Origin: Nocardioides zhouii
GTDB lineage: Bacteria > Actinomycetota > Actinomycetes > Propionibacteriales > Nocardioidaceae
Direction of reading: 5' to 3'
Assembly (NCBI RefSeq): GCF_004137345.1
Contig: NZ_SDWV01000001.1
Coordinates: forward strand, 62,001-126,000
DNA: 64,000 nt
The translations under genes were made by a program, and so were the position numbers. This document shows, in pieces, positions 1-64,000 of this stretch (positions are counted from its first letter, which is position 1; each line of letters starts with the position of its first letter). The notes under the pieces were generated by a model that saw only the letters and a program-made list of their open reading frames with translations, made no database searches and was not told where the DNA came from.

Positions 1-504
1 GAAGAACCGGTGTGGCCCCTCGATGCCGCACTGCACGCAGTGGTCGAACGACGGCGCATAGCCCGCGACCGACAGCGAGCGCAGGAGGTAGGAGTCGAGC
101 ACCTGCTTGGCCGGGTGCTCCCCACCGGCCATCGCGCGAAGGCCGCCGACGAGCAGGAGGAACTGCTGGACCGCGGGCTCCTTCTCCTCGGTGACGAGCC
201 GCTCGGCGGTCTCGAGCATCACCGTGCCGGCGGTGTAGCGGTCGTAGTCGAGGCCGAGCCGCGCGTTGAACGGTTCGAGCGTCTCGGCCTGGGTGATCAC
301 GTCGAGGCTGCGCCCCTCCGCGAGCTGCAGGTCGACGTGGGTGAACGGCTCGAGGCGCGAGCCCCAGCGCGACGTCGTACGCCGCACGCCCTTGGCGACC
401 GCGCGCACCCGCCCGTGCTGACGCGTCAGCAGGGTGATGATGCGGTCGGCCTCACCCAGCTTGTGGGTGCGCAGCACGACCGCCTCGTCGCGGTAGAGGG
501 GCAC
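1..504 (-). CDS. recO: DNA repair protein RecO, N-terminal part (runs off the window)
   Basis: RecO acts with RecF and RecR to load RecA on gapped DNA in recombinational repair. The visible 168 codons begin with a GTG-initiated [13 protein letters not shown], the usual RecO start, and show the N-terminal OB fold followed by the start of the helical/zinc region (SFDHCVQCG near residue 160). The C-terminal third lies beyond base 1, so this copy is incomplete only because of the window edge. A GACAAT box lies six bases before the GTG (511-516), suggesting a leaderless transcript. It is divergent from the ABC transporter genes. Family call is firm; the GTG start is the first in frame with the conserved N-terminus. 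Confidence 0.9.
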
Positions 505-612
505 CCGACCATTGTCCCCCACGGGTGGCGCGAAGCCCCGCAGCGCGCTCCGGTCCCGCTGTCGTTCGCCGGCCGTTCGCCTGAGTGAGCGGCGGAGTCC
601 ATCCGGGGCTCC

Positions 613-618
613 TAGCGT
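613..618 (+). promoter_or_regulatory. Candidate -10 box of the ABC transporter operon
   Basis: TAGCGT lies 62 bases before the ATG at 681, leaving a leader with a Shine-Dalgarno. The 176-base divergent interval with recO holds nothing else recognisable. Confidence 0.35.
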
Positions 619-680
619 CACTCGACGGAGGGGCGCTCGGGCTCCTCCGTACGACCTCGATCTCGGGATGGAGGTGGGTC

Positions 681-1607
681 ATGTCTGCCCTTGCTGTGCG
701 GGTGCGCGACCTCACCAAGCGGTTCGGCGACGTCATCGCCCTCGGAGGCGTCGACCTCGACATCCCCACGGGGCAGGTCCACGGCCTGGTCGGGCCCAAC
801 GGCGCCGGCAAGACCACCCTCCTCGGACTGCTCCTCGGCCTCTCCCGGCCGACCTCGGGCACGCTCGAGGTGCTGGGCAATGGCGTCGGAGCGACCGTGC
901 CGGACGGCGTCGCCGGCTTCGTGGACGCTCCGGGCCTCTACCCCAGCCTGACCGCACGCCAGAACCTGACCGCGCTCGCGCGCCTCCGGTCCGGCCGGAC
1001 CGCCCCGGACGTCGACGCGCTCCTGGACCGCGTCGGCCTCCTCGATGTCGCGGCCGACCCGACCCGCGGGTTCTCCCTCGGCATGCGGCAGCGGTTGGGG
1101 CTTGCCGCAGCGCTGCTCGGCGACCCGCGGCTCCTCGTCGTCGACGAACCGGCCAACGGCCTCGACCCCGCGGGCAAGCACCAGGTGCACCGGATCCTCA
1201 CCGACCTCGCGGCCGACGGCGCGACCGTGATCCTCTCCAGCCACCGGATGGACGACCTGGCGGCGCTGTGCGACGAGGTGACCCTGCTCGCCGAGGGCCG
1301 CGTCGTGTTCACCGGACCGATCCACAAGCTCGTCACCGAGAGCGGCGAGCTGGACTACCGGCTCGTGACCGCCGACCCCGTCGCCGCCCATCGGCTCGCA
1401 GCGGGTACGCCGTCTCTGCGGGTGGTGGCACGCCACGGTCACCCTGTCGACGACCGGGCCATCGTCGTGCGCGGTCCGGAACCGGCCGTCGACGACCTCG
1501 TCCGGCGCCTCGTCGCCGACGGCGTCGCGATCCGCGAGCTCGGCCCTGTCGTGCCCCCGCTCGAGGCGGCGTTCCTCGCGCTCACCGGCTCCGGGGGTGC
1601 GGCATGA
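681..1607 (+). CDS. ABC transporter ATP-binding protein
   Basis: This is a 308-residue nucleotide-binding subunit of an ABC-2 type exporter. Walker A (GPNGAGKT, about 38-45), signature (SLGMRQRLG, 132-140), Walker B with DEP (151-157) and the H-loop histidine (188) are all intact. The C-terminal 80 residues are a variable domain typical of drug- or polysaccharide-export ATPases. The ATG at 681 is chosen because GGAGGTGGG lies just upstream; an earlier in-frame ATG at 585 would add residues unlike the family. The stop overlaps the permease start (ATGA), so the two are translationally coupled. The substrate cannot be read from the sequence. Confidence 0.9.
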   Translation: MSALAVRVRDLTKRFGDVIALGGVDLDIPTGQVHGLVGPNGAGKTTLLGLLLGLSRPTSGTLEVLGNGVGATVPDGVAGFVDAPGLYPSLTARQNLTALARLRSGRTAPDVDALLDRVGLLDVAADPTRGFSLGMRQRLGLAAALLGDPRLLVVDEPANGLDPAGKHQVHRILTDLAADGATVILSSHRMDDLAALCDEVTLLAEGRVVFTGPIHKLVTESGELDYRLVTADPVAAHRLAAGTPSLRVVARHGHPVDDRAIVVRGPEPAVDDLVRRLVADGVAIRELGPVVPPLEAAFLALTGSGGAA

Positions 1608-2983
1608 CTGCCGCCACCCTCGGCGCGCCGACCGTGCGCGAGACCACGGCCGTTCCGTGGACCAGCGTCTATCGCTTCGAGCTGCTCAAGCTGGTCTCGC
1701 AGTGGCGCCTGAGGTTGGTGCTCGTCGCCTGCCTCGTCGCGCCCGCGGCCTACACCGCCGTCATCAGCGGTCAGACCTCGTTGCCTGCCGATGCGCTGTA
1801 CGGACGCTGGATGGGGCAGTCCGGGTGGGCGGGTTCGCTCGCGGTGCTCGTCTTCATGGGCACGCTGGTGCTTCCGCTGCTCACGGCACTGGTCGCGGGC
1901 GACGTGTTCGCGGTCGAGGACCGGCTCGGCACGTGGCGACACCTCATGGTCGCTGTCCGCTCGCCCGGGATGATCTTCGCCGCCAAGGCGCTGGCCGCGC
2001 TCACGGTGGTGCTGGTGCTGGTGGCGGCCCTGGCGCTGTCGTCGGTCGCAGGCGGGCTGGCGGTGGTCGGCAGCCATCCCCTACCGGGCCTCGACGGGCA
2101 CGCGATGACCTCCGGCGAGGTGGCCCGGACCGTCCTGCTCGCCTGGCTCAGCGTCGTACCCCCGACGCTCGCCTTCGCCGCCGTCGGCCTGCTCGGATCA
2201 GTGGCCCTGGGCCGCTCACCTCTCGGGCTGCTGCTCCCGGTCGTCGTCGCACTGGTGCTCCAGGGCGTCGCCCTGATGCCGGTGCCGGTCGCCCTCCGCG
2301 TCGTCCTCCCCGTGAGTGCCTTCACCGGCTGGCGCGGGCTGCTCACCGATCCCGGGCAGCAGGGACCACTCTGGATCCCCCTCGCTGCCAGCCTCGCCTG
2401 GATCGTGCTGGCGACCTGGCTCGCCCACCGGCTCTTCGTGCGGCGCGACTTCACCGACCTGGCGTACGACGGCTCCGGGCGCCGCTTCCTGCTGGGCGGC
2501 ATCGCCCCCATGGCCGCCCTGGTCGCCGTGAGCACGGGGGCCGTCCTTGCCACGACCGGGGCGACGGGCTCGGGCATCGACAGGTCCAAGGTCGAAGCCG
2601 CGATCTCCACGTCGTTCTCGCACCTCTACGTCCTCCAGACCGAGCAGCTCGGTCGGCCGGCCGTGACGGAGGCCGACCTGCAGAGCACCGCGCGCTGCGA
2701 CAAGGGCGGCGACCGCGTGGTCGACGAGGGGCCGGGCTCCGACTGGCGGTGCGTCGTGAGCTGGACGCTCCCCGGGTCGACCGCGACGGGCAGCGCGATC
2801 TACCAGCTCGACGTGCTCGCCGACGGCAAGTACGTCGCCGACGGCGACGGGCCCAAGGAGGTCAACGGCTACTTCCAGGTGCGTACGCCGGCCGGTGACG
2901 CGCCCAACCCGCTGTGGCAGCTCGACGGCTCGCTCGACCTGCTCGCCCCGACCGATCAGCAGTCTCCGCAGAAGTACCCCTAG
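1604..2983 (+). CDS. ABC-2 type permease with C-terminal extracytoplasmic domain
   Basis: This 459-residue membrane protein is the partner of the preceding ATPase. It has about six hydrophobic segments between residues 25 and 315. After the last segment comes a soluble tail of roughly 135 residues containing two cysteines (ARCDKGG and DWRCVV) that could form a disulfide outside the cell. The tail is unusual for a plain ABC-2 permease and may bind substrate or a partner. It starts inside the stop codon of the ATPase gene and ends 30 bases before a secreted phosphoesterase-like gene, so the three may be one operon. Substrate unknown. Confidence 0.8.
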   Translation: MTAATLGAPTVRETTAVPWTSVYRFELLKLVSQWRLRLVLVACLVAPAAYTAVISGQTSLPADALYGRWMGQSGWAGSLAVLVFMGTLVLPLLTALVAGDVFAVEDRLGTWRHLMVAVRSPGMIFAAKALAALTVVLVLVAALALSSVAGGLAVVGSHPLPGLDGHAMTSGEVARTVLLAWLSVVPPTLAFAAVGLLGSVALGRSPLGLLLPVVVALVLQGVALMPVPVALRVVLPVSAFTGWRGLLTDPGQQGPLWIPLAASLAWIVLATWLAHRLFVRRDFTDLAYDGSGRRFLLGGIAPMAALVAVSTGAVLATTGATGSGIDRSKVEAAISTSFSHLYVLQTEQLGRPAVTEADLQSTARCDKGGDRVVDEGPGSDWRCVVSWTLPGSTATGSAIYQLDVLADGKYVADGDGPKEVNGYFQVRTPAGDAPNPLWQLDGSLDLLAPTDQQSPQKYP

Positions 2984-3013
2984 CGCCACTCACCACCCAC
3001 CAGGAGGACCACC

Positions 3014-5788
3014 ATGAACGTGACCCGCAACCGTGTGGAGAGGCCCGTACGATCGCGCCTGCTCCGCACCCGGCCGATCGGCGTGATCGCCGGCGTGGTG
3101 ACCCTCGCTGTCACTGGTGGAGTCGCCTACGGCACCACCGTCGGCTTCGCCGACCACCAGGTCGGCACCGAGTACGCCGAGGGCCTGCAGATCTCCTCCG
3201 ACCAGGTCCTCAAGCCGCTCGGCGAGCGGCTGGTGACGCCGTACGGCAAGTTCATGGGCTCCACCGTCAGCCCGGACGGCCGTTTCCTCGCCGCGACCTC
3301 GAACGACCGCTCGGTGTCGATGCAGGTCTTCGACCTCTCGACCTACCGCCTGATCTGGCGCGCCGGGACCGCCGCGGGGGTCGACCTGCGGCTCACGGAC
3401 AACACCGTCGGGCAGGAGGGCCCGCTCTACTCCCCCGACGGCACCGTCCTCTGGATGCCCAACGCGACCGGCCTCACCCGGTTCCCGGTGAACCCGGACG
3501 GGACGCTCGGCGCCCCGACGAAGGTCCCGGTCCCGGCCCTCGCGGGCCAGCGGGCCCTCACCTCGGGTCTCACCTACTCCCCCGACGGCGCCACGCTCTA
3601 CGCCGGGCTCAACGGCCAGAACGCGGTCGTTGCCATCGACCCTGCGAGCGGCGCGATCACCCGCACCTGGCAGGTGGGCATCGCCCCGCGCCAGCTGCGC
3701 TTCGTGGGCTCCAGGCTCTACGTCAGCAACGAGGGCGGGCGGCGCGCCGTCGCCGGCGACGCGACCCAGGACTCGTACGGCACCGCAGTGCCGGCCGACC
3801 CGGTGCGCGGCACATCGACCACCGGCACCCTCAGCGTCATCGACCCCCAGACGTCGGGTGCACCCGTCGGCAGCGTCCCGGTGGGGCTCCACCCGACGGC
3901 CATGCAGGAGCACGACGGTGCGCTCTACGTCGCCAACACCAACGACGACACGGTCTCCGTCGTCGACACCGCCACCGACCAGGTCGTGCAGACCATCGCC
4001 ACCACGCCGTGGCAGGGGTCCGACGTCGGGTACGCACCCGACGCGATCACCGTCCACCGGGGCAAGCTGCTGGTCAGCCTGGGCCGCGCCAACGCGATCG
4101 CCGTCTACACCCTCGGCGAGAGCGCGCTCGACCCCGTCGGGTACGTCGGCCTCGTCCCGACCGACTACTACCCCGAGGACGTGTTCTCCGTCGGCGACGG
4201 GCTGGTCGTCGCCAACCGCCGCGGCATCGACGCGCGCGGTCCGCTCATCACGTTCAACCAGGGCTACGGCACCACCCCCGCGACGGGCCGTGGCACGCAT
4301 GGCACGACCGCGTCCCTGACGCGGTTCACCCTGCCCGACGACACCGAGATCCGGGAGACCCTCACCCCGCAGGTCTTCGCCCAGAACGGCTGGGGCCCGG
4401 CCGACACCGACACCAAGCACGCGACGGGCAACCGCGCCAAGGCGGTGCCGGTGCCCAAGCGGATCGGCGACCCGTCGACGATCAAGCACGTCTTCATGCT
4501 GGTCAAGGAGAACCGCACCTACGACCAGGTCCACGGCGACATGCCCGAGGGCAACGGCGACCCGTCGCTCGCGCAGTTCGGCGAGCAGGTCACGCCCAAC
4601 ATCCACGCGCTGTCACGCCAGTTCGGCCTCTACGACAACGTCTACGACACCGGCACCAACTCCGCCGAGGGCCACAACTGGCTGATGCAGGGCGACAACC
4701 CGGAGTACACCGAGTCCAGCGCGGGCGAGTACGTCCGCAGCTACGACACGGAGGAGGACGTGCTCGGCCACCAGCGCTCGGGGTTCCTCTGGACTGCGGT
4801 GCAGGCGGCGGGCCACAGTGCGAAGAACTACGGCGAGTTCATCTACACCGAGGGCAAGCCGGCCGGCACCTGGCAGCAGTACTACTGCGCGAGCCAGAGC
4901 GTCGAGGCAGGCGGCGACCCCGCCCAGCTGACGGCGCCCGCGCTCGCGGGCAACTACGGCTCGGTGATCCCCTCGCTCAACGAGATCACCCACCCGCTCT
5001 CGCCGCCGTTCGACATGTCGATCCCGGACCTCTACCGCTACCAGATCTGGAAGCAGGACTTCCAGAAGTCCGGCCCCCAGGACTTCCAGATGATCTGGCT
5101 CTCCGACGACCACACCGGCGGCCCGGTCTCGGCGCGCTCCAACGTGGCCAGCGGCGACGTCGCCGTCGGCAAGATCGTCGACACCATCTCGCACAGCAAG
5201 TGGTGGAAGGACTCGGCGATCTTCGTGGTCGAGGACGACAGCCAGAACGGCGCCGACCACGTCGACGGACACCGCGCACCTGTGCAGGTGATCAGCCCCT
5301 GGGCCACCCACGGCAGGACCGTGTCGACCTACTACACGCAGATGAACATGGTCCGCACGATCGAGCAGATCCTCGGCGCGGAGCCGCTCAACCAGAAGGT
5401 CGCCGCCGCGACGCCGATGTTCGACGCCTTCACCAAGAAGCCGGACCTCGCTCCCTACACCGCCCGGAAGAACCGGATCTCGTTGACGGAGAACATCAAG
5501 ACGGCGCCGGCGTGCGGTCTCGACACCCCGACCGGGGCCCGGGCGGCGGCCAAGGCTCCCGCCACGCCCGCGGCGTACGTCTCATACGTCGTGGAATGGG
5601 AGAAGTGGGCGGACCAGCAGCACCTGAGTGGCGAGCAGGCCCGCGCCGACTACGCCAACCCGGAGCTGATGAATCGCTACACCTGGTACGACGCCCACCA
5701 CTGGGACCTGCCCTACCCGGGCGACGCCGAGATCTACCTCCCGAGCGAGGTCCCGGGCGCGGCACTGCCGGGCTCGGACACCGACTGA
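3014..5788 (+). CDS. Secreted YncE-like beta-propeller / alkaline phosphatase-family protein
   Basis: A 924-residue two-domain exported protein. Residues 15-40 form a single hydrophobic signal/anchor. Residues about 70-480 carry repeated blades of the YVTN/YncE type (for example LYVANTNDDTVSVVDT). From about 492 onward (HVFMLVKENRTYDQVHGD) it resembles the phosphoesterase/alkaline phosphatase superfamily, with metal-ligand-like stretches such as NSAEGHNW and WLSDDHTGG. The start is supported by CAGGAGG upstream of the ATG. Known fusions of this kind are annotated as bifunctional YncE/alkaline phosphatase proteins, but their substrate is not established. It follows the ABC exporter closely. 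The end faces a strong hairpin. Confidence 0.82.
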   Translation: MNVTRNRVERPVRSRLLRTRPIGVIAGVVTLAVTGGVAYGTTVGFADHQVGTEYAEGLQISSDQVLKPLGERLVTPYGKFMGSTVSPDGRFLAATSNDRSVSMQVFDLSTYRLIWRAGTAAGVDLRLTDNTVGQEGPLYSPDGTVLWMPNATGLTRFPVNPDGTLGAPTKVPVPALAGQRALTSGLTYSPDGATLYAGLNGQNAVVAIDPASGAITRTWQVGIAPRQLRFVGSRLYVSNEGGRRAVAGDATQDSYGTAVPADPVRGTSTTGTLSVIDPQTSGAPVGSVPVGLHPTAMQEHDGALYVANTNDDTVSVVDTATDQVVQTIATTPWQGSDVGYAPDAITVHRGKLLVSLGRANAIAVYTLGESALDPVGYVGLVPTDYYPEDVFSVGDGLVVANRRGIDARGPLITFNQGYGTTPATGRGTHGTTASLTRFTLPDDTEIRETLTPQVFAQNGWGPADTDTKHATGNRAKAVPVPKRIGDPSTIKHVFMLVKENRTYDQVHGDMPEGNGDPSLAQFGEQVTPNIHALSRQFGLYDNVYDTGTNSAEGHNWLMQGDNPEYTESSAGEYVRSYDTEEDVLGHQRSGFLWTAVQAAGHSAKNYGEFIYTEGKPAGTWQQYYCASQSVEAGGDPAQLTAPALAGNYGSVIPSLNEITHPLSPPFDMSIPDLYRYQIWKQDFQKSGPQDFQMIWLSDDHTGGPVSARSNVASGDVAVGKIVDTISHSKWWKDSAIFVVEDDSQNGADHVDGHRAPVQVISPWATHGRTVSTYYTQMNMVRTIEQILGAEPLNQKVAAATPMFDAFTKKPDLAPYTARKNRISLTENIKTAPACGLDTPTGARAAAKAPATPAAYVSYVVEWEKWADQQHLSGEQARADYANPELMNRYTWYDAHHWDLPYPGDAEIYLPSEVPGAALPGSDTD

Positions 5789-5798
5789 GCGAGACCGA

Positions 5799-6662
5799 TC
5801 AGGTCGCTGAGCGACCCCGGGCCGACCGGCCCGGGGTCGCCCAGCAGTCGAGCGCGAAGTCGGCGGCGGCAGTGGTGAGGCGCTCCGGACGGAAGCGCCA
5901 CTCGAGGATCGAGGTGGCCCGCTCGAACCGCACGTGGGGCAGCTCGGCGGCCAGCATGTCGGCGTCGACGAAGGGGTGGATCGGGTCGATCGGGTGGCCG
6001 ACCACCAGGGCAGGAGCCTGGATCCGGCGACGCAGCCGCGATGACGGGGCGAGCCGGCCGAAGATCACGCCGTGCAGGAGCGAGGCGATCGAGTCGGCGC
6101 GGTGGTCGATCGTGTCCAGCCCGATGCCCGCCCAGAACGGCACGAGCCCGCGGGGCACCGAGCGGGAGACCTTCTGGAGCGCGTTGGCCGTGAACGGCAG
6201 GTAGCGCGCGGCCAGCATGATCGGCACGAAGGACAGGATCCCGGCCACCAGTGCGTGGTTGAGCACCGGCATCTCGACGATCAGTCCCTTGACCCGCTCG
6301 GGTGCGATCACCGCGACCTCGAGCGAGACGTTGGCGCCGAGCGAGGTGCCGCCGACCACCGCCTGTTCGGCGCCGAGGTGGTCGAGCAGCGCGACGACCT
6401 GCCGACCGAACGCCGTCATCGAGTAGACGAGCGGGTCAGCCGGCTGGTCAGACCGGCCGTGCCCGAGGAGGTCGAGCGTGACGACGTGCAGACCCTGGGC
6501 CGCCATCGCCCGGGCGAGCGGCTGCTGCATCCGGCGAGGCATGAGGAGGCCGTGCAGGAGCACGACCCACTGGTCGCCCGAGCCGTACTCGGTGTACTCC
6601 AGGCGGTCGCGCCCGCCGTCGGACTCGACGAAGAACTGGCCGATCCGCTCGCTCACCAACAT
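5799..6662 (-). CDS. Alpha/beta-fold hydrolase
   Basis: A 287-residue alpha/beta hydrolase with the HG oxyanion region (VVLLHGLLMP, about 34-43), the LGHGRSD turn, and the nucleophile elbow GTSLGA (about 105). An acid-position Asp sits in VVGHPIDPIHPF. No signal peptide is seen, so it is probably cytoplasmic. The substrate is unknown; esterase or lipase activity is typical. A TAGATT box (6669-6674) lies exactly six bases before the ATG, which suggests a leaderless mRNA starting next to the leuA stop codon. The last residues (PGRSARGRSAT) are encoded by the hairpin listed at 5811 and look unlike the family, so the natural C-terminus may have drifted. Confidence 0.82.
   Translation of the reverse strand: MLVSERIGQFFVESDGGRDRLEYTEYGSGDQWVVLLHGLLMPRRMQQPLARAMAAQGLHVVTLDLLGHGRSDQPADPLVYSMTAFGRQVVALLDHLGAEQAVVGGTSLGANVSLEVAVIAPERVKGLIVEMPVLNHALVAGILSFVPIMLAARYLPFTANALQKVSRSVPRGLVPFWAGIGLDTIDHRADSIASLLHGVIFGRLAPSSRLRRRIQAPALVVGHPIDPIHPFVDADMLAAELPHVRFERATSILEWRFRPERLTTAAADFALDCWATPGRSARGRSAT
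5811..5840. terminator. Perfect 13-bp hairpin between convergent genes
   Basis: GCGACCCCGGGCC and its exact complement enclose a GACC loop. It lies 22 bases past the phosphoesterase stop and inside the last codons of the convergent hydrolase, so it could stop transcription in both directions. There is no clear T-run on either side, so its efficiency is uncertain. Confidence 0.55.
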
Positions 6663-6679
6663 GACGGGAATCTATCCGC

Positions 6680-8528
<1,849 letters not shown>

Positions 8529-8537
8529 GACTCAGTA

Positions 8538-8543
8538 ACGATA
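8538..8543 (-). promoter_or_regulatory. Candidate -10 box of the leuA transcript
   Basis: TATCGT on the minus strand, nine bases before the leader-peptide ATG. It fits the TANNNT pattern of actinobacterial housekeeping promoters. No convincing -35 box is seen. Confidence 0.5.
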
Positions 8544-8590
8544 GCCCCGCCCATCTCGATCGGGTACGGGATCGGCCATACCGTGGACAC

Positions 8591-9358
8591 ATGAGGGGGA
8601 CTCCGGGCGCAGTGCTGCTCGCCGGATGTGCGCTCGCCGGTCTCCTCGTGGGGTGCGGCGAGACCGACTCGGGGGCCGCGCCGCGTGCCGATGGTCCGCC
8701 GTTGACCCGGGTGGAGAACGAGCTCCTGGTGAGCTGTGGCGGTGATCCCGGCTGGGTGCCTTCGGCGATGGTGAACGGCATCGAGCCCGCGATCCCCCGC
8801 TCCGAGATCGAGGCAGCACTCGACGCGATCGCCACCGAGCCGAAGCTCTCCGTGGAGACCTCCCGCGTCCTGCCCCAAGGCGGGCGTACGCCGTGGAAGT
8901 TGCTGGCCGAGGACGACGACCACCTGACCATCGCGCTGGGTGACTGGACCTTCGAGGGCCCGGCGAGGGACGCGATGACCATGTCGCTGGAGCGTGAGGG
9001 TGAGGGCTGGAAGTGGACGGGGCACGGCAACTGCTGGCACCTCGCACCCGTGCTCGACGACGGCACGTGGGTGAACCTGTCGTCCACGAAGCCCCTGGAC
9101 ACCACGTCCACGACCGTCACGGTCGACGTGACGGAGCTCGCGTGCACGGGGTCCCGGGACCCCGTGCCCCACCTCGACGAGCCGTCGATCGTCACCACCT
9201 CGCACGACGTCACCGTCTACTGGACCAGCCGACCGCCCCAGGGGGCGCAGGAGTGCCCGGGCAACCCGACCGTGTCGCAGCAGCTCACTCTCGACGAGCC
9301 GCTGGGCGACCGGGTGCTCCTCGACGGGTCGAGGTGGCCGCCGGTCCCGATCGGGTGA
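8591..9358 (+). CDS. Putative lipoprotein
   Basis: A 255-residue protein with a signal peptide and lipobox LLVGC (Cys 22), so it is predicted to be anchored on the outer face of the membrane. The mature part has several cysteines (SCGGDPGW, HGNCWH, ELACTG, AQECPG) that could pair. No family is recognised and no catalytic motif is evident. A TACCGT box (8579-8584) lies six bases before the ATG, with no Shine-Dalgarno, suggesting a leaderless mRNA divergent from leuA. It ends ten bases from the convergent methyltransferase. Confidence 0.7.
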   Translation: MRGTPGAVLLAGCALAGLLVGCGETDSGAAPRADGPPLTRVENELLVSCGGDPGWVPSAMVNGIEPAIPRSEIEAALDAIATEPKLSVETSRVLPQGGRTPWKLLAEDDDHLTIALGDWTFEGPARDAMTMSLEREGEGWKWTGHGNCWHLAPVLDDGTWVNLSSTKPLDTTSTTVTVDVTELACTGSRDPVPHLDEPSIVTTSHDVTVYWTSRPPQGAQECPGNPTVSQQLTLDEPLGDRVLLDGSRWPPVPIG

Positions 9359-9367
9359 CGTACTCAG

Positions 9368-10126
9368 TCAGGCGCGGCCGCGGGCGGCGTACGCCACGGC
9401 GGTGAGGTCGAACGGACCCTCACCGAGGTTGCGTCGCAGGACCTGCTCGAGCCCGGCGCGGTCGTCGGCGCCGAGGGCAGCGATGGCCACGCCGGCCGGT
9501 CCGACACCGTGCTGGTAGGGCTCCCACCACTCCTCGAAGGTCGGGTGGGTGACGGTGACGGCGAGCTCTACCGACTCGACGTCACGTAGTCCGGCACCCT
9601 CGAAGATGTTGACGAGGCTGTCACGGGAGCCACCCTGGAAGTCGCTCTCGTCGGGGTGCTCGGGCGCCACCTCGGCCATCGCCGTCCAGAGGGGCGCCAT
9701 CGGCGCCCGGGACCCGGCGAGGTCCCAGACCGTCGCCGCCACCCAGCCGTCCCCGCGGGTCACGCGGGCCATCTCGGCGACGCCGCGGACGGGGTCGGAC
9801 ATGAAGTGGACGACGAGGCACGCGGCTGCCACGTCGAAGGTGTCGTCGTCGAACGTGAGCAGCTCGGCGCCGCCCTGGCGTACGTCGACGCCCGGGTGGC
9901 GATCGCGGCACGCGGCGACGAACGGCTCGCTCGGGTCGACCGCCGCGACGTGGTCGGCGCCCAGCGAGTCCACGAGCACGCCGGTGAGGGCGCCCGGTCC
10001 GCAGCCCACGTCGATCGCGCGTTGCCCTGCCGACAGCTCCAGCCAGTCGGCCAGCTGCCGGGCGAGCGGCTGGGAGTAGCGACCCATGAACCGGTCGTAC
10101 GCCTCACCCGCCACCTCGAAGGTCAC
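9368..10126 (-). CDS. Class I SAM-dependent methyltransferase
   Basis: A 252-residue methyltransferase with motif I AIDVGCGPGALTG near residue 47, an acidic loop (VAAVDPS) and the later LVVHFMSDP region of the Rossmann methylase fold. The small-molecule substrate is unknown. The GTG at 10126 gives the normal N-terminus (TFEVAGEAYDRFMGRYS); upstream in-frame codons are antisense to the flavodoxin gene. A TAGCGT box (10135-10140) is eight bases from the GTG, so the transcript may be leaderless. Confidence 0.85.
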   Translation of the reverse strand: MTFEVAGEAYDRFMGRYSQPLARQLADWLELSAGQRAIDVGCGPGALTGVLVDSLGADHVAAVDPSEPFVAACRDRHPGVDVRQGGAELLTFDDDTFDVAAACLVVHFMSDPVRGVAEMARVTRGDGWVAATVWDLAGSRAPMAPLWTAMAEVAPEHPDESDFQGGSRDSLVNIFEGAGLRDVESVELAVTVTHPTFEEWWEPYQHGVGPAGVAIAALGADDRAGLEQVLRRNLGEGPFDLTAVAYAARGRA

Positions 10127-10162
10127 GTCTCGCGACGCTACTCCCCCTCGTAGGCTTCCGCC

Positions 10163-10648
10163 ATGCCCCGCTTGCTGGTGGTCCACCACTCGCTGACACC
10201 GTCGGTCACCGCGTTGACCGAGGCCGTGCTCGCGGGCGCCTCGGACGACGCGATCGAGGGCGTGGAGCTGGTGGTCCGCGCGGCGCTGGAGGCGGACGCG
10301 GACGACGTGCTGGCGGCTGACGGCTACCTGCTCGGGACCCCCGCCAACTTCGGCTACATGAGTGGCGCGCTCAAGCACTTCTTCGACTCGATCTTCCTGC
10401 AGGCCGGCGGGTCGCTCGCCGACGACGGCTCGGCCGCCTCCGCGGACGGCGGCCCCAAGCCGTACGGCCTCTATGTCCACGGCCGATACGACACGACCGG
10501 CGCGGTGCGCTCGGTGCAGTCGATCGTCGGTGCCCTCGGCTGGCGCCAGGCGGCGCCGGTGCTCGAGGTGCTGGGCGATGTCGGCGAGGCGGACCGGGAG
10601 TCGGCGTACGACCTGGGCGGGACGCTCGCGGCCCTGGTGATGGGATGA
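10163..10648 (+). CDS. Flavodoxin-like / NAD(P)H:quinone oxidoreductase family protein
   Basis: A 161-residue flavodoxin-fold protein. The N-terminal VVHHSLTPSV forms the phosphate-binding loop, and LLGTPANFGYMSGALKHFFD is the signature of the WrbA/NADPH-dependent FMN reductase family. It probably binds FMN and reduces quinones or similar acceptors. TAGGCT (10151-10156) lies six bases before the ATG, suggesting leaderless translation. Its stop overlaps the next gene (ATGA), so the two are coupled. Confidence 0.82.
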   Translation: MPRLLVVHHSLTPSVTALTEAVLAGASDDAIEGVELVVRAALEADADDVLAADGYLLGTPANFGYMSGALKHFFDSIFLQAGGSLADDGSAASADGGPKPYGLYVHGRYDTTGAVRSVQSIVGALGWRQAAPVLEVLGDVGEADRESAYDLGGTLAALVMG

Positions 10649-11460
10649 AGGCACTCGCTGGGTTGGCCGTACTGGTCCTCGCCCTGACGGCGTGCACGGC
10701 GTCGCCCACGAATCCGGTGAGCGACACGACGCCCTCGGCCTCACCGAACCCGACCGAGACCGCACCTCCACCCGACCCCGGCCCCCGTCCGCGCATCGGC
10801 GAGTGCCACCTGCTGTCCTTCGGCCAGGCGGTCGCCGTGGTCGGGCGGACCGAGCCGGTGAGGTGCAAGCGCAAGCACACGGCCGAGACCTACTTCGTCG
10901 GCCGGCTCGACCTCGAGACGAAGGCCGGTCACGTGCGTCGGGTCGACTCGCGCGCCGCCCAGCGCCAGGCACGCTCGACGTGCACCGCACGGCTCCCGAA
11001 GCACCTCGGACGTACGCCGCGCGAGCTGAGGCTGAGCCTGGCGCAGTCGGTCTGGTTCACGCCGAGCCCGCAGCGGGCCGAGGCCGGTGCCGACTGGTTC
11101 CGCTGCGACGTCGTCGTCGTGGCCGGACCGAAGCGGCTGCTGCCCCTGCCGCGGAGCACGAAGGGCTTCGGCGACGCACCGGTCGTCGCGATGTGCGCGA
11201 CCGCCGCCCCCGGCACGAAGTCGTTCCGGCGCGTCGGCTGCGGGGCGAAGCACGCCTGGCTCGCCGTCTCCACCGTCGACATCCCCGGCAAGAAGCTCCC
11301 AGCCAAGGACGCGGTGGCCGACCGCATGGAGGGGCCGTGCGGCGACGCCGCCCGCTCGCGCGCCGCCGACCCACTGGACTTCACCTGGTCGCAGGAGAGC
11401 CCGACGCAGGAGCAGTGGGACGCGGGCCAGCGCTACGGGATCTGCTGGGTGCCTGCCTGA
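10645..11460 (+). CDS. Lipoprotein, possibly septum-formation family
   Basis: A 271-residue protein with a signal peptide and lipobox LALTAC (Cys 17), followed by a Pro/Thr/Ser-rich linker. The mature part has two similar halves, each with paired cysteines and a Lys/His motif (RCKRKHTAETYFVG and GCGAKHAWLAV). This resembles the actinobacterial septum-formation (DUF4190-linked) lipoprotein domain, but the match is by eye only. Its start overlaps the flavodoxin stop. Function unknown; likely membrane-attached outside the cell. Confidence 0.68.
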   Translation: MKALAGLAVLVLALTACTASPTNPVSDTTPSASPNPTETAPPPDPGPRPRIGECHLLSFGQAVAVVGRTEPVRCKRKHTAETYFVGRLDLETKAGHVRRVDSRAAQRQARSTCTARLPKHLGRTPRELRLSLAQSVWFTPSPQRAEAGADWFRCDVVVVAGPKRLLPLPRSTKGFGDAPVVAMCATAAPGTKSFRRVGCGAKHAWLAVSTVDIPGKKLPAKDAVADRMEGPCGDAARSRAADPLDFTWSQESPTQEQWDAGQRYGICWVPA

Positions 11461-11481
11461 ACCTCGGGGCGTCCAGCACCA

Positions 11482-12687
11482 TCACAGCGCCTCGGTGCGT
11501 ACGTTCTCCAGCACGACGGCGAGGCCCTGCCCGACGCCGATGCAGATCGCGGCCACGCCCCAGCGCTCCCCCGTCTCCCGCAGCCGCTTGGCGAGGGTGC
11601 CGACGACCCGTGCTCCCGAGGCGCCGAGCGGGTGGCCGATGGCGATGGCGCCGCCCTTCGCGTTGACGAGACCGGCGTCCGCCAGGCCCTGGTCCAGCCA
11701 CGCGTCGACGCAGGCCAGGGACTGGACCGCGAACGCCTCGTTGAGCTCGACCGCACCCACGTCGGACCAGCCGATGCCCGCGCGTCGCAGCGCGATGGCG
11801 GCGGCCTCGACGGGCGCGTAACCGAACAGCTGCGGGTCGAGGGCGAAGGAGCCCCGTCCGGCGATCCGCGCCTGCGGATCCAGTCCCAGGGTGCTCGCCG
11901 CAGCGCCTGAGCCGAGCAGGAGGGCGGAGGCGCCGTCGTTGAGGGGCGAGGCGTTGCCGGGCGTGATCGTGCCGTCCGGGCGGAAGCTGGGCCTCAGGCC
12001 GGCGAGCTTGCCAGCGCTGCTGCCGGGCCGGATCCCCTCGTCGCGGGCGAGGTCGACGCCGGGCACCGCGACGGCCAGGTCGTCGTAGAAGCCGGCGTCC
12101 CACGCCGCAGCGGCGAGGTTGTGCGACTGCGCCGCGAACTCGTCCTGGCGCTCGCGCGTGATGCCATACGTGTCGGCGAGCTGCTCGTTGGCCTCGCCCA
12201 GCGAGACCGTCCACTCCGCCGGCATCCGCTCGTTGACGAGCCGCCAGCCGAGGGTGGTGGAGACCGCCGTGACGTTGCCCGCCGGGAACGCTCGCGAGGG
12301 CTTGGGGAGCACCCACGGCGCCCGCGTCATCGACTCCACACCGCCGGCGACCACGACCTCCGCGTCGCCGGTCTCGATGGCGCGGGACGCCATCATCGTG
12401 GCGTCCATGCTCGACCCGCAGAGCCGGTTGACCGTCGTCGCGGGCACGCTGGTGGGCAGGCCGGCGAGCAGCACAGCCATCCGGCCCACGTTGCGGTTGT
12501 CCTCCCCGGCGCCGTTGGCGTTGCCCCACACGACCTCGTCGACCCGACCACGATCCAGGCCGGGCGCCCGCTCCAGCACGCCGGCCAGGGCGACCGCGGC
12601 CAGGTCGTCCGGGCGGACCTCGGCCAGCGCGCCCCCGAACCGGCCGAACGGCGTGCGCGCCGCGGCGTACAGGTAGCAGTCGGTCAT
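11482..12687 (-). CDS. Acetyl-CoA acetyltransferase / thiolase
   Basis: A 401-residue thiolase. The active-site cysteine is in NRLCGSSMDA (about residue 88), the histidine in GGAIAIGHPLGASGARV, and the second cysteine in AAICIGVGQG. All three catalytic residues are present, so it should cleave or form 3-ketoacyl-CoA. It could serve beta-oxidation or an aromatic (beta-ketoadipyl-CoA) pathway; no neighbour settles which. The ATG at 12687 is preceded by GAGGAGCC. It stands alone. Confidence 0.92.
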   Translation of the reverse strand: MTDCYLYAAARTPFGRFGGALAEVRPDDLAAVALAGVLERAPGLDRGRVDEVVWGNANGAGEDNRNVGRMAVLLAGLPTSVPATTVNRLCGSSMDATMMASRAIETGDAEVVVAGGVESMTRAPWVLPKPSRAFPAGNVTAVSTTLGWRLVNERMPAEWTVSLGEANEQLADTYGITRERQDEFAAQSHNLAAAAWDAGFYDDLAVAVPGVDLARDEGIRPGSSAGKLAGLRPSFRPDGTITPGNASPLNDGASALLLGSGAAASTLGLDPQARIAGRGSFALDPQLFGYAPVEAAAIALRRAGIGWSDVGAVELNEAFAVQSLACVDAWLDQGLADAGLVNAKGGAIAIGHPLGASGARVVGTLAKRLRETGERWGVAAICIGVGQGLAVVLENVRTEAL

Positions 12688-12759
12688 GTGTCTGGCTCCT
12701 CTTCGCGGGCACGGTTGCGGGGACAGCAGTCTGGCCGATGTCTCGGGCATGATCAGACC

Positions 12760-13437
12760 ATGGCCGACGAACCGCAGGAGCGACCTGGCAGGAGCGCCCA
12801 GCGCACCGACGTACGCCGGCTGCCCGAGAAGCAGGTCCGCGACGTCGCGGCCCTCCACGCGATCCTCGACGAAGCCGTGGTCGCATCGGTCGGCATCGCG
12901 GTCGACGGCCAGCCGTTCGTGCTGCCCATGGCGTGCGCCCGCGACGGCGACCACCTGCTCCTCCACGGTTCGACCGGCAGCCGGTTGATGCGCGCGATCG
13001 CGGCCGGAACGCCGATCTGCGTCAGCGTCACCCACCTCGACGGACTCGTGTACGCGCGCTCGGCATTCGAGTCGAGCATGCGCTACCGCAGCGCCACCGT
13101 CCTCGGGGTCGCCACGGCGGTGCCTGCCGACGAACGACTCCACGCTCTCGAGGTGCTGACCGAGCACCTGCTGCCCGGCCGCTGGGCGGAGCTGCGCGCG
13201 CCGCACGCCAAGGAGCTGGCGGCCACGTCGGTGCTGCGCGTCCCCCTCGCCGAGTGGTCGGTCAAGGTCGGAGCGGGTTTCGGCGACGATCCCGACGAGG
13301 ACCTCGACGAGCCCGTCTGGGCAGGCATGCTGCCGATGCGGGTGACGTACGGCGATCCGGTGGACGCACCCGACCTCGGCCCGGGCCGTCCCGTGCCCGG
13401 CCACGTCACCGGGCTCCCCGACCCCGGCCAGGGCTAG
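12760..13437 (+). CDS. Pyridoxamine 5'-phosphate oxidase family protein
   Basis: A 225-residue split-barrel flavin-binding-type protein of the FMN/F420 reductase superfamily that includes 5-nitroimidazole-resistance proteins: FVLPMACARDGDHLLLHGSTGS and SFESSMRYRSATVLG are typical of that subgroup. It may bind FMN or F420 and reduce small molecules. CATGAT lies six bases before the ATG and there is no Shine-Dalgarno, so it may be leaderless. It overlaps the convergent glyoxalase-like gene by four bases. Confidence 0.8.
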   Translation: MADEPQERPGRSAQRTDVRRLPEKQVRDVAALHAILDEAVVASVGIAVDGQPFVLPMACARDGDHLLLHGSTGSRLMRAIAAGTPICVSVTHLDGLVYARSAFESSMRYRSATVLGVATAVPADERLHALEVLTEHLLPGRWAELRAPHAKELAATSVLRVPLAEWSVKVGAGFGDDPDEDLDEPVWAGMLPMRVTYGDPVDAPDLGPGRPVPGHVTGLPDPGQG

Positions 13438-13877
13438 AAGACGTCGAACTCGTTGCCCTCCGGGTCGAGCATCGCCACGGCGTACTGGTCCATCCCCTCG
13501 GGCGCGTTGGTGCGTACGCGAGTGGCACCGAGCGCGACCAGCCGCTCGGCCTCGGCCTCGACGCGCACCCGGCGTACGTCGATCGCGTGGACGCGGCCGC
13601 CGCTCGCGTTGACGTCGAGGTGGAGCCGGTTCTTGAGCGACTTGAGCTCGGGCACCACCTGGAACCACACCATCGGCCCCTCACCGTGCGGGTCGACGAT
13701 CCGGTCCGAGCCCTCGCCGAGCTCCTCCTCGGGCACGCCGAGCGAGCGGTAGAAGTCGTCCCACGACGCGTGTCCCTCCGGAGGTGGGGCGACCACGTAG
13801 TGCAGCGCCTCGGCCCAGAACCGGGCCAGCAGGTCGGGGTCGGCGCAGTCGACGGTGAGCTGGAACGTCACGGGCAT
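13434..13877 (-). CDS. VOC (glyoxalase/bleomycin-resistance-like) family protein
   Basis: A 147-residue VOC protein. PVTFQLTVDCADPDLLARFW opens the first beta-alpha-beta module, and NRLHLDVNASGGRVHAIDVRR plus MLDPEGNEFDVF close the second, as in PhnB/glyoxalase-like proteins. The start at 13877 is set by CCAGGAGG upstream. Substrate unknown. It is divergent from the lactate dehydrogenase gene 70 bases away. Confidence 0.85.
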   Translation of the reverse strand: MPVTFQLTVDCADPDLLARFWAEALHYVVAPPPEGHASWDDFYRSLGVPEEELGEGSDRIVDPHGEGPMVWFQVVPELKSLKNRLHLDVNASGGRVHAIDVRRVRVEAEAERLVALGATRVRTNAPEGMDQYAVAMLDPEGNEFDVF

Positions 13878-13947
13878 GGGGACCTCCTGGTCGGTCCTGC
13901 GCAGGATGTCAGGCGCCGCCGACACCGGGGCGTGCCACAGTGGCTCC

Positions 13948-14886
13948 ATGACCAAGGTGTCGATCGTCGGCGCGGGCGCCGTCGGCACCGCCATCGCCTA
14001 TGCCGCCCAGATCCGCGGGGTGTGCCGCCAGCTGAGCCTGTACGACCTGAACGCAGACAAGGTGCGGGCCGAGGTCCTCGACCTGAACCACGGGATGCAG
14101 TTCACCCCGATGGCCGAGATCACCGGGAGCAACGACCTCGCCGTGTGCGCCGACGCGGACATCATCGTGATCACGGCGGGCGCGAAGCAGGACCCGGGCC
14201 AGACCCGGCTCGACCTGGCCGCTGCCAACGTCGCGATGTGCCGCGACCTCGTGCCGGCTCTCGTGGCCCTGGCTCCCGATGCGTTGCTGCTCGTGGTGAC
14301 CAACCCGGTGGACGTGGTCACCATGGCCGCCCAGGAGTTCTCCGGCCTGCCCGCAAACCGGGCGTTCGGGTCCGGGACGGTCCTGGACTCCTCTCGCCTG
14401 CGGTTCCTCATCGCCGAGCACACGCACGTGGCCGTGCAGAACGTCCATGCCTACATCGCCGGTGAGCACGGCGACTCCGAGGTGCCGCTCTGGTCGACAG
14501 CCACGATCGGCGGGGTCCCGGTGACGGACTGGCGCTCGTCGGGCGCCAGCCCGCTGGACGCCGACGCGCGGGCGGCGATCCACCAGCGGGTGGTCAGTGC
14601 GGCCTACGAGATCATCGCGGGCAAGGGCGCGACGAGTCTCGCGATCGGCCTCGCCGTGTCGCGCATCCTCGAGGCCGTCCTCAACGACGAGCACCGGGTG
14701 CTTCCGGTGACCTCGCGCCTCGACGGGGTGCACGGGCTGGCGGACGTGTGCCTGTCGATGCCGTCCGTCGTCGGGCGGGCGGGGGTCGAGAGCGTCCTGG
14801 CCACGCCGCTCAGTGCGGAGGAGCTCCAGCAGCTGTCCGCGTCGGCTGACGCCGTGCGGACGACGGCTCGGAGCCTCGGCCTCTAG
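13948..14886 (+). CDS. ldh: L-lactate dehydrogenase
   Basis: A 312-residue NAD-dependent 2-hydroxyacid dehydrogenase of the LDH/MDH family. It has the NAD loop VGAGAVGTA (residues 7-15), the mobile loop AGAKQDPGQTRLDL and the catalytic histidine in GEHGDSEVPLWS. A glutamine at the specificity site (KQ-PGQTR) favours pyruvate/lactate over oxaloacetate/malate. The ATG at 13948 begins the Rossmann fold directly. The stop overlaps the era stop region by four bases in convergent orientation. The annotation as LDH rather than MDH rests on that one residue. Confidence 0.9.
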   Translation: MTKVSIVGAGAVGTAIAYAAQIRGVCRQLSLYDLNADKVRAEVLDLNHGMQFTPMAEITGSNDLAVCADADIIVITAGAKQDPGQTRLDLAAANVAMCRDLVPALVALAPDALLLVVTNPVDVVTMAAQEFSGLPANRAFGSGTVLDSSRLRFLIAEHTHVAVQNVHAYIAGEHGDSEVPLWSTATIGGVPVTDWRSSGASPLDADARAAIHQRVVSAAYEIIAGKGATSLAIGLAVSRILEAVLNDEHRVLPVTSRLDGVHGLADVCLSMPSVVGRAGVESVLATPLSAEELQQLSASADAVRTTARSLGL

Positions 14887-15926
14887 AAGCCGAGCTTGCG
14901 CAGCTGGCGCGGGTCGCGCTGCCAATCCTTGGCGATCTTGACCTGGAGGTCGAGGTAGACCGGGGTGCCGAGCAACGCCTCGATCTGCTTCCGCGCGGCC
15001 GTGCCGACCGAGCGGAGCCGGGCGCCCTTGTGGCCGATCATGATCCCCTTCTGGGAGTCGCGCTCGACGTAGAGGTTGGCGACGATCACCAGGAGCGGCT
15101 TGTCGTCGGGGCGGCCCTCGCGCAGGCCCATCTCCTCGACGACGACGGCGATCGAGTGCGGCAGCTCATCGCGTACGCCCTCGAGCGCGGCCTCGCGGAT
15201 CAGGTCGGCCGCAAGTGCCTCCTCGGGCGCGTCGGTGAGGTCGCCGTCCGGGTAGAGCGGGGGGCCCTCGGGCAGCTGTCCCACGAGCAGGTCGGCCAGG
15301 AGCTGGACCTGGTCGCCGGAGACCGCGGACACCGGTACGACCTCGGCCCACACGGTCGAGGTCTCCTCGCCGAGCTTCTGGATGTCGAGCAGGTGCTGGC
15401 CGAGCTGCTCGGGGGTGACGAGGTCGGTCTTGGTCGCGACGGCGATGCGGGTCGTACGCCTCACCTTGGACAGCTCGCTGACCAGGTAGCGGTCGCCGGG
15501 CCCGATCTTCTCGTTGGCCGGGAAGCAGACCGCGACGACGTCGACCTCCGCCCACGTCGTACGGACCAGGTCGTTGAGCCGCTCGCCGAGCAGCGTGCGC
15601 GGGCGGTGGAGGCCGGGGGTGTCGACGAGAATCAGCTGGGCGTCCTCGCGGTGGACGATGCCGCGCACTACGTTGCGGGTCGTCTGCGGCTTGGACGAGG
15701 TGATGACGATCTTCTGCCCGACCAGGACATTGGTCAGCGTCGACTTGCCCGCATTGGGGCGCCCGACGAAGGACGCGAAGCCGCTGCGGTAGCCCTCCGG
15801 AGCCTGGTAGAACGCGCTCGCCGGGGCGACCCCGGACAGGTCGAAGTCGCCGTCGAGCTCGTCGTCGAGGTCGTCCTCGTCGAGGTCCTCGACCTCGTCG
15901 GTGGTGTCGTCCTGCTCGTCAGCCAT
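14883..15926 (-). CDS. era: GTPase Era with acidic N-terminal extension
   Basis: Era binds 16S rRNA and assists 30S ribosome assembly. G1 is VGRPNAGKST, G3 DTPGLH, G4 TKTD, and a C-terminal KH domain follows (GIMIGHKGARLRSVGTAARK). The protein has 347 residues, longer than the usual 300, because of an N-terminal stretch of about 45 residues that is mostly Asp and Glu. The ATG at 15926 overlaps the end of the siderophore-interacting protein gene by eight bases, so the two are likely cotranscribed. Confidence 0.95.
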   Translation of the reverse strand: MADEQDDTTDEVEDLDEDDLDDELDGDFDLSGVAPASAFYQAPEGYRSGFASFVGRPNAGKSTLTNVLVGQKIVITSSKPQTTRNVVRGIVHREDAQLILVDTPGLHRPRTLLGERLNDLVRTTWAEVDVVAVCFPANEKIGPGDRYLVSELSKVRRTTRIAVATKTDLVTPEQLGQHLLDIQKLGEETSTVWAEVVPVSAVSGDQVQLLADLLVGQLPEGPPLYPDGDLTDAPEEALAADLIREAALEGVRDELPHSIAVVVEEMGLREGRPDDKPLLVIVANLYVERDSQKGIMIGHKGARLRSVGTAARKQIEALLGTPVYLDLQVKIAKDWQRDPRQLRKLGF

Positions 15927-16695
15927 CGCTCGCCTCTCGTGCCGCGTCGTACTCCGCCCAGATCTGCTCGTCACTCTTCCCTGCCGCCTTGCCGGCGCGC
16001 CAGATGGGGCCGGGATCGACCGCGCGGGGCTGCCGGCCGGCGGTGGCGCGCCAGTAGCCCATCACGTCGTAGTGGCTGGTCGGCAGGCCGATCTCGCGCA
16101 TCAGGTGCTTGCGGATGGCGCGCATCTGCGCGGACTCCCCCGCCATCCAGAAGTAGCCCTCGCCGGCCGGCCACTCGATGCCCTCGACCACCTCGGCGAG
16201 CGCGCTCTGACCGGGCGCGGGGGGCGCCAGCCAGGTGACGTCGGCGTGGTCCGGGAGATAGCCGGCGAGGTCGTCGGGCACCTCGGCCAGGACGTACGTC
16301 GGCAGGTCGTGGTGTGCCTCGAGGATGCGGGCGATGGCCGGCATCGCGGTCAGGTCACCGACCAGCAGCAGCCAGGCAGCATCGGCCGGTGGCGCGAACG
16401 ACGACTTGGGCTCGGTGATCGTCACGGTGTCGCCGACGCAGTCGCGCATCGCCCACTCGGTGACCAGCCCGGTGTCGTGGACGACCACGTCGAGCACCAC
16501 CTCGCCTCCCGAGAAGCTGCGCACGGTGTAGTAGCGGACCTGGAACTGACCGGGCACCACGAGGCCGACCCACTCGTCGGCCACCCCGGTGCTCTCGAAC
16601 CCGTCGAGGCCGTCGAGCACCAGGCGGACGAGGTGGTCGGTCAGCGGCTCACGGCGCGTGACCCGCGCACTGAACTGGGCTGCCCGCGTGCTCAT
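15919..16695 (-). CDS. Siderophore-interacting protein (FAD-dependent ferric reductase)
   Basis: A 258-residue SIP-family protein. The FAD-binding RYYTVRSF and the C-terminal NAD(P)H region ending in a helix-rich tail are typical. Such proteins release iron from ferric siderophores in the cytoplasm. TAGCCT (16702-16707) is exactly six bases from the ATG, with no Shine-Dalgarno, so it may head a leaderless transcript that also carries era. No siderophore uptake genes are close by. Confidence 0.88.
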   Translation of the reverse strand: MSTRAAQFSARVTRREPLTDHLVRLVLDGLDGFESTGVADEWVGLVVPGQFQVRYYTVRSFSGGEVVLDVVVHDTGLVTEWAMRDCVGDTVTITEPKSSFAPPADAAWLLLVGDLTAMPAIARILEAHHDLPTYVLAEVPDDLAGYLPDHADVTWLAPPAPGQSALAEVVEGIEWPAGEGYFWMAGESAQMRAIRKHLMREIGLPTSHYDVMGYWRATAGRQPRAVDPGPIWRAGKAAGKSDEQIWAEYDAAREASDG

Positions 16696-16715
16696 CCGTC
16701 GAGGCTATCGGTGGC

Positions 16716-18020
16716 TCACCAGTCGGGGCGCATCGGGAAGCCGGAGCGTCCGTCGTCGTGGTTGCGGGTGGCCAGCACCTGGTGCAGCTCCACCTCGTCG
16801 CGCTCGAACCCGACCCTCGACCCGGCGAGGTAGATCCCCCACACGCGGGCCGTGCCCTCGCCCACCTCGGCCACGCACTCGTCCCAGTGCTCGACCAGGT
16901 TGCGGTTCCAGTCGCGCAGGGTGGAGGCGTAGTGGAGCCGGAGGTTCTCGGAGTGCTGCACCTCGAGCCCCTGGTCCTGCGCGGCGGAGATGATGGTGCC
17001 CGAGCCGATGAGCTCGCCGTCGGGGAACACGTAGCGGTCGATGAACGCACCGGTCTCCTGGCGGCCGTTGTGCGGACGGGTGATGGAGTGGTTGAGGAGC
17101 CGGCCGCCCGGCACGAGGCGGTCGCGCAGGTGGGCGAAGTACGCCGGGTAGTTGCGCACGCCGATGTGCTCGGTCAGGCCGATCGAGCTGACCGCGTCGA
17201 ACCCGGTCTCGACGACCTCGCGGTAGTCGAGGTGACGCACCTCCGCGAGGTGGCCGAGCCCCTCGCGCTCGATCGCGGCCTGGGCCCACTCGGCCTGCTC
17301 GAGCGACAGCGTCACGCCCAGCGCGCGTACGCCGTACTCGCGGGCGGCGTGGCGCACCATCGCGCCCCAGCCGCAGCCGACGTCGAGGAGCCGCTGGCCG
17401 GGCTGCAGCGCGAGCTTGCGGCAGACGAGGTCGAACTTGGCCGCCTGCGCCTCCTCCAGCGTCGCGTCCACCGGCTCGTAGAGCGCGCAGGTGTACGCCA
17501 TGGACGGCCCGAGGACCAGCTCGTAGAAGCGGTTGGAGACGTCGTAGTGGCGCGAGATGACCTCGGCGTCACGCGTCATCGAGTGCCGCAGGCCTTCCAC
17601 CGCACGGCGCCACCGGGGCAGGTGCTCCTGCGGCGGGGGCGGCGGCGGGCGCAGGTGGGACAGGCCGAGGCCGCGGACGATCTGCAGCGCCTCGGCCGGC
17701 GTTGGCACCCGGAACTTCGTGTGGTCCTTGAGCAGCACGAGCGCGTCGTATGGGTCACCCGGGTGCACGCCCGTCAGGTCGAGGTCGAGGCTCGTGTACG
17801 CCCGCGCCAGGCCGAGGTCGCCGGGGGCCGTCATCAGGTAGGCGAGACCGCGCTCGGTGCGCAGGTCCATACCGATCTTCGCATCCGGCGGGCCTGCGCT
17901 GCTGCCGTCGTACGCCGTGAACCGCAGCGGCACACCGCCGCGGACGAGCCGGTCCACGGCCTCGCCGATGGACACGCGTCGTGCGGTCCGCTCGGAGCCG
18001 GAGTCGAGCTTGTAGCTCAT
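16716..18020 (-). CDS. tmsB: Fatty-acid methyltransferase, TmsB-like (CFA synthase family)
   Basis: A 434-residue member of the cyclopropane-fatty-acid synthase family. SAM motif I is LLDVGCGWGAMVRHAA, followed by SIGLTEHIG and the NHSITRPHNGRQ region. Because its ATG overlaps the stop of an FAD oxidoreductase gene (ATGA), it matches the tmsA-tmsB pair known in Actinobacteria. There TmsB methylates the oleoyl chain of phospholipids to a 10-methylene form and TmsA reduces it to 10-methylstearate (tuberculostearic acid). The pairing supports that role over true cyclopropanation. Inferred from gene pair and family. Confidence 0.85.
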   Translation of the reverse strand: MSYKLDSGSERTARRVSIGEAVDRLVRGGVPLRFTAYDGSSAGPPDAKIGMDLRTERGLAYLMTAPGDLGLARAYTSLDLDLTGVHPGDPYDALVLLKDHTKFRVPTPAEALQIVRGLGLSHLRPPPPPPQEHLPRWRRAVEGLRHSMTRDAEVISRHYDVSNRFYELVLGPSMAYTCALYEPVDATLEEAQAAKFDLVCRKLALQPGQRLLDVGCGWGAMVRHAAREYGVRALGVTLSLEQAEWAQAAIEREGLGHLAEVRHLDYREVVETGFDAVSSIGLTEHIGVRNYPAYFAHLRDRLVPGGRLLNHSITRPHNGRQETGAFIDRYVFPDGELIGSGTIISAAQDQGLEVQHSENLRLHYASTLRDWNRNLVEHWDECVAEVGEGTARVWGIYLAGSRVGFERDEVELHQVLATRNHDDGRSGFPMRPDW

Positions 18021-19369
18021 CGTCGTCGCACCACCTTGTCGTAGAGGGAGGTCAGTCGGTCGTCGGGGTCGTGGAGCGCCTTGACCCGGGCCAGCTCGGC
18101 GCCGCCGTAGAGGCGGTCGAAGTCGTCGCGGTCGTAGAACGCCTCGGAGTAGAGGCTCTTGTGGCCACCGAGCTCGGTGACCTTGTCCTCGATCGCCCGG
18201 TTGAGCGGGGACTGCGACGCCTCGGGACCGACGTTGACCACGCCCCAGAAGCCGACGTTGACGTAGGTCGTGCCGCTGGTCAGCGGGTAGCCCGGCCACT
18301 CGCGGTCGCGCAGCCGGAGCGGGCACAGCCACACCGGGCGCATGCCCACCTCGCGGTCGAACCAGCCGAGGAACTCGGCGAGCCGGTCGACCGGCACCTC
18401 GACGTCCTGGACCACCCGCTCCCCCTGCGGCCGGCCGGCCCGCCGGTCGAGCCGGTCGCCGATGCCGAACCGGCGGTCGAGCGCGACGAGCTTCCAGTAG
18501 ACGTCGGAGCGACGCAGCCGGCGCGGCCACACCCGGCGTACGAGCGGGTGCTGGGCGCCGAACGCGCGCGAGCACCAGAACCAGTCGGTGTCCCAGCGCC
18601 ACAGGTAGTCGAGCATCGTCAGCCTGTCGGGCGTGCGCTGCTGGATCGAGCGGTAGAAGACCTGCTGGCCGGCGTAGTCGCTCGTCGGCCCCGGCTCGTC
18701 GGTCCAGCGGGCGAGGGTGAGGTAGAGCTCGCCGGGGGCGAAGGCGACACCGTCCAGTCCGTCGACCCGCTCGCCGTCCCACGCGCCCTCCTCGACGATG
18801 CAAATCACGGCGTCGCACAGGGCCTGGGCATCGGCGAACCGCACGTGCCGCAGCGCGACGTACGCCGGCACCTGCTCGAGCTCGATCCGCAGCCGGGTGG
18901 CGTAACCGAGCGAGCCGTAGGAGTTGGGGAAGGCATCGAAGAGGTCGTCGCCGGGCTTGGTGGTGACGAGGTCACCCGACCCGGTCAGCACGTCCATCTC
19001 CAGCACCGACTCGTGGGGCAGCCCGCTGCGGAAGCTGGTCGCCTCGATGCCGAGGCCGCTCACCGCGCCGCCGAGGGTGATCGTGCGCAGCTGCGGCACC
19101 ACCAGCGGGATGAGCCCGTGGGCCAGGGTTACCTCGACCAGGTGCTCGTAGGTGCACATCCCCTGCACCTCGGCCACGTCGCCATCGACCTCGATGACGC
19201 CGTCGAGGCCCGAGACGTCGAGGCCGGTGGAGAACGCGGCGCGGCCGCGGAAGAGGTTGCTGGTGCGCTTCGCGAGCCGCACCGGGGCAGCCAGAGGCAG
19301 GGCGGCGTAGGACTCCCTGAGCCTCGCCTCCCCGGCGGAGTGCTGTTCCCAGCCCACCGGCGTGCGCAC
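18017..19369 (-). CDS. tmsA: FAD-binding oxidoreductase, TmsA-like
   Basis: A 450-residue FAD-linked oxidase of the DWARF1/24-dehydrocholesterol reductase type. The FAD domain includes VDVTG-type stretches such as GLDGVIEVDGDVAEVQGMC and the ITLGGAVSGLGIEATS pyrophosphate-binding loop. It probably reduces the 10-methylene acyl chain made by the next gene to the 10-methyl form. The GTG at 19369 has TAGCGT exactly six bases upstream (19376-19381), so the operon may be leaderless. A perfect AGTCGC-GA-GCGACT palindrome lies 28 bases upstream. Confidence 0.82.
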   Translation of the reverse strand: MRTPVGWEQHSAGEARLRESYAALPLAAPVRLAKRTSNLFRGRAAFSTGLDVSGLDGVIEVDGDVAEVQGMCTYEHLVEVTLAHGLIPLVVPQLRTITLGGAVSGLGIEATSFRSGLPHESVLEMDVLTGSGDLVTTKPGDDLFDAFPNSYGSLGYATRLRIELEQVPAYVALRHVRFADAQALCDAVICIVEEGAWDGERVDGLDGVAFAPGELYLTLARWTDEPGPTSDYAGQQVFYRSIQQRTPDRLTMLDYLWRWDTDWFWCSRAFGAQHPLVRRVWPRRLRRSDVYWKLVALDRRFGIGDRLDRRAGRPQGERVVQDVEVPVDRLAEFLGWFDREVGMRPVWLCPLRLRDREWPGYPLTSGTTYVNVGFWGVVNVGPEASQSPLNRAIEDKVTELGGHKSLYSEAFYDRDDFDRLYGGAELARVKALHDPDDRLTSLYDKVVRRR

Positions 19370-19396
19370 GTCTCCACGCTAGCGACAGCGTCGGAC

Positions 19397-19410
19397 AGTC
19401 GCGAGCGACT
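19397..19410. repeat. Palindrome upstream of tmsA, candidate operator
   Basis: AGTCGC-GA-GCGACT, six-base arms with a two-base spacer, sits just upstream of the predicted tmsA -10 box (19376-19381), where the -35 region would lie. A regulator site is plausible, but no cognate regulator is identified. Confidence 0.4.
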
Positions 19411-19422
19411 ATCTGCTTCGTC

Positions 19423-19453
19423 ACACATGGTTGCACTGCACAACCACATGTGT
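19423..19453. terminator. Imperfect hairpin after the deaminase-like gene
   Basis: ACACATG-GTTG pairs with CAAC-(CA)-CATGTGT, with one two-base bulge. It lies between the end of the phoH operon and tmsA and overlaps the deaminase-like stop codon. No T-run follows, so it may act as a weak terminator or mRNA stabiliser. Confidence 0.35.
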
Positions 19454-19806
19454 CAGGCGGTGCGGGTGACCTGCCGCGTGTGGATGCTCCCCTGCGGGTC
19501 GCCGACCAGGACGGGTACGCCGGCCCCCGCGAAGTCCGTCGTGGCGGCCAGGTCGGGCTGGTCGCCGTCGGTCAGCACCACCGCCGCCTCCAGGCCGGTC
19601 GAGCCGGACGACAGCGCCATCGCGACGCAGACCTCGAGCGCGGACAGGCTCAGGTGCTCGAGGCGCACGCTCGCAGCGGCGTACGTCCGACCGTCGAGGT
19701 CGCGCACCGCGGCACCCTCGGTGGCCCGCGCACGCGCCCGGGTCGCCCTGGCCAGGGTGACCAGCTTGGCGTCCTCCGGGCCGAGGTCGGCCGTCTGCTC
19801 GCTCAT
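19453..19806 (-). CDS. Cytidine-deaminase-like protein without zinc motifs
   Basis: A 117-residue protein at the conserved place between the CNNM/CBS gene and era, where Mycobacterium has a cytidine-deaminase-like gene. The overall fold can be traced (RTYAAASVRLEHLSLSALE), but the HAE and PCxxC zinc-binding motifs of active deaminases are absent. It is therefore probably not a deaminase; a structural or binding role is possible. TAGGCT (19814-19819) is seven bases from the ATG. The homology claim rests mainly on synteny. Confidence 0.65.
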   Translation of the reverse strand: MSEQTADLGPEDAKLVTLARATRARARATEGAAVRDLDGRTYAAASVRLEHLSLSALEVCVAMALSSGSTGLEAAVVLTDGDQPDLAATTDFAGAGVPVLVGDPQGSIHTRQVTRTA

Positions 19807-19816
19807 GCGGGAAAGC

Positions 19817-21124
19817 CTAGTGAGCGGGCTGATTGGCCGCGTCGTCGACGTCCTCGTCGGCGGAGAGCACCGACACGAGCACGGTCTCGATCTTGTTGCG
19901 CCGGCCGGTGGCCCGCTCCGCCTCGAGGCGCAGGCCGTGGCACTCCACCACGGACCCGGGGATCGGCACCTTGCCGAGGTGCTTGGCCATCAGCCCGCCG
20001 ACGCTGTCCACGTCCTCGTCCTCGACGTCGAATCCGACGATCTCGTCGAGGTCGTCGACGGGGTAGCGCGACGAGACCCGGATGGCGCCGCCCTCGAGGT
20101 GCTCCACCTCGACCTCGTCGACGTCGTACTCGTCGGTGATCTCGCCGACGATCTCCTCGAGCACGTCCTCGATCGTGATCAGCCCGGCCGTGCCGCCGTA
20201 CTCGTCGACGACGATCGCGATGTGCTGGCGGCGGGCCTGCAGCTCGGTGAGGAGCGCGTCGACGGGCTTGGACTCGGGCACGTAGTGGACCGGGCGCATC
20301 ACCTCGTCGACCCGCTGGGTGAACTCGACGTCCGGAGCCTCGAAGTCACGGCGGACGAGGTCCTTGAGGTAGGCCATGCCGACGATGTCGTCGAGGTTCT
20401 CGTCGATCACCGGGATCCGCGAGTAGCCGCTGCGCAGGAAGAGGGAGAGCGTCTGGCGGATGTTCTTGTGGCGCTCGATGTAGACCATGTCGGGGCGCGG
20501 GACCATCACCTCGCGGGTGCTGGTGTCGCCGAGCTCGAAGACGGAGTGGATCATCCGGCGCTCGCCGGACTCGATCACCGCCGAGGCCTCGGCGAGGTCG
20601 ACGAGCTCGCGCAGCTCGGTCTCGGTGGAGAACGGTCCCTCGCTGAAGCCGCGGCCCGGCGTGATCGCGTTGCCGAGCAGGATCAGCAGCGCCGGGATCG
20701 GCCCCAGGATGGTGGTGACCAGCGACAGAGGGCCGGCCGAGAGGAGCGCGACCTTGGCGTCGTGCTGGCGACCGAGCGTGCGCGGCGCGACACCGATCAC
20801 CACGAACGAGACGACCAGCATGACCCCGACCGTGGTGAGCACGCTCGGCAGGAGCGAGTCGTGGTAGGCGTCGCGGGCCCAGGTGCTGACCAGCACAATG
20901 GCGCTGATCTCACTGAGCAGGCGCAGCAGCAGCGCGGTGTTGAGGTAGCGCGGCGGGTCGTCGAGGATCTGCACGAGCCGCTTCGCACCGGGCCGGCGCT
21001 CGGCGCGCAGCTCCTCGGCGCGGGCGCGCGAGAAGCCGTTGAGGGCGGCGTCGGCCGCCGAGAAGAGCCCGGCGAGGAACACCAGGAGTGCCGCCGAGCC
21101 GAGCTGCCAGATGTCGGCGGTCAT
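19817..21124 (-). CDS. CNNM-domain / CBS-pair membrane protein (CorC/HlyC family)
   Basis: A 435-residue membrane protein. Residues 1-190 hold about four hydrophobic segments of the CNNM (DUF21) domain, which in relatives transports Mg2+. Then comes a CBS pair ([16 protein letters not shown] and [24 protein letters not shown]) and a C-terminal CorC_HlyC domain. It probably acts in divalent-cation balance. It overlaps the ybeY stop by four bases and is downstream of phoH-ybeY in one operon. Confidence 0.9.
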
Positions 21125-21582
21125 GCGTCAGCGGGGGCGGAGCGCCACTTCTCGAGGAGCTCGCCCTGCAGGCCGAACATCGCCGCGTGCTCCTCCGGCT
21201 CGGCGTGGTCGTAGCCGAGGAGGTGGAGGATGCCGTGGACGGTGAGCAGGTCGATCTCGGCCTCGCGGCCGTGACCGGCCTCCACGCCCTGTCGCTCGGC
21301 GACGGACGGCGCCAGGACGAGGTCGCCCAGGACGCCCTCCTCGGGCTCCTCGTTGACCAGGCCGGGGCGCAGCTCGTCCATGGGGAAGGCCAGCACGTCG
21401 GTCGGGCCGTCCTTGTCCATCCACTGCCCGTTGAGCTCGGCGATGGTGTCCTCGTCGACGGCCTTGATGCACAGCTCGGCCTGCGGGTGGACGCGCATCT
21501 CCTCCATCACGAAGCGCGCCAGCCGCGAGAGGCGGCGTACGTCGAGCTCGAGCCCCGATTCGTTGAGGACCTCGATGCTCAC
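21121..21582 (-). CDS. ybeY: Endoribonuclease YbeY (rRNA maturation)
   Basis: YbeY is a zinc RNase that matures the 3' end of 16S rRNA and takes part in ribosome quality control. The 153-residue protein has the zinc motif HGILHLLGYDHAEPEE (three His) and the upstream DKDGPTDVLAFPMDE. It overlaps the phoH stop by four bases and the CNNM gene start by four bases, indicating tight translational coupling. Confidence 0.95.
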   Translation of the reverse strand: MSIEVLNESGLELDVRRLSRLARFVMEEMRVHPQAELCIKAVDEDTIAELNGQWMDKDGPTDVLAFPMDELRPGLVNEEPEEGVLGDLVLAPSVAERQGVEAGHGREAEIDLLTVHGILHLLGYDHAEPEEHAAMFGLQGELLEKWRSAPADA

Positions 21583-22622
21583 CGGTTGGCCCTGTCTGCC
21601 TTCGTCGGCGCGGTGCGCGGACGCTGGCCCTGCGGCTCGGGCTGCGCGTCGAAGGTCTCGTACGCCTCGACGATGCGCCCGACGAGCCGGTGGCGTACGA
21701 CGTCGGTGGGCGTCAGGCGGCAGAAGGTGATGTCCTCCACGCCGTCGAGGATGCCCTCGACGACCCGCAGCCCGGACTTGGTGCCCGACGGCAGGTCGAC
21801 CTGGCTGGTGTCGCCGGTGACGACGATCCGCGAGCCGAAGCCGAGCCGGGTCAGGAACATCTTCATCTGCTCGGGTGTCGTGTTCTGCGCCTCGTCGAGG
21901 ATGATGAAGGAGTCGTTGAGCGAGCGGCCGCGCAGGAACGCCAGCGGCGCTACCTCGATGGTGCCGGCGGCCAGGAGCTTGGGGATCGTCTCGGGGTCGA
22001 CCATGTCGTGCAGCGCGTCGTAGAGCGGACGCAGGTAGGGGTCGATCTTCTCGCTGAGGGTGCCGGGGAGAAAGCCGAGCCGCTCCCCCGCCTCGACGGC
22101 CGGCCGGCTCAGGATGATCCGGTTGACCTCCTTGTTCTGCAGCGCCTGCACGGCCTTGGCCATCGCGAGGTAGGTCTTGCCGGTGCCGGCGGGGCCGATG
22201 CCGAAGGTGATCGTGCTGGTGTCGATCGACTCGACGTAGCGCTTCTGGTTCAGCGTCTTGGGTCGGATCGTGCGGCCGCGGTTGGACAGGATGTTGAGGC
22301 TCAGCACGTCGGCCGGGCGCTCCTGGGTCTCCGCACGCAGCATCTGGATGATCCGCTCGACGGTCTCGCCCGTCACGCCCTGACCGGTGCGGACGAGGGT
22401 GACGACCTCGTCGAGGAGGCGCTCGGCCATCGCGACCTCGGCGGAGTCGCCGGCCAGCGTGATGCGGTTGCCGCGGACGTGGATGGTCGCCTCGAAGGCC
22501 CGCTCGATCAGCCGGAGGTGCTCGTCGCCCGGACCCAGGACGGAGACCATGTCGATGCTGTTGGGGACCACGACGGTGTGCGTCGGCTTGTCCTGCGGGT
22601 TGGTGCGGGTCGTGTCAGTCAT
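21579..22622 (-). CDS. phoH: PhoH-family ATPase
   Basis: A 347-residue PhoH protein: an N-terminal KH-like region (residues 20-90), then P-loop GPAGTGKTYLAMA, Walker B FIILDEAQN and sensor VVTGDTSQVD. PhoH proteins are thought to be RNA-linked helicases or nucleases-associated ATPases, and pairing with ybeY is conserved across bacteria. The ATG at 22622 is preferred; a start 75 bases upstream is far from any motif. TAGCAT near 22670 could be the -10, leaving a leader of about 40 bases. Confidence 0.92.
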   Translation of the reverse strand: MTDTTRTNPQDKPTHTVVVPNSIDMVSVLGPGDEHLRLIERAFEATIHVRGNRITLAGDSAEVAMAERLLDEVVTLVRTGQGVTGETVERIIQMLRAETQERPADVLSLNILSNRGRTIRPKTLNQKRYVESIDTSTITFGIGPAGTGKTYLAMAKAVQALQNKEVNRIILSRPAVEAGERLGFLPGTLSEKIDPYLRPLYDALHDMVDPETIPKLLAAGTIEVAPLAFLRGRSLNDSFIILDEAQNTTPEQMKMFLTRLGFGSRIVVTGDTSQVDLPSGTKSGLRVVEGILDGVEDITFCRLTPTDVVRHRLVGRIVEAYETFDAQPEPQGQRPRTAPTKADRANR

Positions 22623-22710
22623 GGATGCCCGTGACGGGCGGCCTTCCGGGTCGGTGGCGGAGCACCTCCATGCTACCGAGCGGGCGGCGCCGACCACACC
22701 CGAGTAACGC

Positions 22711-23919
22711 TCAGGGGCGGGTGACCTGCAGCATCCCCAGGCACATCTCGTCGGTGGTGCCCTCGCCCCACACGACGTAGCGGTCGGGCTGGCCCTCGAA
22801 GGACGGGAGCTTGTCGCGCAGCCACTGGACGTGGGTGCACGTCACCTTCACCTGCTCGAAGGGCTGGAGCGTGATCGGCTCGATCGGCCGGCTGCCCTGG
22901 TCGTCGAAGTCCCAGACCGGGATGTCGAGGATGGTCTGCGCCTGCGGCGTGCCGGGTCGGACCTCGATCTTGATCGAACGTCCGAGCAGGTGCATGTGGC
23001 CCGCCACGCCATGGATCGTGATCGGCTCGGACAGGGTGCGCAGGCACGTCTGCGTGTTCCCCGGATCGGGCTTGCCGCCGCAGAGCAGGTGGAGGAGGTC
23101 GGCGGTGTTGCCCTCGGCCCCGAAGCGCTCCTTGACGTCGGCCAGGGCCGCGGCGCGGTCGCACAGCTCGCCGTCGGAGTGCTTCGGCCGGCACGGGAGC
23201 TCGACCGGCGCGGGCAGGAGCATGGTGCTGAGTGACTGGTAGCGACGCGTGGCCGGAGCGAGCCGGAGCTGCGCGGCCGAGGTGTCGGGCTGCTGCCCGG
23301 CGAGCAGGTTGTAGTGCACCTGCATCACGACGCGGCTGCCCTTGGCCAGGCGGATGCCGAAGCCGGGCTTGATCACCGACTCCTCACCACCGGGCGCCCA
23401 CGCGCCGATCCACGGCGAGTTGTTCACGTTCTGGAAGGGGTCGAGACCGGTGCCGCCGAAGCACGTCCACCCCTCGCCCTCCTCGGTCGCGTCCTTGGCC
23501 TCGGCCGCGGCCACCTGCTCGGGCGGCACCTGGAACAGGATCACGTGGTGCACGACGTCGGGGTTGCCCGGCAGCACCTGGGTGCCGGTCAGCCACGCGG
23601 CCTTGTCGAGCTCGGGGTCGAGGAGGAAGCACCGGTAGTCGTCGGTGCCGGTGCCGTAGGGCGCGGACGGCGTGTAGGTGCCGGGCATCGCGATCGTCGT
23701 ACGCGTCTCTCCCGCGCGCAGCGGCTTGGACTTCGCAGGCTCGGCGTAGTGGCCGGTGTGTCCCTGGGCTGCGGCCTCCTCGACCGCGGCCGACGAGGAC
23801 GGCAACGCGTCCGGCGGCTGGGTCGCGCTCCTGTCCGAGGTGGCGTTGCCACCGCAGGCGGCGAGCGTGAGCAGACCCGTGGCGAGGGCGGTGGCGAGGA
23901 GGGAGCGGGTGCGGCGCAT
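22711..23919 (-). CDS. Lipoprotein of the type II copper monooxygenase family (PHM-like)
   Basis: A 402-residue predicted lipoprotein (lipobox TLAAC, Cys 22). It carries all six copper ligands known from peptidylglycine hydroxylating monooxygenase: His 124 and His 125 (VVHHVILF), His 202 (VHYNLL), His 308 and His 310 (AGHMHLLG), and Met 392 (TDEMCLG). The spacing and the terminal EMC match the CuH and CuM sites. It is likely an extracytoplasmic oxygenase or electron-transfer protein; the bacterial substrate is unknown. It lies downstream of HIT on the same strand with a seven-base gap. Confidence 0.85.
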   Translation of the reverse strand: MRRTRSLLATALATGLLTLAACGGNATSDRSATQPPDALPSSSAAVEEAAAQGHTGHYAEPAKSKPLRAGETRTTIAMPGTYTPSAPYGTGTDDYRCFLLDPELDKAAWLTGTQVLPGNPDVVHHVILFQVPPEQVAAAEAKDATEEGEGWTCFGGTGLDPFQNVNNSPWIGAWAPGGEESVIKPGFGIRLAKGSRVVMQVHYNLLAGQQPDTSAAQLRLAPATRRYQSLSTMLLPAPVELPCRPKHSDGELCDRAAALADVKERFGAEGNTADLLHLLCGGKPDPGNTQTCLRTLSEPITIHGVAGHMHLLGRSIKIEVRPGTPQAQTILDIPVWDFDDQGSRPIEPITLQPFEQVKVTCTHVQWLRDKLPSFEGQPDRYVVWGEGTTDEMCLGMLQVTRP

Positions 23920-23925
23920 CGGGGC

Positions 23926-24279
23926 TCAGATCAGGGACTCGGTCATGCCCGGCGCGGCGCCGAGCACGTGGACGTGGGTGTGGAAGACGGTCTGCCCGGC
24001 GCCCGCGCCGGTGTTGGCGATCAGCCGGTAGTCCGCATTGCCGGAGCCGCGCGCGACCTCGTCGGCCAGCGCCACCAGGTGGCCGATGCTCGCCGGATCG
24101 GCGGCGGCCGAGGCGGCCGCGTTCTCGTGGTGGTCGAGCGGCGCGACGAGCACGTGGAACGGCGCCTGCGGATGGAGGTCGCGGAAGGCGATCGCGTGCT
24201 CCGAGCGGCCGAGCACCTCGGCCGGGATGTCGCCCGCGACGATCTTGCAGAAGACGCAGTCGGGCGCGGGCGTGCTCAT
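23926..24279 (-). CDS. HIT-family (histidine triad) protein
   Basis: A 117-residue nucleotide hydrolase/transferase of the HINT type. CVFCKIVAGDIPAEVL opens the protein and HTHVHVLG is the histidine triad. It probably hydrolyses adenosine phosphoramidates. TACGCT (24286-24291) is exactly six bases before the ATG, with no Shine-Dalgarno, suggesting leaderless translation. It is divergent from the GerMN lipoprotein and cotranscribed with the copper monooxygenase-like gene. Confidence 0.92.
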   Translation of the reverse strand: MSTPAPDCVFCKIVAGDIPAEVLGRSEHAIAFRDLHPQAPFHVLVAPLDHHENAAASAAADPASIGHLVALADEVARGSGNADYRLIANTGAGAGQTVFHTHVHVLGAAPGMTESLI

Positions 24280-24312
24280 CGACCCAGCGTAGTGCGGCGG
24301 GCACCCGGCGTG

Positions 24313-24342
24313 GGACCGATTGGACGGCGCGCTCGTCCAACT
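24313..24342 (+). promoter_or_regulatory. Candidate ECF-type promoter of the GerMN lipoprotein gene
   Basis: GGACC, then 16 bases, then CGTCCAACT. The same layout, with an identical nine-base -10 region, occurs before the sigma factor gene at 25298-25327. ECF promoters commonly have an AAC/ACC-type -35 and a CGTC -10 at this distance. An in-frame GTG follows eight bases after CGTC. Confidence 0.6.
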
Positions 24343-24354
24343 ACCGTGAAGAAC

Positions 24355-25293
24355 ATGACCGTCCCCACTCGCCGCCCGACCGTACGACGCTGGGCGGGCG
24401 CCTCCGCCGTCGTCCTGCTCAGCAGCCTCACGCTGGTCGCGTGCAGCGACGACGACCCGGTGCCGACGTCCGGGGAGACCCGCGAGCCGGGCGGCTCGAA
24501 GAAGTCACCGAAGCCGACCGAGGAGCCGACCGCGGAGCCCACCGCCTCCGAGTCGCCCACCGACGACGGCACCACCGTCCCGATCTACTGGGTCGGCGAC
24601 GGGCCCGGTGGCCAGCCGCGGCTCTTCCGCGAGTTCCACCGGGTCGAGGGCAACCCGCTGACCGAGGCCGCACGGTTGGTCATGGGTGGCGGCCAGCCCG
24701 ACGACCCCGACTACCGCACGCTCTGGCCCGAGGTCGAGGTCGCCGACGTCGGTGCCACCGACGGGATCCTGCTGGTGCAGGTGCCGGGCGACGGCTTCAC
24801 CGACCGCCCCGACGGCATGTCGAAGCGCGACGCCGAGCTCGCGCTGCAGCAGCTCGTCTACACGCTGCAGGGCGTGCAGCAGGAGCGGGTGCCGATCCTG
24901 ATCAAGCGTGGCGGCAGCGACTTCCGCCTGTTCGGGCTGCCGACCGACACTGAGTTCGCCCAGGCCAGCGCGCTGGAGACGCTCAACCTGGTCAGCATCA
25001 CCTCCCCCGTCGAGGGCGCCACCGTCACCGGCGACACCCTCACGGTGACCGGTGTCGCGAACTCCTTCGAGGCCAGCGGTCCGTGCCGGCTGCTCGCGGG
25101 CGAGGACGAGCTGGCGGTGGTCGGCTACCAGGCCGAGGGCTGGATGGAGGACAAGCTCTTCCCCTTCGAGGCCGAGATCCCGCTCGACGGCGTCACCGGC
25201 GAGGTGGTCCTCCAGTGCGAGACCGACGACCCGAGCGGCGGCGCCGAGGGCAACGGCCCGAGCATCGACACCAAGACGATCACCGTCCAGTAG
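24355..25293 (+). CDS. GerMN and Gmad2 domain lipoprotein
   Basis: A 312-residue predicted lipoprotein (lipobox LTLVAC, Cys 30) with a Glu/Pro/Thr-rich linker to about residue 75. The GerMN domain follows (VPIYWVGD start, ALQQLVYTLQG core, about 78-205), then a Gmad2 immunoglobulin-like domain (SITSPVEGATVTGDTLTVTG) with a GWMEDKLFPFE signature. These domains occur in envelope proteins of Actinobacteria and spore formers. A paralogue lies 600 bases downstream. A GTG at 24346, nine bases upstream, could be the true leaderless start given the promoter. Confidence 0.85.
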   Translation: MTVPTRRPTVRRWAGASAVVLLSSLTLVACSDDDPVPTSGETREPGGSKKSPKPTEEPTAEPTASESPTDDGTTVPIYWVGDGPGGQPRLFREFHRVEGNPLTEAARLVMGGGQPDDPDYRTLWPEVEVADVGATDGILLVQVPGDGFTDRPDGMSKRDAELALQQLVYTLQGVQQERVPILIKRGGSDFRLFGLPTDTEFAQASALETLNLVSITSPVEGATVTGDTLTVTGVANSFEASGPCRLLAGEDELAVVGYQAEGWMEDKLFPFEAEIPLDGVTGEVVLQCETDDPSGGAEGNGPSIDTKTITVQ

Positions 25294-25297
25294 CCGT

Positions 25298-25327
25298 CAA
25301 CCAGGTCGGCGGCTGGCGCGTCCAACT
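25298..25327 (+). promoter_or_regulatory. Candidate autoregulated ECF promoter before the sigma gene
   Basis: CAACC, 16 bases, CGTCCAACT, matching the element at 24313-24342. A GTG in frame with the sigma gene begins seven bases after CGTC. The match suggests the sigma factor drives both its own operon and the lipoprotein. Confidence 0.6.
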
Positions 25328-25368
25328 GCGTGACCATCCAGACCAGGCCTCGTCGAGGGAGGGTGCCC

Positions 25369-25899
25369 GTGGCCGAGCACCTCAGCCTCCGTGGTGCCGA
25401 CGCCGACGCGGCCGTCGAGCAGCTCTACGCCGCCCACTGGCGCCAGCTGGTGCGGTTGTCGGTGCTCCTCGTGCACGACCAGGCCGCGGCCGAGGACGTC
25501 GTGCAGGACGCCTTCGTCGAGATGCACGGCAGGTGGTCGCGGCTGCGCAACCCCGACAAGGCCCTCGCCTACCTGCGCCAGGCCGTGGTCAACCGCTCGC
25601 GGTCGGTGCTCCGGCACCGCGTGGTGGTCGAGAAGCACGCGCGTACGTCGCCGTCCGGTGAGGGCTTGGTCGACGGACCGACCGTGGGCGGCGCCCGGCG
25701 CGACGCCGTACGAGCAGCGCTGCTCCTGCTCTCCGAGCGGCAGCGCGGGGTGCTCGTGCTGCGGCACTACCTGGACTGGTCGGAGGCGCAGATCGCCGAC
25801 GCGCTGGACATCTCGCCGGGCTCGGTCAAGGCGCACGCACACCGAGGCAGCGCCGCCCTGCGCGAGCTGCTCGGCGACTGGTGGGAGGACGAGTCATGA
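25369..25899 (+). CDS. ECF RNA polymerase sigma factor (SigE-family)
   Basis: A 176-residue ECF sigma factor. Region 2 is YAAHWRQLVRLSVLLVHDQAAAEDVVQD (positions about 19-45, quoted in parts: QAAAEDVVQDAF), and region 4 is LDWSEAQIADALDISPGSVK with the helix-turn-helix. It would redirect RNA polymerase to a small regulon. The GTG at 25369 is chosen for the strong GGGAGGG five bases upstream; a GTG at 25330, just after the candidate ECF promoter, is the alternative leaderless start and adds 13 residues. The stop overlaps the next gene (ATGA), the usual place of an anti-sigma gene. Confidence 0.9.
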   Translation: MAEHLSLRGADADAAVEQLYAAHWRQLVRLSVLLVHDQAAAEDVVQDAFVEMHGRWSRLRNPDKALAYLRQAVVNRSRSVLRHRVVVEKHARTSPSGEGLVDGPTVGGARRDAVRAALLLLSERQRGVLVLRHYLDWSEAQIADALDISPGSVKAHAHRGSAALRELLGDWWEDES

Positions 25900-26960
25900 G
25901 CGACCGGATCAAGGACCTGCTCGGCGAGGTGGCCGACGGCGTCGAGCCGGGCGACCGGCTGGACGCGATCCGCGCCGCCACTGCCGATGACGGTCGACGT
26001 ACGGGCCGGGGGTGGTGGGCCGCCGGCGGCGTCGGCCTCATCGCCGCCTCGGTGGTGACGGCGCTCGCGCTATCGACGGGTGGTACGCCGCAGGGCAACG
26101 ACCCCGAGCCCGCCGGACCCGCGCCGACGACCCCGACGGGCGCGCCGACCACCATCACCGACGGACCCCTGCCCGGCGACGTCGCAGGGGAGGTGCCGGT
26201 CTACTTCATCGGTGACACCCCCAACGGCCCCCGGCTCTACCGCGAGGACCGCTACGTGGACGTCGGGTACGGCGAGAGCACGCTGGCCGGCGTGATCGGC
26301 GTGGCGCTGGGCCGCTCGCGGGACGGGTCCCCGCGCCCCCCGCTGGACCCGGACTACCGCGTGGTGTGGCCCGCCGACACCTTCGGCACCGCCGCCCTGG
26401 ACAAGGAGACCGGCGAGATCGGCATCACCGTCGGGAGCACCAACGGGGACTCCGCGTCGCTGCGGGAGCGCGGCGACCTCAGCGCCGAGGAGGCCTCGCT
26501 GGCCGTGGAGGCGCTGATCCGCACCGCCCAGGGGGTCGTCGACCGGGAGGCACCCGTCCGCTTCTACCTCGACGGCGAGATCACCGACCAGATCCTCGGC
26601 GTGCCGACCTCGGAGCCGCTGGCCGCGGGGCCCGACCTGGACGTCCTCGCCCACGTCTCGCTCGAGTACCCGTCGGAGGGCCGCTTGGTCGACAACGACG
26701 CCCCGTTCACCGTGCGAGGCCTCGGCAACTCGTTCGAGGGCAACATCGTCACCCGCATCCAGCGGTGGGAGGGCACCGCCGTGGTCGCGGAGGTGCCGAC
26801 CATCGCGGGCTGGATGGACGATCGGCTCTTCCCCTTCGAGGTCACCTTCGACCTCACCGACGTGCCGCCGGGCGAGTACGTCGTGATCTCGCGCACCGAC
26901 GACCCCTCGGGAGCCGGGAACTTCGACACCGACACCCGACGGATCACGCTCGTCGACTAG
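25896..26960 (+). CDS. Single-pass GerMN/Gmad2 protein, candidate sigma regulator
   Basis: A 354-residue paralogue of the lipoprotein at 24355. It replaces the lipobox with a short cytoplasmic N-terminus (residues 1-40) and one transmembrane helix (about 41-61). Outside are a Pro/Thr linker, a GerMN domain (VPVYFIGDTPNGPRLYRE onward) and a Gmad2 domain sharing GWMDDRLFPFE and TDDPSG with its paralogue. Position and topology are those of a membrane anti-sigma factor, although no zinc or known anti-sigma motif is seen. It may sense the envelope through the outer domains. This role is an inference. Confidence 0.85.
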   Translation: MSDRIKDLLGEVADGVEPGDRLDAIRAATADDGRRTGRGWWAAGGVGLIAASVVTALALSTGGTPQGNDPEPAGPAPTTPTGAPTTITDGPLPGDVAGEVPVYFIGDTPNGPRLYREDRYVDVGYGESTLAGVIGVALGRSRDGSPRPPLDPDYRVVWPADTFGTAALDKETGEIGITVGSTNGDSASLRERGDLSAEEASLAVEALIRTAQGVVDREAPVRFYLDGEITDQILGVPTSEPLAAGPDLDVLAHVSLEYPSEGRLVDNDAPFTVRGLGNSFEGNIVTRIQRWEGTAVVAEVPTIAGWMDDRLFPFEVTFDLTDVPPGEYVVISRTDDPSGAGNFDTDTRRITLVD

Positions 26961-27697
26961 GCCCAGCGACTCGTACGTGCCAGCAGCGCCGCGACCGCGA
27001 CGACCCCGGCCGTCGAGGTCCGCAGCACCTCGGCGCCGAGGCGTACGGACACGGCGCCGGCGGCGACCAGCGCCTCGAGCTCGTCGGGCGCGATGCCGCC
27101 CTCGGGCCCGACGACAACGACGATCCTCCCGGAGGCGGGTACGTCAACCGCGCTGAGCGGTGCGGTCGCGTCCTCGTGGAGCACGACGGCGAGGTCGGCG
27201 TCGGCGATGATCGCGGCGAGCTCGGCGGTCGTGGTGAGCGGCGTGACGGTGGGCAGCCACGAGCGGCGCGACTGCTTGGCGGCCTCCCGCGCGGTGGCCT
27301 GCCACTTCGCGTGGGACTTCGCGGCGCGCTCGCCCTTCCAGACCGCCACGGAGCGCGATGCCGCCCACGGCACGATCCGGTCGACGCCGACCTCGGTCAG
27401 CACCTCGACGGCGAGCTCACCGCGCTCGCCCTTCGGGAGGGCCTGGACGACGGTGATCGCCGGGTCCGGCCGCTCGCCGCGCGACACCGATTCGACGGTG
27501 ACGGCGAAGACCCGCTTGCCCGTCGACGCAACCGGACCGGTGACGGAGGTGCCGAGGCCGTCTGTCAGCACCACGTGCTCACCCTCGCGGAGACGGCGTA
27601 CGGCGACCGCGTGGTGCGCCTCGTCGCCCGTCACCTCGACGAGCGCACCGGGCGACACCCCGGCCAGCGACTCGACGAGGTGGACCGGGAGGGACAT
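26957..27697 (-). CDS. rsmE: 16S rRNA (uracil1498-N3)-methyltransferase RsmE
   Basis: A 246-residue SPOUT-family methyltransferase. The N-terminal PUA-like part (GDEAHHAVAVRRLREGE) is followed by the trefoil knot, with VVVVGPEGGIAPDELEAL and RLGAEVLRTSTAGV binding SAM. It methylates U1498 of 16S rRNA. Its ATG overlaps the dnaJ stop (ATGA), the arrangement conserved in Actinobacteria, so it is last in the hrcA-dnaJ-rsmE operon. Confidence 0.95.
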   Translation of the reverse strand: MSLPVHLVESLAGVSPGALVEVTGDEAHHAVAVRRLREGEHVVLTDGLGTSVTGPVASTGKRVFAVTVESVSRGERPDPAITVVQALPKGERGELAVEVLTEVGVDRIVPWAASRSVAVWKGERAAKSHAKWQATAREAAKQSRRSWLPTVTPLTTTAELAAIIADADLAVVLHEDATAPLSAVDVPASGRIVVVVGPEGGIAPDELEALVAAGAVSVRLGAEVLRTSTAGVVAVAALLARTSRWA

Positions 27698-28866
27698 CAG
27701 CCCTGGAAGGCGTCGCGGAGCCGGCCGAACATCGACCGGGTCGGCGCCACGTTCTGGCCGTCCGGCGACTCCTCGCCACGGATCGCGGCCAGCTCGCGCA
27801 GCAGCTCCTCCTGGCGCGGGTCGAGACGCGTCGGGGTGTCGACGGCGATGCTGACGACCAGGTCGCCGCGGCCCCCGCGCAGGCTCGGCACGCCGAAGCC
27901 GCGGATGACCTGCTCGCTGCCCGACTGGGTGCCGGGGCGCACGTCGAGGTCGTACGTCGTCACCGGTCCGGAGTCGGAGTCCTCGGACTGCTCGACGTCG
28001 GCCTCGAGCAGCGGCAGTGTCAGCTGGGTGCCGAGCGCGGCGGCCGTCATCGGGAGCGAGACCGTGGTGTGGAGGTCGTTGCCGTGACGGGTGAAGGTCG
28101 GGTGCGGCTCCACATGGATCTCGACGTAGAGGTCGCCGGCCGGACCACCGCCGGGGCCGACCTCGCCCTGGCCGGTGAGCTGGACGCGGGTGCCGTGGTC
28201 GACGCCCGCGGGGATCTTCACCGTGAGCGTGCGGCGCGAGCGGACGCGGCCGTCGCCGGAGCACTCGCGGCACGGGTCGGGGATGACCGAGCCGTAGCCG
28301 CGGCAAGCCGCGCACGGGCGCAGCGTGCGGATCTCACCGAGGAACGAGCGCTGGACGACTGCGACCTCGCCCTGGCCGTGACAGGTCTCGCACGGGATCG
28401 GCGAGGTGCCGGGCGCCGTGCCCTGGCCCGCGCAGGCCTCGCAGGTCATCGCGGTGTCGACCTTGAGGTCGCGCGTCACGCCGAAGGCGGCCTCGGCGAG
28501 CGCGACGTCGAGCCGGATCAGCGCGTCCTGGCCGCGTCGGGCGCGCGACCGCGGGCCGCGCTGCTGGCCTCCGGCAGCCGCTCCGCCACCGAAGAACGCG
28601 TCCATGATGTCGGTGAACGAGAAGCCCTGGCCGGCACCGCCGAAGCCCTGGCTGAAGGCGTCGCCGCCACGGTCGTACGCCGCTCGCTTGCCGGGGTCGC
28701 TCAGCACCTCGTACGCGCGGGAGACGTCCTTGAACCGCTCCTGCGTCTCCGGGTCCGGGTTGACGTCGGGGTGCAGCTGGCGGGCCAGCTTGCGGTAGGC
28801 CTTCTTGACGTCGTCGGCGCTCGCGTCCCGGGACACGCCGAGGATCTCGTAGGGGTCCTGGGTCAC
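27697..28866 (-). CDS. dnaJ: Chaperone DnaJ
   Basis: A 389-residue type I DnaJ and co-chaperone of DnaK. The J domain has the HPD motif near residue 33, a Gly/Phe-rich linker follows, then four CxxCxGxG zinc repeats ([32 protein letters not shown]) and the substrate-binding C-terminus. It is the hrcA-linked copy (the DnaJ2 type in mycobacteria). It overlaps hrcA by four bases and rsmE by one, so the three are coupled and under CIRCE control. Confidence 0.96.
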
Positions 28867-29885
28867 TGGTTTCCTTCATCGAGGATCCGGGAGACGTAGC
28901 GCGCGACGGCGCGTACGGCTGCCATGGATCCGGGGTAGTCCATGCGGGTCGGTCCGACCACGCCGAGGGAGCCGAGGTGGTGCTCCTGGGGTCCGTAGCC
29001 GGTGGTCACGACGCTGGTCGCGGCGAGCTCGGAGTAGGGGCCTTCGTGCCCGATGCGGACGGTGACGGCGTCGACGCCCGACTCCCCCAGCAGCTTGAGC
29101 AGCACGACGTGCTCCTCCAGCGCCTCGAGGAGCGGGCGTACGGCTGTGTCGAAGTCGCCGTAGCGGGCCAGGTTGGCGGCGCCGCTCACGGCGACGCGCT
29201 CGTCGTTGCGGTGGTCGGACATCGCCTCGGCCAGCACGCCCACGACGGCGCGGGTGTGCTCGGCCTGCTCGGGGCGTACGGCGTCGGGCAGGTCGCCGAG
29301 CGCGGCCGCGGCGGCGGCGATCTGCACGCCGGAGGTGGCGCGGTTCACGGCCACCCGCAGCTCGGCGAGGTCGGCGTCGGCCAGCGGCGAGTCGAGCTCG
29401 ACGAGGCGCTGCTCCACCCGGCCGGTGCTGAGGATCACGATCACCATCGCCCGGGTGGGCGTCAGCGCGACCAGCTCGACGTGGCGGACGGTGGAGCGCG
29501 AGAGCGTGGGGTACTGCACGATCGCGACCTGGCGGGTGAGCTGGCTGAGCAGGCGCACCGACTTCTGCACGACGTCGTCGAGGTCGACGGCCCCGTCGAG
29601 CAGGGTCGAGATCGCGCGCCGCTCGGCGGTGCTCATCGGCTTGAGGGTGGCGAGCTTGTCGACGAAGAGCCGGTAGCCCTTGTCGGTCGGCACCCGACCG
29701 GCGCTGGTGTGGGGCTGGTGGATGTAGCCCTCCTCCTCCAGCACGGCCATGTCGTTGCGGACCGTCGCGGGAGAGACGCCGAGGTGGTGCCGCTCGACCA
29801 GCGCCTTGGAGCCGACGGGCTCCTCGGTGGCGACGTAGTCCTCCACAATCGCGCGGAGCACGTCGAGCTTGCGGTCGTCGACCAC
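28863..29885 (-). CDS. hrcA: Heat-inducible transcription repressor HrcA
   Basis: A 340-residue HrcA repressor. The N-terminal winged helix ([20 protein letters not shown]) is followed by [20 protein letters not shown], the usual HrcA signature. It binds CIRCE and represses heat-shock genes until chaperones are titrated. The GTG at 29885 is preferred to an ATG 42 bases upstream because GGAGG precedes it and the upstream codons run through CIRCE. It likely represses its own operon. Confidence 0.94.
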
Positions 29886-29900
29886 GGATGAACCTCCTCG

Positions 29901-29927
29901 CTGGCACTCGTTTGCTGGGAGTGCCAA
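29901..29927. promoter_or_regulatory. CIRCE operator (HrcA binding site)
   Basis: Read on the minus strand, TTGGCACTC and GAGTGCCAG flank nine bases, one change per arm from the consensus TTAGCACTC-N9-GAGTGCTAA. It lies 15 bases before the hrcA GTG. A TACGCT box (29927-29932) abuts it, so bound HrcA would block the start of transcription. Confidence 0.93.
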
Positions 29928-29956
29928 GCGTACTAGGAGTCCGTAGGCTCACCGAC

Positions 29957-30808
29957 ATGCCCGACTTCACCGAGGTGGCACCGCGGGTCTGGGTGGCGCA
30001 CTACGACTGGATGCACGTCAACATCACCCTCATCGGCGGCTCCGACGGCCTGCTGATGGTCGACACGCACGGCTCTGCCGAGCAGGCGCGGGTGGTGGCC
30101 GACGACGTACGACGACTGGGCGCGGGGCCGCTCACCGGGCTGGTCAACACCCACGAGCACTGGGACCACCACTTCGGCAACGCGACCATGGTCGAGCAGT
30201 TCGGCGACCTGCCGATCCACGCCACCGAGTGGGCGCGCGACCATGTCGAGGAGTCGGCCGCGCGCACGTTCGAGCACTACGAGGGCGCCACCGACCACCC
30301 GCGCCGCGAGGAGATCCTCGCGACGACGCTGCACCTGCCTACCCACCCGTTCTCCTCGGCGGTCCAGCTCGACCTCGGCGACCGCGCCGTCGAGCTGATC
30401 CACCCTGGCCGGGGCCACACGGCCGGCGACCTCATCGTGCGCGTGCCCGACGCAGACGTGCTCCTCGGCGGCGACCTCATCGAGGAGTCCGACCCGCCCT
30501 TCATCGGCGACGACTCGTGGCCCCTGGAGTGGCCGACGACCCTCGACCTGGTGCTCAGCCTGATGACCGACGCCACCGTCGTCGTCCCCGGGCACGGGCA
30601 GGTGGTCGACCGGGACTTCGTGCAGGACCAGCGCGTCGAGCTCGGCGTCATCGCCGAGACGATCCGCGACCTCGCCTTCCGCGGTGTGCCGCAGTCACAG
30701 GCGCTGGCCGAGGGCGAGTGGCCCTGGAAGCGCGAGCTCCTCGAGAGCGCCGTACGCCTGGGCTACGAGCACCTGCCCCGCAGCCAGAAGCAACTCCGGC
30801 TCATCTAG
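29957..30808 (+). CDS. Metallo-beta-lactamase-fold hydrolase
   Basis: A 283-residue MBL-fold protein with HEHWDHH (about 56-62), a later metal histidine in GRGHTAGD, Asp in LLGGDLIEE, and PGHG near the end. The set of ligands suggests an active dinuclear metal site. The class spans lactonases, glyoxalase II-like and beta-lactamase-like enzymes, so the substrate is open. TAGGCT (29944-29949) is seven bases before the ATG. It is divergent from hrcA and shares the CIRCE interval. Confidence 0.88.
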   Translation: MPDFTEVAPRVWVAHYDWMHVNITLIGGSDGLLMVDTHGSAEQARVVADDVRRLGAGPLTGLVNTHEHWDHHFGNATMVEQFGDLPIHATEWARDHVEESAARTFEHYEGATDHPRREEILATTLHLPTHPFSSAVQLDLGDRAVELIHPGRGHTAGDLIVRVPDADVLLGGDLIEESDPPFIGDDSWPLEWPTTLDLVLSLMTDATVVVPGHGQVVDRDFVQDQRVELGVIAETIRDLAFRGVPQSQALAEGEWPWKRELLESAVRLGYEHLPRSQKQLRLI

Positions 30809-30818
30809 GTCGGCCAGG

Positions 30819-30944
30819 GTGGACGTCTCGTGGCTGGACGACGCCGGCGGTCACTCGCAGCGCCTGGACTTCCTCCGGACGGTCTCGTCGCCCGAGGAGC
30901 TCGGTGCCGCCCTCCGCTCGCACCTGCACGCAGGCATCTGCTGA
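30819..30944 (+). CDS. Small hypothetical protein (41 aa)
   Basis: A GTG-started 41-codon frame ending in SHLHAGIC, with a coding-like composition: an amphipathic stretch RLDFLRTVSSPEELGAALRS. It begins ten bases after the MBL gene and may be read by reinitiation. No family is recognised and there is no signal peptide. It could also be chance; the frame has no start codon stronger than GTG. Confidence 0.35.
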   Translation: MDVSWLDDAGGHSQRLDFLRTVSSPEELGAALRSHLHAGIC

Positions 30945-30999
30945 CCGGCACACCCGGAGGGGGCTGGTCGGCCGGGTGCCACCTCGGTAGGACTGGAGC

Positions 31000-31332
31000 A
31001 TGAGCGACCACGAGTCACAGCCCGAGTCCGACGACACCGAGTCGACCGACACCCCGCAGGCCAGCAGCGGCACCAGTCCGGCCGACGCCGACCACGTCGG
31101 CGGCATCTCCGACGACCAGCTGCCCGAGGACCTCCAGCCCGGCGAGGACAACCCGCTGGCCGAGCCCCTCGATCCCGACGCCGAGGAGACCAAGAGCCGC
31201 GAGGAGCTCGAGATGGACGCCACCCAGGAGGACCTGGGCAACGACGACGGCGCGAGCACGGCTCCCGACCAGGACGGCGACGCCGCGAGCGGCGGCGGCG
31301 CCGGTCAGGCGGACGAGGACTCCGAGCACTGA
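31000..31332 (+). CDS. Acidic, low-complexity hypothetical protein
   Basis: A 110-residue protein made mostly of Asp, Glu, Ser, Gly and Ala, with no hydrophobic segment and no recognised domain; it is likely disordered. GGAGC lies six bases before the ATG as a weak Shine-Dalgarno, and TAGGAC just upstream could be a -10. The conserved-looking block GISDDQLPEDLQPGEDNPLAEP in its middle (about 36-57) is the only candidate motif. Similar acidic proteins are common in Actinobacteria and unassigned. Confidence 0.6.
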   Translation: MSDHESQPESDDTESTDTPQASSGTSPADADHVGGISDDQLPEDLQPGEDNPLAEPLDPDAEETKSREELEMDATQEDLGNDDGASTAPDQDGDAASGGGAGQADEDSEH

Positions 31333-31334
31333 GG

Positions 31335-31643
31335 TCAGCGCGTCAGCGCCAGCACCGCGATGAAGGCGGCGAACCCGCCGACGAAGACCAGCACGATCAG
31401 GGCGGCCAGCAGGATGTCGTACGACGGGAGCAGCCGGCCGACCCGCAGCCGGTTCTCGTCCTCGTACTCCTCGTAGTGGTTCGACGCGTCGTCCCACGAC
31501 TGCCGGGCGGCCGACCGCTCCCAGCGACTCATCGGCTGGCTCGGTCGCCCGCGGCTGTCCAGCTCCTCGGAGACGAAGCCACTACGGCCGCCGAAGGCCT
31601 TGCCGATCGCCGACTGCTGCGTCGGTCGTGCTCTGTTTCCCAC
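31335..31643 (-). CDS. Small single-pass membrane protein
   Basis: A 102-residue protein with an Arg/Ser-rich N-terminal half and one strong C-terminal hydrophobic stretch of about 24 residues (ILLAALIVLVFVGGFAAFIA core, about 76-99). Topology is probably inside-to-membrane tail-anchored. The GTG start at 31643 is supported by GGGGGAGG upstream. It converges with the acidic protein gene and is divergent from the DUF3097 gene. Unknown function. Confidence 0.6.
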   Translation of the reverse strand: MGNRARPTQQSAIGKAFGGRSGFVSEELDSRGRPSQPMSRWERSAARQSWDDASNHYEEYEDENRLRVGRLLPSYDILLAALIVLVFVGGFAAFIAVLALTR

Positions 31644-31689
31644 GGCGTGGCCTCCCCCGAGATCGTGTGGTGGTCCTTAACGTAGTGCG

Positions 31690-32538
31690 GTGCCCCTCGA
31701 TCGCTACTCGACCGACGTCCTTTCGGGTGATTGGAAAGCCCCGCGCAACGGCCGTGCCGTGGAGGTGCCGACCGAGATCGGGATGGTCGTCGAGGAGGTC
31801 ACGGCCGACTGGTGCGGCGAGGTCGTGGCCGTTGACCGCGACATCGACACGCTCACGCTCGAGGACCGGCGCGGCAAGCGGCGTACGTTCCCGCTCGGGC
31901 CCGGCTTCCTCCTCGAGGGCAAGCCCGTGATCCTCACCCGGCCGGTCCGCGCCGGCGCTCCGGCGGCCCCCACGCGTACGGCGTCGGGCTCGGTCGCGGT
32001 GCAGGGCGTCGGGGCCCGCGTCGCGCGGGCCAGCCGGATCTTCGTCGAGGGACGGCACGACGCCGAGCTCGTCGAGAAGGTCTGGGGCGACGACCTGCGG
32101 ATCGAGGGCGTCGTCGTGGAGTACCTCGGCGGCGTCGACGACCTGGCCGACCACCTCCGCGACTTCAAGCCCGGCCCGCAGCGGCGGGTCGGGGTGCTGG
32201 TCGACCACCTCGTGCCGGGGTCGAAGGAGGCGCGCATCGCCCAGGGCATCGCCCGCTCCCCCGTCGGCAAGCACGTGCTGGTCGTCGGACACCCCTTCAT
32301 CGACGTGTGGCAGGCGGTCAAGCCCGACCGCCTCGGCATCCCGCGCTGGCCCCACGTCCCCAAGGGCATCGACTGGAAGACCGGCACCTGCCAGCAGCTC
32401 GGCTGGCCGCACCGCAACCAGGCCGACATCGCCCGCGCGTGGAAGCACGTCCTCGGCCGGGTCTCCTCCTACGCCGACCTCGAGCCGGCGCTCCTCGGCC
32501 GGGTCGAGGAGCTGATCGACTTCACCACCGCCCCCTGA
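31690..32538 (+). CDS. DUF3097 family protein
   Basis: A 282-residue protein recognised as the actinobacterial DUF3097 family. An N-terminal beta-rich part of about 80 residues (GMVVEEVTADWCGEVVAVDR) precedes a conserved block with RIFVEGRHDAELVEKVWGDD and GVLVDHLVPGSKEARIA. The latter resembles a TOPRIM-like metal-binding arrangement (E, then DHL). It may act on nucleic acids, but this is not shown. TAACGT (31678-31683) lies exactly six bases before the GTG, suggesting a leaderless mRNA. Confidence 0.85.
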   Translation: MPLDRYSTDVLSGDWKAPRNGRAVEVPTEIGMVVEEVTADWCGEVVAVDRDIDTLTLEDRRGKRRTFPLGPGFLLEGKPVILTRPVRAGAPAAPTRTASGSVAVQGVGARVARASRIFVEGRHDAELVEKVWGDDLRIEGVVVEYLGGVDDLADHLRDFKPGPQRRVGVLVDHLVPGSKEARIAQGIARSPVGKHVLVVGHPFIDVWQAVKPDRLGIPRWPHVPKGIDWKTGTCQQLGWPHRNQADIARAWKHVLGRVSSYADLEPALLGRVEELIDFTTAP

Positions 32539-32551
32539 CGGGCGCGCTGGC

Positions 32552-33778
32552 TCAGTCGACGAGGTCGCGGACGATGCCGTCGGCGAGGAGGCGGCCGCGC
32601 TGGGTGAGGACCAGACGCTCGGCCACGAGCTCGACGAGGCCGTCGGCGACGAGGCGGGCGACCTGGGAGCGGCCGGTGGCGTCGAGCACGGTGACCGGTA
32701 GGCCCTCGACGAGTCGGATCTCGAGCAGCACCCGCTCGACCTTCTGGTCGCGGTAGCCGAGCACCTCGCGGGCCAGGGCCGGCGAGACGCCGCGGCCCAA
32801 CCGTTCGGCGTACGCCGCGGGGTGCTTGACGTTCCACCAGCGCGTGCCCCCGACGTGGGAGTGGGCGCCGGGGCCGACGCCCCACCAGTGGGCGCCGGTC
32901 CAGTAGAGCTGGTTGTGGCGGCAGCGGTGGTCGGGCGAGGTGGCCCAGTTGGACACCTCGTACCACTCCATCCCGGCCTTCGAGAACCGCTCGTCGGCGA
33001 GGAGGTACTTGTCGGCGAGGTCGTCCTCGTCGGGCATCGGCAACTCGCCGCGCTTGACCTGACGACCCATGGCGGTGCCCTCCTCGACGATGAGGGAGTA
33101 CGCCGAGATGTGGTCGGGGTGGCAGGCCAGGGCCGCGTCGACGGAGGTCTCCCAGTCGGCGAGCGACTCGCCGGGCGTGCCGTAGATGAGGTCGAGGCTG
33201 ATGTCGTCGAAGCCCGCCTGACGCGCCCAGTCGACGACGGCGGGCACCCGCATCGGGTCGTGGGTGCGGTCGAGGGTGCGCAGGACGTGGTCGACCGCCG
33301 ACTGCATGCCGAAGCTGATCCGGTTGAAGCCGGCCGTCCGCAGCTCCTGGAGGTCCCACGCGGCGACGCTGTCGGGGTTGGCCTCGGTGGTGATCTCGAC
33401 GTCGTCGGCCAGGCCGAACTCGGCCGCCGCGCTCGCCACGATCGCGCCGAGGTCGGCGGGCTTCAGCAGCGTGGGCGTGCCTCCGCCGAAGAAGATCGTC
33501 TCGATCTTGACGTCACGGTGGCCCAGGACGTGGCGGGCGAAGCGGATCTCGCGGATCGCCGCCTCGGCGTACGACGACCGGCCGGCGCCGACCTCGTCGC
33601 CGAGCTCGAGGGCGGTGTAGGTGTTGAAGTCGCAGTAGCCGCAGCGGACCGTGCAGAACGGGACGTGGACGTAGAGGCCGAACGGCTTGCTGCCGAAGGT
33701 CGCCCAGGCCTCGTCGGGGAGCAGGCCGTCCTCGGGCGCGACGTCGCCGTCGGGTTGGGCGGGGGGCACGTCGCTCAT
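32552..33778 (-). CDS. hemW: Radical SAM heme chaperone HemW
   Basis: A 408-residue HemN-like protein. The radical-SAM cluster motif is CTVRCGYC, followed by a Gly-rich TIFFGGGTPTLL and ISFGMQSAVDHVL. HemW, unlike true HemN, lacks the longer N-terminus and delivers heme to respiratory proteins. Coproporphyrinogen dehydrogenase activity is therefore unlikely. In Mycobacterium this gene lies near hrcA-dnaJ, and it does so here. Confidence 0.92.
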   Translation of the reverse strand: MSDVPPAQPDGDVAPEDGLLPDEAWATFGSKPFGLYVHVPFCTVRCGYCDFNTYTALELGDEVGAGRSSYAEAAIREIRFARHVLGHRDVKIETIFFGGGTPTLLKPADLGAIVASAAAEFGLADDVEITTEANPDSVAAWDLQELRTAGFNRISFGMQSAVDHVLRTLDRTHDPMRVPAVVDWARQAGFDDISLDLIYGTPGESLADWETSVDAALACHPDHISAYSLIVEEGTAMGRQVKRGELPMPDEDDLADKYLLADERFSKAGMEWYEVSNWATSPDHRCRHNQLYWTGAHWWGVGPGAHSHVGGTRWWNVKHPAAYAERLGRGVSPALAREVLGYRDQKVERVLLEIRLVEGLPVTVLDATGRSQVARLVADGLVELVAERLVLTQRGRLLADGIVRDLVD

Positions 33779-33811
33779 CCAACCACGCGTACGGCCCCCT
33801 GCTGTGCAGCC

Positions 33812-34687
33812 TCAGATCGGCACGTTGAGCGTGGCGGTCAGGCCGCTGCCGACCGATCCCTTCATCGTCGCCATCTGGAGGGAGTAGCCGTCGCTGAAGA
33901 TGCCGTCGGAGTCCAGGCTCACGCCGGCCAGGTTGCCCACGGACGCCTCGTAGCCGGATGTGGCGTAGACCTGCTCGCACACGTCCTGCGGGAAGGCCAG
34001 CTGCGAGGTGCGCAGCTTGTTGTTGTCCGTCGCGCTGGTGGCCGCGTCGAGCGACTCGTACACCTCGAAGTGTACGTGCGGCCAGCGGCCGGAGTAGCAG
34101 CCCGGGAAGATGGTGGTGAACTCGACCCAGCCGTCGGCGTCGGACTCCTGCACCCCGCGCAGGTAGTTCTCCGTCGCCGCGTCGCCGTCGTACATCGAGT
34201 ACGCACCGCCGCGGTCGCAGTGCCACGCGTAGACGGCCGCGCCGGGCAGCACCGCGACGTCGTCCCCGGTGAGGTCGTAGACCTTGAAGCGCAGCGTCAG
34301 GGGTACGCCGTCGGCGACTCCGGAGGCCGTGCCGATGCTCGTGGTGATGTCGCTGCGCACCACCCCGCTCTCGGAGAGGACGTCGGGGCCGTTGGAGCCG
34401 TCGCCCGGGAAGGGACCGGCGGTCTCCTCGGGGATCTCGCCGTCGGCGACCTCGACCGAGGAGTCGCCCCCCATCCCGCCTCCGGGCGGGGCACCGGTCG
34501 GGGTGGTGGCGTCGCTCGCGCAGCCGGCCACCGCGGCGACCCCGAGCCCGCCGAGCACTCCCAGGACTCCGCGGCGACCCATGCCGCGCGTGAAGCCTCG
34601 GCGCTGGAGGGTGCCGAGGTCGTGCTGGAGGCCGAGGTCGTGCTCGTGCACCTCGTCGGCCGCGTGGGAGTGGTGGTCGTCGGTCAT
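33812..34687 (-). CDS. Tat-exported intradiol dioxygenase-like lipoprotein
   Basis: A 291-residue protein. Its N-terminus is His-rich, then RRGVLGVLGGLGVAAVAGC looks like a twin-arginine signal with a lipobox (VAGC). The catalytic core has the intradiol pattern: WHCDRGGAYSMY and FPGCYSGRWPHVHFEVY, giving two tyrosines and two histidines suited to non-heme Fe(III). It may oxidise catechol-like compounds outside the cytoplasm. The pairing of an export signal with this fold is less common than the cytoplasmic forms. The ATG at 34687 is preceded by GGAGCGCC. Confidence 0.85.
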   Translation of the reverse strand: MTDDHHSHAADEVHEHDLGLQHDLGTLQRRGFTRGMGRRGVLGVLGGLGVAAVAGCASDATTPTGAPPGGGMGGDSSVEVADGEIPEETAGPFPGDGSNGPDVLSESGVVRSDITTSIGTASGVADGVPLTLRFKVYDLTGDDVAVLPGAAVYAWHCDRGGAYSMYDGDAATENYLRGVQESDADGWVEFTTIFPGCYSGRWPHVHFEVYESLDAATSATDNNKLRTSQLAFPQDVCEQVYATSGYEASVGNLAGVSLDSDGIFSDGYSLQMATMKGSVGSGLTATLNVPI

Positions 34688-34719
34688 GGGCGCTCCTGGA
34701 GCAAGGTCTGCGGAAATGG

Positions 34720-34757
34720 CGAACGGGTGCCGGTGGTCTCCCACCGGCACCCATTCG
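34720..34757 (-). terminator. Strong hairpin between the acyl-CoA synthetase and dioxygenase genes
   Basis: A 17-bp stem with one G-T pair encloses GAGA on the minus strand, a GNRA-type loop. It lies 52 bases past the synthetase stop and 33 bases before the dioxygenase start. No long T-run follows. It probably ends the synthetase transcript or stabilises its 3' end. Confidence 0.65.
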
Positions 34758-34808
34758 AGCCGAACCTGCTGTGCGTCTCCTGTGAGCCGCCTCCGAATCA
34801 GGCGTGCG

Positions 34809-36629
34809 TCAGGCGTACATCGAGTCGATGACGGCCTTGTGGTTGCCCTCCACGACGTTGCGCTTGACCTTCATCGAGGGGGTGAGCTCGCCGGACTCGA
34901 CCGTGAGGTCGTGGTCGAGCAGCTCCCACTTCTTGATGGTCTCCCAGCGGTTGAGCTTGGTGTTGAGCTCGTCGACGTAGCCGGCGACCATCGTCTTGAC
35001 CGCGTCGCTGCGGACGAGCTCGGTGTAGGACTGGCCCTCCATGCCGTTCTCCGCGGCCCAGCCGACCATTGCGTCGGGGTCGAGGGTGACCAGGGCGACG
35101 ACGTAGTTCTTCTCGCTGCCGAAGACCATGAACTGGCTGGCGTACGGGCAGATCGCCTTGAACTTCGACTCGATGGCCGGCGGGGCGATGTACTTGCCGC
35201 CGGAGGTCTTGAAGAGCTCCTTGATGCGTCCGGTGATGGTGAGGAAGCCGTCGGCGTCGAGGGAGCCCTTGTCGCCGGTGTGCAGCCACCCGTCGGCGTC
35301 GAGCGCCTTGTGGGTCTCCTCGGGCAGGTTGTGGTAGCCCTCCATGACGTGCGGGCCGCGCAGCAGCACCTCGTCGCCCTCGCCGATCTTGACCTCGGCG
35401 CCGGGCAGGGCCCGACCGACGGTGCCGATCCGGTTCTCGTCGGGGTGGTTGACCGTGCCACCGGCGGAGTTCTCGGTCATTCCGTAGCCCTCGAGGATCA
35501 CGATGCCGGCGGCGTTGAACCACTCGGCGATCTCGCGGTTGAGCGCGGCGGCGCCGGAGATGAAGAACCGCACGCGTCCACCGAACCGCTCACGCACCTT
35601 GCTGAACACGAGCTTGTCGAAGAGACCGTGCTGGACCTTCAGGGGCAGCGGGACGGACTTGCCCTCGCGCTTGAGCTGCTCGACCTTGAGGCCGACCTCG
35701 AACGCCTTGTGGAAGATCTTCTCCTTGGCGCCACCCTCGGCGGCCTGCATGGTCTGGATCCGGCCGTACGCCTTTTCGAAGATGCGCGGCGCGGCGCCCA
35801 TGAACGTCGGCTTCACCGCGGCGCAGTTGTCCACGATCTTGTCGACGCGGCCGTCGACCGCGGAGGCGAAGCCGCACGCGAGCTGGGCCGAGAGGAGCAC
35901 CTTGCCGAACGAGTGGGCCATCGGCAGCCACAGGAACTGCAGGTCGGTCTCGTCGAGGATGTTCTGGACGCGGATGGCCTCGCCCTCGAACACCCAGGAC
36001 TTGTGGCGCAGGCGTACGCCCTTGGGGCGACCGGTCGTGCCGGAGGTGTAGATCAGCGTCGCGAGCTGGTCGGGCGAGATCGCGTCGGACGTGGTCCGTA
36101 CGACGTCGGGCTGCTCGGCGAGCTTCGCCGCACCGAGCTGGGCCAGGTCGTCGAGCGAGATGATCCAGTCGCCGTCGGTCGCGCCGTCGAAGGTCACGAC
36201 CTTGCTCACGTGGGGCAGCTCGGCGCGGTGGTCGGTCAGCTTCTTGAGCTGCTCGTCGTCCTCGGCGAAGACGACGTGGCTCTCCGAGTCGGCGAGGATG
36301 TAGACGGTGTCCTCGGCGTTGGTGCTCGGGTAGACCGTGGTGGTCGCGCCGGCGGCGCACATCACCGCGAGGTCGGCCAGGATCCACTCGTACCGGGTGC
36401 CGGAGGCGATGCCGACGCGCTGCTCGGGCTGGACGCCCAGCGCGATCAGGCCGGCGGCCAGCGCCTCGACCTTCTCGCCGACCTGCTTCCACGTGACCGA
36501 CTCCCATGCCTCCCCACGGGGGAAGCGGAACGCCTCGCTGTCGGGGGACGTGGCGACGCGGTCGAAGAACTGGACGGCCACGTTGGCCGGCATCGTGTCG
36601 AGGAAGGCCGTGTCGAAGTTGGTCGGCAT
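34809..36629 (-). CDS. Long-chain fatty-acid--CoA ligase (FadD-like)
   Basis: A 606-residue AMP-binding enzyme. P-loop-like LIYTSGTTGRPKG (about 190-202), GYGMTENSAGG (about 365), then GDKGSLDADGFLTITGR and IKELFKTSGGKYIAP at the hinge are all present. It activates a fatty acid to acyl-CoA for degradation or lipid synthesis. Chain-length preference cannot be read. A TACCG-AG-CGGTA palindrome lies about 100 bases upstream and may be a regulator site. Confidence 0.92.
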   Translation of the reverse strand: MPTNFDTAFLDTMPANVAVQFFDRVATSPDSEAFRFPRGEAWESVTWKQVGEKVEALAAGLIALGVQPEQRVGIASGTRYEWILADLAVMCAAGATTTVYPSTNAEDTVYILADSESHVVFAEDDEQLKKLTDHRAELPHVSKVVTFDGATDGDWIISLDDLAQLGAAKLAEQPDVVRTTSDAISPDQLATLIYTSGTTGRPKGVRLRHKSWVFEGEAIRVQNILDETDLQFLWLPMAHSFGKVLLSAQLACGFASAVDGRVDKIVDNCAAVKPTFMGAAPRIFEKAYGRIQTMQAAEGGAKEKIFHKAFEVGLKVEQLKREGKSVPLPLKVQHGLFDKLVFSKVRERFGGRVRFFISGAAALNREIAEWFNAAGIVILEGYGMTENSAGGTVNHPDENRIGTVGRALPGAEVKIGEGDEVLLRGPHVMEGYHNLPEETHKALDADGWLHTGDKGSLDADGFLTITGRIKELFKTSGGKYIAPPAIESKFKAICPYASQFMVFGSEKNYVVALVTLDPDAMVGWAAENGMEGQSYTELVRSDAVKTMVAGYVDELNTKLNRWETIKKWELLDHDLTVESGELTPSMKVKRNVVEGNHKAVIDSMYA

Positions 36630-36725
36630 CTGTTACCTACTCATTCGTCGGAGCGTGACGCGGCGGCGCCACACAGCGGGGGGCAAGGCTGCGAAGACTT
36701 GGGCTGTAACCTAGATCACTATGTT

Positions 36726-36737
36726 TACCGAGCGGTA
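36726..36737. repeat. Palindrome upstream of the acyl-CoA synthetase, candidate operator
   Basis: TACCG-AG-CGGTA lies in the interval between the acyl-CoA synthetase gene and the small membrane-protein gene. Fatty-acid-CoA ligase genes of Actinobacteria are often repressed by TetR-type regulators at short palindromes, but no regulator is near. Confidence 0.4.
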
Positions 36738-36822
36738 GCAAACCCGCCGAATTGTCCGTACCACGGACCTCCGGACCCGCTGAACTTCATCCTTTGGTCG
36801 GCTTCAGGGCCATGATGGCGAC

Positions 36823-37044
36823 GTGACGAGCGTCGTCGTTGCCTGCGTCCTGATCGCCCTCTGCTGGTGGATCTCGCGGTGGGACCTGCGCCGGCCGGAC
36901 GCCGTCGCGGCTCGCGCGCGCTACCCGTACGCCCGTCCGCGACCCTCGGTGCGGCGGCTCGCGGTGATGTGCGTGGCGGCGGTCGCGGTCTGCCTGCTGT
37001 CGATGGCGGTCCTGCCCTACCTCGACGCCTTCCGCTTCCCCTAG
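36823..37044 (+). CDS. Small membrane protein (73 aa)
   Basis: A 73-residue protein with two hydrophobic segments (VVVACVLIALCWWI near the start and VMCVAAVAVCLLSMAVL near the end) joined by a basic loop with many Arg and Pro. It is predicted to span the membrane twice. CATGAT lies six bases before the GTG, which suggests leaderless translation. No family recognised. Confidence 0.55.
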   Translation: MTSVVVACVLIALCWWISRWDLRRPDAVAARARYPYARPRPSVRRLAVMCVAAVAVCLLSMAVLPYLDAFRFP

Positions 37045-37062
37045 GTCGGCGGCTGGCCCGCA

Positions 37063-37995
37063 CTAGTCCTGCACGGCCTTGGTGATCGCGATGCAGCGCG
37101 TGATCCAGTCGCGCTCGTCGGCGGTCAGCGCGCGGTCGGCCTCGCGGGCGTCCTGGACCGACCACCCGGCGTTGACGACCATCCGTACGACGACCCAGTC
37201 GCGGGCGCGGTCCTCGTCGAGCCCGCCGGCGTCGACGAGCGCGTGGAAGCGCCGCCGCAGGCCGTCGCGGACCGAGCCGACGGCACCGGGACCGGAGAGC
37301 TCGTCCATCCGGTTCCACAGCATCGGCGCCGGCTCGTAGTGCGGGTCGCCGGCCATCGGCTTCGGGTCGATGGCGCGCCACTCCCCCGCGTCGTCGGCCA
37401 TCACGTTGGCGTAGTGGAGGTCGCCGTGCACGACCACCGGCGCGCCCGCGTCGGCCAGCAGGTCCGGGCCGAGCGCGAGCGCCTGGTCGACGTACCTCCG
37501 CGGGACGGGGATGTCGCGTCCCAGGTCGTCGAGCTCGCGCAGCCACCGCTCGACGTACGACGCCACGCTCGCGAGCTGCGGCAGCGCCGGGATGTGCAGC
37601 CGCGGGTAGAGCCCGCCGACCACCTCGCATGCCTCGACGTCCCAGGTGTCGCCGAGGTCGGGGCCGGGCAGCCAGTCGAGCAGCAGGGCGCGACGGTGCG
37701 GGTCGGAGCGCCGCAGGCGTACGGCGCCGCGCCCGCCCCAGTGCTGGAGCGCCAGTCCCTCGTGCAGCGACTCCTGGTCGCCGTCGAAGGTGACCTTGAG
37801 GCCGCCGCTGACCCCGTCGGCGTCGACCACCGGCACGACGAGCGAGCAGTAGCCGTGGAGCGCGGTCGCCACCGGCGTCAGCCGCCACTCGTCGAGCAGC
37901 TCGGCCGTCCGACGCGGCAGCCGCTGCAGCCACCCGGCCCAGTCCTCGCCCAGCTCGCTCTGGGACAGGAGTCCCGGAGGGATGGTGACGGGCAT
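37063..37995 (-). CDS. Aminoglycoside/hydroxyurea phosphotransferase-like kinase
   Basis: A 310-residue protein of the APH(6)/streptomycin 6-kinase type. The catalytic loop is VVVHGDLHYANVMAD and the metal site IDPKPMAGDP. Both are intact, so kinase activity is plausible. Resistance to streptomycin has not been shown for chromosomal relatives of this kind. TAGGGT (minus strand, 38002-38007) is six bases before the ATG and overlaps the -10 box of the divergent gene. Confidence 0.85.
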   Translation of the reverse strand: MPVTIPPGLLSQSELGEDWAGWLQRLPRRTAELLDEWRLTPVATALHGYCSLVVPVVDADGVSGGLKVTFDGDQESLHEGLALQHWGGRGAVRLRRSDPHRRALLLDWLPGPDLGDTWDVEACEVVGGLYPRLHIPALPQLASVASYVERWLRELDDLGRDIPVPRRYVDQALALGPDLLADAGAPVVVHGDLHYANVMADDAGEWRAIDPKPMAGDPHYEPAPMLWNRMDELSGPGAVGSVRDGLRRRFHALVDAGGLDEDRARDWVVVRMVVNAGWSVQDAREADRALTADERDWITRCIAITKAVQD

Positions 37996-38001
37996 GGCTC
38001 G

Positions 38002-38011
38002 ACCCTAGGCT
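38002..38011. promoter_or_regulatory. Overlapping divergent -10 boxes
   Basis: ACCCTAGGCT holds TAGGGT on the minus strand (for the kinase-like gene, six bases to its ATG) and TAGGCT on the plus strand (for the XdhC-like gene, seven bases to its ATG). They share the TA at 38006-38007. Two polymerases could not occupy both at once. Confidence 0.6.
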
Positions 38012-38018
38012 GACGTGC

Positions 38019-38474
38019 ATGAGCGAGCGCCGTGAGCAGCCGTGGCGGGACGAGCCGGTCCAGCGCGGCCGGATCCTGGTCCTGACCGACAACCCCATCG
38101 CCCGGTCGATCGCCGTGATCGCGTCGACGGTGGGCCGCACGGTCCTCCTCGAGTCGGCCGACGACGGCGGCCCGGGGCTGGACGCCCGCGCGGGCGACGC
38201 GGTGGTGTTGTGCGACCACGACGCCCCGGACGCCCCGGCGGTGCTGCGCGCCGCCCTCGCCTCGGAGGCGTCGTACGTCGCCATGATGGCGAGCCGCCGA
38301 CGCGCCGCCGGCCTGGTCGAGGAGCTCGAGGCCGAGGGGGTCGACGTCAGCACCCTCCACGTGCCGGCCGGTCACGACCTCGGCGGGAAGGCGCCGGGCG
38401 AGATCGCGCTGTCCGTGGTCGCCGAGATCGTCGCCGAGTCGTACGGCCGCTCCGGCGGCGCGATGCGCGGCTAG
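38019..38474 (+). CDS. XdhC Rossmann-domain-like protein, stand-alone
   Basis: A 151-residue protein resembling the C-terminal domain of XdhC, the chaperone that inserts sulfurated molybdenum cofactor into xanthine dehydrogenase. SYVAMMASRRRAAGL and GKAPGEIALSVVAEIVAE are the recognisable blocks. The N-terminal XdhC domain with its cysteines is missing, and no xanthine dehydrogenase genes are nearby. It may be a reduced Rossmann protein with another role. The stop overlaps the convergent SRPBCC gene by four bases. Confidence 0.75.
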   Translation: MSERREQPWRDEPVQRGRILVLTDNPIARSIAVIASTVGRTVLLESADDGGPGLDARAGDAVVLCDHDAPDAPAVLRAALASEASYVAMMASRRRAAGLVEELEAEGVDVSTLHVPAGHDLGGKAPGEIALSVVAEIVAESYGRSGGAMRG

Positions 38475-38953
38475 GACGTTTGCGGAGCCAGCAGGGCCCG
38501 CTCGATCTCCTCGAGCGCCTGTCGCGCGTAGCCCTGCCACATCCGGCCGAAGGCTGGCATCACGAGGGCCCCGGCACGCGTGGGCGTCACGCTCCAGTGC
38601 CACGACACCTCGACCCCGGCTCCCGCGGCGGCGAACGCCCACAGGCCGGCGGCGCTTGCCACCAGGGGCTTGAGCGGGCCACTGAGCGGCTCGATGTCGT
38701 AGCCGAAGCTCGCGCCGGGCGTGACGGACGTGAGGGTCTCGCGCATGGTGCCGCGATCGGCCAGCACGATCGTGCGGGTCTGACCGACGCTCCCCCACAC
38801 GCCTGCCTGGTCGCGCACCTCCCGGATCGGCGGCAGCGCCAGGAAGCGCCGGCTGAAGATCTGGGGCAGCGGCATCGGCAGCACCGCGTCGTACGCGACG
38901 CCCACATCGACGGGGATGCTGCGACGGGCATGGAGCTCGATGGGTGACGGCAT
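38471..38953 (-). CDS. SRPBCC-family (START/polyketide cyclase-like) protein
   Basis: A 160-residue helix-grip protein. SIPVDVGVAYDAVLPMPL begins the fold and GAGVEVSWHWSVTP with the long C-terminal helix MWQGYARQALEEIERALL closes it. Such proteins bind hydrophobic ligands. No catalytic residues stand out. The ATG at 38953 fits the fold; a longer frame upstream is antisense to the next gene. It is divergent from the winged-helix gene 30 bases away. Confidence 0.78.
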   Translation of the reverse strand: MPSPIELHARRSIPVDVGVAYDAVLPMPLPQIFSRRFLALPPIREVRDQAGVWGSVGQTRTIVLADRGTMRETLTSVTPGASFGYDIEPLSGPLKPLVASAAGLWAFAAAGAGVEVSWHWSVTPTRAGALVMPAFGRMWQGYARQALEEIERALLAPQTS

Positions 38954-38983
38954 GGTGTCAGTCAAGCGCACTACGGTGCGCCT

Positions 38984-40072
38984 GTGCGCAGCTCGTGGGA
39001 GGACCTCGGCGGTCTGGCGCTCGCGCGCCAGTTCCCACCGGCCGGGCCGGACGTGGCCGCGCGGATCGACCGCATCGGTCCGGTCCAGTCGCAGACCGCT
39101 CGCTCGCCGTTCCTCGCGCTGGCGGCGCGCTTCCCCGGCACCACCCGCGACGAGGTCACCGCGGCCTACGAGGACGGCACGATCGTGCGCGGCAGCACCA
39201 TCCGGGGCACGGTCCACACGTCGACGTCGGGCTCGTTCTCCCACCTGGGCGCGGTCACTGCCGTCGGTCAGCGGACGCTGTGGGACCGGCTCCTGCGACT
39301 CGAGCAGTCACGCGTCGACGACCTGTGGCTGGCGACCGAGGCGTTCGCCTCGACCTGGCGGACCACCGACGAGCTCCAGGAGCACCTGCACCGGTGGCTG
39401 ATCGAGCACGAGGGCCGTGACGACATCACGACGCAGCAGGTCGGGCGCTACCTCGCCTTCGGCCACGGCGGCCTCGTCCGCCGGCCCGTCAACGGCGACT
39501 GGGCAGGGCAGGGAGCGCCGGAGTACATCCACCTGCCGGGCACCGGGGCCATCGAGGACGCCGTCGAGCTGCACCTGCGCTCCCACGGGCCCGCGTCGCG
39601 CCACGACGTGGCGTGGTGGTCCGGCCTGGGGCTGCGCGTCGTGGACGCCGCGCTGGTCGCCCTCGAGGCCCGCGTCGGCCTGGTGTCGACGGAAGGTCCG
39701 GACGGGAGGACGTACGTCGACCTGCCCGACGCCCCGGAGCCGCGCACCGTCGAGGGGGTGCGGCTGCTGCCTGAGTTCGACGCGCTGATGTGCGCGTACG
39801 ACCCCGCCGGCCGGGTCCGCTTCGCAGAGGCCCCGCACCTGGCGCGGCTGTGGACCGGCGCCAACGGCCTCGTGCTGCCACCGCTGCTCGTCGACGGCCG
39901 GATCACCGGCTACTGGCGCGCGGCGGGCACGGCACGGCGCCGACCGCTCGAGGTCGTCTGGTTCGCGCGCACCCGCCGGCCGCGGAAGGGCGAGCTGGAC
40001 GAGCCGGTGGCGGCGCTCGAGGCGGTGCTCGACATCTCGGTGACCGACCTGACGATCACCCGCGAGGCCTAG
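38984..40072 (+). CDS. Winged-helix DNA-binding domain protein (HTH_42/AlkX-like)
   Basis: A 362-residue protein of the actinobacterial winged-helix family that includes DNA glycosylases of the AlkX/YcaQ kind. LARQFPP and DRIGPVQSQTARSPFLALAARF are typical of its N-terminus, and GYWRAAGTARRRPLEVVWF of its end. The QSQ region may hold the catalytic glutamines seen in AlkX-type enzymes that act on cross-linked or alkylated DNA; this is inferred. TACGGT (38972-38977) lies exactly six bases before the GTG, so the mRNA may be leaderless. Confidence 0.82.
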   Translation: MRSSWEDLGGLALARQFPPAGPDVAARIDRIGPVQSQTARSPFLALAARFPGTTRDEVTAAYEDGTIVRGSTIRGTVHTSTSGSFSHLGAVTAVGQRTLWDRLLRLEQSRVDDLWLATEAFASTWRTTDELQEHLHRWLIEHEGRDDITTQQVGRYLAFGHGGLVRRPVNGDWAGQGAPEYIHLPGTGAIEDAVELHLRSHGPASRHDVAWWSGLGLRVVDAALVALEARVGLVSTEGPDGRTYVDLPDAPEPRTVEGVRLLPEFDALMCAYDPAGRVRFAEAPHLARLWTGANGLVLPPLLVDGRITGYWRAAGTARRRPLEVVWFARTRRPRKGELDEPVAALEAVLDISVTDLTITREA

Positions 40073-40078
40073 CAGCGA

Positions 40079-40921
40079 TCAGCCGGCGTAGCGGATCTCG
40101 TCGGCCACCATCGCCATGGTCGCCCGGGCGCGCACCGGGTCCTCGGTGAGGAAGTAGTGGTCGACGTCCGGCGTGACGTCGTGGATCACCCGGACCCCCG
40201 CCGCGCGCAGGCGGTGGGCGTACGCGTCTCCCTCGGCGCGCAGCACGTCGCGCTCAGCCGTGAGCACGATGGCCGGCGGCAGCCCCTTGAGGTCGGCGGC
40301 GAGCAGGGGCGAGGCGTACGACTCGAGGCGGCTGGCCGGGTCGGGCACGTAGACGCGACGTACAAGCCGGCGCAGCTCCGGCGAGATCATGCCGGGATCG
40401 TCGTCGCGTGGCTCGGCGGACAGGTCCAGGGCCGGGATGCCGAGCACCTGCAGGGTCGGGGCGAACGAGCCGGAGTCGCGCGCCTGGAGCGCGACGGAAG
40501 CCGCCAGCCCGCCTCCCGAGCTGAACCCGCCGACCGACACCGGGGTGCCGTCCGCGGCCAGGGCGGCGGCCACGTCGTGCGCCTGGTGCTGGGCGACCGG
40601 GTAGGTCACGCGCGGCGCGACCTCGAAGTCCACGTTGGCCACCAGCACGTTCGAGGTCGCCGCGATGTAGCGGCACCACCAGTCGTCCATCGCCGGGTAG
40701 CGCATCAGGAACGCTCCCCCGTGCAGGTGCACGTGCACCGGGAGCGGCCCCGGCGCAGGCCGGTAGAGCCACACGCTCACCTTGCCGTGGCGGGTCTTGA
40801 TCCGCACCCGCTTCGGGGCCGGGAGGTCGCTGCCGGCGAACCGCAGGTTGTCGCCGTAGGAGACGGTGAAGGGGGCACTCGCACGCATCAGCTCGACCCG
40901 GAGCCGGTCAGCGAGGTGCAT
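40079..40921 (-). CDS. Alpha/beta hydrolase, hormone-sensitive-lipase family
   Basis: A 280-residue esterase/lipase. HLHGGAFLMRYPAMDDWW gives the HGG oxyanion hole (about 74-78), GGFSSGGGLAASVAL the nucleophile Ser, DPGM and VDHYFLTED the acid and histidine regions. All catalytic elements are visible. The substrate is a carboxylic ester, otherwise unknown. It ends seven bases from the convergent winged-helix gene and starts 37 bases downstream of HutD. Confidence 0.88.
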   Translation of the reverse strand: MHLADRLRVELMRASAPFTVSYGDNLRFAGSDLPAPKRVRIKTRHGKVSVWLYRPAPGPLPVHVHLHGGAFLMRYPAMDDWWCRYIAATSNVLVANVDFEVAPRVTYPVAQHQAHDVAAALAADGTPVSVGGFSSGGGLAASVALQARDSGSFAPTLQVLGIPALDLSAEPRDDDPGMISPELRRLVRRVYVPDPASRLESYASPLLAADLKGLPPAIVLTAERDVLRAEGDAYAHRLRAAGVRVIHDVTPDVDHYFLTEDPVRARATMAMVADEIRYAG

Positions 40922-40957
40922 GCTCCGGCTTCGCCACGGAGGGCCTCGCTGGATTGG

Positions 40958-41455
40958 TCAGGCGCGCTCGAGGGTGACGACCGCGATCGTGCACCGGCCG
41001 GCGACCTCGCCCGGACCGGAGACCAGCGACCTCGCGCCGTCGCCGGTGAGGACGTACGCCGCCTGGTCGCCGGCGAGCGGCAGGACCGAGGTCCGGCCGA
41101 GCTCGAGCACCGTGACGTGCGGGGTGACGAGAGCCGGGTCGACGACCACGTTGAGCACCCGCACCGGGCCCTCGGCCACGGTGGCGACGACCACGGCGTC
41201 ACCGGAGAAGGCGAACGGCCGCTGCGGCTCGACGACGTGCGTCTCGCCGTCGACCTCCAGGCCCAGGACCGGGCCCTCGACGACGGTGAGCAGGCGCCGT
41301 CGACCGGGGAAGGCCGAGAACGGGCCGTCGGTGTCGACGTCGGCCAGGCTGATCCGCCACGACCCGTCGTCGGCCCGCGCCAGCTCGCGCGTCGTACCGC
41401 CTCCGTTGGCCCACGGCTGCGGGGCGACGTCGTCGACCCGCACGACGGGGGCCAC
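40958..41455 (-). CDS. HutD/Ves family cupin-like protein
   Basis: A 165-residue beta-barrel protein of the HutD/Ves family: PQPWANGGGTTRELA at the start and RISLADVDTDGPFSAFPGRRR in the middle are the family signatures. HutD is linked to histidine use in other bacteria, but no hut gene is here. The GTG at 41455 is three bases after the lepA stop, so lepA and this gene are probably one transcript. Confidence 0.87.
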   Translation of the reverse strand: MAPVVRVDDVAPQPWANGGGTTRELARADDGSWRISLADVDTDGPFSAFPGRRRLLTVVEGPVLGLEVDGETHVVEPQRPFAFSGDAVVVATVAEGPVRVLNVVVDPALVTPHVTVLELGRTSVLPLAGDQAAYVLTGDGARSLVSGPGEVAGRCTIAVVTLERA

Positions 41456-41457
41456 GG

Positions 41458-43335
41458 CTACTTCTTGCCCGACTTGTCCGTGGGCTGCGTGGTCGAGAGC
41501 GCGGCGACGAAGGCCTCCGGCGGCACCTCGACGGAGCCGATGCTCTTCATCCGCTTCTTGCCCGCCTTCTGCTTCTCCAGCAGCTTGCGCTTGCGGCTGA
41601 TGTCACCGCCGTAGCACTTCGCGAGGACGTCCTTGCGGATGGCGCGAATGGTCTCGCGGGCGATGACCCGGGCACCGATGGCTGCCTGGATCGGCACCTC
41701 GAACTGCTGGCGCGGGATCAGGTCCTTGAGCTTGCCGGCCATCATCACGCCGTAGGAGTAGGCCGTGTCGCGGTGCACGATCGCACTGAACGCGTCGACG
41801 GGCTCGCCCTGCAGCAGGATGTCGACCTTGACCAGGTCGGACGCCTGGTCGCCGTCGCGCTCGTAGTCGAGCGAGGCGTAGCCCTTGGTGCGGGACTTCA
41901 GCTGGTCGAAGAAGTCGAAGACGATCTCGCCCATCGGCAGCGTGTAGCGCATCTCCACGCGGTCCTCGGAGAGGTAGTCCATCCCCTGGAGGTTGCCGCG
42001 CTTGGACTGGCACAGCTCCATGATCGTGCCGATGTAGTCGGACGGCGACAGGATCGTGGCGCGGACGACCGGCTCGCGGACCTCGGAGATCTTGCCCCCA
42101 TCGGGGTACTCGCTGGGGTTCGTGCACTCGATGACGGTGCCGTCCTCCATCGCGACCGAGTAGACGACGTTCGGGGCCGTCGAGATCAGCTCGAGGTTGA
42201 ACTCGCGCTCCAGCCGCTCGCGGACGATCTCCATGTGGAGCAGGCCGAGGAAGCCGCAGCGGAAGCCGAAGCCCAGCGCTCCAGAGGTCTCCGGCTCGTA
42301 CGCCAGTGCGGCGTCGTTGAGCTGCAGGCGCTCGAGGGCGTCACGCAGGTTGGGGTAGTCGTCGCCGTCGATCGGGTAGAGACCGGCGAACACCATCGGG
42401 TTGGGGTGCTTGTAGCCACCCAGCGACTCGGTCGCCCCGTGGTGCTGGCTGGTGACGGTGTCACCCACGCGGGACTGGCGGACGTCCTTCACACCGGTGA
42501 TGAGGTAGCCGACCTCGCCGACGCCGAGGTCGCTTGCCTTCATCGGCTCGGGGCTGATCACGCCGACCTCGAGCATCTCGTGGACGACGCCGTTGGACAT
42601 CATCTTGATCCGGTCACGGTGGCTGAGCTTGCCGTCGATGACGCGGACGTAGGTGACGACGCCGCGGTAGATGTCGTACACCGAGTCGAAGATCAGCGCC
42701 CGCGGCGGCGCGTCCGCGTCGCCGACCGGTGCCGGGGTCTGCTTGACGATCTCGTTGAGCAGCGTCTCGACGCCCAGGCCGGTCTTGGCCGAGGTCATCA
42801 GCACGTCGGACACGTCGCACCCGATGATGCCCGCCAGCTCGGCGGCGTACTTCTCCGGCTGGGCGTTGGGCAGGTCGATCTTGTTGAGCACCGGGATGAT
42901 GTGGAGGTCCGCGCCGAGCGCGAGGTAGAGGTTGGCGAGCGTCTGCGCCTCGATGCCCTGCGCCGCGTCGACCAGCAGGACCGCGGCCTCGCACGCCTCG
43001 AGCGAGCGGGACACCTCGTACGTGAAGTCGACGTGGCCGGGTGTGTCGATCATGTTGAGGACGTACATCCCGGGCTCGGCGCCCTCGGCGTTGCCGACGG
43101 GGACGGTCCATGGGAGGCGTACGGCCTGGCTCTTGATGGTGATGCCGCGCTCGCGCTCGATGTCCATCCGGTCGAGGTACTGCGCGCGCGACGAGCGCTC
43201 GTCGACCACGCCGGTGAGCTGGAGCATGCGGTCAGCCAGCGTCGACTTGCCGTGGTCGATGTGCGCGATGATGCAGAAGTTGCGGATGATCGACGGGTCG
43301 GTCGAGCCCGGCTGCGGCGCGTTCTTGAGGCTCAC
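41458..43335 (-). CDS. lepA: Elongation factor 4 (LepA)
   Basis: A 625-residue ribosomal GTPase that back-translocates or remodels stalled ribosomes. G1 [13 protein letters not shown]3 DTPGHVDF, G4 NKIDLP and the LepA C-terminal domain (ACKCYGGD-like [26 protein letters not shown]) identify it. The GTG at 43335 gives the standard N-terminus. It is divergent from the EamA gene. Confidence 0.97.
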
Positions 43336-43442
43336 GGACTGCTTTCAGGTGTACGACGGCGGTGAGGGGTCATTCTTCCACGCGGGGCGTGCCTCACCGA
43401 ACCGGCGACGGCGCAGTGCGATCGGGTGGCTAGCGTGCTCGG

Positions 43443-44357
43443 GTGACCCCTCGGACCGGATCGACGCTTCCCCTGGTCCCGGCAGCAGCCTTCGTGCTGG
43501 TCTGGTCGTCGGGCTACATCTCCGGCCCCGCTGCGGTGGATGCGGCCGCGCCGTTCGCAGTACTGGGGTGGCGCTTCGTCATCGCCGCCCTGCTCGGCGC
43601 CGGGCTCGCCCTCGCGCTGAGGCGCCCGACGCGGATGGACCGGGCCACGCTCGGTCGCGTCGCGGCCGTCGGCCTGGTGATGAACGCGTTGCAGTTCGGC
43701 CTGATGTACGTCGCCTTCGACCTGGGCCTCGGCGCCACGCTGGCCTCGTTGTTCCACGCGCTGAGCCCCGTGCTCACCGCACTCCTCGCAGCGGCGCTGC
43801 TGGGCGAGCGCGTCTCGATGCTGCAGGTGCTCGGCTTCGTCGTGGGGGTCGCGGGGGTGCTGATCGTCCTCGGCTCCGACCTGGGGCACGCCGGCGGGCC
43901 GATCGCCGTGCTGGTCGGCGGGCTCAGCATGCTCACCCTCAGTCTCGGCACGCTCGGTCAGCGGTGGATCGGCGCGCAGCCCGACCTGCTGTGGTCGGCC
44001 GCGGTGCAGTTCGCCGTCTCCGCGCCGCCACTGCTGGTGCTCAGCTGGCTCACCGAGGGCGCGTGGCCGGTGACGGACACCGGCCAGGCGGTCGGCTCCG
44101 TGCTGCTCCTGGCGATCGTCAACTCGATCGTCGGGCTGATGCTGCTCGCGCTGCTCGTGCTGCGCGGCGGCTCGGGCGCGGCGGCGAGCCTGTTCTTCCT
44201 GAGCCCGCCGGTGACCGCCGTGCTCGCCTGGCTCGTGCTCGACGAGACGCTGTCGATCACCCAGCTCATCGGCCTGGTGGTCGCCGTGGTCGGCGTGGCC
44301 GCGGCGACCCGCACCCGGCGTACGCCCGTGCCGGCTCAGGAGGTCGGGACCCAGTAG
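43443..44357 (+). CDS. EamA-family (DMT) transporter
   Basis: A 304-residue protein with about ten hydrophobic segments in two EamA repeats (residues 10-140 and 150-290), the drug/metabolite transporter fold. VWSSGYISGP near the start is the usual EamA signature. The exported metabolite is unknown. TAGCGT (43431-43436) lies exactly six bases before the GTG. It overlaps the convergent GNAT gene by 22 bases. Confidence 0.87.
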   Translation: MTPRTGSTLPLVPAAAFVLVWSSGYISGPAAVDAAAPFAVLGWRFVIAALLGAGLALALRRPTRMDRATLGRVAAVGLVMNALQFGLMYVAFDLGLGATLASLFHALSPVLTALLAAALLGERVSMLQVLGFVVGVAGVLIVLGSDLGHAGGPIAVLVGGLSMLTLSLGTLGQRWIGAQPDLLWSAAVQFAVSAPPLLVLSWLTEGAWPVTDTGQAVGSVLLLAIVNSIVGLMLLALLVLRGGSGAAASLFFLSPPVTAVLAWLVLDETLSITQLIGLVVAVVGVAAATRTRRTPVPAQEVGTQ

Positions 44358-44863
44358 CGGCGCTTGATCCCCCGGACGTCCTCGAGCACCCCACCGGCAG
44401 CCTCGATCACCCCGATCGAGCCGATGTTGTCGTCGTCGCAGGTCACCAGGGCCGACTCGATCCCGAGGCCACGCGCCCACGCGAGCGAACCGACGAGCAT
44501 CGCGGTGGCGTGCCCTTCACGCCTCCGCGTGGGGCGTACGTCGTAGCCGATGTGGCCACCGACGTCGAGGAGGAAGTCGTTGAGGACGTGGCGGATCGCG
44601 ATCCGGCCGAGGTAGGTCTCCCCGTCGACCCACCAGAGCGTCGTGCAGGGCACGTGCCAGTCCGGGCGGGACGTCTCGAGCAGCGCATCGGCCTTCACGG
44701 CCTCGACGAAGACCTCGAACGCCGTCGGGTCCTGCCACTGCGGCGCGTTGTGCTCGATCCACGCGGCGGTCTGGCTGTTCTCGGCGCCCTCGGCGACGAA
44801 CTCGTCCATCGCCTCCAGGAAGGACTCGTGGACGGACGTGGTCGGCAGGACGAGCTCGGGCAT
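44336..44863 (-). CDS. GNAT-family N-acetyltransferase
   Basis: A 175-residue acetyltransferase. The acetyl-CoA loop is RPTRRREGHATAML, with the preceding IRHVLNDFLLDVGGHIGYDV strand, as in GNAT proteins. The N-terminal 60 residues are acidic and specific to its subgroup. Substrate unknown. The ATG at 44863 fits the alignment; a longer frame runs through the opposite gene. Confidence 0.83.
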   Translation of the reverse strand: MPELVLPTTSVHESFLEAMDEFVAEGAENSQTAAWIEHNAPQWQDPTAFEVFVEAVKADALLETSRPDWHVPCTTLWWVDGETYLGRIAIRHVLNDFLLDVGGHIGYDVRPTRRREGHATAMLVGSLAWARGLGIESALVTCDDDNIGSIGVIEAAGGVLEDVRGIKRRYWVPTS

Positions 44864-44947
44864 GGGCACCGTTCTACCCGGTTCCACGCGGGGTCTGCAC
44901 GCGATATCGGGTCGTCGCCCACGCGACCCGTGGGGAAGGATGCCGCC

Positions 44948-45907
44948 ATGCCCCCGCCTCCCGTCGCGCCCTACCCCGCTCCGCACGGGAAGACTGCGCG
45001 GCGGCTCGAGTGGGCGTTCCTCCCGCCCCACCTCCGGGCGTGGATCGAGCGCCGCTGCGGATCGCCCGTCGTCTCGGCCATCACCCAGAACAGCGGGTTC
45101 ACGCCGGGCTTCGCGTCCGTGCTGGTGTGCGAGGACGGCTCGCGCCACTTCGCCAAGGCCGCCTCGGTCAAGGCCCAGCGGATGTTCGCGGACTCCTACC
45201 GCGAGGAGGCGCGCAAGCTCGCCGCCCTCCCGGCGACCGTCCCCGCGCCGCGGCTGCTGTGGCACCTCGACGACGACTGGGTGGTGCTCGGCACGGAGTA
45301 CGTCGCCGGCCGCTCGCCGGCGCGGCCGTGGCGCCGGCCCGAGCTCGACGCGCTGCTCGACGCCCTGGAGCAGGTCGCCGACGCGCTCACACCGCCGTTC
45401 GCCGACCTCGCTCTCGACAGCGCCGAAGACGACTTCGTGCCCCTCCTCGACGGTTGGGCCGGCATCCGCGCCGCCCGGACCGACCTCGACCCCGCCCACC
45501 TCGCCCAGGCCGAGTCGCTGGCCCATCGCTACACCGAGGTGGTCGGCGGCGACACCCTCGTGCACACCGACATCCGCTCCGACAACGTGATCATCGACGC
45601 CGACGGCCGGGCCCTGATCTGCGACTGGAACTGGCCGGTGCGCGGTGCCGCGTGGTTCGACTCGCTGGCCGCCCTCATCGCCCCGCGCGGTGAAGGGATC
45701 GACGTCGAGGAGGTGATCGCCGGGCGGCGGCTCTTGCGCGGCCTCGACCCCGAAGCGATTGACATCAACCTCGCGCTCTACGTCGGCTACTTCCTCCACC
45801 AGTGCGAACTGCCCGTGCCGCCGACGTCGCCGCACCTCCGCGACCACCAGCGCTGGCAGGGCGAGGTCTGCTGGGACTGGCTGGCCGAGCGCCGGGGCTG
45901 GACGTGA
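44948..45907 (+). CDS. Aminoglycoside phosphotransferase (APH) family protein 1
   Basis: A 319-residue kinase-fold protein. The catalytic loop LVHTDIRSDNVIID and the metal-binding ICDWNWPVRG are intact. In place of the usual HGD it has HTD, seen in some APH-like proteins. Substrate unknown; not evidence of drug resistance by itself. The stop overlaps the following paralogue (GTGA), so they are co-translated. Confidence 0.85.
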   Translation: MPPPPVAPYPAPHGKTARRLEWAFLPPHLRAWIERRCGSPVVSAITQNSGFTPGFASVLVCEDGSRHFAKAASVKAQRMFADSYREEARKLAALPATVPAPRLLWHLDDDWVVLGTEYVAGRSPARPWRRPELDALLDALEQVADALTPPFADLALDSAEDDFVPLLDGWAGIRAARTDLDPAHLAQAESLAHRYTEVVGGDTLVHTDIRSDNVIIDADGRALICDWNWPVRGAAWFDSLAALIAPRGEGIDVEEVIAGRRLLRGLDPEAIDINLALYVGYFLHQCELPVPPTSPHLRDHQRWQGEVCWDWLAERRGWT

Positions 45908-46848
45908 CCGCACCACGCGCGGTGGGCGTACGCCTGCCGTACGCCGCCGTCCCCGCCGCCGTCCGCGACTGGGTGGAGCAGTCGCTCGGCTCCCCCGTCG
46001 TGGCGACCGCCGAGCAGGTGGGCGGCATGTCGCCCGGGTGTGCGACCCGCGTGACGTGCGCCGACGGGACGCGGGCGTTCGTCAAGGCCGTCGGCGACGA
46101 GCTCAACCCGGACACGCCCGGCCTGTTCCGGCGCGAGGTCGCTGTGCTCGGCCACCTCGGTGCCCACGAGCTGTGGGCCGGGCTGCTGGCGTCGTACGAC
46201 GACGGCGCGTGGGTCGCGCTGCTGATCGAGGACGTGGAGGGGCGCCACCCCGACTTCACGCACGACGCGGAGCTGGAGGAAGTGCTCGAGGGGACCGACC
46301 GGCTTTCCGAGCTGCTCCGCGAGCGGGATGTACCGGCGTCGGTGGACCTCGTCGATGTCGCGCGGGTCTTCGGCAAGTGGGCGGACTCGCTCGACACGCT
46401 CGCCGACGCCCCGGCGGCGACCCCCGTGCCCGGCTGGCTCCGCAGCGACCCGTACGAGTGGGCGGGGCTCCTGCGCGAGCACGCCGCCCGGCCGATGCCT
46501 CACGTCGCGCACTGGGACATCCGGGTGGACAACCTGTTGCGCCGACCCACGGGTGAGGTCGTCTTCGTGGACTGGGGCATGGCCGCTCGCGGCCCGGCGT
46601 GGGTCGACCCGCTGCTCGCCCGGCTCGAGCGGGTGGACGATCCGTGGTTCGACGCCTCGATCGGCTCGTCGCCGGCCCTCTCCGAGGCGGGCGACGAGGT
46701 CGTCACGGCGTTCCTGGCCGGCTTCGGCGCCCACCTGGCCGTGCGCTCGGTGGTCGCCGTGGACGTCAACCTGCCGACGCTCAACGATTTCCGGATCCGG
46801 GAGTCGCGCCGCATGCTGGGCGGAGTCGCTCGGCGCACCGGCCGCTGA
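45904..46848 (+). CDS. Aminoglycoside phosphotransferase (APH) family protein 2
   Basis: A 314-residue paralogue of the preceding protein; both share the opening RxxLP pattern, the CGSPVV/LGSPVV turn and the GxxG region. Here the catalytic loop is [14 protein letters not shown] and the metal site [12 protein letters not shown]. Divergence suggests an old tandem duplication with different substrates. GTG start is set by the GTGA overlap. Confidence 0.83.
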
Positions 46849-46860
46849 GCGGGGAACGAT

Positions 46861-46890
46861 TTGGGCGGTCGCGACGCCTGACGGTAGTGT
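46861..46890 (+). promoter_or_regulatory. Candidate rpsT promoter
   Basis: TTGGGC, 18 bases, TAGTGT. The leader to the rpsT GTG would be about 105 bases and contains a CACCG-TCGTT-CGGTG hairpin (46920-46934). S20 mRNA leaders are often translationally controlled. Confidence 0.5.
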
Positions 46891-47002
46891 TTCTCCCTGC
46901 GTGTCCGGCACCCGACCCTCACCGTCGTTCGGTGGGTGTTGCCAGGCAGCCGACAGGCACCAGACTTCCATCAGACCAGTTCGAGCATTTGAGGATCCAC
47001 AC

Positions 47003-47263
47003 GTGGCGAACATCAAGTCCCAGATCAAGCGCAACAAGCAGAACGAAAAGGCGCGCCAGCGCAACCAGGCCGTGAAGTCGCGCCTGAAGAGCGCCGTGCG
47101 CAAGTTCCGCGAGGCTGCTGACGCCGGTGACAAGGACGTCGCCGTGGCCGCCGGTCGCGACGCCATGAAGGCGCTCGACAAGGCCGCCTCGAAGGGCGTC
47201 ATCCACGGCAACCAGGCCGCGAACCGCAAGTCCTCGATCGCCAAGAAGGCCGCTTCGCTCTGA
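47003..47263 (+). CDS. rpsT: 30S ribosomal protein S20
   Basis: An 86-residue basic protein ([20 protein letters not shown] start; helices rich in Lys/Arg/Ala). It binds 16S rRNA in early 30S assembly. The GTG start with GAGG nine bases upstream matches the conserved N-terminus. It is monocistronic, ends in a clear terminator and faces holA. Confidence 0.97.
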
Positions 47264-47282
47264 CGCGACACCTTTCTGCCTG

Positions 47283-47307
47283 ACACCCGCCCACGTGGCG
47301 GGTGTTT
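47283..47307. terminator. rpsT terminator, possibly shared with holA
   Basis: A nine-base stem ACACCCGCC/GGCGGGTGT with a CACGT loop, followed by TTT on the plus strand. It lies 19 bases past the rpsT stop and 18 bases past the holA stop on the other strand. Confidence 0.85.
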
Positions 47308-47324
47308 CGCATTTCAGGGGTGGG

Positions 47325-48311
47325 TCAGCGGATCTCGCGCAGCGACGCCACCGTGAGCACGAGCCGCTCGAGCGTGTACGACGCGTCGTGGGCCTGGCCC
47401 TTGATGTCGGCGTCGGCGACCGCTACGGCTCGTACGGCAGCACCGATGCCGTCGGCGCTCCACGCGCGGGACTGGTCGCGCACGGTGCGCACCTTCCACG
47501 GCGGCACGCCGAGGTCGCGGGCGAGATCGGCGTCGCGGGCGCCTCGCGAGGCACCCAGGTAGCGCGCCAGGCTGCGCGCCGAGGCCGCCATGGCCGAGGT
47601 GACCAGCACCGGGGAGGTGCCCGAGTCGAGCGCCCAGCGCAGCTCCTCGAGCGCCTGGGCGCGCTTGCCGGCGAAGGCGGCGTCGGCGACCGTGAACGAC
47701 TTGGCCTCCGCCCGCCCGCCGAAGTAGCGCTGGACCTTCTCGACGGTCAGCGCCTCGCCGGGATAGTCGTTGGTGAGCTGGTCGGCCGCCGCCGCGAGCG
47801 AGCGGAGGTCGTTGCCGACGGCCTGCACGAGGAAGGTCGCAGCCTCGGGGTCGATCTTCGCGCCGTGGGTCGCGACCTCGGAGGTCACGAAGCCCGGCAT
47901 CTCGTTGGCCCGGATCTCCTCCGACTTCACCTCGGTGACCGCCGAGAGCTTGCGGAGCTTGGCCAGCACGCCGCTGCCCTTCGGCCCGCCGGAGTGCACC
48001 AGCACGAGGGCGACGTCGTCGGCCGGGGCGGCGCAGTAGCCCAGGAGGCCGTCGACGGACTCGTCGGGCAGGTCCTCCAGGCCGCGTACGACCACGCACC
48101 GGATCGAGGAGAACAGCGACGGCGCGGCCATCTCCCCGAGCGAGGCGAGCGTGAGGTCGCCGGCCGTCGACTCGGCCAGCTCGGCGTCCGCATCGTGGGC
48201 GCGTACGGCGTCGCGCACCGACGTGACGGTGCGGGCGGAGAGGTACTCCTCCTTGCCCGTCACGAGGATGACGTGGCCGAGGACCTGCGCGGCGGAGGGG
48301 GTGCGTGCCAT
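47325..48311 (-). CDS. holA: DNA polymerase III subunit delta
   Basis: A 328-residue HolA, the clamp-loader subunit that opens the beta clamp. VILVTGKEEYLSARTV begins the P-loop-like but degenerate nucleotide fold, and SLAAAADQLTNDYPGEALT lies in the delta-specific lid. It ends the leuS-degV-comEA-comEC-holA strand, the order conserved in Actinobacteria. TAGAGT lies nine bases before the ATG, suggesting its own start. Confidence 0.92.
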   Translation of the reverse strand: MARTPSAAQVLGHVILVTGKEEYLSARTVTSVRDAVRAHDADAELAESTAGDLTLASLGEMAAPSLFSSIRCVVVRGLEDLPDESVDGLLGYCAAPADDVALVLVHSGGPKGSGVLAKLRKLSAVTEVKSEEIRANEMPGFVTSEVATHGAKIDPEAATFLVQAVGNDLRSLAAAADQLTNDYPGEALTVEKVQRYFGGRAEAKSFTVADAAFAGKRAQALEELRWALDSGTSPVLVTSAMAASARSLARYLGASRGARDADLARDLGVPPWKVRTVRDQSRAWSADGIGAAVRAVAVADADIKGQAHDASYTLERLVLTVASLREIR

Positions 48312-48323
48312 GGTCCGGCAACT

Positions 48324-50588
48324 CTATCCGTGGGCGACGACACCGATCTCGCCGTCCCGCTCGACCACGACCACGTCGCCGGAGAGGTCCGTGCGCCAGA
48401 CCCGCATCCCCGCTGCGGTCAACGCAACGAGAAGGTCGGGCGCGGGGTGGCCGTAGTCGTTGTCGGCACCGACCGAGACCAGCGCGAGCCGGGCGCCGAG
48501 GGACGTCAGCCAGTCGAGGTCCTGGTGCCGGCTGCCGTGGTGGGGCACCTTCAGCACGTCGACCTGCAGGCCGGCCAGGTCGCGGGCCAGCGCCGCCTGG
48601 GCGGACGGCTCGACGTCGCCGGTCAGCAGGATCCGTACGCCCGCCACCTCGGCCACCAGGACGACGCTGGCGTTGTTAGGCGCGCTCTCGCCGGGGTCGG
48701 TGCTGGCGCCGGGCCGCGGCCAGACTGCCTGGATCGTCACTTCGCCGATCATCCGGGCGACGCCGTACGCCGCCGGGCCGGGGTCGCGGCCGACGACCTC
48801 CTCGACCGTGCGTACGCCGTCGGGCGGGTCGAGCAACGCGGTGCCCTCGATCGCTCCCACGTCACGGCCCTCGAGCACGCCTGCCACGCCGTCGACGTGA
48901 TCGGCGTGGAAGTGGGTCAGGAGCAGGAGCGGAACCGACTCGACCTCGAGGCGGTCGAGGCAGGCGTCCATCAGCGTCGGGTCGGGGCCGGCGTCGACCA
49001 CGACGGCGGCGTGCGGTCCGGCGCGCAGCACCAGCCCGTCGCCCTGCCCGACGTCGCAGGCCGCCAGCACCCACCCGTCGGGCGGCCAGCCGGGTGAGGG
49101 TGGTCGCACCAGCATCACCACGACGAGCAAGCCGGTGCAGGCCAGCGCCGACCCGGGTCTTCGCAGCACCCGGGGAGCCAGCGGCACCGACGCCACGCAG
49201 GCGATGGTCAGCAGGGTGAGCGGCACTGGGCCGGTGCCCCAGTCCACGGAAGCCGTCGGCACGTCCGCACCCCACCGCGCGACCGCGATGATCCACTGCG
49301 CCGACCAGGCCGCCGGCGCGGCGACCACGACGCCCAGGGGCGCCCAGGTGAGGCCGGCGAGGCCGCCGGTCAGGCCCAGCACAGTGGCCGGCGCGACGGC
49401 GGGCGCGGCGAGCAGGTTCGCCGCGACGGCGACAAGGCTGACCTGCCCCGAGAGCGCCGCCACCACCGGTGTGCACGCGACCTGCGCCGCCAGCGGCACG
49501 GAGACCGCTTCGGCGACCCAGCGCGGCGTCCAGCGCATCAGCGCATCGCGCCAGACCGGCGCGAGGAGCAGGATCCCCGCAGTCGCCAGCGCGGACAGCG
49601 CGAACCCCGCAGTCACCGCCAGCCTCGGCCACAGGAGCAGCAGGCCGAGCACCGCCACCCCGAGGCCACGGATCCCGCGCGAGCGGCCGTTGCGCCCCAT
49701 CCCGATCAGCGCGACGGTGCCCATCGCCGCTGCTCGTACGACGCTGGGCTCTGCCCGCGCCGTGATGACGAACCCGACGATGCCGGCCGCGGCCAGCGCG
49801 TGCAGCCACCGCCCGCGCACCCCCAGCCAGCGACCGAGGATGAGCACGAAGCCGACCACCAGCGTGAGGTTGGTGCCGCTCACGGCCAGCAGGTGCGTCA
49901 GGCCCGTCGTACGGAAGTCGTCGGCGAGGGCGGGTTCGAGCCCGCCGTCGTCGCCCACCACGAGCGCCGGCACCAGCTCGCGCGCGTCGGCGTCCCGCCC
50001 CGCGACCGCGGCGCGCACCGAGCGGCGTACGGCAGCGGCGGCGTCCCACCACACGTCGGGCTCGGCGACGACGCGCGGGTCGCCGGTGGGGCGGACCAGC
50101 GCTGCCACCTCGTCGTCGCCGGGCACCAGCCGGGCCGTGGTCTCGAACGACGTGCCCAGCGGCAGTCGCGGCCACCCGGCGTCCGCCATCAGCACGACCG
50201 GGACGTCCAGCGACCACGCGCTCCCCCGGCCCTCGACGCGCGACACGTCGGCGCGCGCCACCAGCAGGTCGCCGTACTGCCCGGCCACGACGCGTACGTC
50301 CGACGTGAGCTCGAGCCGCAGCGTCACGACCGCACCCTCCTCGGCCAGTGACGCCACGGGCGAGGTCGTGACGAGGGCCTGCTGGAGGGCAGCCACGCCC
50401 GCCACCGCGACGAGGGCAGCCAGCGGCCCGAGCCACGCAGCGGACCAGCGCCTCCCCCGTACGCCGGCGCCGACGACGACCACCAGCAGGCAGACGGCCC
50501 CGAGCGCCGCCGAGCCCGGGAGCACGAGGACGAGGAGTGCCCCGCCCCAGGCGCCTGCGCCGAGGGCGATTGCCCGCAGGTCCGGCAT
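48324..50588 (-). CDS. comEC: Competence protein ComEC/Rec2
   Basis: A 754-residue membrane channel for DNA uptake. Hydrophobic segments fill residues 1-60 and 230-480 (DUF4131 and Competence domains), and a C-terminal metallo-beta-lactamase domain carries THFHADHVDG and HHGSRHQD. Whether the strain is competent is not known; many Actinobacteria keep the gene. It begins three bases after the comEA stop. Confidence 0.93.
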   Translation of the reverse strand: MPDLRAIALGAGAWGGALLVLVLPGSAALGAVCLLVVVVGAGVRGRRWSAAWLGPLAALVAVAGVAALQQALVTTSPVASLAEEGAVVTLRLELTSDVRVVAGQYGDLLVARADVSRVEGRGSAWSLDVPVVLMADAGWPRLPLGTSFETTARLVPGDDEVAALVRPTGDPRVVAEPDVWWDAAAAVRRSVRAAVAGRDADARELVPALVVGDDGGLEPALADDFRTTGLTHLLAVSGTNLTLVVGFVLILGRWLGVRGRWLHALAAAGIVGFVITARAEPSVVRAAAMGTVALIGMGRNGRSRGIRGLGVAVLGLLLLWPRLAVTAGFALSALATAGILLLAPVWRDALMRWTPRWVAEAVSVPLAAQVACTPVVAALSGQVSLVAVAANLLAAPAVAPATVLGLTGGLAGLTWAPLGVVVAAPAAWSAQWIIAVARWGADVPTASVDWGTGPVPLTLLTIACVASVPLAPRVLRRPGSALACTGLLVVVMLVRPPSPGWPPDGWVLAACDVGQGDGLVLRAGPHAAVVVDAGPDPTLMDACLDRLEVESVPLLLLTHFHADHVDGVAGVLEGRDVGAIEGTALLDPPDGVRTVEEVVGRDPGPAAYGVARMIGEVTIQAVWPRPGASTDPGESAPNNASVVLVAEVAGVRILLTGDVEPSAQAALARDLAGLQVDVLKVPHHGSRHQDLDWLTSLGARLALVSVGADNDYGHPAPDLLVALTAAGMRVWRTDLSGDVVVVERDGEIGVVAHG

Positions 50589-50591
50589 CGG

Positions 50592-51413
50592 TCAGAGCGT
50601 GACGAGCGGGGCGAGGTCCTCGAGCGTGGCCTCGCCGATGCCGTCGACCTCCAGCAGCTCGTCGACCGAGGTGAACCCGCCGTTGTCGGTGCGCCAGGCG
50701 AGGATCGCCCCGGCAGTCACGGGGCCGACCCCCGGCAGTGTCTCGAGGACGGTCTGGTCGGCCGTGTTGAGGTTGACCAGCGACGTACCTTCGGGCGCGC
50801 TCGTCCCGAGGCTGCCTGCGATGCCCGGCGCCGGCGCGACTCCGACCAGGATCTGCTCGCCGTCGACAACGAGCCGGGCCAGGTTCAGCGCCGTGAGGTC
50901 GACCCCGCGCCGCGCTCCCCCGGCCGCCTTCAGCGCGTCGACCACGCGCGACCCGGGCGGCAGGACGGCGATGCCGGGCTTGCGGACCTTCCCGGCGACG
51001 TCCACCACGAGGTCGACGTCCTGGCCGACGGCCTCAGTCGACTCCTCGGGCGTCACCGGGGCCAGCGGCTCCGCAGACGAGGTCACGGTCGCGGTCGGCA
51101 CGAGCTCGGCCTGGTCGCGGACGGCCCACCAGGCCGCGAGGGCCACCGCGGACGCGGCCACCACAGCGACGACCGCCAGGTGCACCGGCCCGAGCTGCAG
51201 CCCGCCGATCCGCAGCCGCCGCGACGCGTGCCGTCCCGGCACCGCCAGCACGACCGGCACGGGCGGGTCGTCGGGCCGCTCGCGCACCCGCGTGTGGGTG
51301 GACGGGTCGGACTGCGCCGGCTCACCTCGTACGGCGGCGAGCTCGGCGCTCAGCGTCGCCAATCGCCGCGACACCGCCTCGGCGTGCTCGGGCGAGGACT
51401 GGGATCGGCGCAT
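50592..51413 (-). CDS. comEA: DNA-binding competence protein ComEA
   Basis: A 273-residue protein with a cytoplasmic N-terminus, one transmembrane helix (about 78-98), an SLBB domain (VVDVAGKVRKPGIAVLPPGSR) and a C-terminal double helix-hairpin-helix (LNTADQTVLETLPGVGPVTA). It binds incoming DNA for ComEC. TAGCGT (51420-51425) is exactly six bases before the ATG, suggesting a leaderless comEA-comEC-holA transcript. The GGAGGG next to the ATG is too close to act as a Shine-Dalgarno. Confidence 0.93.
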   Translation of the reverse strand: MRRSQSSPEHAEAVSRRLATLSAELAAVRGEPAQSDPSTHTRVRERPDDPPVPVVLAVPGRHASRRLRIGGLQLGPVHLAVVAVVAASAVALAAWWAVRDQAELVPTATVTSSAEPLAPVTPEESTEAVGQDVDLVVDVAGKVRKPGIAVLPPGSRVVDALKAAGGARRGVDLTALNLARLVVDGEQILVGVAPAPGIAGSLGTSAPEGTSLVNLNTADQTVLETLPGVGPVTAGAILAWRTDNGGFTSVDELLEVDGIGEATLEDLAPLVTL

Positions 51414-51475
51414 CCCTCCACGCTAGGAACGCCGACACCCGCCCAACAGGGGCGATCGGCAATCTGTGGACAGGC

Positions 51476-52333
51476 TCAGGGACGGGGCGAGACGCAGACC
51501 GCGACCATGCCCGGCCCGACGTGGGCGCCCAGCACCGCGCCGAGCTCGCCGCACATGACCTCGCGGCCCTCCAACCCTGACGCGAGCCGCTCGGTCAGCA
51601 GTGCGGCAAGCTCCTCGGCGCGGTCGGCGTTGGCGAGGTGGGAGACGCAGACGTCCAACGACTGCTCACCGGCGGCCTCGACGGCGAGGTCGGCGAGCCG
51701 GGCCAGCGCGCGCGACGCCGTACGCACGCGCTCGAGCGGCATCACCTTGCCGTCGGTGATCTGCAGCAGCGGCTTCACCGAGAGGGCGCTGCCGAAGATC
51801 GCAGCCGCCGCCCCGATCCGGCCGCCGCGGCGGAGGTACTCCAGGGTGTCGACGTAGAACAGCGACGTCGCGCCCTCGCCCCGGGCCAGCGCCGCCTCGG
51901 CGGCCTGCTCAGCCGTCCCGCCGGCGTCGAGGACGTCGCAGGCGGTCAGCGCGGCATAGCCGGTCGCGATGCCGACCTGGCCGGAGTCGACGACGTGCAC
52001 CGGCAGCTCGAGCTCGAGCGCGGCGAGCTGCGCGGACTCGAAGGTCCCGCTCATCTCGCCCGACAGGTGCACCGACACGATCTCGTCGACGCCCTCGGCC
52101 TCCAGCGAGCGGTAGAGCTCGGCGAAGAGCGCCGGCGCCGGGCGCGACGTGCTGACCGGCACGAACTCGCGCAGCGCCTCGGCGACGACCTCGGGGGTCG
52201 CACCGTCCGGCCCCTCGTCGAGCACCTTCGCGCCGATCACGACCTGCAGTGGCACGACCCGGATCCCGCGAGCCTGCGCCACCTCGGCGGGCAGGCTCGC
52301 GGTCGAGTCGGTGACAACGACCACACGAGACAT
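51476..52333 (-). CDS. DegV family protein
   Basis: A 285-residue fatty-acid-binding DegV protein. The start VVVVTDSTASLPAE, the SGTFES loop and the RGGRIGAAAA motif are typical. In relatives it presents fatty acids to a kinase (FakB role), but no FakA-like gene is here. TAGGGT (52341-52346) is seven bases before the ATG. It lies between leuS and comEA. Confidence 0.92.
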   Translation of the reverse strand: MSRVVVVTDSTASLPAEVAQARGIRVVPLQVVIGAKVLDEGPDGATPEVVAEALREFVPVSTSRPAPALFAELYRSLEAEGVDEIVSVHLSGEMSGTFESAQLAALELELPVHVVDSGQVGIATGYAALTACDVLDAGGTAEQAAEAALARGEGATSLFYVDTLEYLRRGGRIGAAAAIFGSALSVKPLLQITDGKVMPLERVRTASRALARLADLAVEAAGEQSLDVCVSHLANADRAEELAALLTERLASGLEGREVMCGELGAVLGAHVGPGMVAVCVSPRP

Positions 52334-52362
52334 AGGGGCGACCCTACTGGCGCGCAGGAGCC

Positions 52363-54858
<2,496 letters not shown>

Positions 54859-54897
54859 GGCGTGTCCTCTTGTTGCTGGCTGCTGGGTGGTGGCATG

Positions 54898-54921
54898 AAA
54901 AAACCCCTCACATGGAGGGGT
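54898..54921 (-). terminator. leuS attenuator terminator
   Basis: On the minus strand a seven-base stem (ACCCCTC/GAGGGGT) with a five-base loop is followed at once by six Ts. It lies 40 bases before the leuS ATG, after the leader peptide, which is the layout of a transcription attenuator. Confidence 0.88.
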
Positions 54922-54968
54922 AGCCGCGTGTCGGTCCTCGTGGGTGGGAGGACTCGATCAGCGCGGCT
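54922..54968 (-). promoter_or_regulatory. Alternative structures of the leuS leader
   Basis: CGCGGCT (54962-54968, plus-strand coordinates) can pair with AGCCGCG (54922-54928), and GTCCTC/GAGGAC (54934-54939, 54948-54953) can form a hairpin inside. The distal arm abuts the terminator. These are candidate pause or competing structures. Confidence 0.65.
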
Positions 54969-54993
54969 GAGGAAGGAGGAGCTGGTTCTGCAC
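54958..54993 (-). CDS. leuS leader peptide, leucine-rich
   Basis: An 11-residue frame, MQNQLLLPQPR (GTG start), with three consecutive Leu codons CTC CTC CTT, ends 37 bases before the attenuator stem. TATGCT (55000-55005) is exactly six bases before the GTG, so the message may begin at the start codon. Stalling at the Leu codons would cover the first arm of the leader structures. Confidence 0.78.
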   Translation of the reverse strand: MQNQLLLPQPR

Positions 54994-54999
54994 GGGACC

Positions 55000-55005
55000 A
55001 GCATA
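55000..55005 (-). promoter_or_regulatory. Candidate -10 box of the leuS transcript
   Basis: TATGCT on the minus strand, six bases before the leader GTG. No clear -35 match is seen. Confidence 0.5.
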
Positions 55006-55014
55006 CTCGTTTCC

Positions 55015-55779
55015 GTGAGTGCCGACCTGAGCAGGTACGACGACGTCCTCGATCTCCTCCGCGACCTGCCCCGCCGCGTGCCCGCGCTGCAGGTCGTCGT
55101 GGTGAACGGGTCCGCGGCTGCTGGCGGCTGGGACGACCACTCCGACCTCGACATCGAGGCCTGGTGCAGCGGCGACGCCGCCACGACGTACGCCGCCGTG
55201 CTGGCGCTGCTGCGCGCCGAGCTCACGGTCGACAGCGTCTGGGAGCTGCCCGAGGCGACGTGGCCGGACGGGCGCCAGTGCTTCGTGCACCTCCAGCCCG
55301 ACGCAGCCGACCTGTCGCGGCCGACGCGGCTGCTCGACATCGTCGTGCTGACCACGCCCGAGCGGCTGACGATGGACACACGCCGCCACGGCACACCGAT
55401 CGTCGTCCACGACCCCGACGGACTGCTCGTCCTGGAGGACGACGACGAGGCCGAGCTGGCAGCCCAGCGCGCGCAGGCGATCGAGCAGACCGCGGCGCGG
55501 CGCCAGACGGCCGCGTGGCTGGTGGAGCGGGCGATCGCGCGCGACGACCTGGCCGAGGCGACCCTGCTGCACCTGCGGTTCGCGGTGGAGCCGCTGGTCA
55601 AGCTGCTGCGCATCCAGCACTCCCCCGCCCGCTTCGACTTCGGGCTGCGCTACCTGCGCACCGACCTGCCCGACGGGTTCGCGGAGCGGGTGGAAGCACT
55701 GCTGCCCGGGCCGGACCTGGCGGTCCGGTCCCGGGCAGCGTTCGCGTGGCAGGACGAGGTCCTGGATCAGCTCAGGTGA
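55015..55779 (+). CDS. Nucleotidyltransferase-domain protein
   Basis: A 254-residue protein with an N-terminal nucleotidyltransferase fold: VVNGSAAAGGWDDHSDLDIEAW shows the GS and paired-Asp (D-D-D) pattern. The C-terminal half is helical. It may be an aminoglycoside- or small-molecule adenylyltransferase, or a MNT-like toxin-antitoxin partner; no partner gene is adjacent. The GTG at 55015 is chosen because it begins the conserved part. Divergent from leuS. Confidence 0.75.
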   Translation: MSADLSRYDDVLDLLRDLPRRVPALQVVVVNGSAAAGGWDDHSDLDIEAWCSGDAATTYAAVLALLRAELTVDSVWELPEATWPDGRQCFVHLQPDAADLSRPTRLLDIVVLTTPERLTMDTRRHGTPIVVHDPDGLLVLEDDDEAELAAQRAQAIEQTAARRQTAAWLVERAIARDDLAEATLLHLRFAVEPLVKLLRIQHSPARFDFGLRYLRTDLPDGFAERVEALLPGPDLAVRSRAAFAWQDEVLDQLR

Positions 55780-55783
55780 CGAC

Positions 55784-56269
55784 TCACTTCACGAAGCGCG
55801 GCGTGAGCGGCGGGTTCCACCACTCGCCGTTGTAGGCCTTCACGGCACCGATCACGTGCAGGATGCCAGCCACGACGAACGCCGCGGCGAGCGCCGGGAG
55901 CATCACGACCAGGCCGAGGCCGAGGGTCAGCAGGGCGATCGGGATGGTGAGGATGCCGAGCACCACCAGCCAGATGAACATCGTGATCTGGATGTTGAGC
56001 GAGTTCGCGGCGTGGGCCCGGACGAACGGGCCGCGGTCCTTGTGGATCACGTAGACCGCGATCGAGGCGAGGAAGCCCAGGAAGCCGGCGGAGCAGATCA
56101 TCGCGACGACCGCGCCGGCGTGGCTGATCGCACCCCAGGTGCGCTCGTCCTCGGCGGACATCGTCGACGGCTGGGTCTGGTAGCCCTGCGGCTGCTGGAC
56201 GTACGCCTGCGTCGGGTGGGGCTGCGTCGGGTCCGCGGCCTGCGGGTCCTGCGGGTACTGGTCGGACAT
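55784..56269 (-). CDS. DUF4870 membrane protein
   Basis: A 161-residue protein with a Gln/Pro/Tyr-rich N-terminal tail (about 50 residues), then three or four hydrophobic segments between 62 and 145 matching DUF4870 (HAGAVVAMICSAGFLGFLA; FVRAHAANSLNIQ is the conserved loop). Function unknown; often a small stress or envelope protein. The ATG at 56269 is chosen over one 54 bases upstream because the shorter form begins with the usual tail. Confidence 0.85.
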   Translation of the reverse strand: MSDQYPQDPQAADPTQPHPTQAYVQQPQGYQTQPSTMSAEDERTWGAISHAGAVVAMICSAGFLGFLASIAVYVIHKDRGPFVRAHAANSLNIQITMFIWLVVLGILTIPIALLTLGLGLVVMLPALAAAFVVAGILHVIGAVKAYNGEWWNPPLTPRFVK

Positions 56270-56404
56270 CTCACTCACTCCTCGGTGGGCCGGGTGCCCT
56301 GTCGATGACACCCACTCAAGCACGCCGGGAGCACCGTTTCATCCCGTTCCGGGGTCGAGTCAGGGTCGGGTCAGGGGTCGTTCCGGGCGGGGCGTCGTCG
56401 CGAT

Positions 56405-56420
56405 CCCCGGGTACCCGGGG
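56405..56420. repeat. Perfect 16-bp palindrome
   Basis: CCCCGGGTACCCGGGG lies in the 308-base gap between the DUF4870 gene and the HTH regulator. It could form a hairpin or be a binding site. Confidence 0.45.
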
Positions 56421-56466
56421 AAACTGCAGCCTCCACCCCGAAACTTCGCGGGTGAGGCTCCAGTTT
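56421..56466. repeat. Long imperfect inverted repeat in the regulator upstream region
   Basis: AAACTGCAGCCTCCACC and GGTGAGGCTCCAGTTT pair with one mismatch and one bulge around a 13-base loop that has a small stem of its own. It directly follows the 16-bp palindrome. Confidence 0.5.
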
Positions 56467-56519
56467 GGATATGGAACCTCCGCCTCCCGCCTCCCCGACA
56501 TCGACTGCCCAATAAGTGT

Positions 56520-56568
56520 TTGACAGTCGCCGGTCCGCGGGGCACACTCACTCCCCAAGAACTCTTGG
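56520..56568 (+). promoter_or_regulatory. Promoter and candidate operator of the regulator-MFS operon
   Basis: TTGACA (56520-56525), 17 bases, CACACT (56543-56548). A CCAAGA-AC-TCTTGG palindrome (56555-56568) sits at the expected transcription start, a typical place for a repressor. The likeliest binder is the HTH protein encoded next. Confidence 0.65.
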
Positions 56569-56576
56569 AGGGTGAG

Positions 56577-57134
56577 ATGGCGGACGAGACGCGCGATCCC
56601 GGCGACGTGGCCCGGCTGCGGGCGACGGCCCACCCCGTACGGCTGCGCATCATGTCCTTGCTGACCGCGGAGGCGATGAGCGCGGCCGACGTGGCCCGCG
56701 CGCTGGATCTCACGCACGCCAACGCGTCGTACCACCTGCGCGTGCTCCACGACATCGGCGAGCTCGTCGTGGAGAGCGAGGAGAAGATCCGCGGTGGGGT
56801 CGCCAAGCGCTACCGGTACGACGCCACGCGCGAGGTCGCGGACCGTACGAGCCAGGTCGACGACCGGATCGCGTACGCCCGGGCCAACGCGCTCGAGGTG
56901 GAGCGGCGGCTGCGCGACGCCGCCACCGGGTCGGGCTCGGCCAGCGACCTCGAGGCCTGGGTGCCCGTCGCGGCGTGGCACCGCGCGCTCGACCTCCTCC
57001 ACGAGGCCTCGCACCTCCTGCACGCCGCCGCGCTCCCGGCGGGCACCCCCGACACCGTCCACATCAGTGCGACGACGAACGCCTTCACCATGACCGGTGG
57101 CCTCACGGGCGAGGTCGCGAGGTGGCGGCCGTGA
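56577..57134 (+). CDS. ArsR-type helix-turn-helix transcriptional regulator
   Basis: A 185-residue regulator. The winged helix spans about 10-90 (AHPVRLRIMSLLTAEAMSAADVARAL, quoted in parts: DLTHANASYHLRVLHD is the recognition helix region). The C-terminal half is helical and could sense a ligand or dimerise. The ATG at 56577 follows GGAGGG; an ATG/GTG-type start at 56520 would read through the promoter. GTGA overlap couples it to the MFS gene, which it probably represses. Confidence 0.85.
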   Translation: MADETRDPGDVARLRATAHPVRLRIMSLLTAEAMSAADVARALDLTHANASYHLRVLHDIGELVVESEEKIRGGVAKRYRYDATREVADRTSQVDDRIAYARANALEVERRLRDAATGSGSASDLEAWVPVAAWHRALDLLHEASHLLHAAALPAGTPDTVHISATTNAFTMTGGLTGEVARWRP

Positions 57135-58372
57135 CCTGGTCCAGCGCCCTCGCGCCCCTGCGCAACCGCAACTTCGCGTGGTACTTCGCCTCGCGCTTCG
57201 TCAACACGCTCGGCAACATGATGGCGAGCATCGCGCTCGCCTTCGCCGTCCTCGACATCACCGACTCCCCCACGGCGCTCGGCCAGGTCCTGGCTGCCCA
57301 CACCATCCCGATGGTCGCGCTGCTGCTCTACGGCGGTGTGATCGCGGATCGGTTCCCCCGCACGCTGGTGCTGCAGTTCTCCAACGTCGCGTCGGCCCTG
57401 AGCCAGGGCGCGATCGCCGTGCTGGTGCTGGCCGGTCATGCCGAGATCTGGATGCTCGTCCTGCTGAGCATCGTCCACGGCGCAGTGTCCGGCGTCGGGT
57501 TCCCCGCGATGGCCAGCGCGCTCCCACAGCTGGTGCCACGCTCCGACCTCCAGCCGGCCAACGCGCTGATCTCGCTGACGCGCAACGGGATGATGGTGAT
57601 CGGCCCCACCCTCGGCGCGCTGCTGGTCGTCACGGTGGGATCGGGGTGGGCGCTCGCGGTCGACGCCCTCACCTGGGCGCTCGCTGCGCTCCTCCTGGTA
57701 CCGGTGACCATCCCGCCCAAGGAGTCCGCGGGCGAACCGGCCGACACCCTCCGTGAGCTGCGCGAGGGATGGAGCTTCTTCTGGGCGACGCCCTGGCTCT
57801 GGATCGTCGTCGTCGGCTTCGGCGTCCTCAACCTCATCCACGCCGGCGCCTGGTCCACGCTCGGACCCGCGATCGCCGACGACACCATCGGCCGACAAGG
57901 CTGGGGCTTCGTGCTGTCCGCGGAGGCAGCCGGATTCCTGGTCACGACCGTCGTCCTGCTCCGGGTCCGTCTGGAGCGCCCCCTGCTGCTGGGCATGCTC
58001 GGCGTGCTGCTGATGGCACCGCCCATGCTGATCCTCGGGGTCTCACCGCACCTGGTCGGCCTCGTGATCGCGGCCTTTGCGGCCGGCGCCGGCACGGAGG
58101 TGTTCGGCATGGGATGGAACCTCGCCATGCAGGAGAACATCGAGGACCGCATGCTGTCGCGCGCCTACTCCTACGACGCACTCGGCTCCTTCGTGGCGAT
58201 CCCGATCGGTCAGATCGCATTCGGGCCCCTGGCCGCAGCCTTCGGCTACCGGCCGGTCCTCATCACCTCCGCCGTCGCCTACGTCGTGGTCGTGGCACTC
58301 GTGCTCTGCTCTCGGTCCGTACGCACCCTGCCGCGGGCACCGGTCTCCGAGCCTGCACCGGCCGCGCAGTAG
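57131..58372 (+). CDS. MFS transporter
   Basis: A 413-residue major-facilitator protein with about twelve hydrophobic segments. Loop 2-3 is GVIADRFPRTLVL, the MFS signature, and FASRFVNTLGNMM opens helix 1. Relatives are enterobactin exporters or drug efflux proteins; the substrate is unknown. The GTG at 57131 overlaps the regulator stop. Regulation by the preceding ArsR-type protein is likely. Confidence 0.88.
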   Translation: MTWSSALAPLRNRNFAWYFASRFVNTLGNMMASIALAFAVLDITDSPTALGQVLAAHTIPMVALLLYGGVIADRFPRTLVLQFSNVASALSQGAIAVLVLAGHAEIWMLVLLSIVHGAVSGVGFPAMASALPQLVPRSDLQPANALISLTRNGMMVIGPTLGALLVVTVGSGWALAVDALTWALAALLLVPVTIPPKESAGEPADTLRELREGWSFFWATPWLWIVVVGFGVLNLIHAGAWSTLGPAIADDTIGRQGWGFVLSAEAAGFLVTTVVLLRVRLERPLLLGMLGVLLMAPPMLILGVSPHLVGLVIAAFAAGAGTEVFGMGWNLAMQENIEDRMLSRAYSYDALGSFVAIPIGQIAFGPLAAAFGYRPVLITSAVAYVVVVALVLCSRSVRTLPRAPVSEPAPAAQ

Positions 58373-58389
58373 GTCGCTAGGGTCGCGTC

Positions 58390-59151
58390 ATGAGCCTCCT
58401 GGACCTCTTCCGCCTCGACGACAAGGTCGTCATCGTCACCGGCGCCTCGAGCGGCCTCGGCGTCGCTTTCGCCCACGCGTTCGCCGAAGCCGGGGCCGAC
58501 GTGGTCCTCGGCGCGCGGCGGGTCGACAAGCTCGAGGCGGTGGCCGAGTCCGTACGCGCCACTGGCCGGCGCGTGCATACGGTGGCCACCGACGTGGCCG
58601 ACCCCGAGCAGTGCCAGCGGCTCGTCGACGAGGCGATGGAGGCGTACGGCCGCGTCGACGTCCTCGTCAACAACGCGGGCATCGGCACCGCCGTCCCCGC
58701 CACCCGCGAGACGCCCGAGCAGTTCCGCTCGGTCATCGACGTCAACCTCAACGGCTGCTACTGGATGGCGCAGGCCTGCGGGCGCGTCATGCAGCCGGGG
58801 TCGAGCATCATCAACATCTCCTCGATCCTCGGCATCACCACCGGCGGCCTGCCGCAGGCGGCGTACAGCGCCTCGAAAGCGGGACTCGGCGGACTGACCC
58901 GCGACCTCGCCCAGCAGTGGACGGGTCGCAAGGGCATCCGCGTCAACGCGCTGGCGCCCGGGTTCTTCGCCTCGGAGATGACCGAGACCTATCCCGACGG
59001 CTACCTCGACCTGGCGATGCAGCGCGTGCCCGCCGGACGCACCGGCGACCCGCGCGAGCTCGCCGCCACCGCGGTCTGGCTCGCCTCCGGCGCCGGCGGG
59101 TACGTCACCGGTCAGATGATCCCCGTCGACGGCGGGCTCACGATCGCCTGA
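58390..59151 (+). CDS. Short-chain dehydrogenase/reductase
   Basis: A 253-residue SDR. The NAD(P) loop is TGASSGLGVAFA, then NNAG, the catalytic Ser in INISSILG and YSASKAG (Tyr and Lys). PGFFASEMTE near the end is typical of 3-oxoacyl-ACP-reductase-like SDRs. The exact alcohol substrate is unknown. TAGGGT (58378-58383) is exactly six bases before the ATG, so the gene may be leaderless although it follows the MFS gene by 17 bases. Confidence 0.9.
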   Translation: MSLLDLFRLDDKVVIVTGASSGLGVAFAHAFAEAGADVVLGARRVDKLEAVAESVRATGRRVHTVATDVADPEQCQRLVDEAMEAYGRVDVLVNNAGIGTAVPATRETPEQFRSVIDVNLNGCYWMAQACGRVMQPGSSIINISSILGITTGGLPQAAYSASKAGLGGLTRDLAQQWTGRKGIRVNALAPGFFASEMTETYPDGYLDLAMQRVPAGRTGDPRELAATAVWLASGAGGYVTGQMIPVDGGLTIA

Positions 59152-60420
59152 TCAGACCCAGGGTTCCCCGCGCAGCACGCCGTCCGTACGCGTGCCGTCG
59201 ACGGCCTCGGCGAGCCACTGGGCTGCCTCGTCCGGCTCGTGGAGCCCCGACCCGCTCCAGCCGTCGAGCGACCGGACCACGAGCGACCGGCCGTCCCGCA
59301 CGGCGTACACGCCACCGGTGAGCGCCAGGACGAAGGCGTCGTCGATCCGCCCGGCCTCGTGCCCCGCACCGGGCGAGCGCCACTCGGGCTGGCGTTCGAG
59401 CAGCACCGGAGCGGCGCCCACGCCGATCCCCACGACATCGTCGCCGAAGGTGGGGTGGGCACCCCACTGGACGGTGATGGGCTGGGTGGCGCGCGGACCC
59501 GTGAGTCGCACCGTCCTGCGGACCTCGAGGTTGGGTCCGTCGGACCACGCCAGGTCCACCGGCTCGCTTACGGCCCGCCCGGACGCCACCAGTGCATCGA
59601 CCCAGGCCTCCGCACGTGCGGAGGCGCCCGTGCTCCCGTCCTGCGGCACGAGCGTCGACGCCGCGAACCGCCGCCGGTCCGGCCAGGCCACGACGGCCAC
59701 GCCGTCGAGGGTGACCTGGGTCAGCTCACCGGACGACGTACGCAGCGCGAGCGTCGCACGCGTTCCACGCTCGTCGTCGTCCCAGCCCATCGACCACGAG
59801 GCCGGACCCAGGTCGACCTGATCACCGATGGGCTCCAGCGTGATCCCCACTCCCCCGCCGGAGGGCTCGAACACCCGCCGGGGCCAGTGGCGGCTCGGCT
59901 CGAACCCGAGCGCGATCAGCAGGTCGGCGACCCGCTCGGGGTCGGGAGGGCTCAGCTGCAATCGCTCCACGACGGCCCCGTCCGCAGGCCCGGGAGGCAT
60001 CGGCGACGTCCACTGGATCAGGAACGGCAGCGCATCGTCGTACGGTCCACCGCCGACGTCGCAGACCTCCCACTCGACGAGGTCACCGTCAGGAGTGCGA
60101 CGCGAGCCCGGCACAGCGGGTGCGGGCTCGAAGCCGCCGGCCGAGAGCGACGTACGCGCCGCCTCGAGGTCGTCGACTGCGATCGCCCACGAGATCGGTC
60201 CCCGGGCGGCGCGGATCCGGTCCAGCCAGGGGTTCGACTCGTCGGAGCCCGCCGCGATCAGCTCGACGTACGCCGGGCCGGGACCGCGAACGAGGGCGTT
60301 CTCGGTGCCGACCGGGTGCCTGCCGCCAGGGGCAGCGGGAATCCCCGCTGCCGTCCACCGGGCCGCCGCCTCGTCGAGGCCCTCGACCGCGACGACCAGG
60401 TGGTCGAACCGGGCGATCAT
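59152..60420 (-). CDS. VOC-like protein with an unassigned C-terminal domain
   Basis: A 422-residue protein. Residues 1-200 hold two VOC-like modules (FDHLVVAVEGLDEAAARW at the start and LQLSPPDPERVADLLIAL near 155), as in the glyoxalase-like domain of Actinobacteria. Residues about 225-422 are a separate domain I do not recognise, rich in Val, Trp and Pro with VQWGAHPTFGDDVVG. No catalytic metal set is certain. It is cotranscribed with nothing obvious and converges with the SDR gene. Confidence 0.72.
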   Translation of the reverse strand: MIARFDHLVVAVEGLDEAAARWTAAGIPAAPGGRHPVGTENALVRGPGPAYVELIAAGSDESNPWLDRIRAARGPISWAIAVDDLEAARTSLSAGGFEPAPAVPGSRRTPDGDLVEWEVCDVGGGPYDDALPFLIQWTSPMPPGPADGAVVERLQLSPPDPERVADLLIALGFEPSRHWPRRVFEPSGGGVGITLEPIGDQVDLGPASWSMGWDDDERGTRATLALRTSSGELTQVTLDGVAVVAWPDRRRFAASTLVPQDGSTGASARAEAWVDALVASGRAVSEPVDLAWSDGPNLEVRRTVRLTGPRATQPITVQWGAHPTFGDDVVGIGVGAAPVLLERQPEWRSPGAGHEAGRIDDAFVLALTGGVYAVRDGRSLVVRSLDGWSGSGLHEPDEAAQWLAEAVDGTRTDGVLRGEPWV

Positions 60421-60435
60421 CGGGACGGCCAGGTC

Positions 60436-61674
60436 TCAGCCGGCGGCGAGGATCTCGGTGACGGCGGTGACCAGACCGGCGATGTCCTCGTCGCTGGCGA
60501 CCAGCGGCGGGGCGAAGCGGACGGTCGAGCCGTGGGTGTCCTTGGCGAGGATGCCGCGCGCCATCAGGGCCTCCGACATCTGGCGACCGGACATCAGGGA
60601 CGGGTCGATGTCGATGCCGGCCCAGGCGCCGCGGACGCGTACGTCGGACAGACCGCTGCCGATGAGCGGGGTGAAGCCGGCCTCGAGCTGGGCGCCGATC
60701 TCGGCCGAGCGGGCCTGGAAGGTGCCCTCCTCGAGCATCGCGACGACCTCGGTGCCGATCGCGGCGGCGAGCGGGTTGCCGCCGAAGGTCGAGCCGTGCG
60801 AGCCGGGCGTGATGACGTCCATGATGTGGTGGTCGGCCGCGATCGCCGAGACGGGGTAGATGCCGCCGCCGAGCGCCTTGCCTAGGATGTAGATGTCGGG
60901 GACGACGTCCTCGTGGTCGCACGCGAACGTCCGGCCGGAGCGCGCGAGGCCGGACTGGATCTCGTCGGCCACCATCAGCACGTTGCGCTCGGTGCAGAGC
61001 TCGCGCAGGTCGCGCAGGAAGCCCTCGGGCGGCATCACGACGCCGCCCTCGCCCTGGATCGGCTCGAAGAGCACGGCGACCGTGGTCTCGTCGATCGCCG
61101 AGGCGATGGCCTCGATGTCGCCGTACTTCGCGCTGCGGAACCCGGTGGTGAAGGGCGCGTAGCCCGAGGTCGCGACGTCGTCGTCGGAGAAGCTGACGAT
61201 CGTGGTGGTGCGGCCGTGGAAGTTGCCCTCCATGGTGATGATCGTGGCCTGTCCGGCGGGCACGCCCTTGACCTCGTAGCCCCACTTGCGGCTGACCTTG
61301 ATCGCGGTCTCGACGGCCTCGGCGCCGGAGTTCATCGGCAGGATCATGTCCTTGCCGGTGAGGCGGGTCAGCGCCTCGGCGAAGCCGCTGAGCTGGTCGT
61401 TGAAGAAGGCGCGGCTGGTCAGCGTGAGCTTGCCGAGCTGCTCGCGCGCGACCGCGACGAGCCGCTCGTTGGTGTGGCCGAAGTTGAGCGCGGAGTAGCC
61501 CGCGAGGCAGTCGAGGTAGCGCTTGCCGTCGACGTCGATGACCCATGCGCCGTCGCCCTGCGCCAGCACCACCGGAAGGGGGTGGTAGTTGTGCGCTGCG
61601 TAGCGCTCGGTGGTCTCGACGTGGGAGGCCGTGAGGTCGGAGACGGTGCTGGTGGAGGAGGCGGTCGCGGTCAT
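60436..61674 (-). CDS. rocD: Ornithine--oxo-acid transaminase
   Basis: A 412-residue class III aminotransferase. It converts ornithine to glutamate semialdehyde, with PLP bound at the Lys in ILGKALGGGIYP. GNFHGRTTT and FEPIQGEGGV are also typical. It feeds proline or arginine metabolism; proA at 63.7 kb uses the same intermediate. The ATG at 61674 gives the normal N-terminus (about 20 residues before the conserved AHNYHPLPVV). Confidence 0.93.
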   Translation of the reverse strand: MTATASSTSTVSDLTASHVETTERYAAHNYHPLPVVLAQGDGAWVIDVDGKRYLDCLAGYSALNFGHTNERLVAVAREQLGKLTLTSRAFFNDQLSGFAEALTRLTGKDMILPMNSGAEAVETAIKVSRKWGYEVKGVPAGQATIITMEGNFHGRTTTIVSFSDDDVATSGYAPFTTGFRSAKYGDIEAIASAIDETTVAVLFEPIQGEGGVVMPPEGFLRDLRELCTERNVLMVADEIQSGLARSGRTFACDHEDVVPDIYILGKALGGGIYPVSAIAADHHIMDVITPGSHGSTFGGNPLAAAIGTEVVAMLEEGTFQARSAEIGAQLEAGFTPLIGSGLSDVRVRGAWAGIDIDPSLMSGRQMSEALMARGILAKDTHGSTVRFAPPLVASDEDIAGLVTAVTEILAAG

Positions 61675-61733
61675 GAGCACATGGTGCCACCGGCCCTCGC
61701 CGAACGCCGATTTCGCTGCGATCGGTGCAACGA

Positions 61734-61767
61734 GAAGAGGCCGGACCCTTGCGGATCCGGCCTCTTC
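61734..61767. terminator. Hairpin after tRNA-Ala
   Basis: A 12-bp perfect stem GAAGAGGCCGGA/TCCGGCCTCTTC with a ten-base loop lies just downstream of the tRNA 3' end and upstream of rocD. A short T-containing run follows on the minus strand. Probably ends the tRNA transcript. Confidence 0.7.
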
Positions 61768-61769
61768 GT

Positions 61770-61845
61770 TGGTGGAGGTGAGGGGACTCGAACCCCTGAC
61801 CCTCTGCATGCCATGCAGATGCGCTACCAGCTGCGCCACACCCCC
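61770..61845 (-). tRNA. tRNA-Ala (GGC anticodon)
   Basis: A 76-base cloverleaf is visible: acceptor GGGGGTG/CACCTCC, anticodon loop ATGGCAT in a TCTGC/GCAGA stem, TTCGAGT in the T loop, and an encoded CCA end. GGC reads the Ala codon GCC, the commonest Ala codon in this GC-rich DNA. Confidence 0.96.
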
Positions 61846-61876
61846 AACAGCAGAGAAGATTAGCCGACGCCTCGAC

Positions 61877-62524
61877 CTAGGTGAAATCGGGGTCCGTGGC
61901 CGGTGACGCGAGGCGGTTCCACGCGATCAGGCGCCACCGTTCGACCCCGCCGGTCCACGTCGAGGCCGAGTGCTCGAGCACCACCCAGCCGCAGTTCGCG
62001 AGCACGCCGAGCGACTCGGCAGGGTCGCCCGACCACCCGAGGAAGGCCGGCACGGCCACGCGCAGCGCGGCTCCATGGGACACGACCAGGCCGGTCTCGC
62101 CGTCGGCGAGCGTGTCGACGTACGACGTCAGCGCGGGCACGAAGCGCGCCAGCACGTCGTCGCGGGTCTCCCGCCCCGGGATCGCCTCGAACTCGCCGGC
62201 GAGCAGGGCGGCGTACTCCTCCGGGTGCGCGGCGGCGTACTCCTCGCTGGTCAGGCCGGCGCGGTTCGGGCCGATGTCGAACTCGCGCAGCCGCGGGTCG
62301 CGGACCGGCTCGAGGCCGCACTCGGCGGCGACGGCATCGGCCGTCTGTGCCGCGCGGGCGAGGTCGGACGACCAGATCGTGACGGGTCGCAACGCGGCGA
62401 GCACCGGCGCAACCTCCTTGGCCTGCGCCAGCCCGACGTCGTCGAGGGGCACGTCGGCGTGGCCCTGCGCACGGCCGGTGTCGTTCCACTCCGTGCGCCC
62501 GTGCCGCAGGAGAACGAGCCTCAC
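61877..62524 (-). CDS. Histidine phosphatase (phosphoglycerate mutase-like; GpgP candidate)
   Basis: A 215-residue phosphoglycerate-mutase-superfamily phosphatase with catalytic RHG in VLLRHGRTEWND and the second His in VVSHGAALR. Position immediately after rsfS and nadD equals that of mycobacterial gpgP, glucosyl-3-phosphoglycerate phosphatase, so that role is possible, but the fold alone does not prove it. GTGA overlap with rsfS couples the two. Confidence 0.85.
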   Translation of the reverse strand: MRLVLLRHGRTEWNDTGRAQGHADVPLDDVGLAQAKEVAPVLAALRPVTIWSSDLARAAQTADAVAAECGLEPVRDPRLREFDIGPNRAGLTSEEYAAAHPEEYAALLAGEFEAIPGRETRDDVLARFVPALTSYVDTLADGETGLVVSHGAALRVAVPAFLGWSGDPAESLGVLANCGWVVLEHSASTWTGGVERWRLIAWNRLASPATDPDFT

Positions 62525-62880
62525 GTCAGGGTGAGCGGGATCACCGGGCAGTCGCTCCAGAGCCGCTCGAGGGCGTAGAACATCCGCTCCTCCTCGTGCT
62601 GCACGTGGATGACGATCTCGCCGTAGTCGAGCAGAACCCAGCGACCCTCGCGGTGGCCCTCGCGGCGGATCGGCTTGGCGCCGGCGTCGCGGAGCTTGTC
62701 CTCGACCTCGTCGACGATGGCGCCCACCATCCGCTCGTTGGTGGCGCTGGCCAGCACGAAGGCGTCGGTGATCGCGATCTGCTCGCTGACGTCGAAGGCC
62801 AGGACCTGGTCGGCCTTCTTGTCGTGCGCGGCCTGGGCCGCGACGGCGACGAGCTCGAGGGCGTGGTCGGTGGCTGTCAT
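62521..62880 (-). CDS. rsfS: Ribosome silencing factor RsfS
   Basis: A 119-residue RsfS/YbeB protein that binds L14 and blocks subunit joining when nutrients are low. [20 protein letters not shown] and [28 protein letters not shown] are the family signatures. It overlaps nadD by four bases and the phosphatase by four, so the three are one coupled unit. Confidence 0.96.
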
Positions 62881-63530
62881 GCAGTGTCCTTGCTGTCGTG
62901 CGTGGTCGAGGGAGAGGCGTAGAGGTCGTGCTTGGCGATGTACTGGACGACGCCGTCGGGCACGAGGTACCAGACCGGTTCGCCGCGCCGATGACGGTCG
63001 CGGCAGTCGGTCGAGGAGATCGCCAGTGCGGGGATCTCGACCATGGTGACCTTGTCGGACGGGATCTTCTCAATCGTCGCGGGGTCCATCTCGTAGCCCG
63101 GCCGCGTACAACCGACGAAGGTCGCCAGCTCGAAGAGCTCGTCGGCGTCGCGCCAGGTGAAGATGTCGGCCAGTGCGTCGGCGCCGGTGATGAAGAACAG
63201 CTCCGCGTCGGGCATCTCGGACTTGAGGTCGCGCAGCGTGTCGATCGTGTACGTCGGCCCGTCGCGGTCGATGTCGACGCGCGAGACGTTGAACCGGGGG
63301 TTGGCCGCGGTCGCGACCACCGTCATCAGGTAGCGGTGCTCCGCCTCGGTGACGTCGCGGTCGCTCTTCTGCCACGGGTCGCCGGTGGGGACGAAGACGA
63401 CCTCGTCGAGGTCGAACCACGACTGGACCTCGGAGGCGGCCACCAGGTGTCCGTGGTGGATGGGGTCGAACGTGCCGCCCATCACCCCGACGCGACGCAC
63501 CACGGGATCAGCTGTGCTCGCGTCCGCCAC
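62877..63530 (-). CDS. nadD: Nicotinate-nucleotide adenylyltransferase
   Basis: A 217-residue nucleotidyltransferase. [13 protein letters not shown] is the (T/H)xGH region, and ISSTDCRDR the ISSTxxR motif. It forms deamido-NAD from nicotinate mononucleotide in NAD synthesis. The GTG at 63530 overlaps the small membrane protein gene by 23 bases; GTGs at 63503 or just after would avoid that, so the start is uncertain. Confidence 0.94.
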
Positions 63531-63657
63531 CGAAGGAGACGACGGCCGCCAACAGCACGAGGAGCAGGCCGAGGGCGATCGCGCCCACGAGGTAGGGGCT
63601 CACCACGGGGTCGCCGTGCTCCGCCTCGGCGGCGAGGACGATCAGGGAGTTCAGCAT
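63508..63657 (-). CDS. Small membrane protein between proA and nadD
   Basis: A 49-residue frame: [19 protein letters not shown], then a hydrophobic helix [20 protein letters not shown], then GGGREHS. Predicted to cross the membrane once. TAGGAT (63664-63669) lies exactly six bases before the ATG, so the nadD-rsfS-phosphatase transcript may begin here without a leader. Such small proteins are common here in Actinobacteria and uncharacterised. Confidence 0.72.
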
Positions 63658-63688
63658 GCGCGCATCCTATCGGCCCGGCCGGTGCGCC

Positions 63689-64000
63689 TCAGCGCACGTG
63701 CCCGTCACCGACCACGACGTACTTGCTCGAGGTCATCTCGGGCAGCCCCATCGGGCCGCGGGCGTGCAGCTTCTGGGTCGAGATCCCGATCTCGGCGCCG
63801 AAGCCGAACTCGCCGCCGTCAGTGAACCGGGTGGAGGCGTTGACGACCACGGCGGCGGAGTCGACGGCCGCGACGAAGCGTCGGATGGTGGCCTGGTCCC
63901 GCGCCAGGATCGCCTCGGTGTGGCCGGAGGAGTAGCGCCGGATGTGCTCGATGGCACCCTCGACGTCGTCGACCACTGCCGCCGAGATCTCCATGGCCAG
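63689..64000 (-). CDS. proA: Gamma-glutamyl phosphate reductase, C-terminal part
   Basis: The last 103 codons of ProA, an enzyme of proline synthesis that makes glutamate semialdehyde. [19 protein letters not shown] is the end of the family's conserved core, with [19 protein letters not shown] before it. The N-terminal two thirds lie beyond the window, so the catalytic cysteine cannot be checked. Confidence 0.9.

Follow-up and report, generated by a model that had tools for sequence, protein, structure and literature searches.

The leuS gene of Nocardioides zhouii is preceded by a short open reading frame with three consecutive leucine codons and by a hairpin ending in a run of Ts. This arrangement raises the question of whether the synthesis of leucyl-tRNA synthetase (LeuRS) is controlled by attenuation and, if so, by what kind of attenuator. 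The locus lies in a window of 64,000 nucleotides (contig NZ_SDWV01000001.1, positions 62,001 to 126,000), to which the coordinates below refer. A sequence-only reading had taken it for a classical attenuator with competing stems and had referred to predictions of leuS attenuators in some Streptomyces. The reference is correct, the species concerned being S. avermitilis and S. coelicolor (PMC1262725). In addition, LeuL2, the leuS leader of S. lividans TK24, was found by RNA-seq and is reported to be transcribed leaderless, with a hairpin and uridines behind it (PMC8079986). No published leuS leader from Nocardioides was found in a literature search, for which subscription journals were mostly out of reach. 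A comparative survey of aminoacyl-tRNA synthetase attenuators, reportedly published by Lopatovskaya et al. in 2010, may already list Nocardioides.

Arrangement of the leuS leader

The element is situated between a promoter-like box and leuS. Next to it on the plus strand, a frame that starts with GTG 55015 points away from it (Table 1). The features named in the sequence-only reading are present: the GTG-started frame encoding MQNQLLLPQPR lies on the minus strand 6 bases past TATGCT, and the sequence and a terminator scan both give the seven-base stem with six Ts ahead of leuS. The last T of the terminator is separated from the leuS ATG at 54858 by 39 bases. Over residues 1-250 LeuS is 92% identical to the proteins of N. 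astragali and N. pini and 93% identical to that of an uncultured Nocardioides.

Table 1. Parts of the leuS leader locus, with positions in the window
Feature	Position	Strand	Basis and remarks
Putative -10 promoter element TATGCT	55000..55005	-	Sequence; 6 nt upstream of leader start codon
Leader ORF GTG...TGA, MQNQLLLPQPR	54958..54993	-	GTG 54993, TGA 54960-54958; probably leaderless
Three Leu codons CTC CTC CTT of leader ORF	54981-54973	-	Sequence
S1 5' arm AGCCGCG	54962..54968	-	Within leader ORF; core GCCGCG begins 5 nt past last Leu codon
Inner hairpin GUCCUC:GAGGAC	54934..54953	-	Fold; nested in S1; not conserved in alignment
S1 3' arm CGCGGCU	54922..54928	-	Fold and alignments; abuts terminator
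Terminator hairpin ACCCCUC-CAUGU-GAGGGGU	54903..54921	-	7 pairs, 5-nt loop; fold, terminator scan and genome pattern
T run, 6 T	54898..54903	-	Sequence; first T pairs with stem A
TG at +9/+10 after last stem G	54894..54895	-	Kept in 58/61 relatives; fits elemental pause signal G-10 Y-1 G+1
leuS, leucine--tRNA ligase, 831 aa	52363..54858	-	TIGR00396 leuS_bact, 922 bits (cut-off 548)

Fold and covariation of the two stems

The 99-nt stretch that starts at the GTG folds with -40.3 kcal/mol, compared with -24.8 ± 3.2 kcal/mol for shuffled sequences (z -4.84; 0 of 200 as good). The inner hairpin, the S1 stem (AGCCGCG:CGCGGCU) and the terminator hairpin are all contained in the single minimum-energy structure of the leader. 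S1 and the terminator are adjacent and have no bases in common, and the inner hairpin is nested within S1. The pairings that had been proposed as two alternatives are thus compatible with one another.

The comparison with relatives is based on 83 distinct leaders identified by rule, 78 of which have a terminator (those without are L018, L036, L047, L075 and L130). After removal of L025 the merging of near-identical leaders reduced 77 to 61 non-redundant sequences, pre-selected for the presence of TAnnnT and of an LL run, from which the covariance model R1 was built. S1 begins 5 nt past the last Leu codon in 56 of the 61, and the gap between S1 and the terminator is 1 nt in 58, the gap base being able to pair as well in 20 of those 58. 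Folding these orthologous leaders likewise gives no competition between the stems: at equilibrium, with no ribosome placed, both stems are predicted together in 54 of the 61 leaders and the terminator in 60; a ribosome positioned on any of the Leu codons or on the stop codon leaves the terminator predicted in all 61.

Both stems covary. In the 61 sequences 78 cells are changed on both sides of a pair, against 29.2 ± 6.1 in shuffled alignments and 1 to 9 in sliding controls; in 50 class-level matches, with the alignment fitted to the structure, the count is 75 against 18.2 ± 7.0. The reading of the S1 5' arm varies among the leaders, with a TGA stop at +12 in 35 of the 61, a TAG at +3, just upstream of the core of the arm, in 17 and other arrangements in 9. 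As the arm is kept despite these differences in reading, it is selected as RNA.

The terminator in its genomic background

The terminator hairpin is the sole terminator-like site in 601 bases on both strands, where shuffled sequences average 0.1. A search of the whole 4.6-Mb genome for CCCC-N3-14-GGGG-N0-1-TTTTT gives this place alone, with two entries owing to the variable gap, and the reversed control gives none. Sites of the shorter pattern GGYTTTTT number 8, which does not exceed the count in the reversed control, so that the T run by itself is unremarkable. By inspection of the folds, 3 of these 8 sites close compact G+C-rich hairpins and belong to the leaders of leuS, ilvB and cimA; a further site (L215) has a long hairpin reaching the T run, and at another (L208) the hairpin ends 4 nt short of it. 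As a terminator background for the TG motif described below, 400 kb of the genome was dropped in favour of these whole-genome pattern searches, as it held only 2 sites, one of which resembles the start of a 16S rRNA gene. Nocardioides has been reported as the minimum among Actinobacteria for predicted Rho-independent terminators, with 30 predictions (PMC2965389). The leader matches no Rfam family, T-box included, at the gathering score, and gives three sub-threshold matches of 14-17 bits.

Distribution among relatives

The genus sample comprises 50 leuS loci, those of 49 congeners and the window's own; of 59 searched genomes 50 were read for the leader. R1 matches 46 of the 50 loci, training rows included, and a rule-based scan gives the same 46. 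Among 80 named leuS loci it matches 39 at E<=1e-6, again with training rows included and with L075 marginal. All 20 loci labelled Nocardioides or Marmoricola are matched, and none of 30 loci from genera of the Microbacteriaceae. At E<=0.01 matches are obtained in 231 of 394 genomes of the class and in 94 of 137 genera.

Fifty class-level loci were examined closely, a non-random selection of the 30 best-scoring and 20 chosen for diversity, of which three (L154, L172 and L175) are genomes already among the 61. LeuS is encoded near 48 of them, 17 with less than 50% identity being confirmed as TIGR00396 leuS_bact; of the remaining two, L157 is cut by a contig end and L204 precedes cimA. One leader outside the training set, L188, encodes the peptide MRAVRLLLSEPR, which is exactly that of LeuL2, lies before leuS and has the same S1 and terminator. 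It scores 65.0 bits with R1, and the window leader 67.9 bits. The identity of this peptide to LeuL2, together with the match to the same model, indicates that the device is of a known kind, the ribosome-mediated leuS attenuator.

Several loci depart from the common arrangement. In L018 and L130 the leader and stems are kept and the T run past the terminator stem is replaced by CCCTTCTC; these terminators have possibly decayed. In Microbispora corallina (L034) a remnant-like leader start, GTGCCGCCACCCTGCTTGTCGGGCAGCCG, is found with no evident terminator before leuS and no R1 match. Two leuS genes (L189 and L190) are present in genome G264, with 65% and 37% identity to the query over the matched parts, and both are preceded by a separate leucine leader and attenuator.

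Promoter and start of the leader

Owing to the pre-selection of the 61 leaders for the TAnnnT box, the -10 element was assessed in the class loci found with R1, which does not model this box. In 47 of 49 a TAnnnT lies 6 or 7 nt upstream of the leader start (28 and 19, respectively); L205, which has no readable start, was left out of the 50. The two misses are the cimA leader L204 and L206, which does fit if its reading begins at an upstream ATG. In S. lividans the start site lies on average 6.3 nt from the -10 box (PMC8079986). A simple scan of 601 bases found no sigma-70 promoter and no good -35 element. The -10 spacing fits a leaderless transcript, and the Nocardioides zhouii leader is probably of this type, as is reported for LeuL2.

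On the plus strand the sequence CATACT (55002-55007) is followed 7 nt later by the GTG at 55015 of the divergent frame and overlaps TATGCT (55005-55000) by four bases. The two elements may form a single bidirectional promoter that gives leaderless transcripts on both strands. No Pfam family matches the divergent frame (55015-55776).

The four genus loci that lack the leader (L115, L118, L122 and L125) have a TAnnnT directly upstream of leuS, 6 nt from a GTG in L115, L118 and L125 and 11 nt from an ATG in L122. Where the attenuator has been lost, leuS thus seems to be left with no leader or almost none.

Leucine codons of the leader peptide

CTT is the last Leu codon in 55 of the 61 leaders. 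In the class sample it is present in 41 of 48 Leu runs, of which 39 end in CTT and two (L157 and L168) continue with Ile. In this genome leuS, cimA and ilvB contain 147 Leu codons, none of them CTT. Within the window, 37 long frames with high GC3 (GC3 >= 0.88) use it for 12 of their 1266 Leu codons, a background that depends on the filter and rises to between 2.0% and 6.6% under laxer filters admitting more doubtful frames. Compared with synonymous CTN runs, the natural Leu runs are slightly biased toward pairing with the leuS start region (mean rank 0.40, neutral value 0.5; p 0.0017, uncorrected for relatedness). The bias is stronger for the terminator arm (mean rank 0.28), the CTN baseline being crude in both cases. 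CTT may be kept as a more sensitive control codon, for pairing elsewhere, or for both.

A conserved TG past the T run

The TG that follows the last stem G at +9/+10 in almost all of the 61 relatives (58) is also present in 42 of 49 loci of the class sample, a count that is biased as R1 includes the TG columns; L189 is masked in it and L200 is scored as a miss through a wrong anchor. In the Streptomyces-type copy L188 the TG is without its G. The ilvB and cimA leaders of the genome carry TG at the same place, the motif having been examined in this genome at the terminators of three leaders (leuS, ilvB and cimA). TG fits the consensus of the elemental pause, G-10, Y-1, G+1 (PMC12288461). It is preceded by a purine in 59 of 61 relatives, giving ATG or GTG (54894-54896 on the minus strand in the window), for which the pause consensus does not account.

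Most relatives therefore have an ATG or GTG directly past the T run, and in the window the frame that starts here overlaps the leuS start (ATGA). A second frame from this codon, with the Shine-Dalgarno-like GAGGGG upstream, was considered and rejected. Its frame relative to leuS is spread evenly (26, 24 and 24) over the 74 scored of the 83 leaders, which argues that neither coding nor coupling is what is conserved.

Related leaders before ilvB and cimA

An attenuator-like leader also precedes ilvB in the same genome (G000:C43:187201-187310, minus strand; L184). Its frame starts with ATG and encodes MRTDILVRTRRVS, and its S1 stem, GACGCGUG:CACGCGUC, abuts a CCCCUC...GAGGGGC hairpin with a T run and TG at +9/+10. 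It obtains 21 bits with R1 (E 0.09). Ile-rich leaders are found before cimA, which encodes citramalate synthase, at G000:C43:151113 on the minus strand (L213) and at G441:C1:2574765-2574852 on the plus strand (L204). The peptides are MITSSIIIS and MQHRVLIIR, respectively, each followed by a stop codon; inspection gives a stem-plus-terminator layout and TG at +9/+10. By inspection, the leuS, ilvB and cimA leaders of this genome share the layout of a stem set against a terminator, and the TG. Among the papers listed in one literature search, no title concerns a cimA leader peptide.

Proposed mechanism and alternatives

It is highly likely, judging from the sequence, that leuS is controlled by a transcription attenuator in which a ribosome senses the supply of charged leucyl-tRNA, and shortage of leucine would very probably cause more LeuRS to be made. 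The conserved parts, the covariation of both stems and the fixed spacings are observed, and the leucine response, its direction, steric antitermination and pausing are inferred. Of the classical attenuator originally proposed, the attenuator with a leaderless leucine leader is upheld by the conservation of its parts and by LeuL2 of S. lividans, and the competing stems are not. Findings that count against this reading are that exchange of the presumed control codons of S. coelicolor ilvB was without effect (PMC1262725), that L188 has lost the G of the TG, and that the element is missing from all 30 Microbacteriaceae loci.

Transcription would start at or next to the leader GTG, as reported for the Streptomyces leader, and the ribosome would be loaded at the 5' end with no need of a Shine-Dalgarno site. 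When leucine is plentiful the ribosome would pass the three Leu codons and reach the stop codon, covering the S1 5' arm; with S1 blocked the terminator hairpin would close and transcription would end before leuS. When leucine is short the ribosome would stall on the Leu codons, its leading edge stopping just short of S1 and so allowing S1 to fold. A stable S1, 1 nt from the base of the terminator stem, could then hinder closure of the terminator in the exit channel of RNA polymerase, so that leuS is transcribed. The conserved TG past the T run may hold the polymerase at the decision point.

Folding of the 61 relatives with a masking ribosome, assumed to extend 15 nt past the first P-site base, leaves S1 free when the A site holds the first Leu codon and masks it when the ribosome is at the stop codon, which is the placement expected of an antiterminator. 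Once the second Leu codon occupies the A site, this footprint already removes the first four pairs of S1, which are kept in 0 of 61. Five leaders with an offset or mis-anchored S1 (L012, L031, L035, L039 and L043) score zero for S1 by construction. As the terminator is predicted in every state there is no equilibrium switch, and antitermination by S1 would need sterics or kinetics. Taken alone, the step in which S1 acts sterically on the terminator is suggested by the geometry and is put forward tentatively, as somewhat unlikely. The fuller proposal of a distinct actinomycete design is doubtful; it would combine an antiterminator and a terminator without common bases, a steric block on RNA polymerase, a built-in pause signal (G-10, T-1, G+1) and the rare CTT as control codon.

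A classical attenuator in which an antiterminator shares bases with the terminator, as in trp, is a variant within the attenuator reading, with which its probability overlaps, and is also unlikely. The leuS leaders of S. avermitilis and S. coelicolor have been described as classical, having antiterminator and terminator hairpins (PMC1262725), and a base-sharing antiterminator is known from Corynebacterium ilvB (PMC10272879). Against this, an offset scan of the 61 relatives found no conserved base-sharing pairing of the right sign. The scan returned S1, the terminator, short register shifts or weaker pairings, and two candidates. In the first, a G-U-rich pairing joins the last two Leu codons to the terminator 3' arm (6 pairs in 80%); its complementarity is conserved and stronger than that of synonymous CTN runs, but a stalled ribosome would hide it, which gives it the wrong sign. 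The second, AGCC:GGYU, with 4 pairs in 92%, is too short.

S1 could instead aid termination by stacking or pausing, forming a two-hairpin terminator. Both stems are indeed predicted to be stable together at a fixed gap. However, S1 is free at the first-Leu-codon stall and masked at the stop codon, so that starvation would either lower leuS mRNA or leave it unaltered; this arrangement is quite improbable.

Translational control as in the LEU element of leuA would have the Leu run pair with the leuS Shine-Dalgarno site until a stalled ribosome frees it, either as the sole control or as a second layer. Pairing of this kind is described for the leuA Shine-Dalgarno site (PMC1262725), and the bias of the Leu run toward the leuS start region might also explain CTT. 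The bias is, however, weak and outscored by that for the terminator arm against the same crude baseline, and S1, the terminator and the T run are left unexplained; we regard such control as very improbable. An ordinary end-of-gene terminator or a chance structure, in favour of which nothing was found, is hardly credible given the position between a promoter-like element and leuS with the plus-strand neighbour reading away, the conservation at 46 of 50 genus loci and a pattern unique in the genome.

Comparison with known attenuators

The closest likeness is to LeuL2 and the Streptomyces leuS attenuators, which share the gene, a leader with three Leu codons, a hairpin with a T run and stems found by the same covariance model; the Nocardioides zhouii leader differs in its peptide and its lineage. 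The ilvB-II attenuator of Corynebacterium (PMC10272879) and that of M. tuberculosis ilvB1 (PMC13236596) similarly combine control codons in a leader ORF with a terminator hairpin and U run downstream, and in M. tuberculosis a ribosome at the stop codon is described as masking the antiterminator (PMC13236596). The structures of the on state and of the off state are described as excluding each other in these attenuators, which in Corynebacterium is due to common use of the terminator 3' arm (PMC10272879, PMC13236596), whereas the stems of the leuS leader have no bases in common. The leuA LEU element likewise has Leu codons in an actinobacterial leader ORF, but acts through a pseudoknot and pairing with the Shine-Dalgarno site, and the leucine section of that paper does not mention a terminator (PMC1262725).

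With the trp-type attenuator the leuS leader shares an intrinsic terminator between leader ORF and gene, but it lacks the base-sharing antiterminator. The attenuator of the E. coli S10 operon reportedly requires for its control a hairpin upstream of the terminator hairpin, the regulator being ribosomal protein L4, as opposed to the stalled ribosome proposed here.

The present analysis supports a leucine-sensing leader for leuS in Nocardioides, in a genome in which sites of GG followed by a T run are rare, and indicates that a leuS device of the Streptomyces type is spread through much of the class. The set of sequences makes testable the control of a terminator by a stem that does not overlap it, and the reason for CTT and the pause-like TG.
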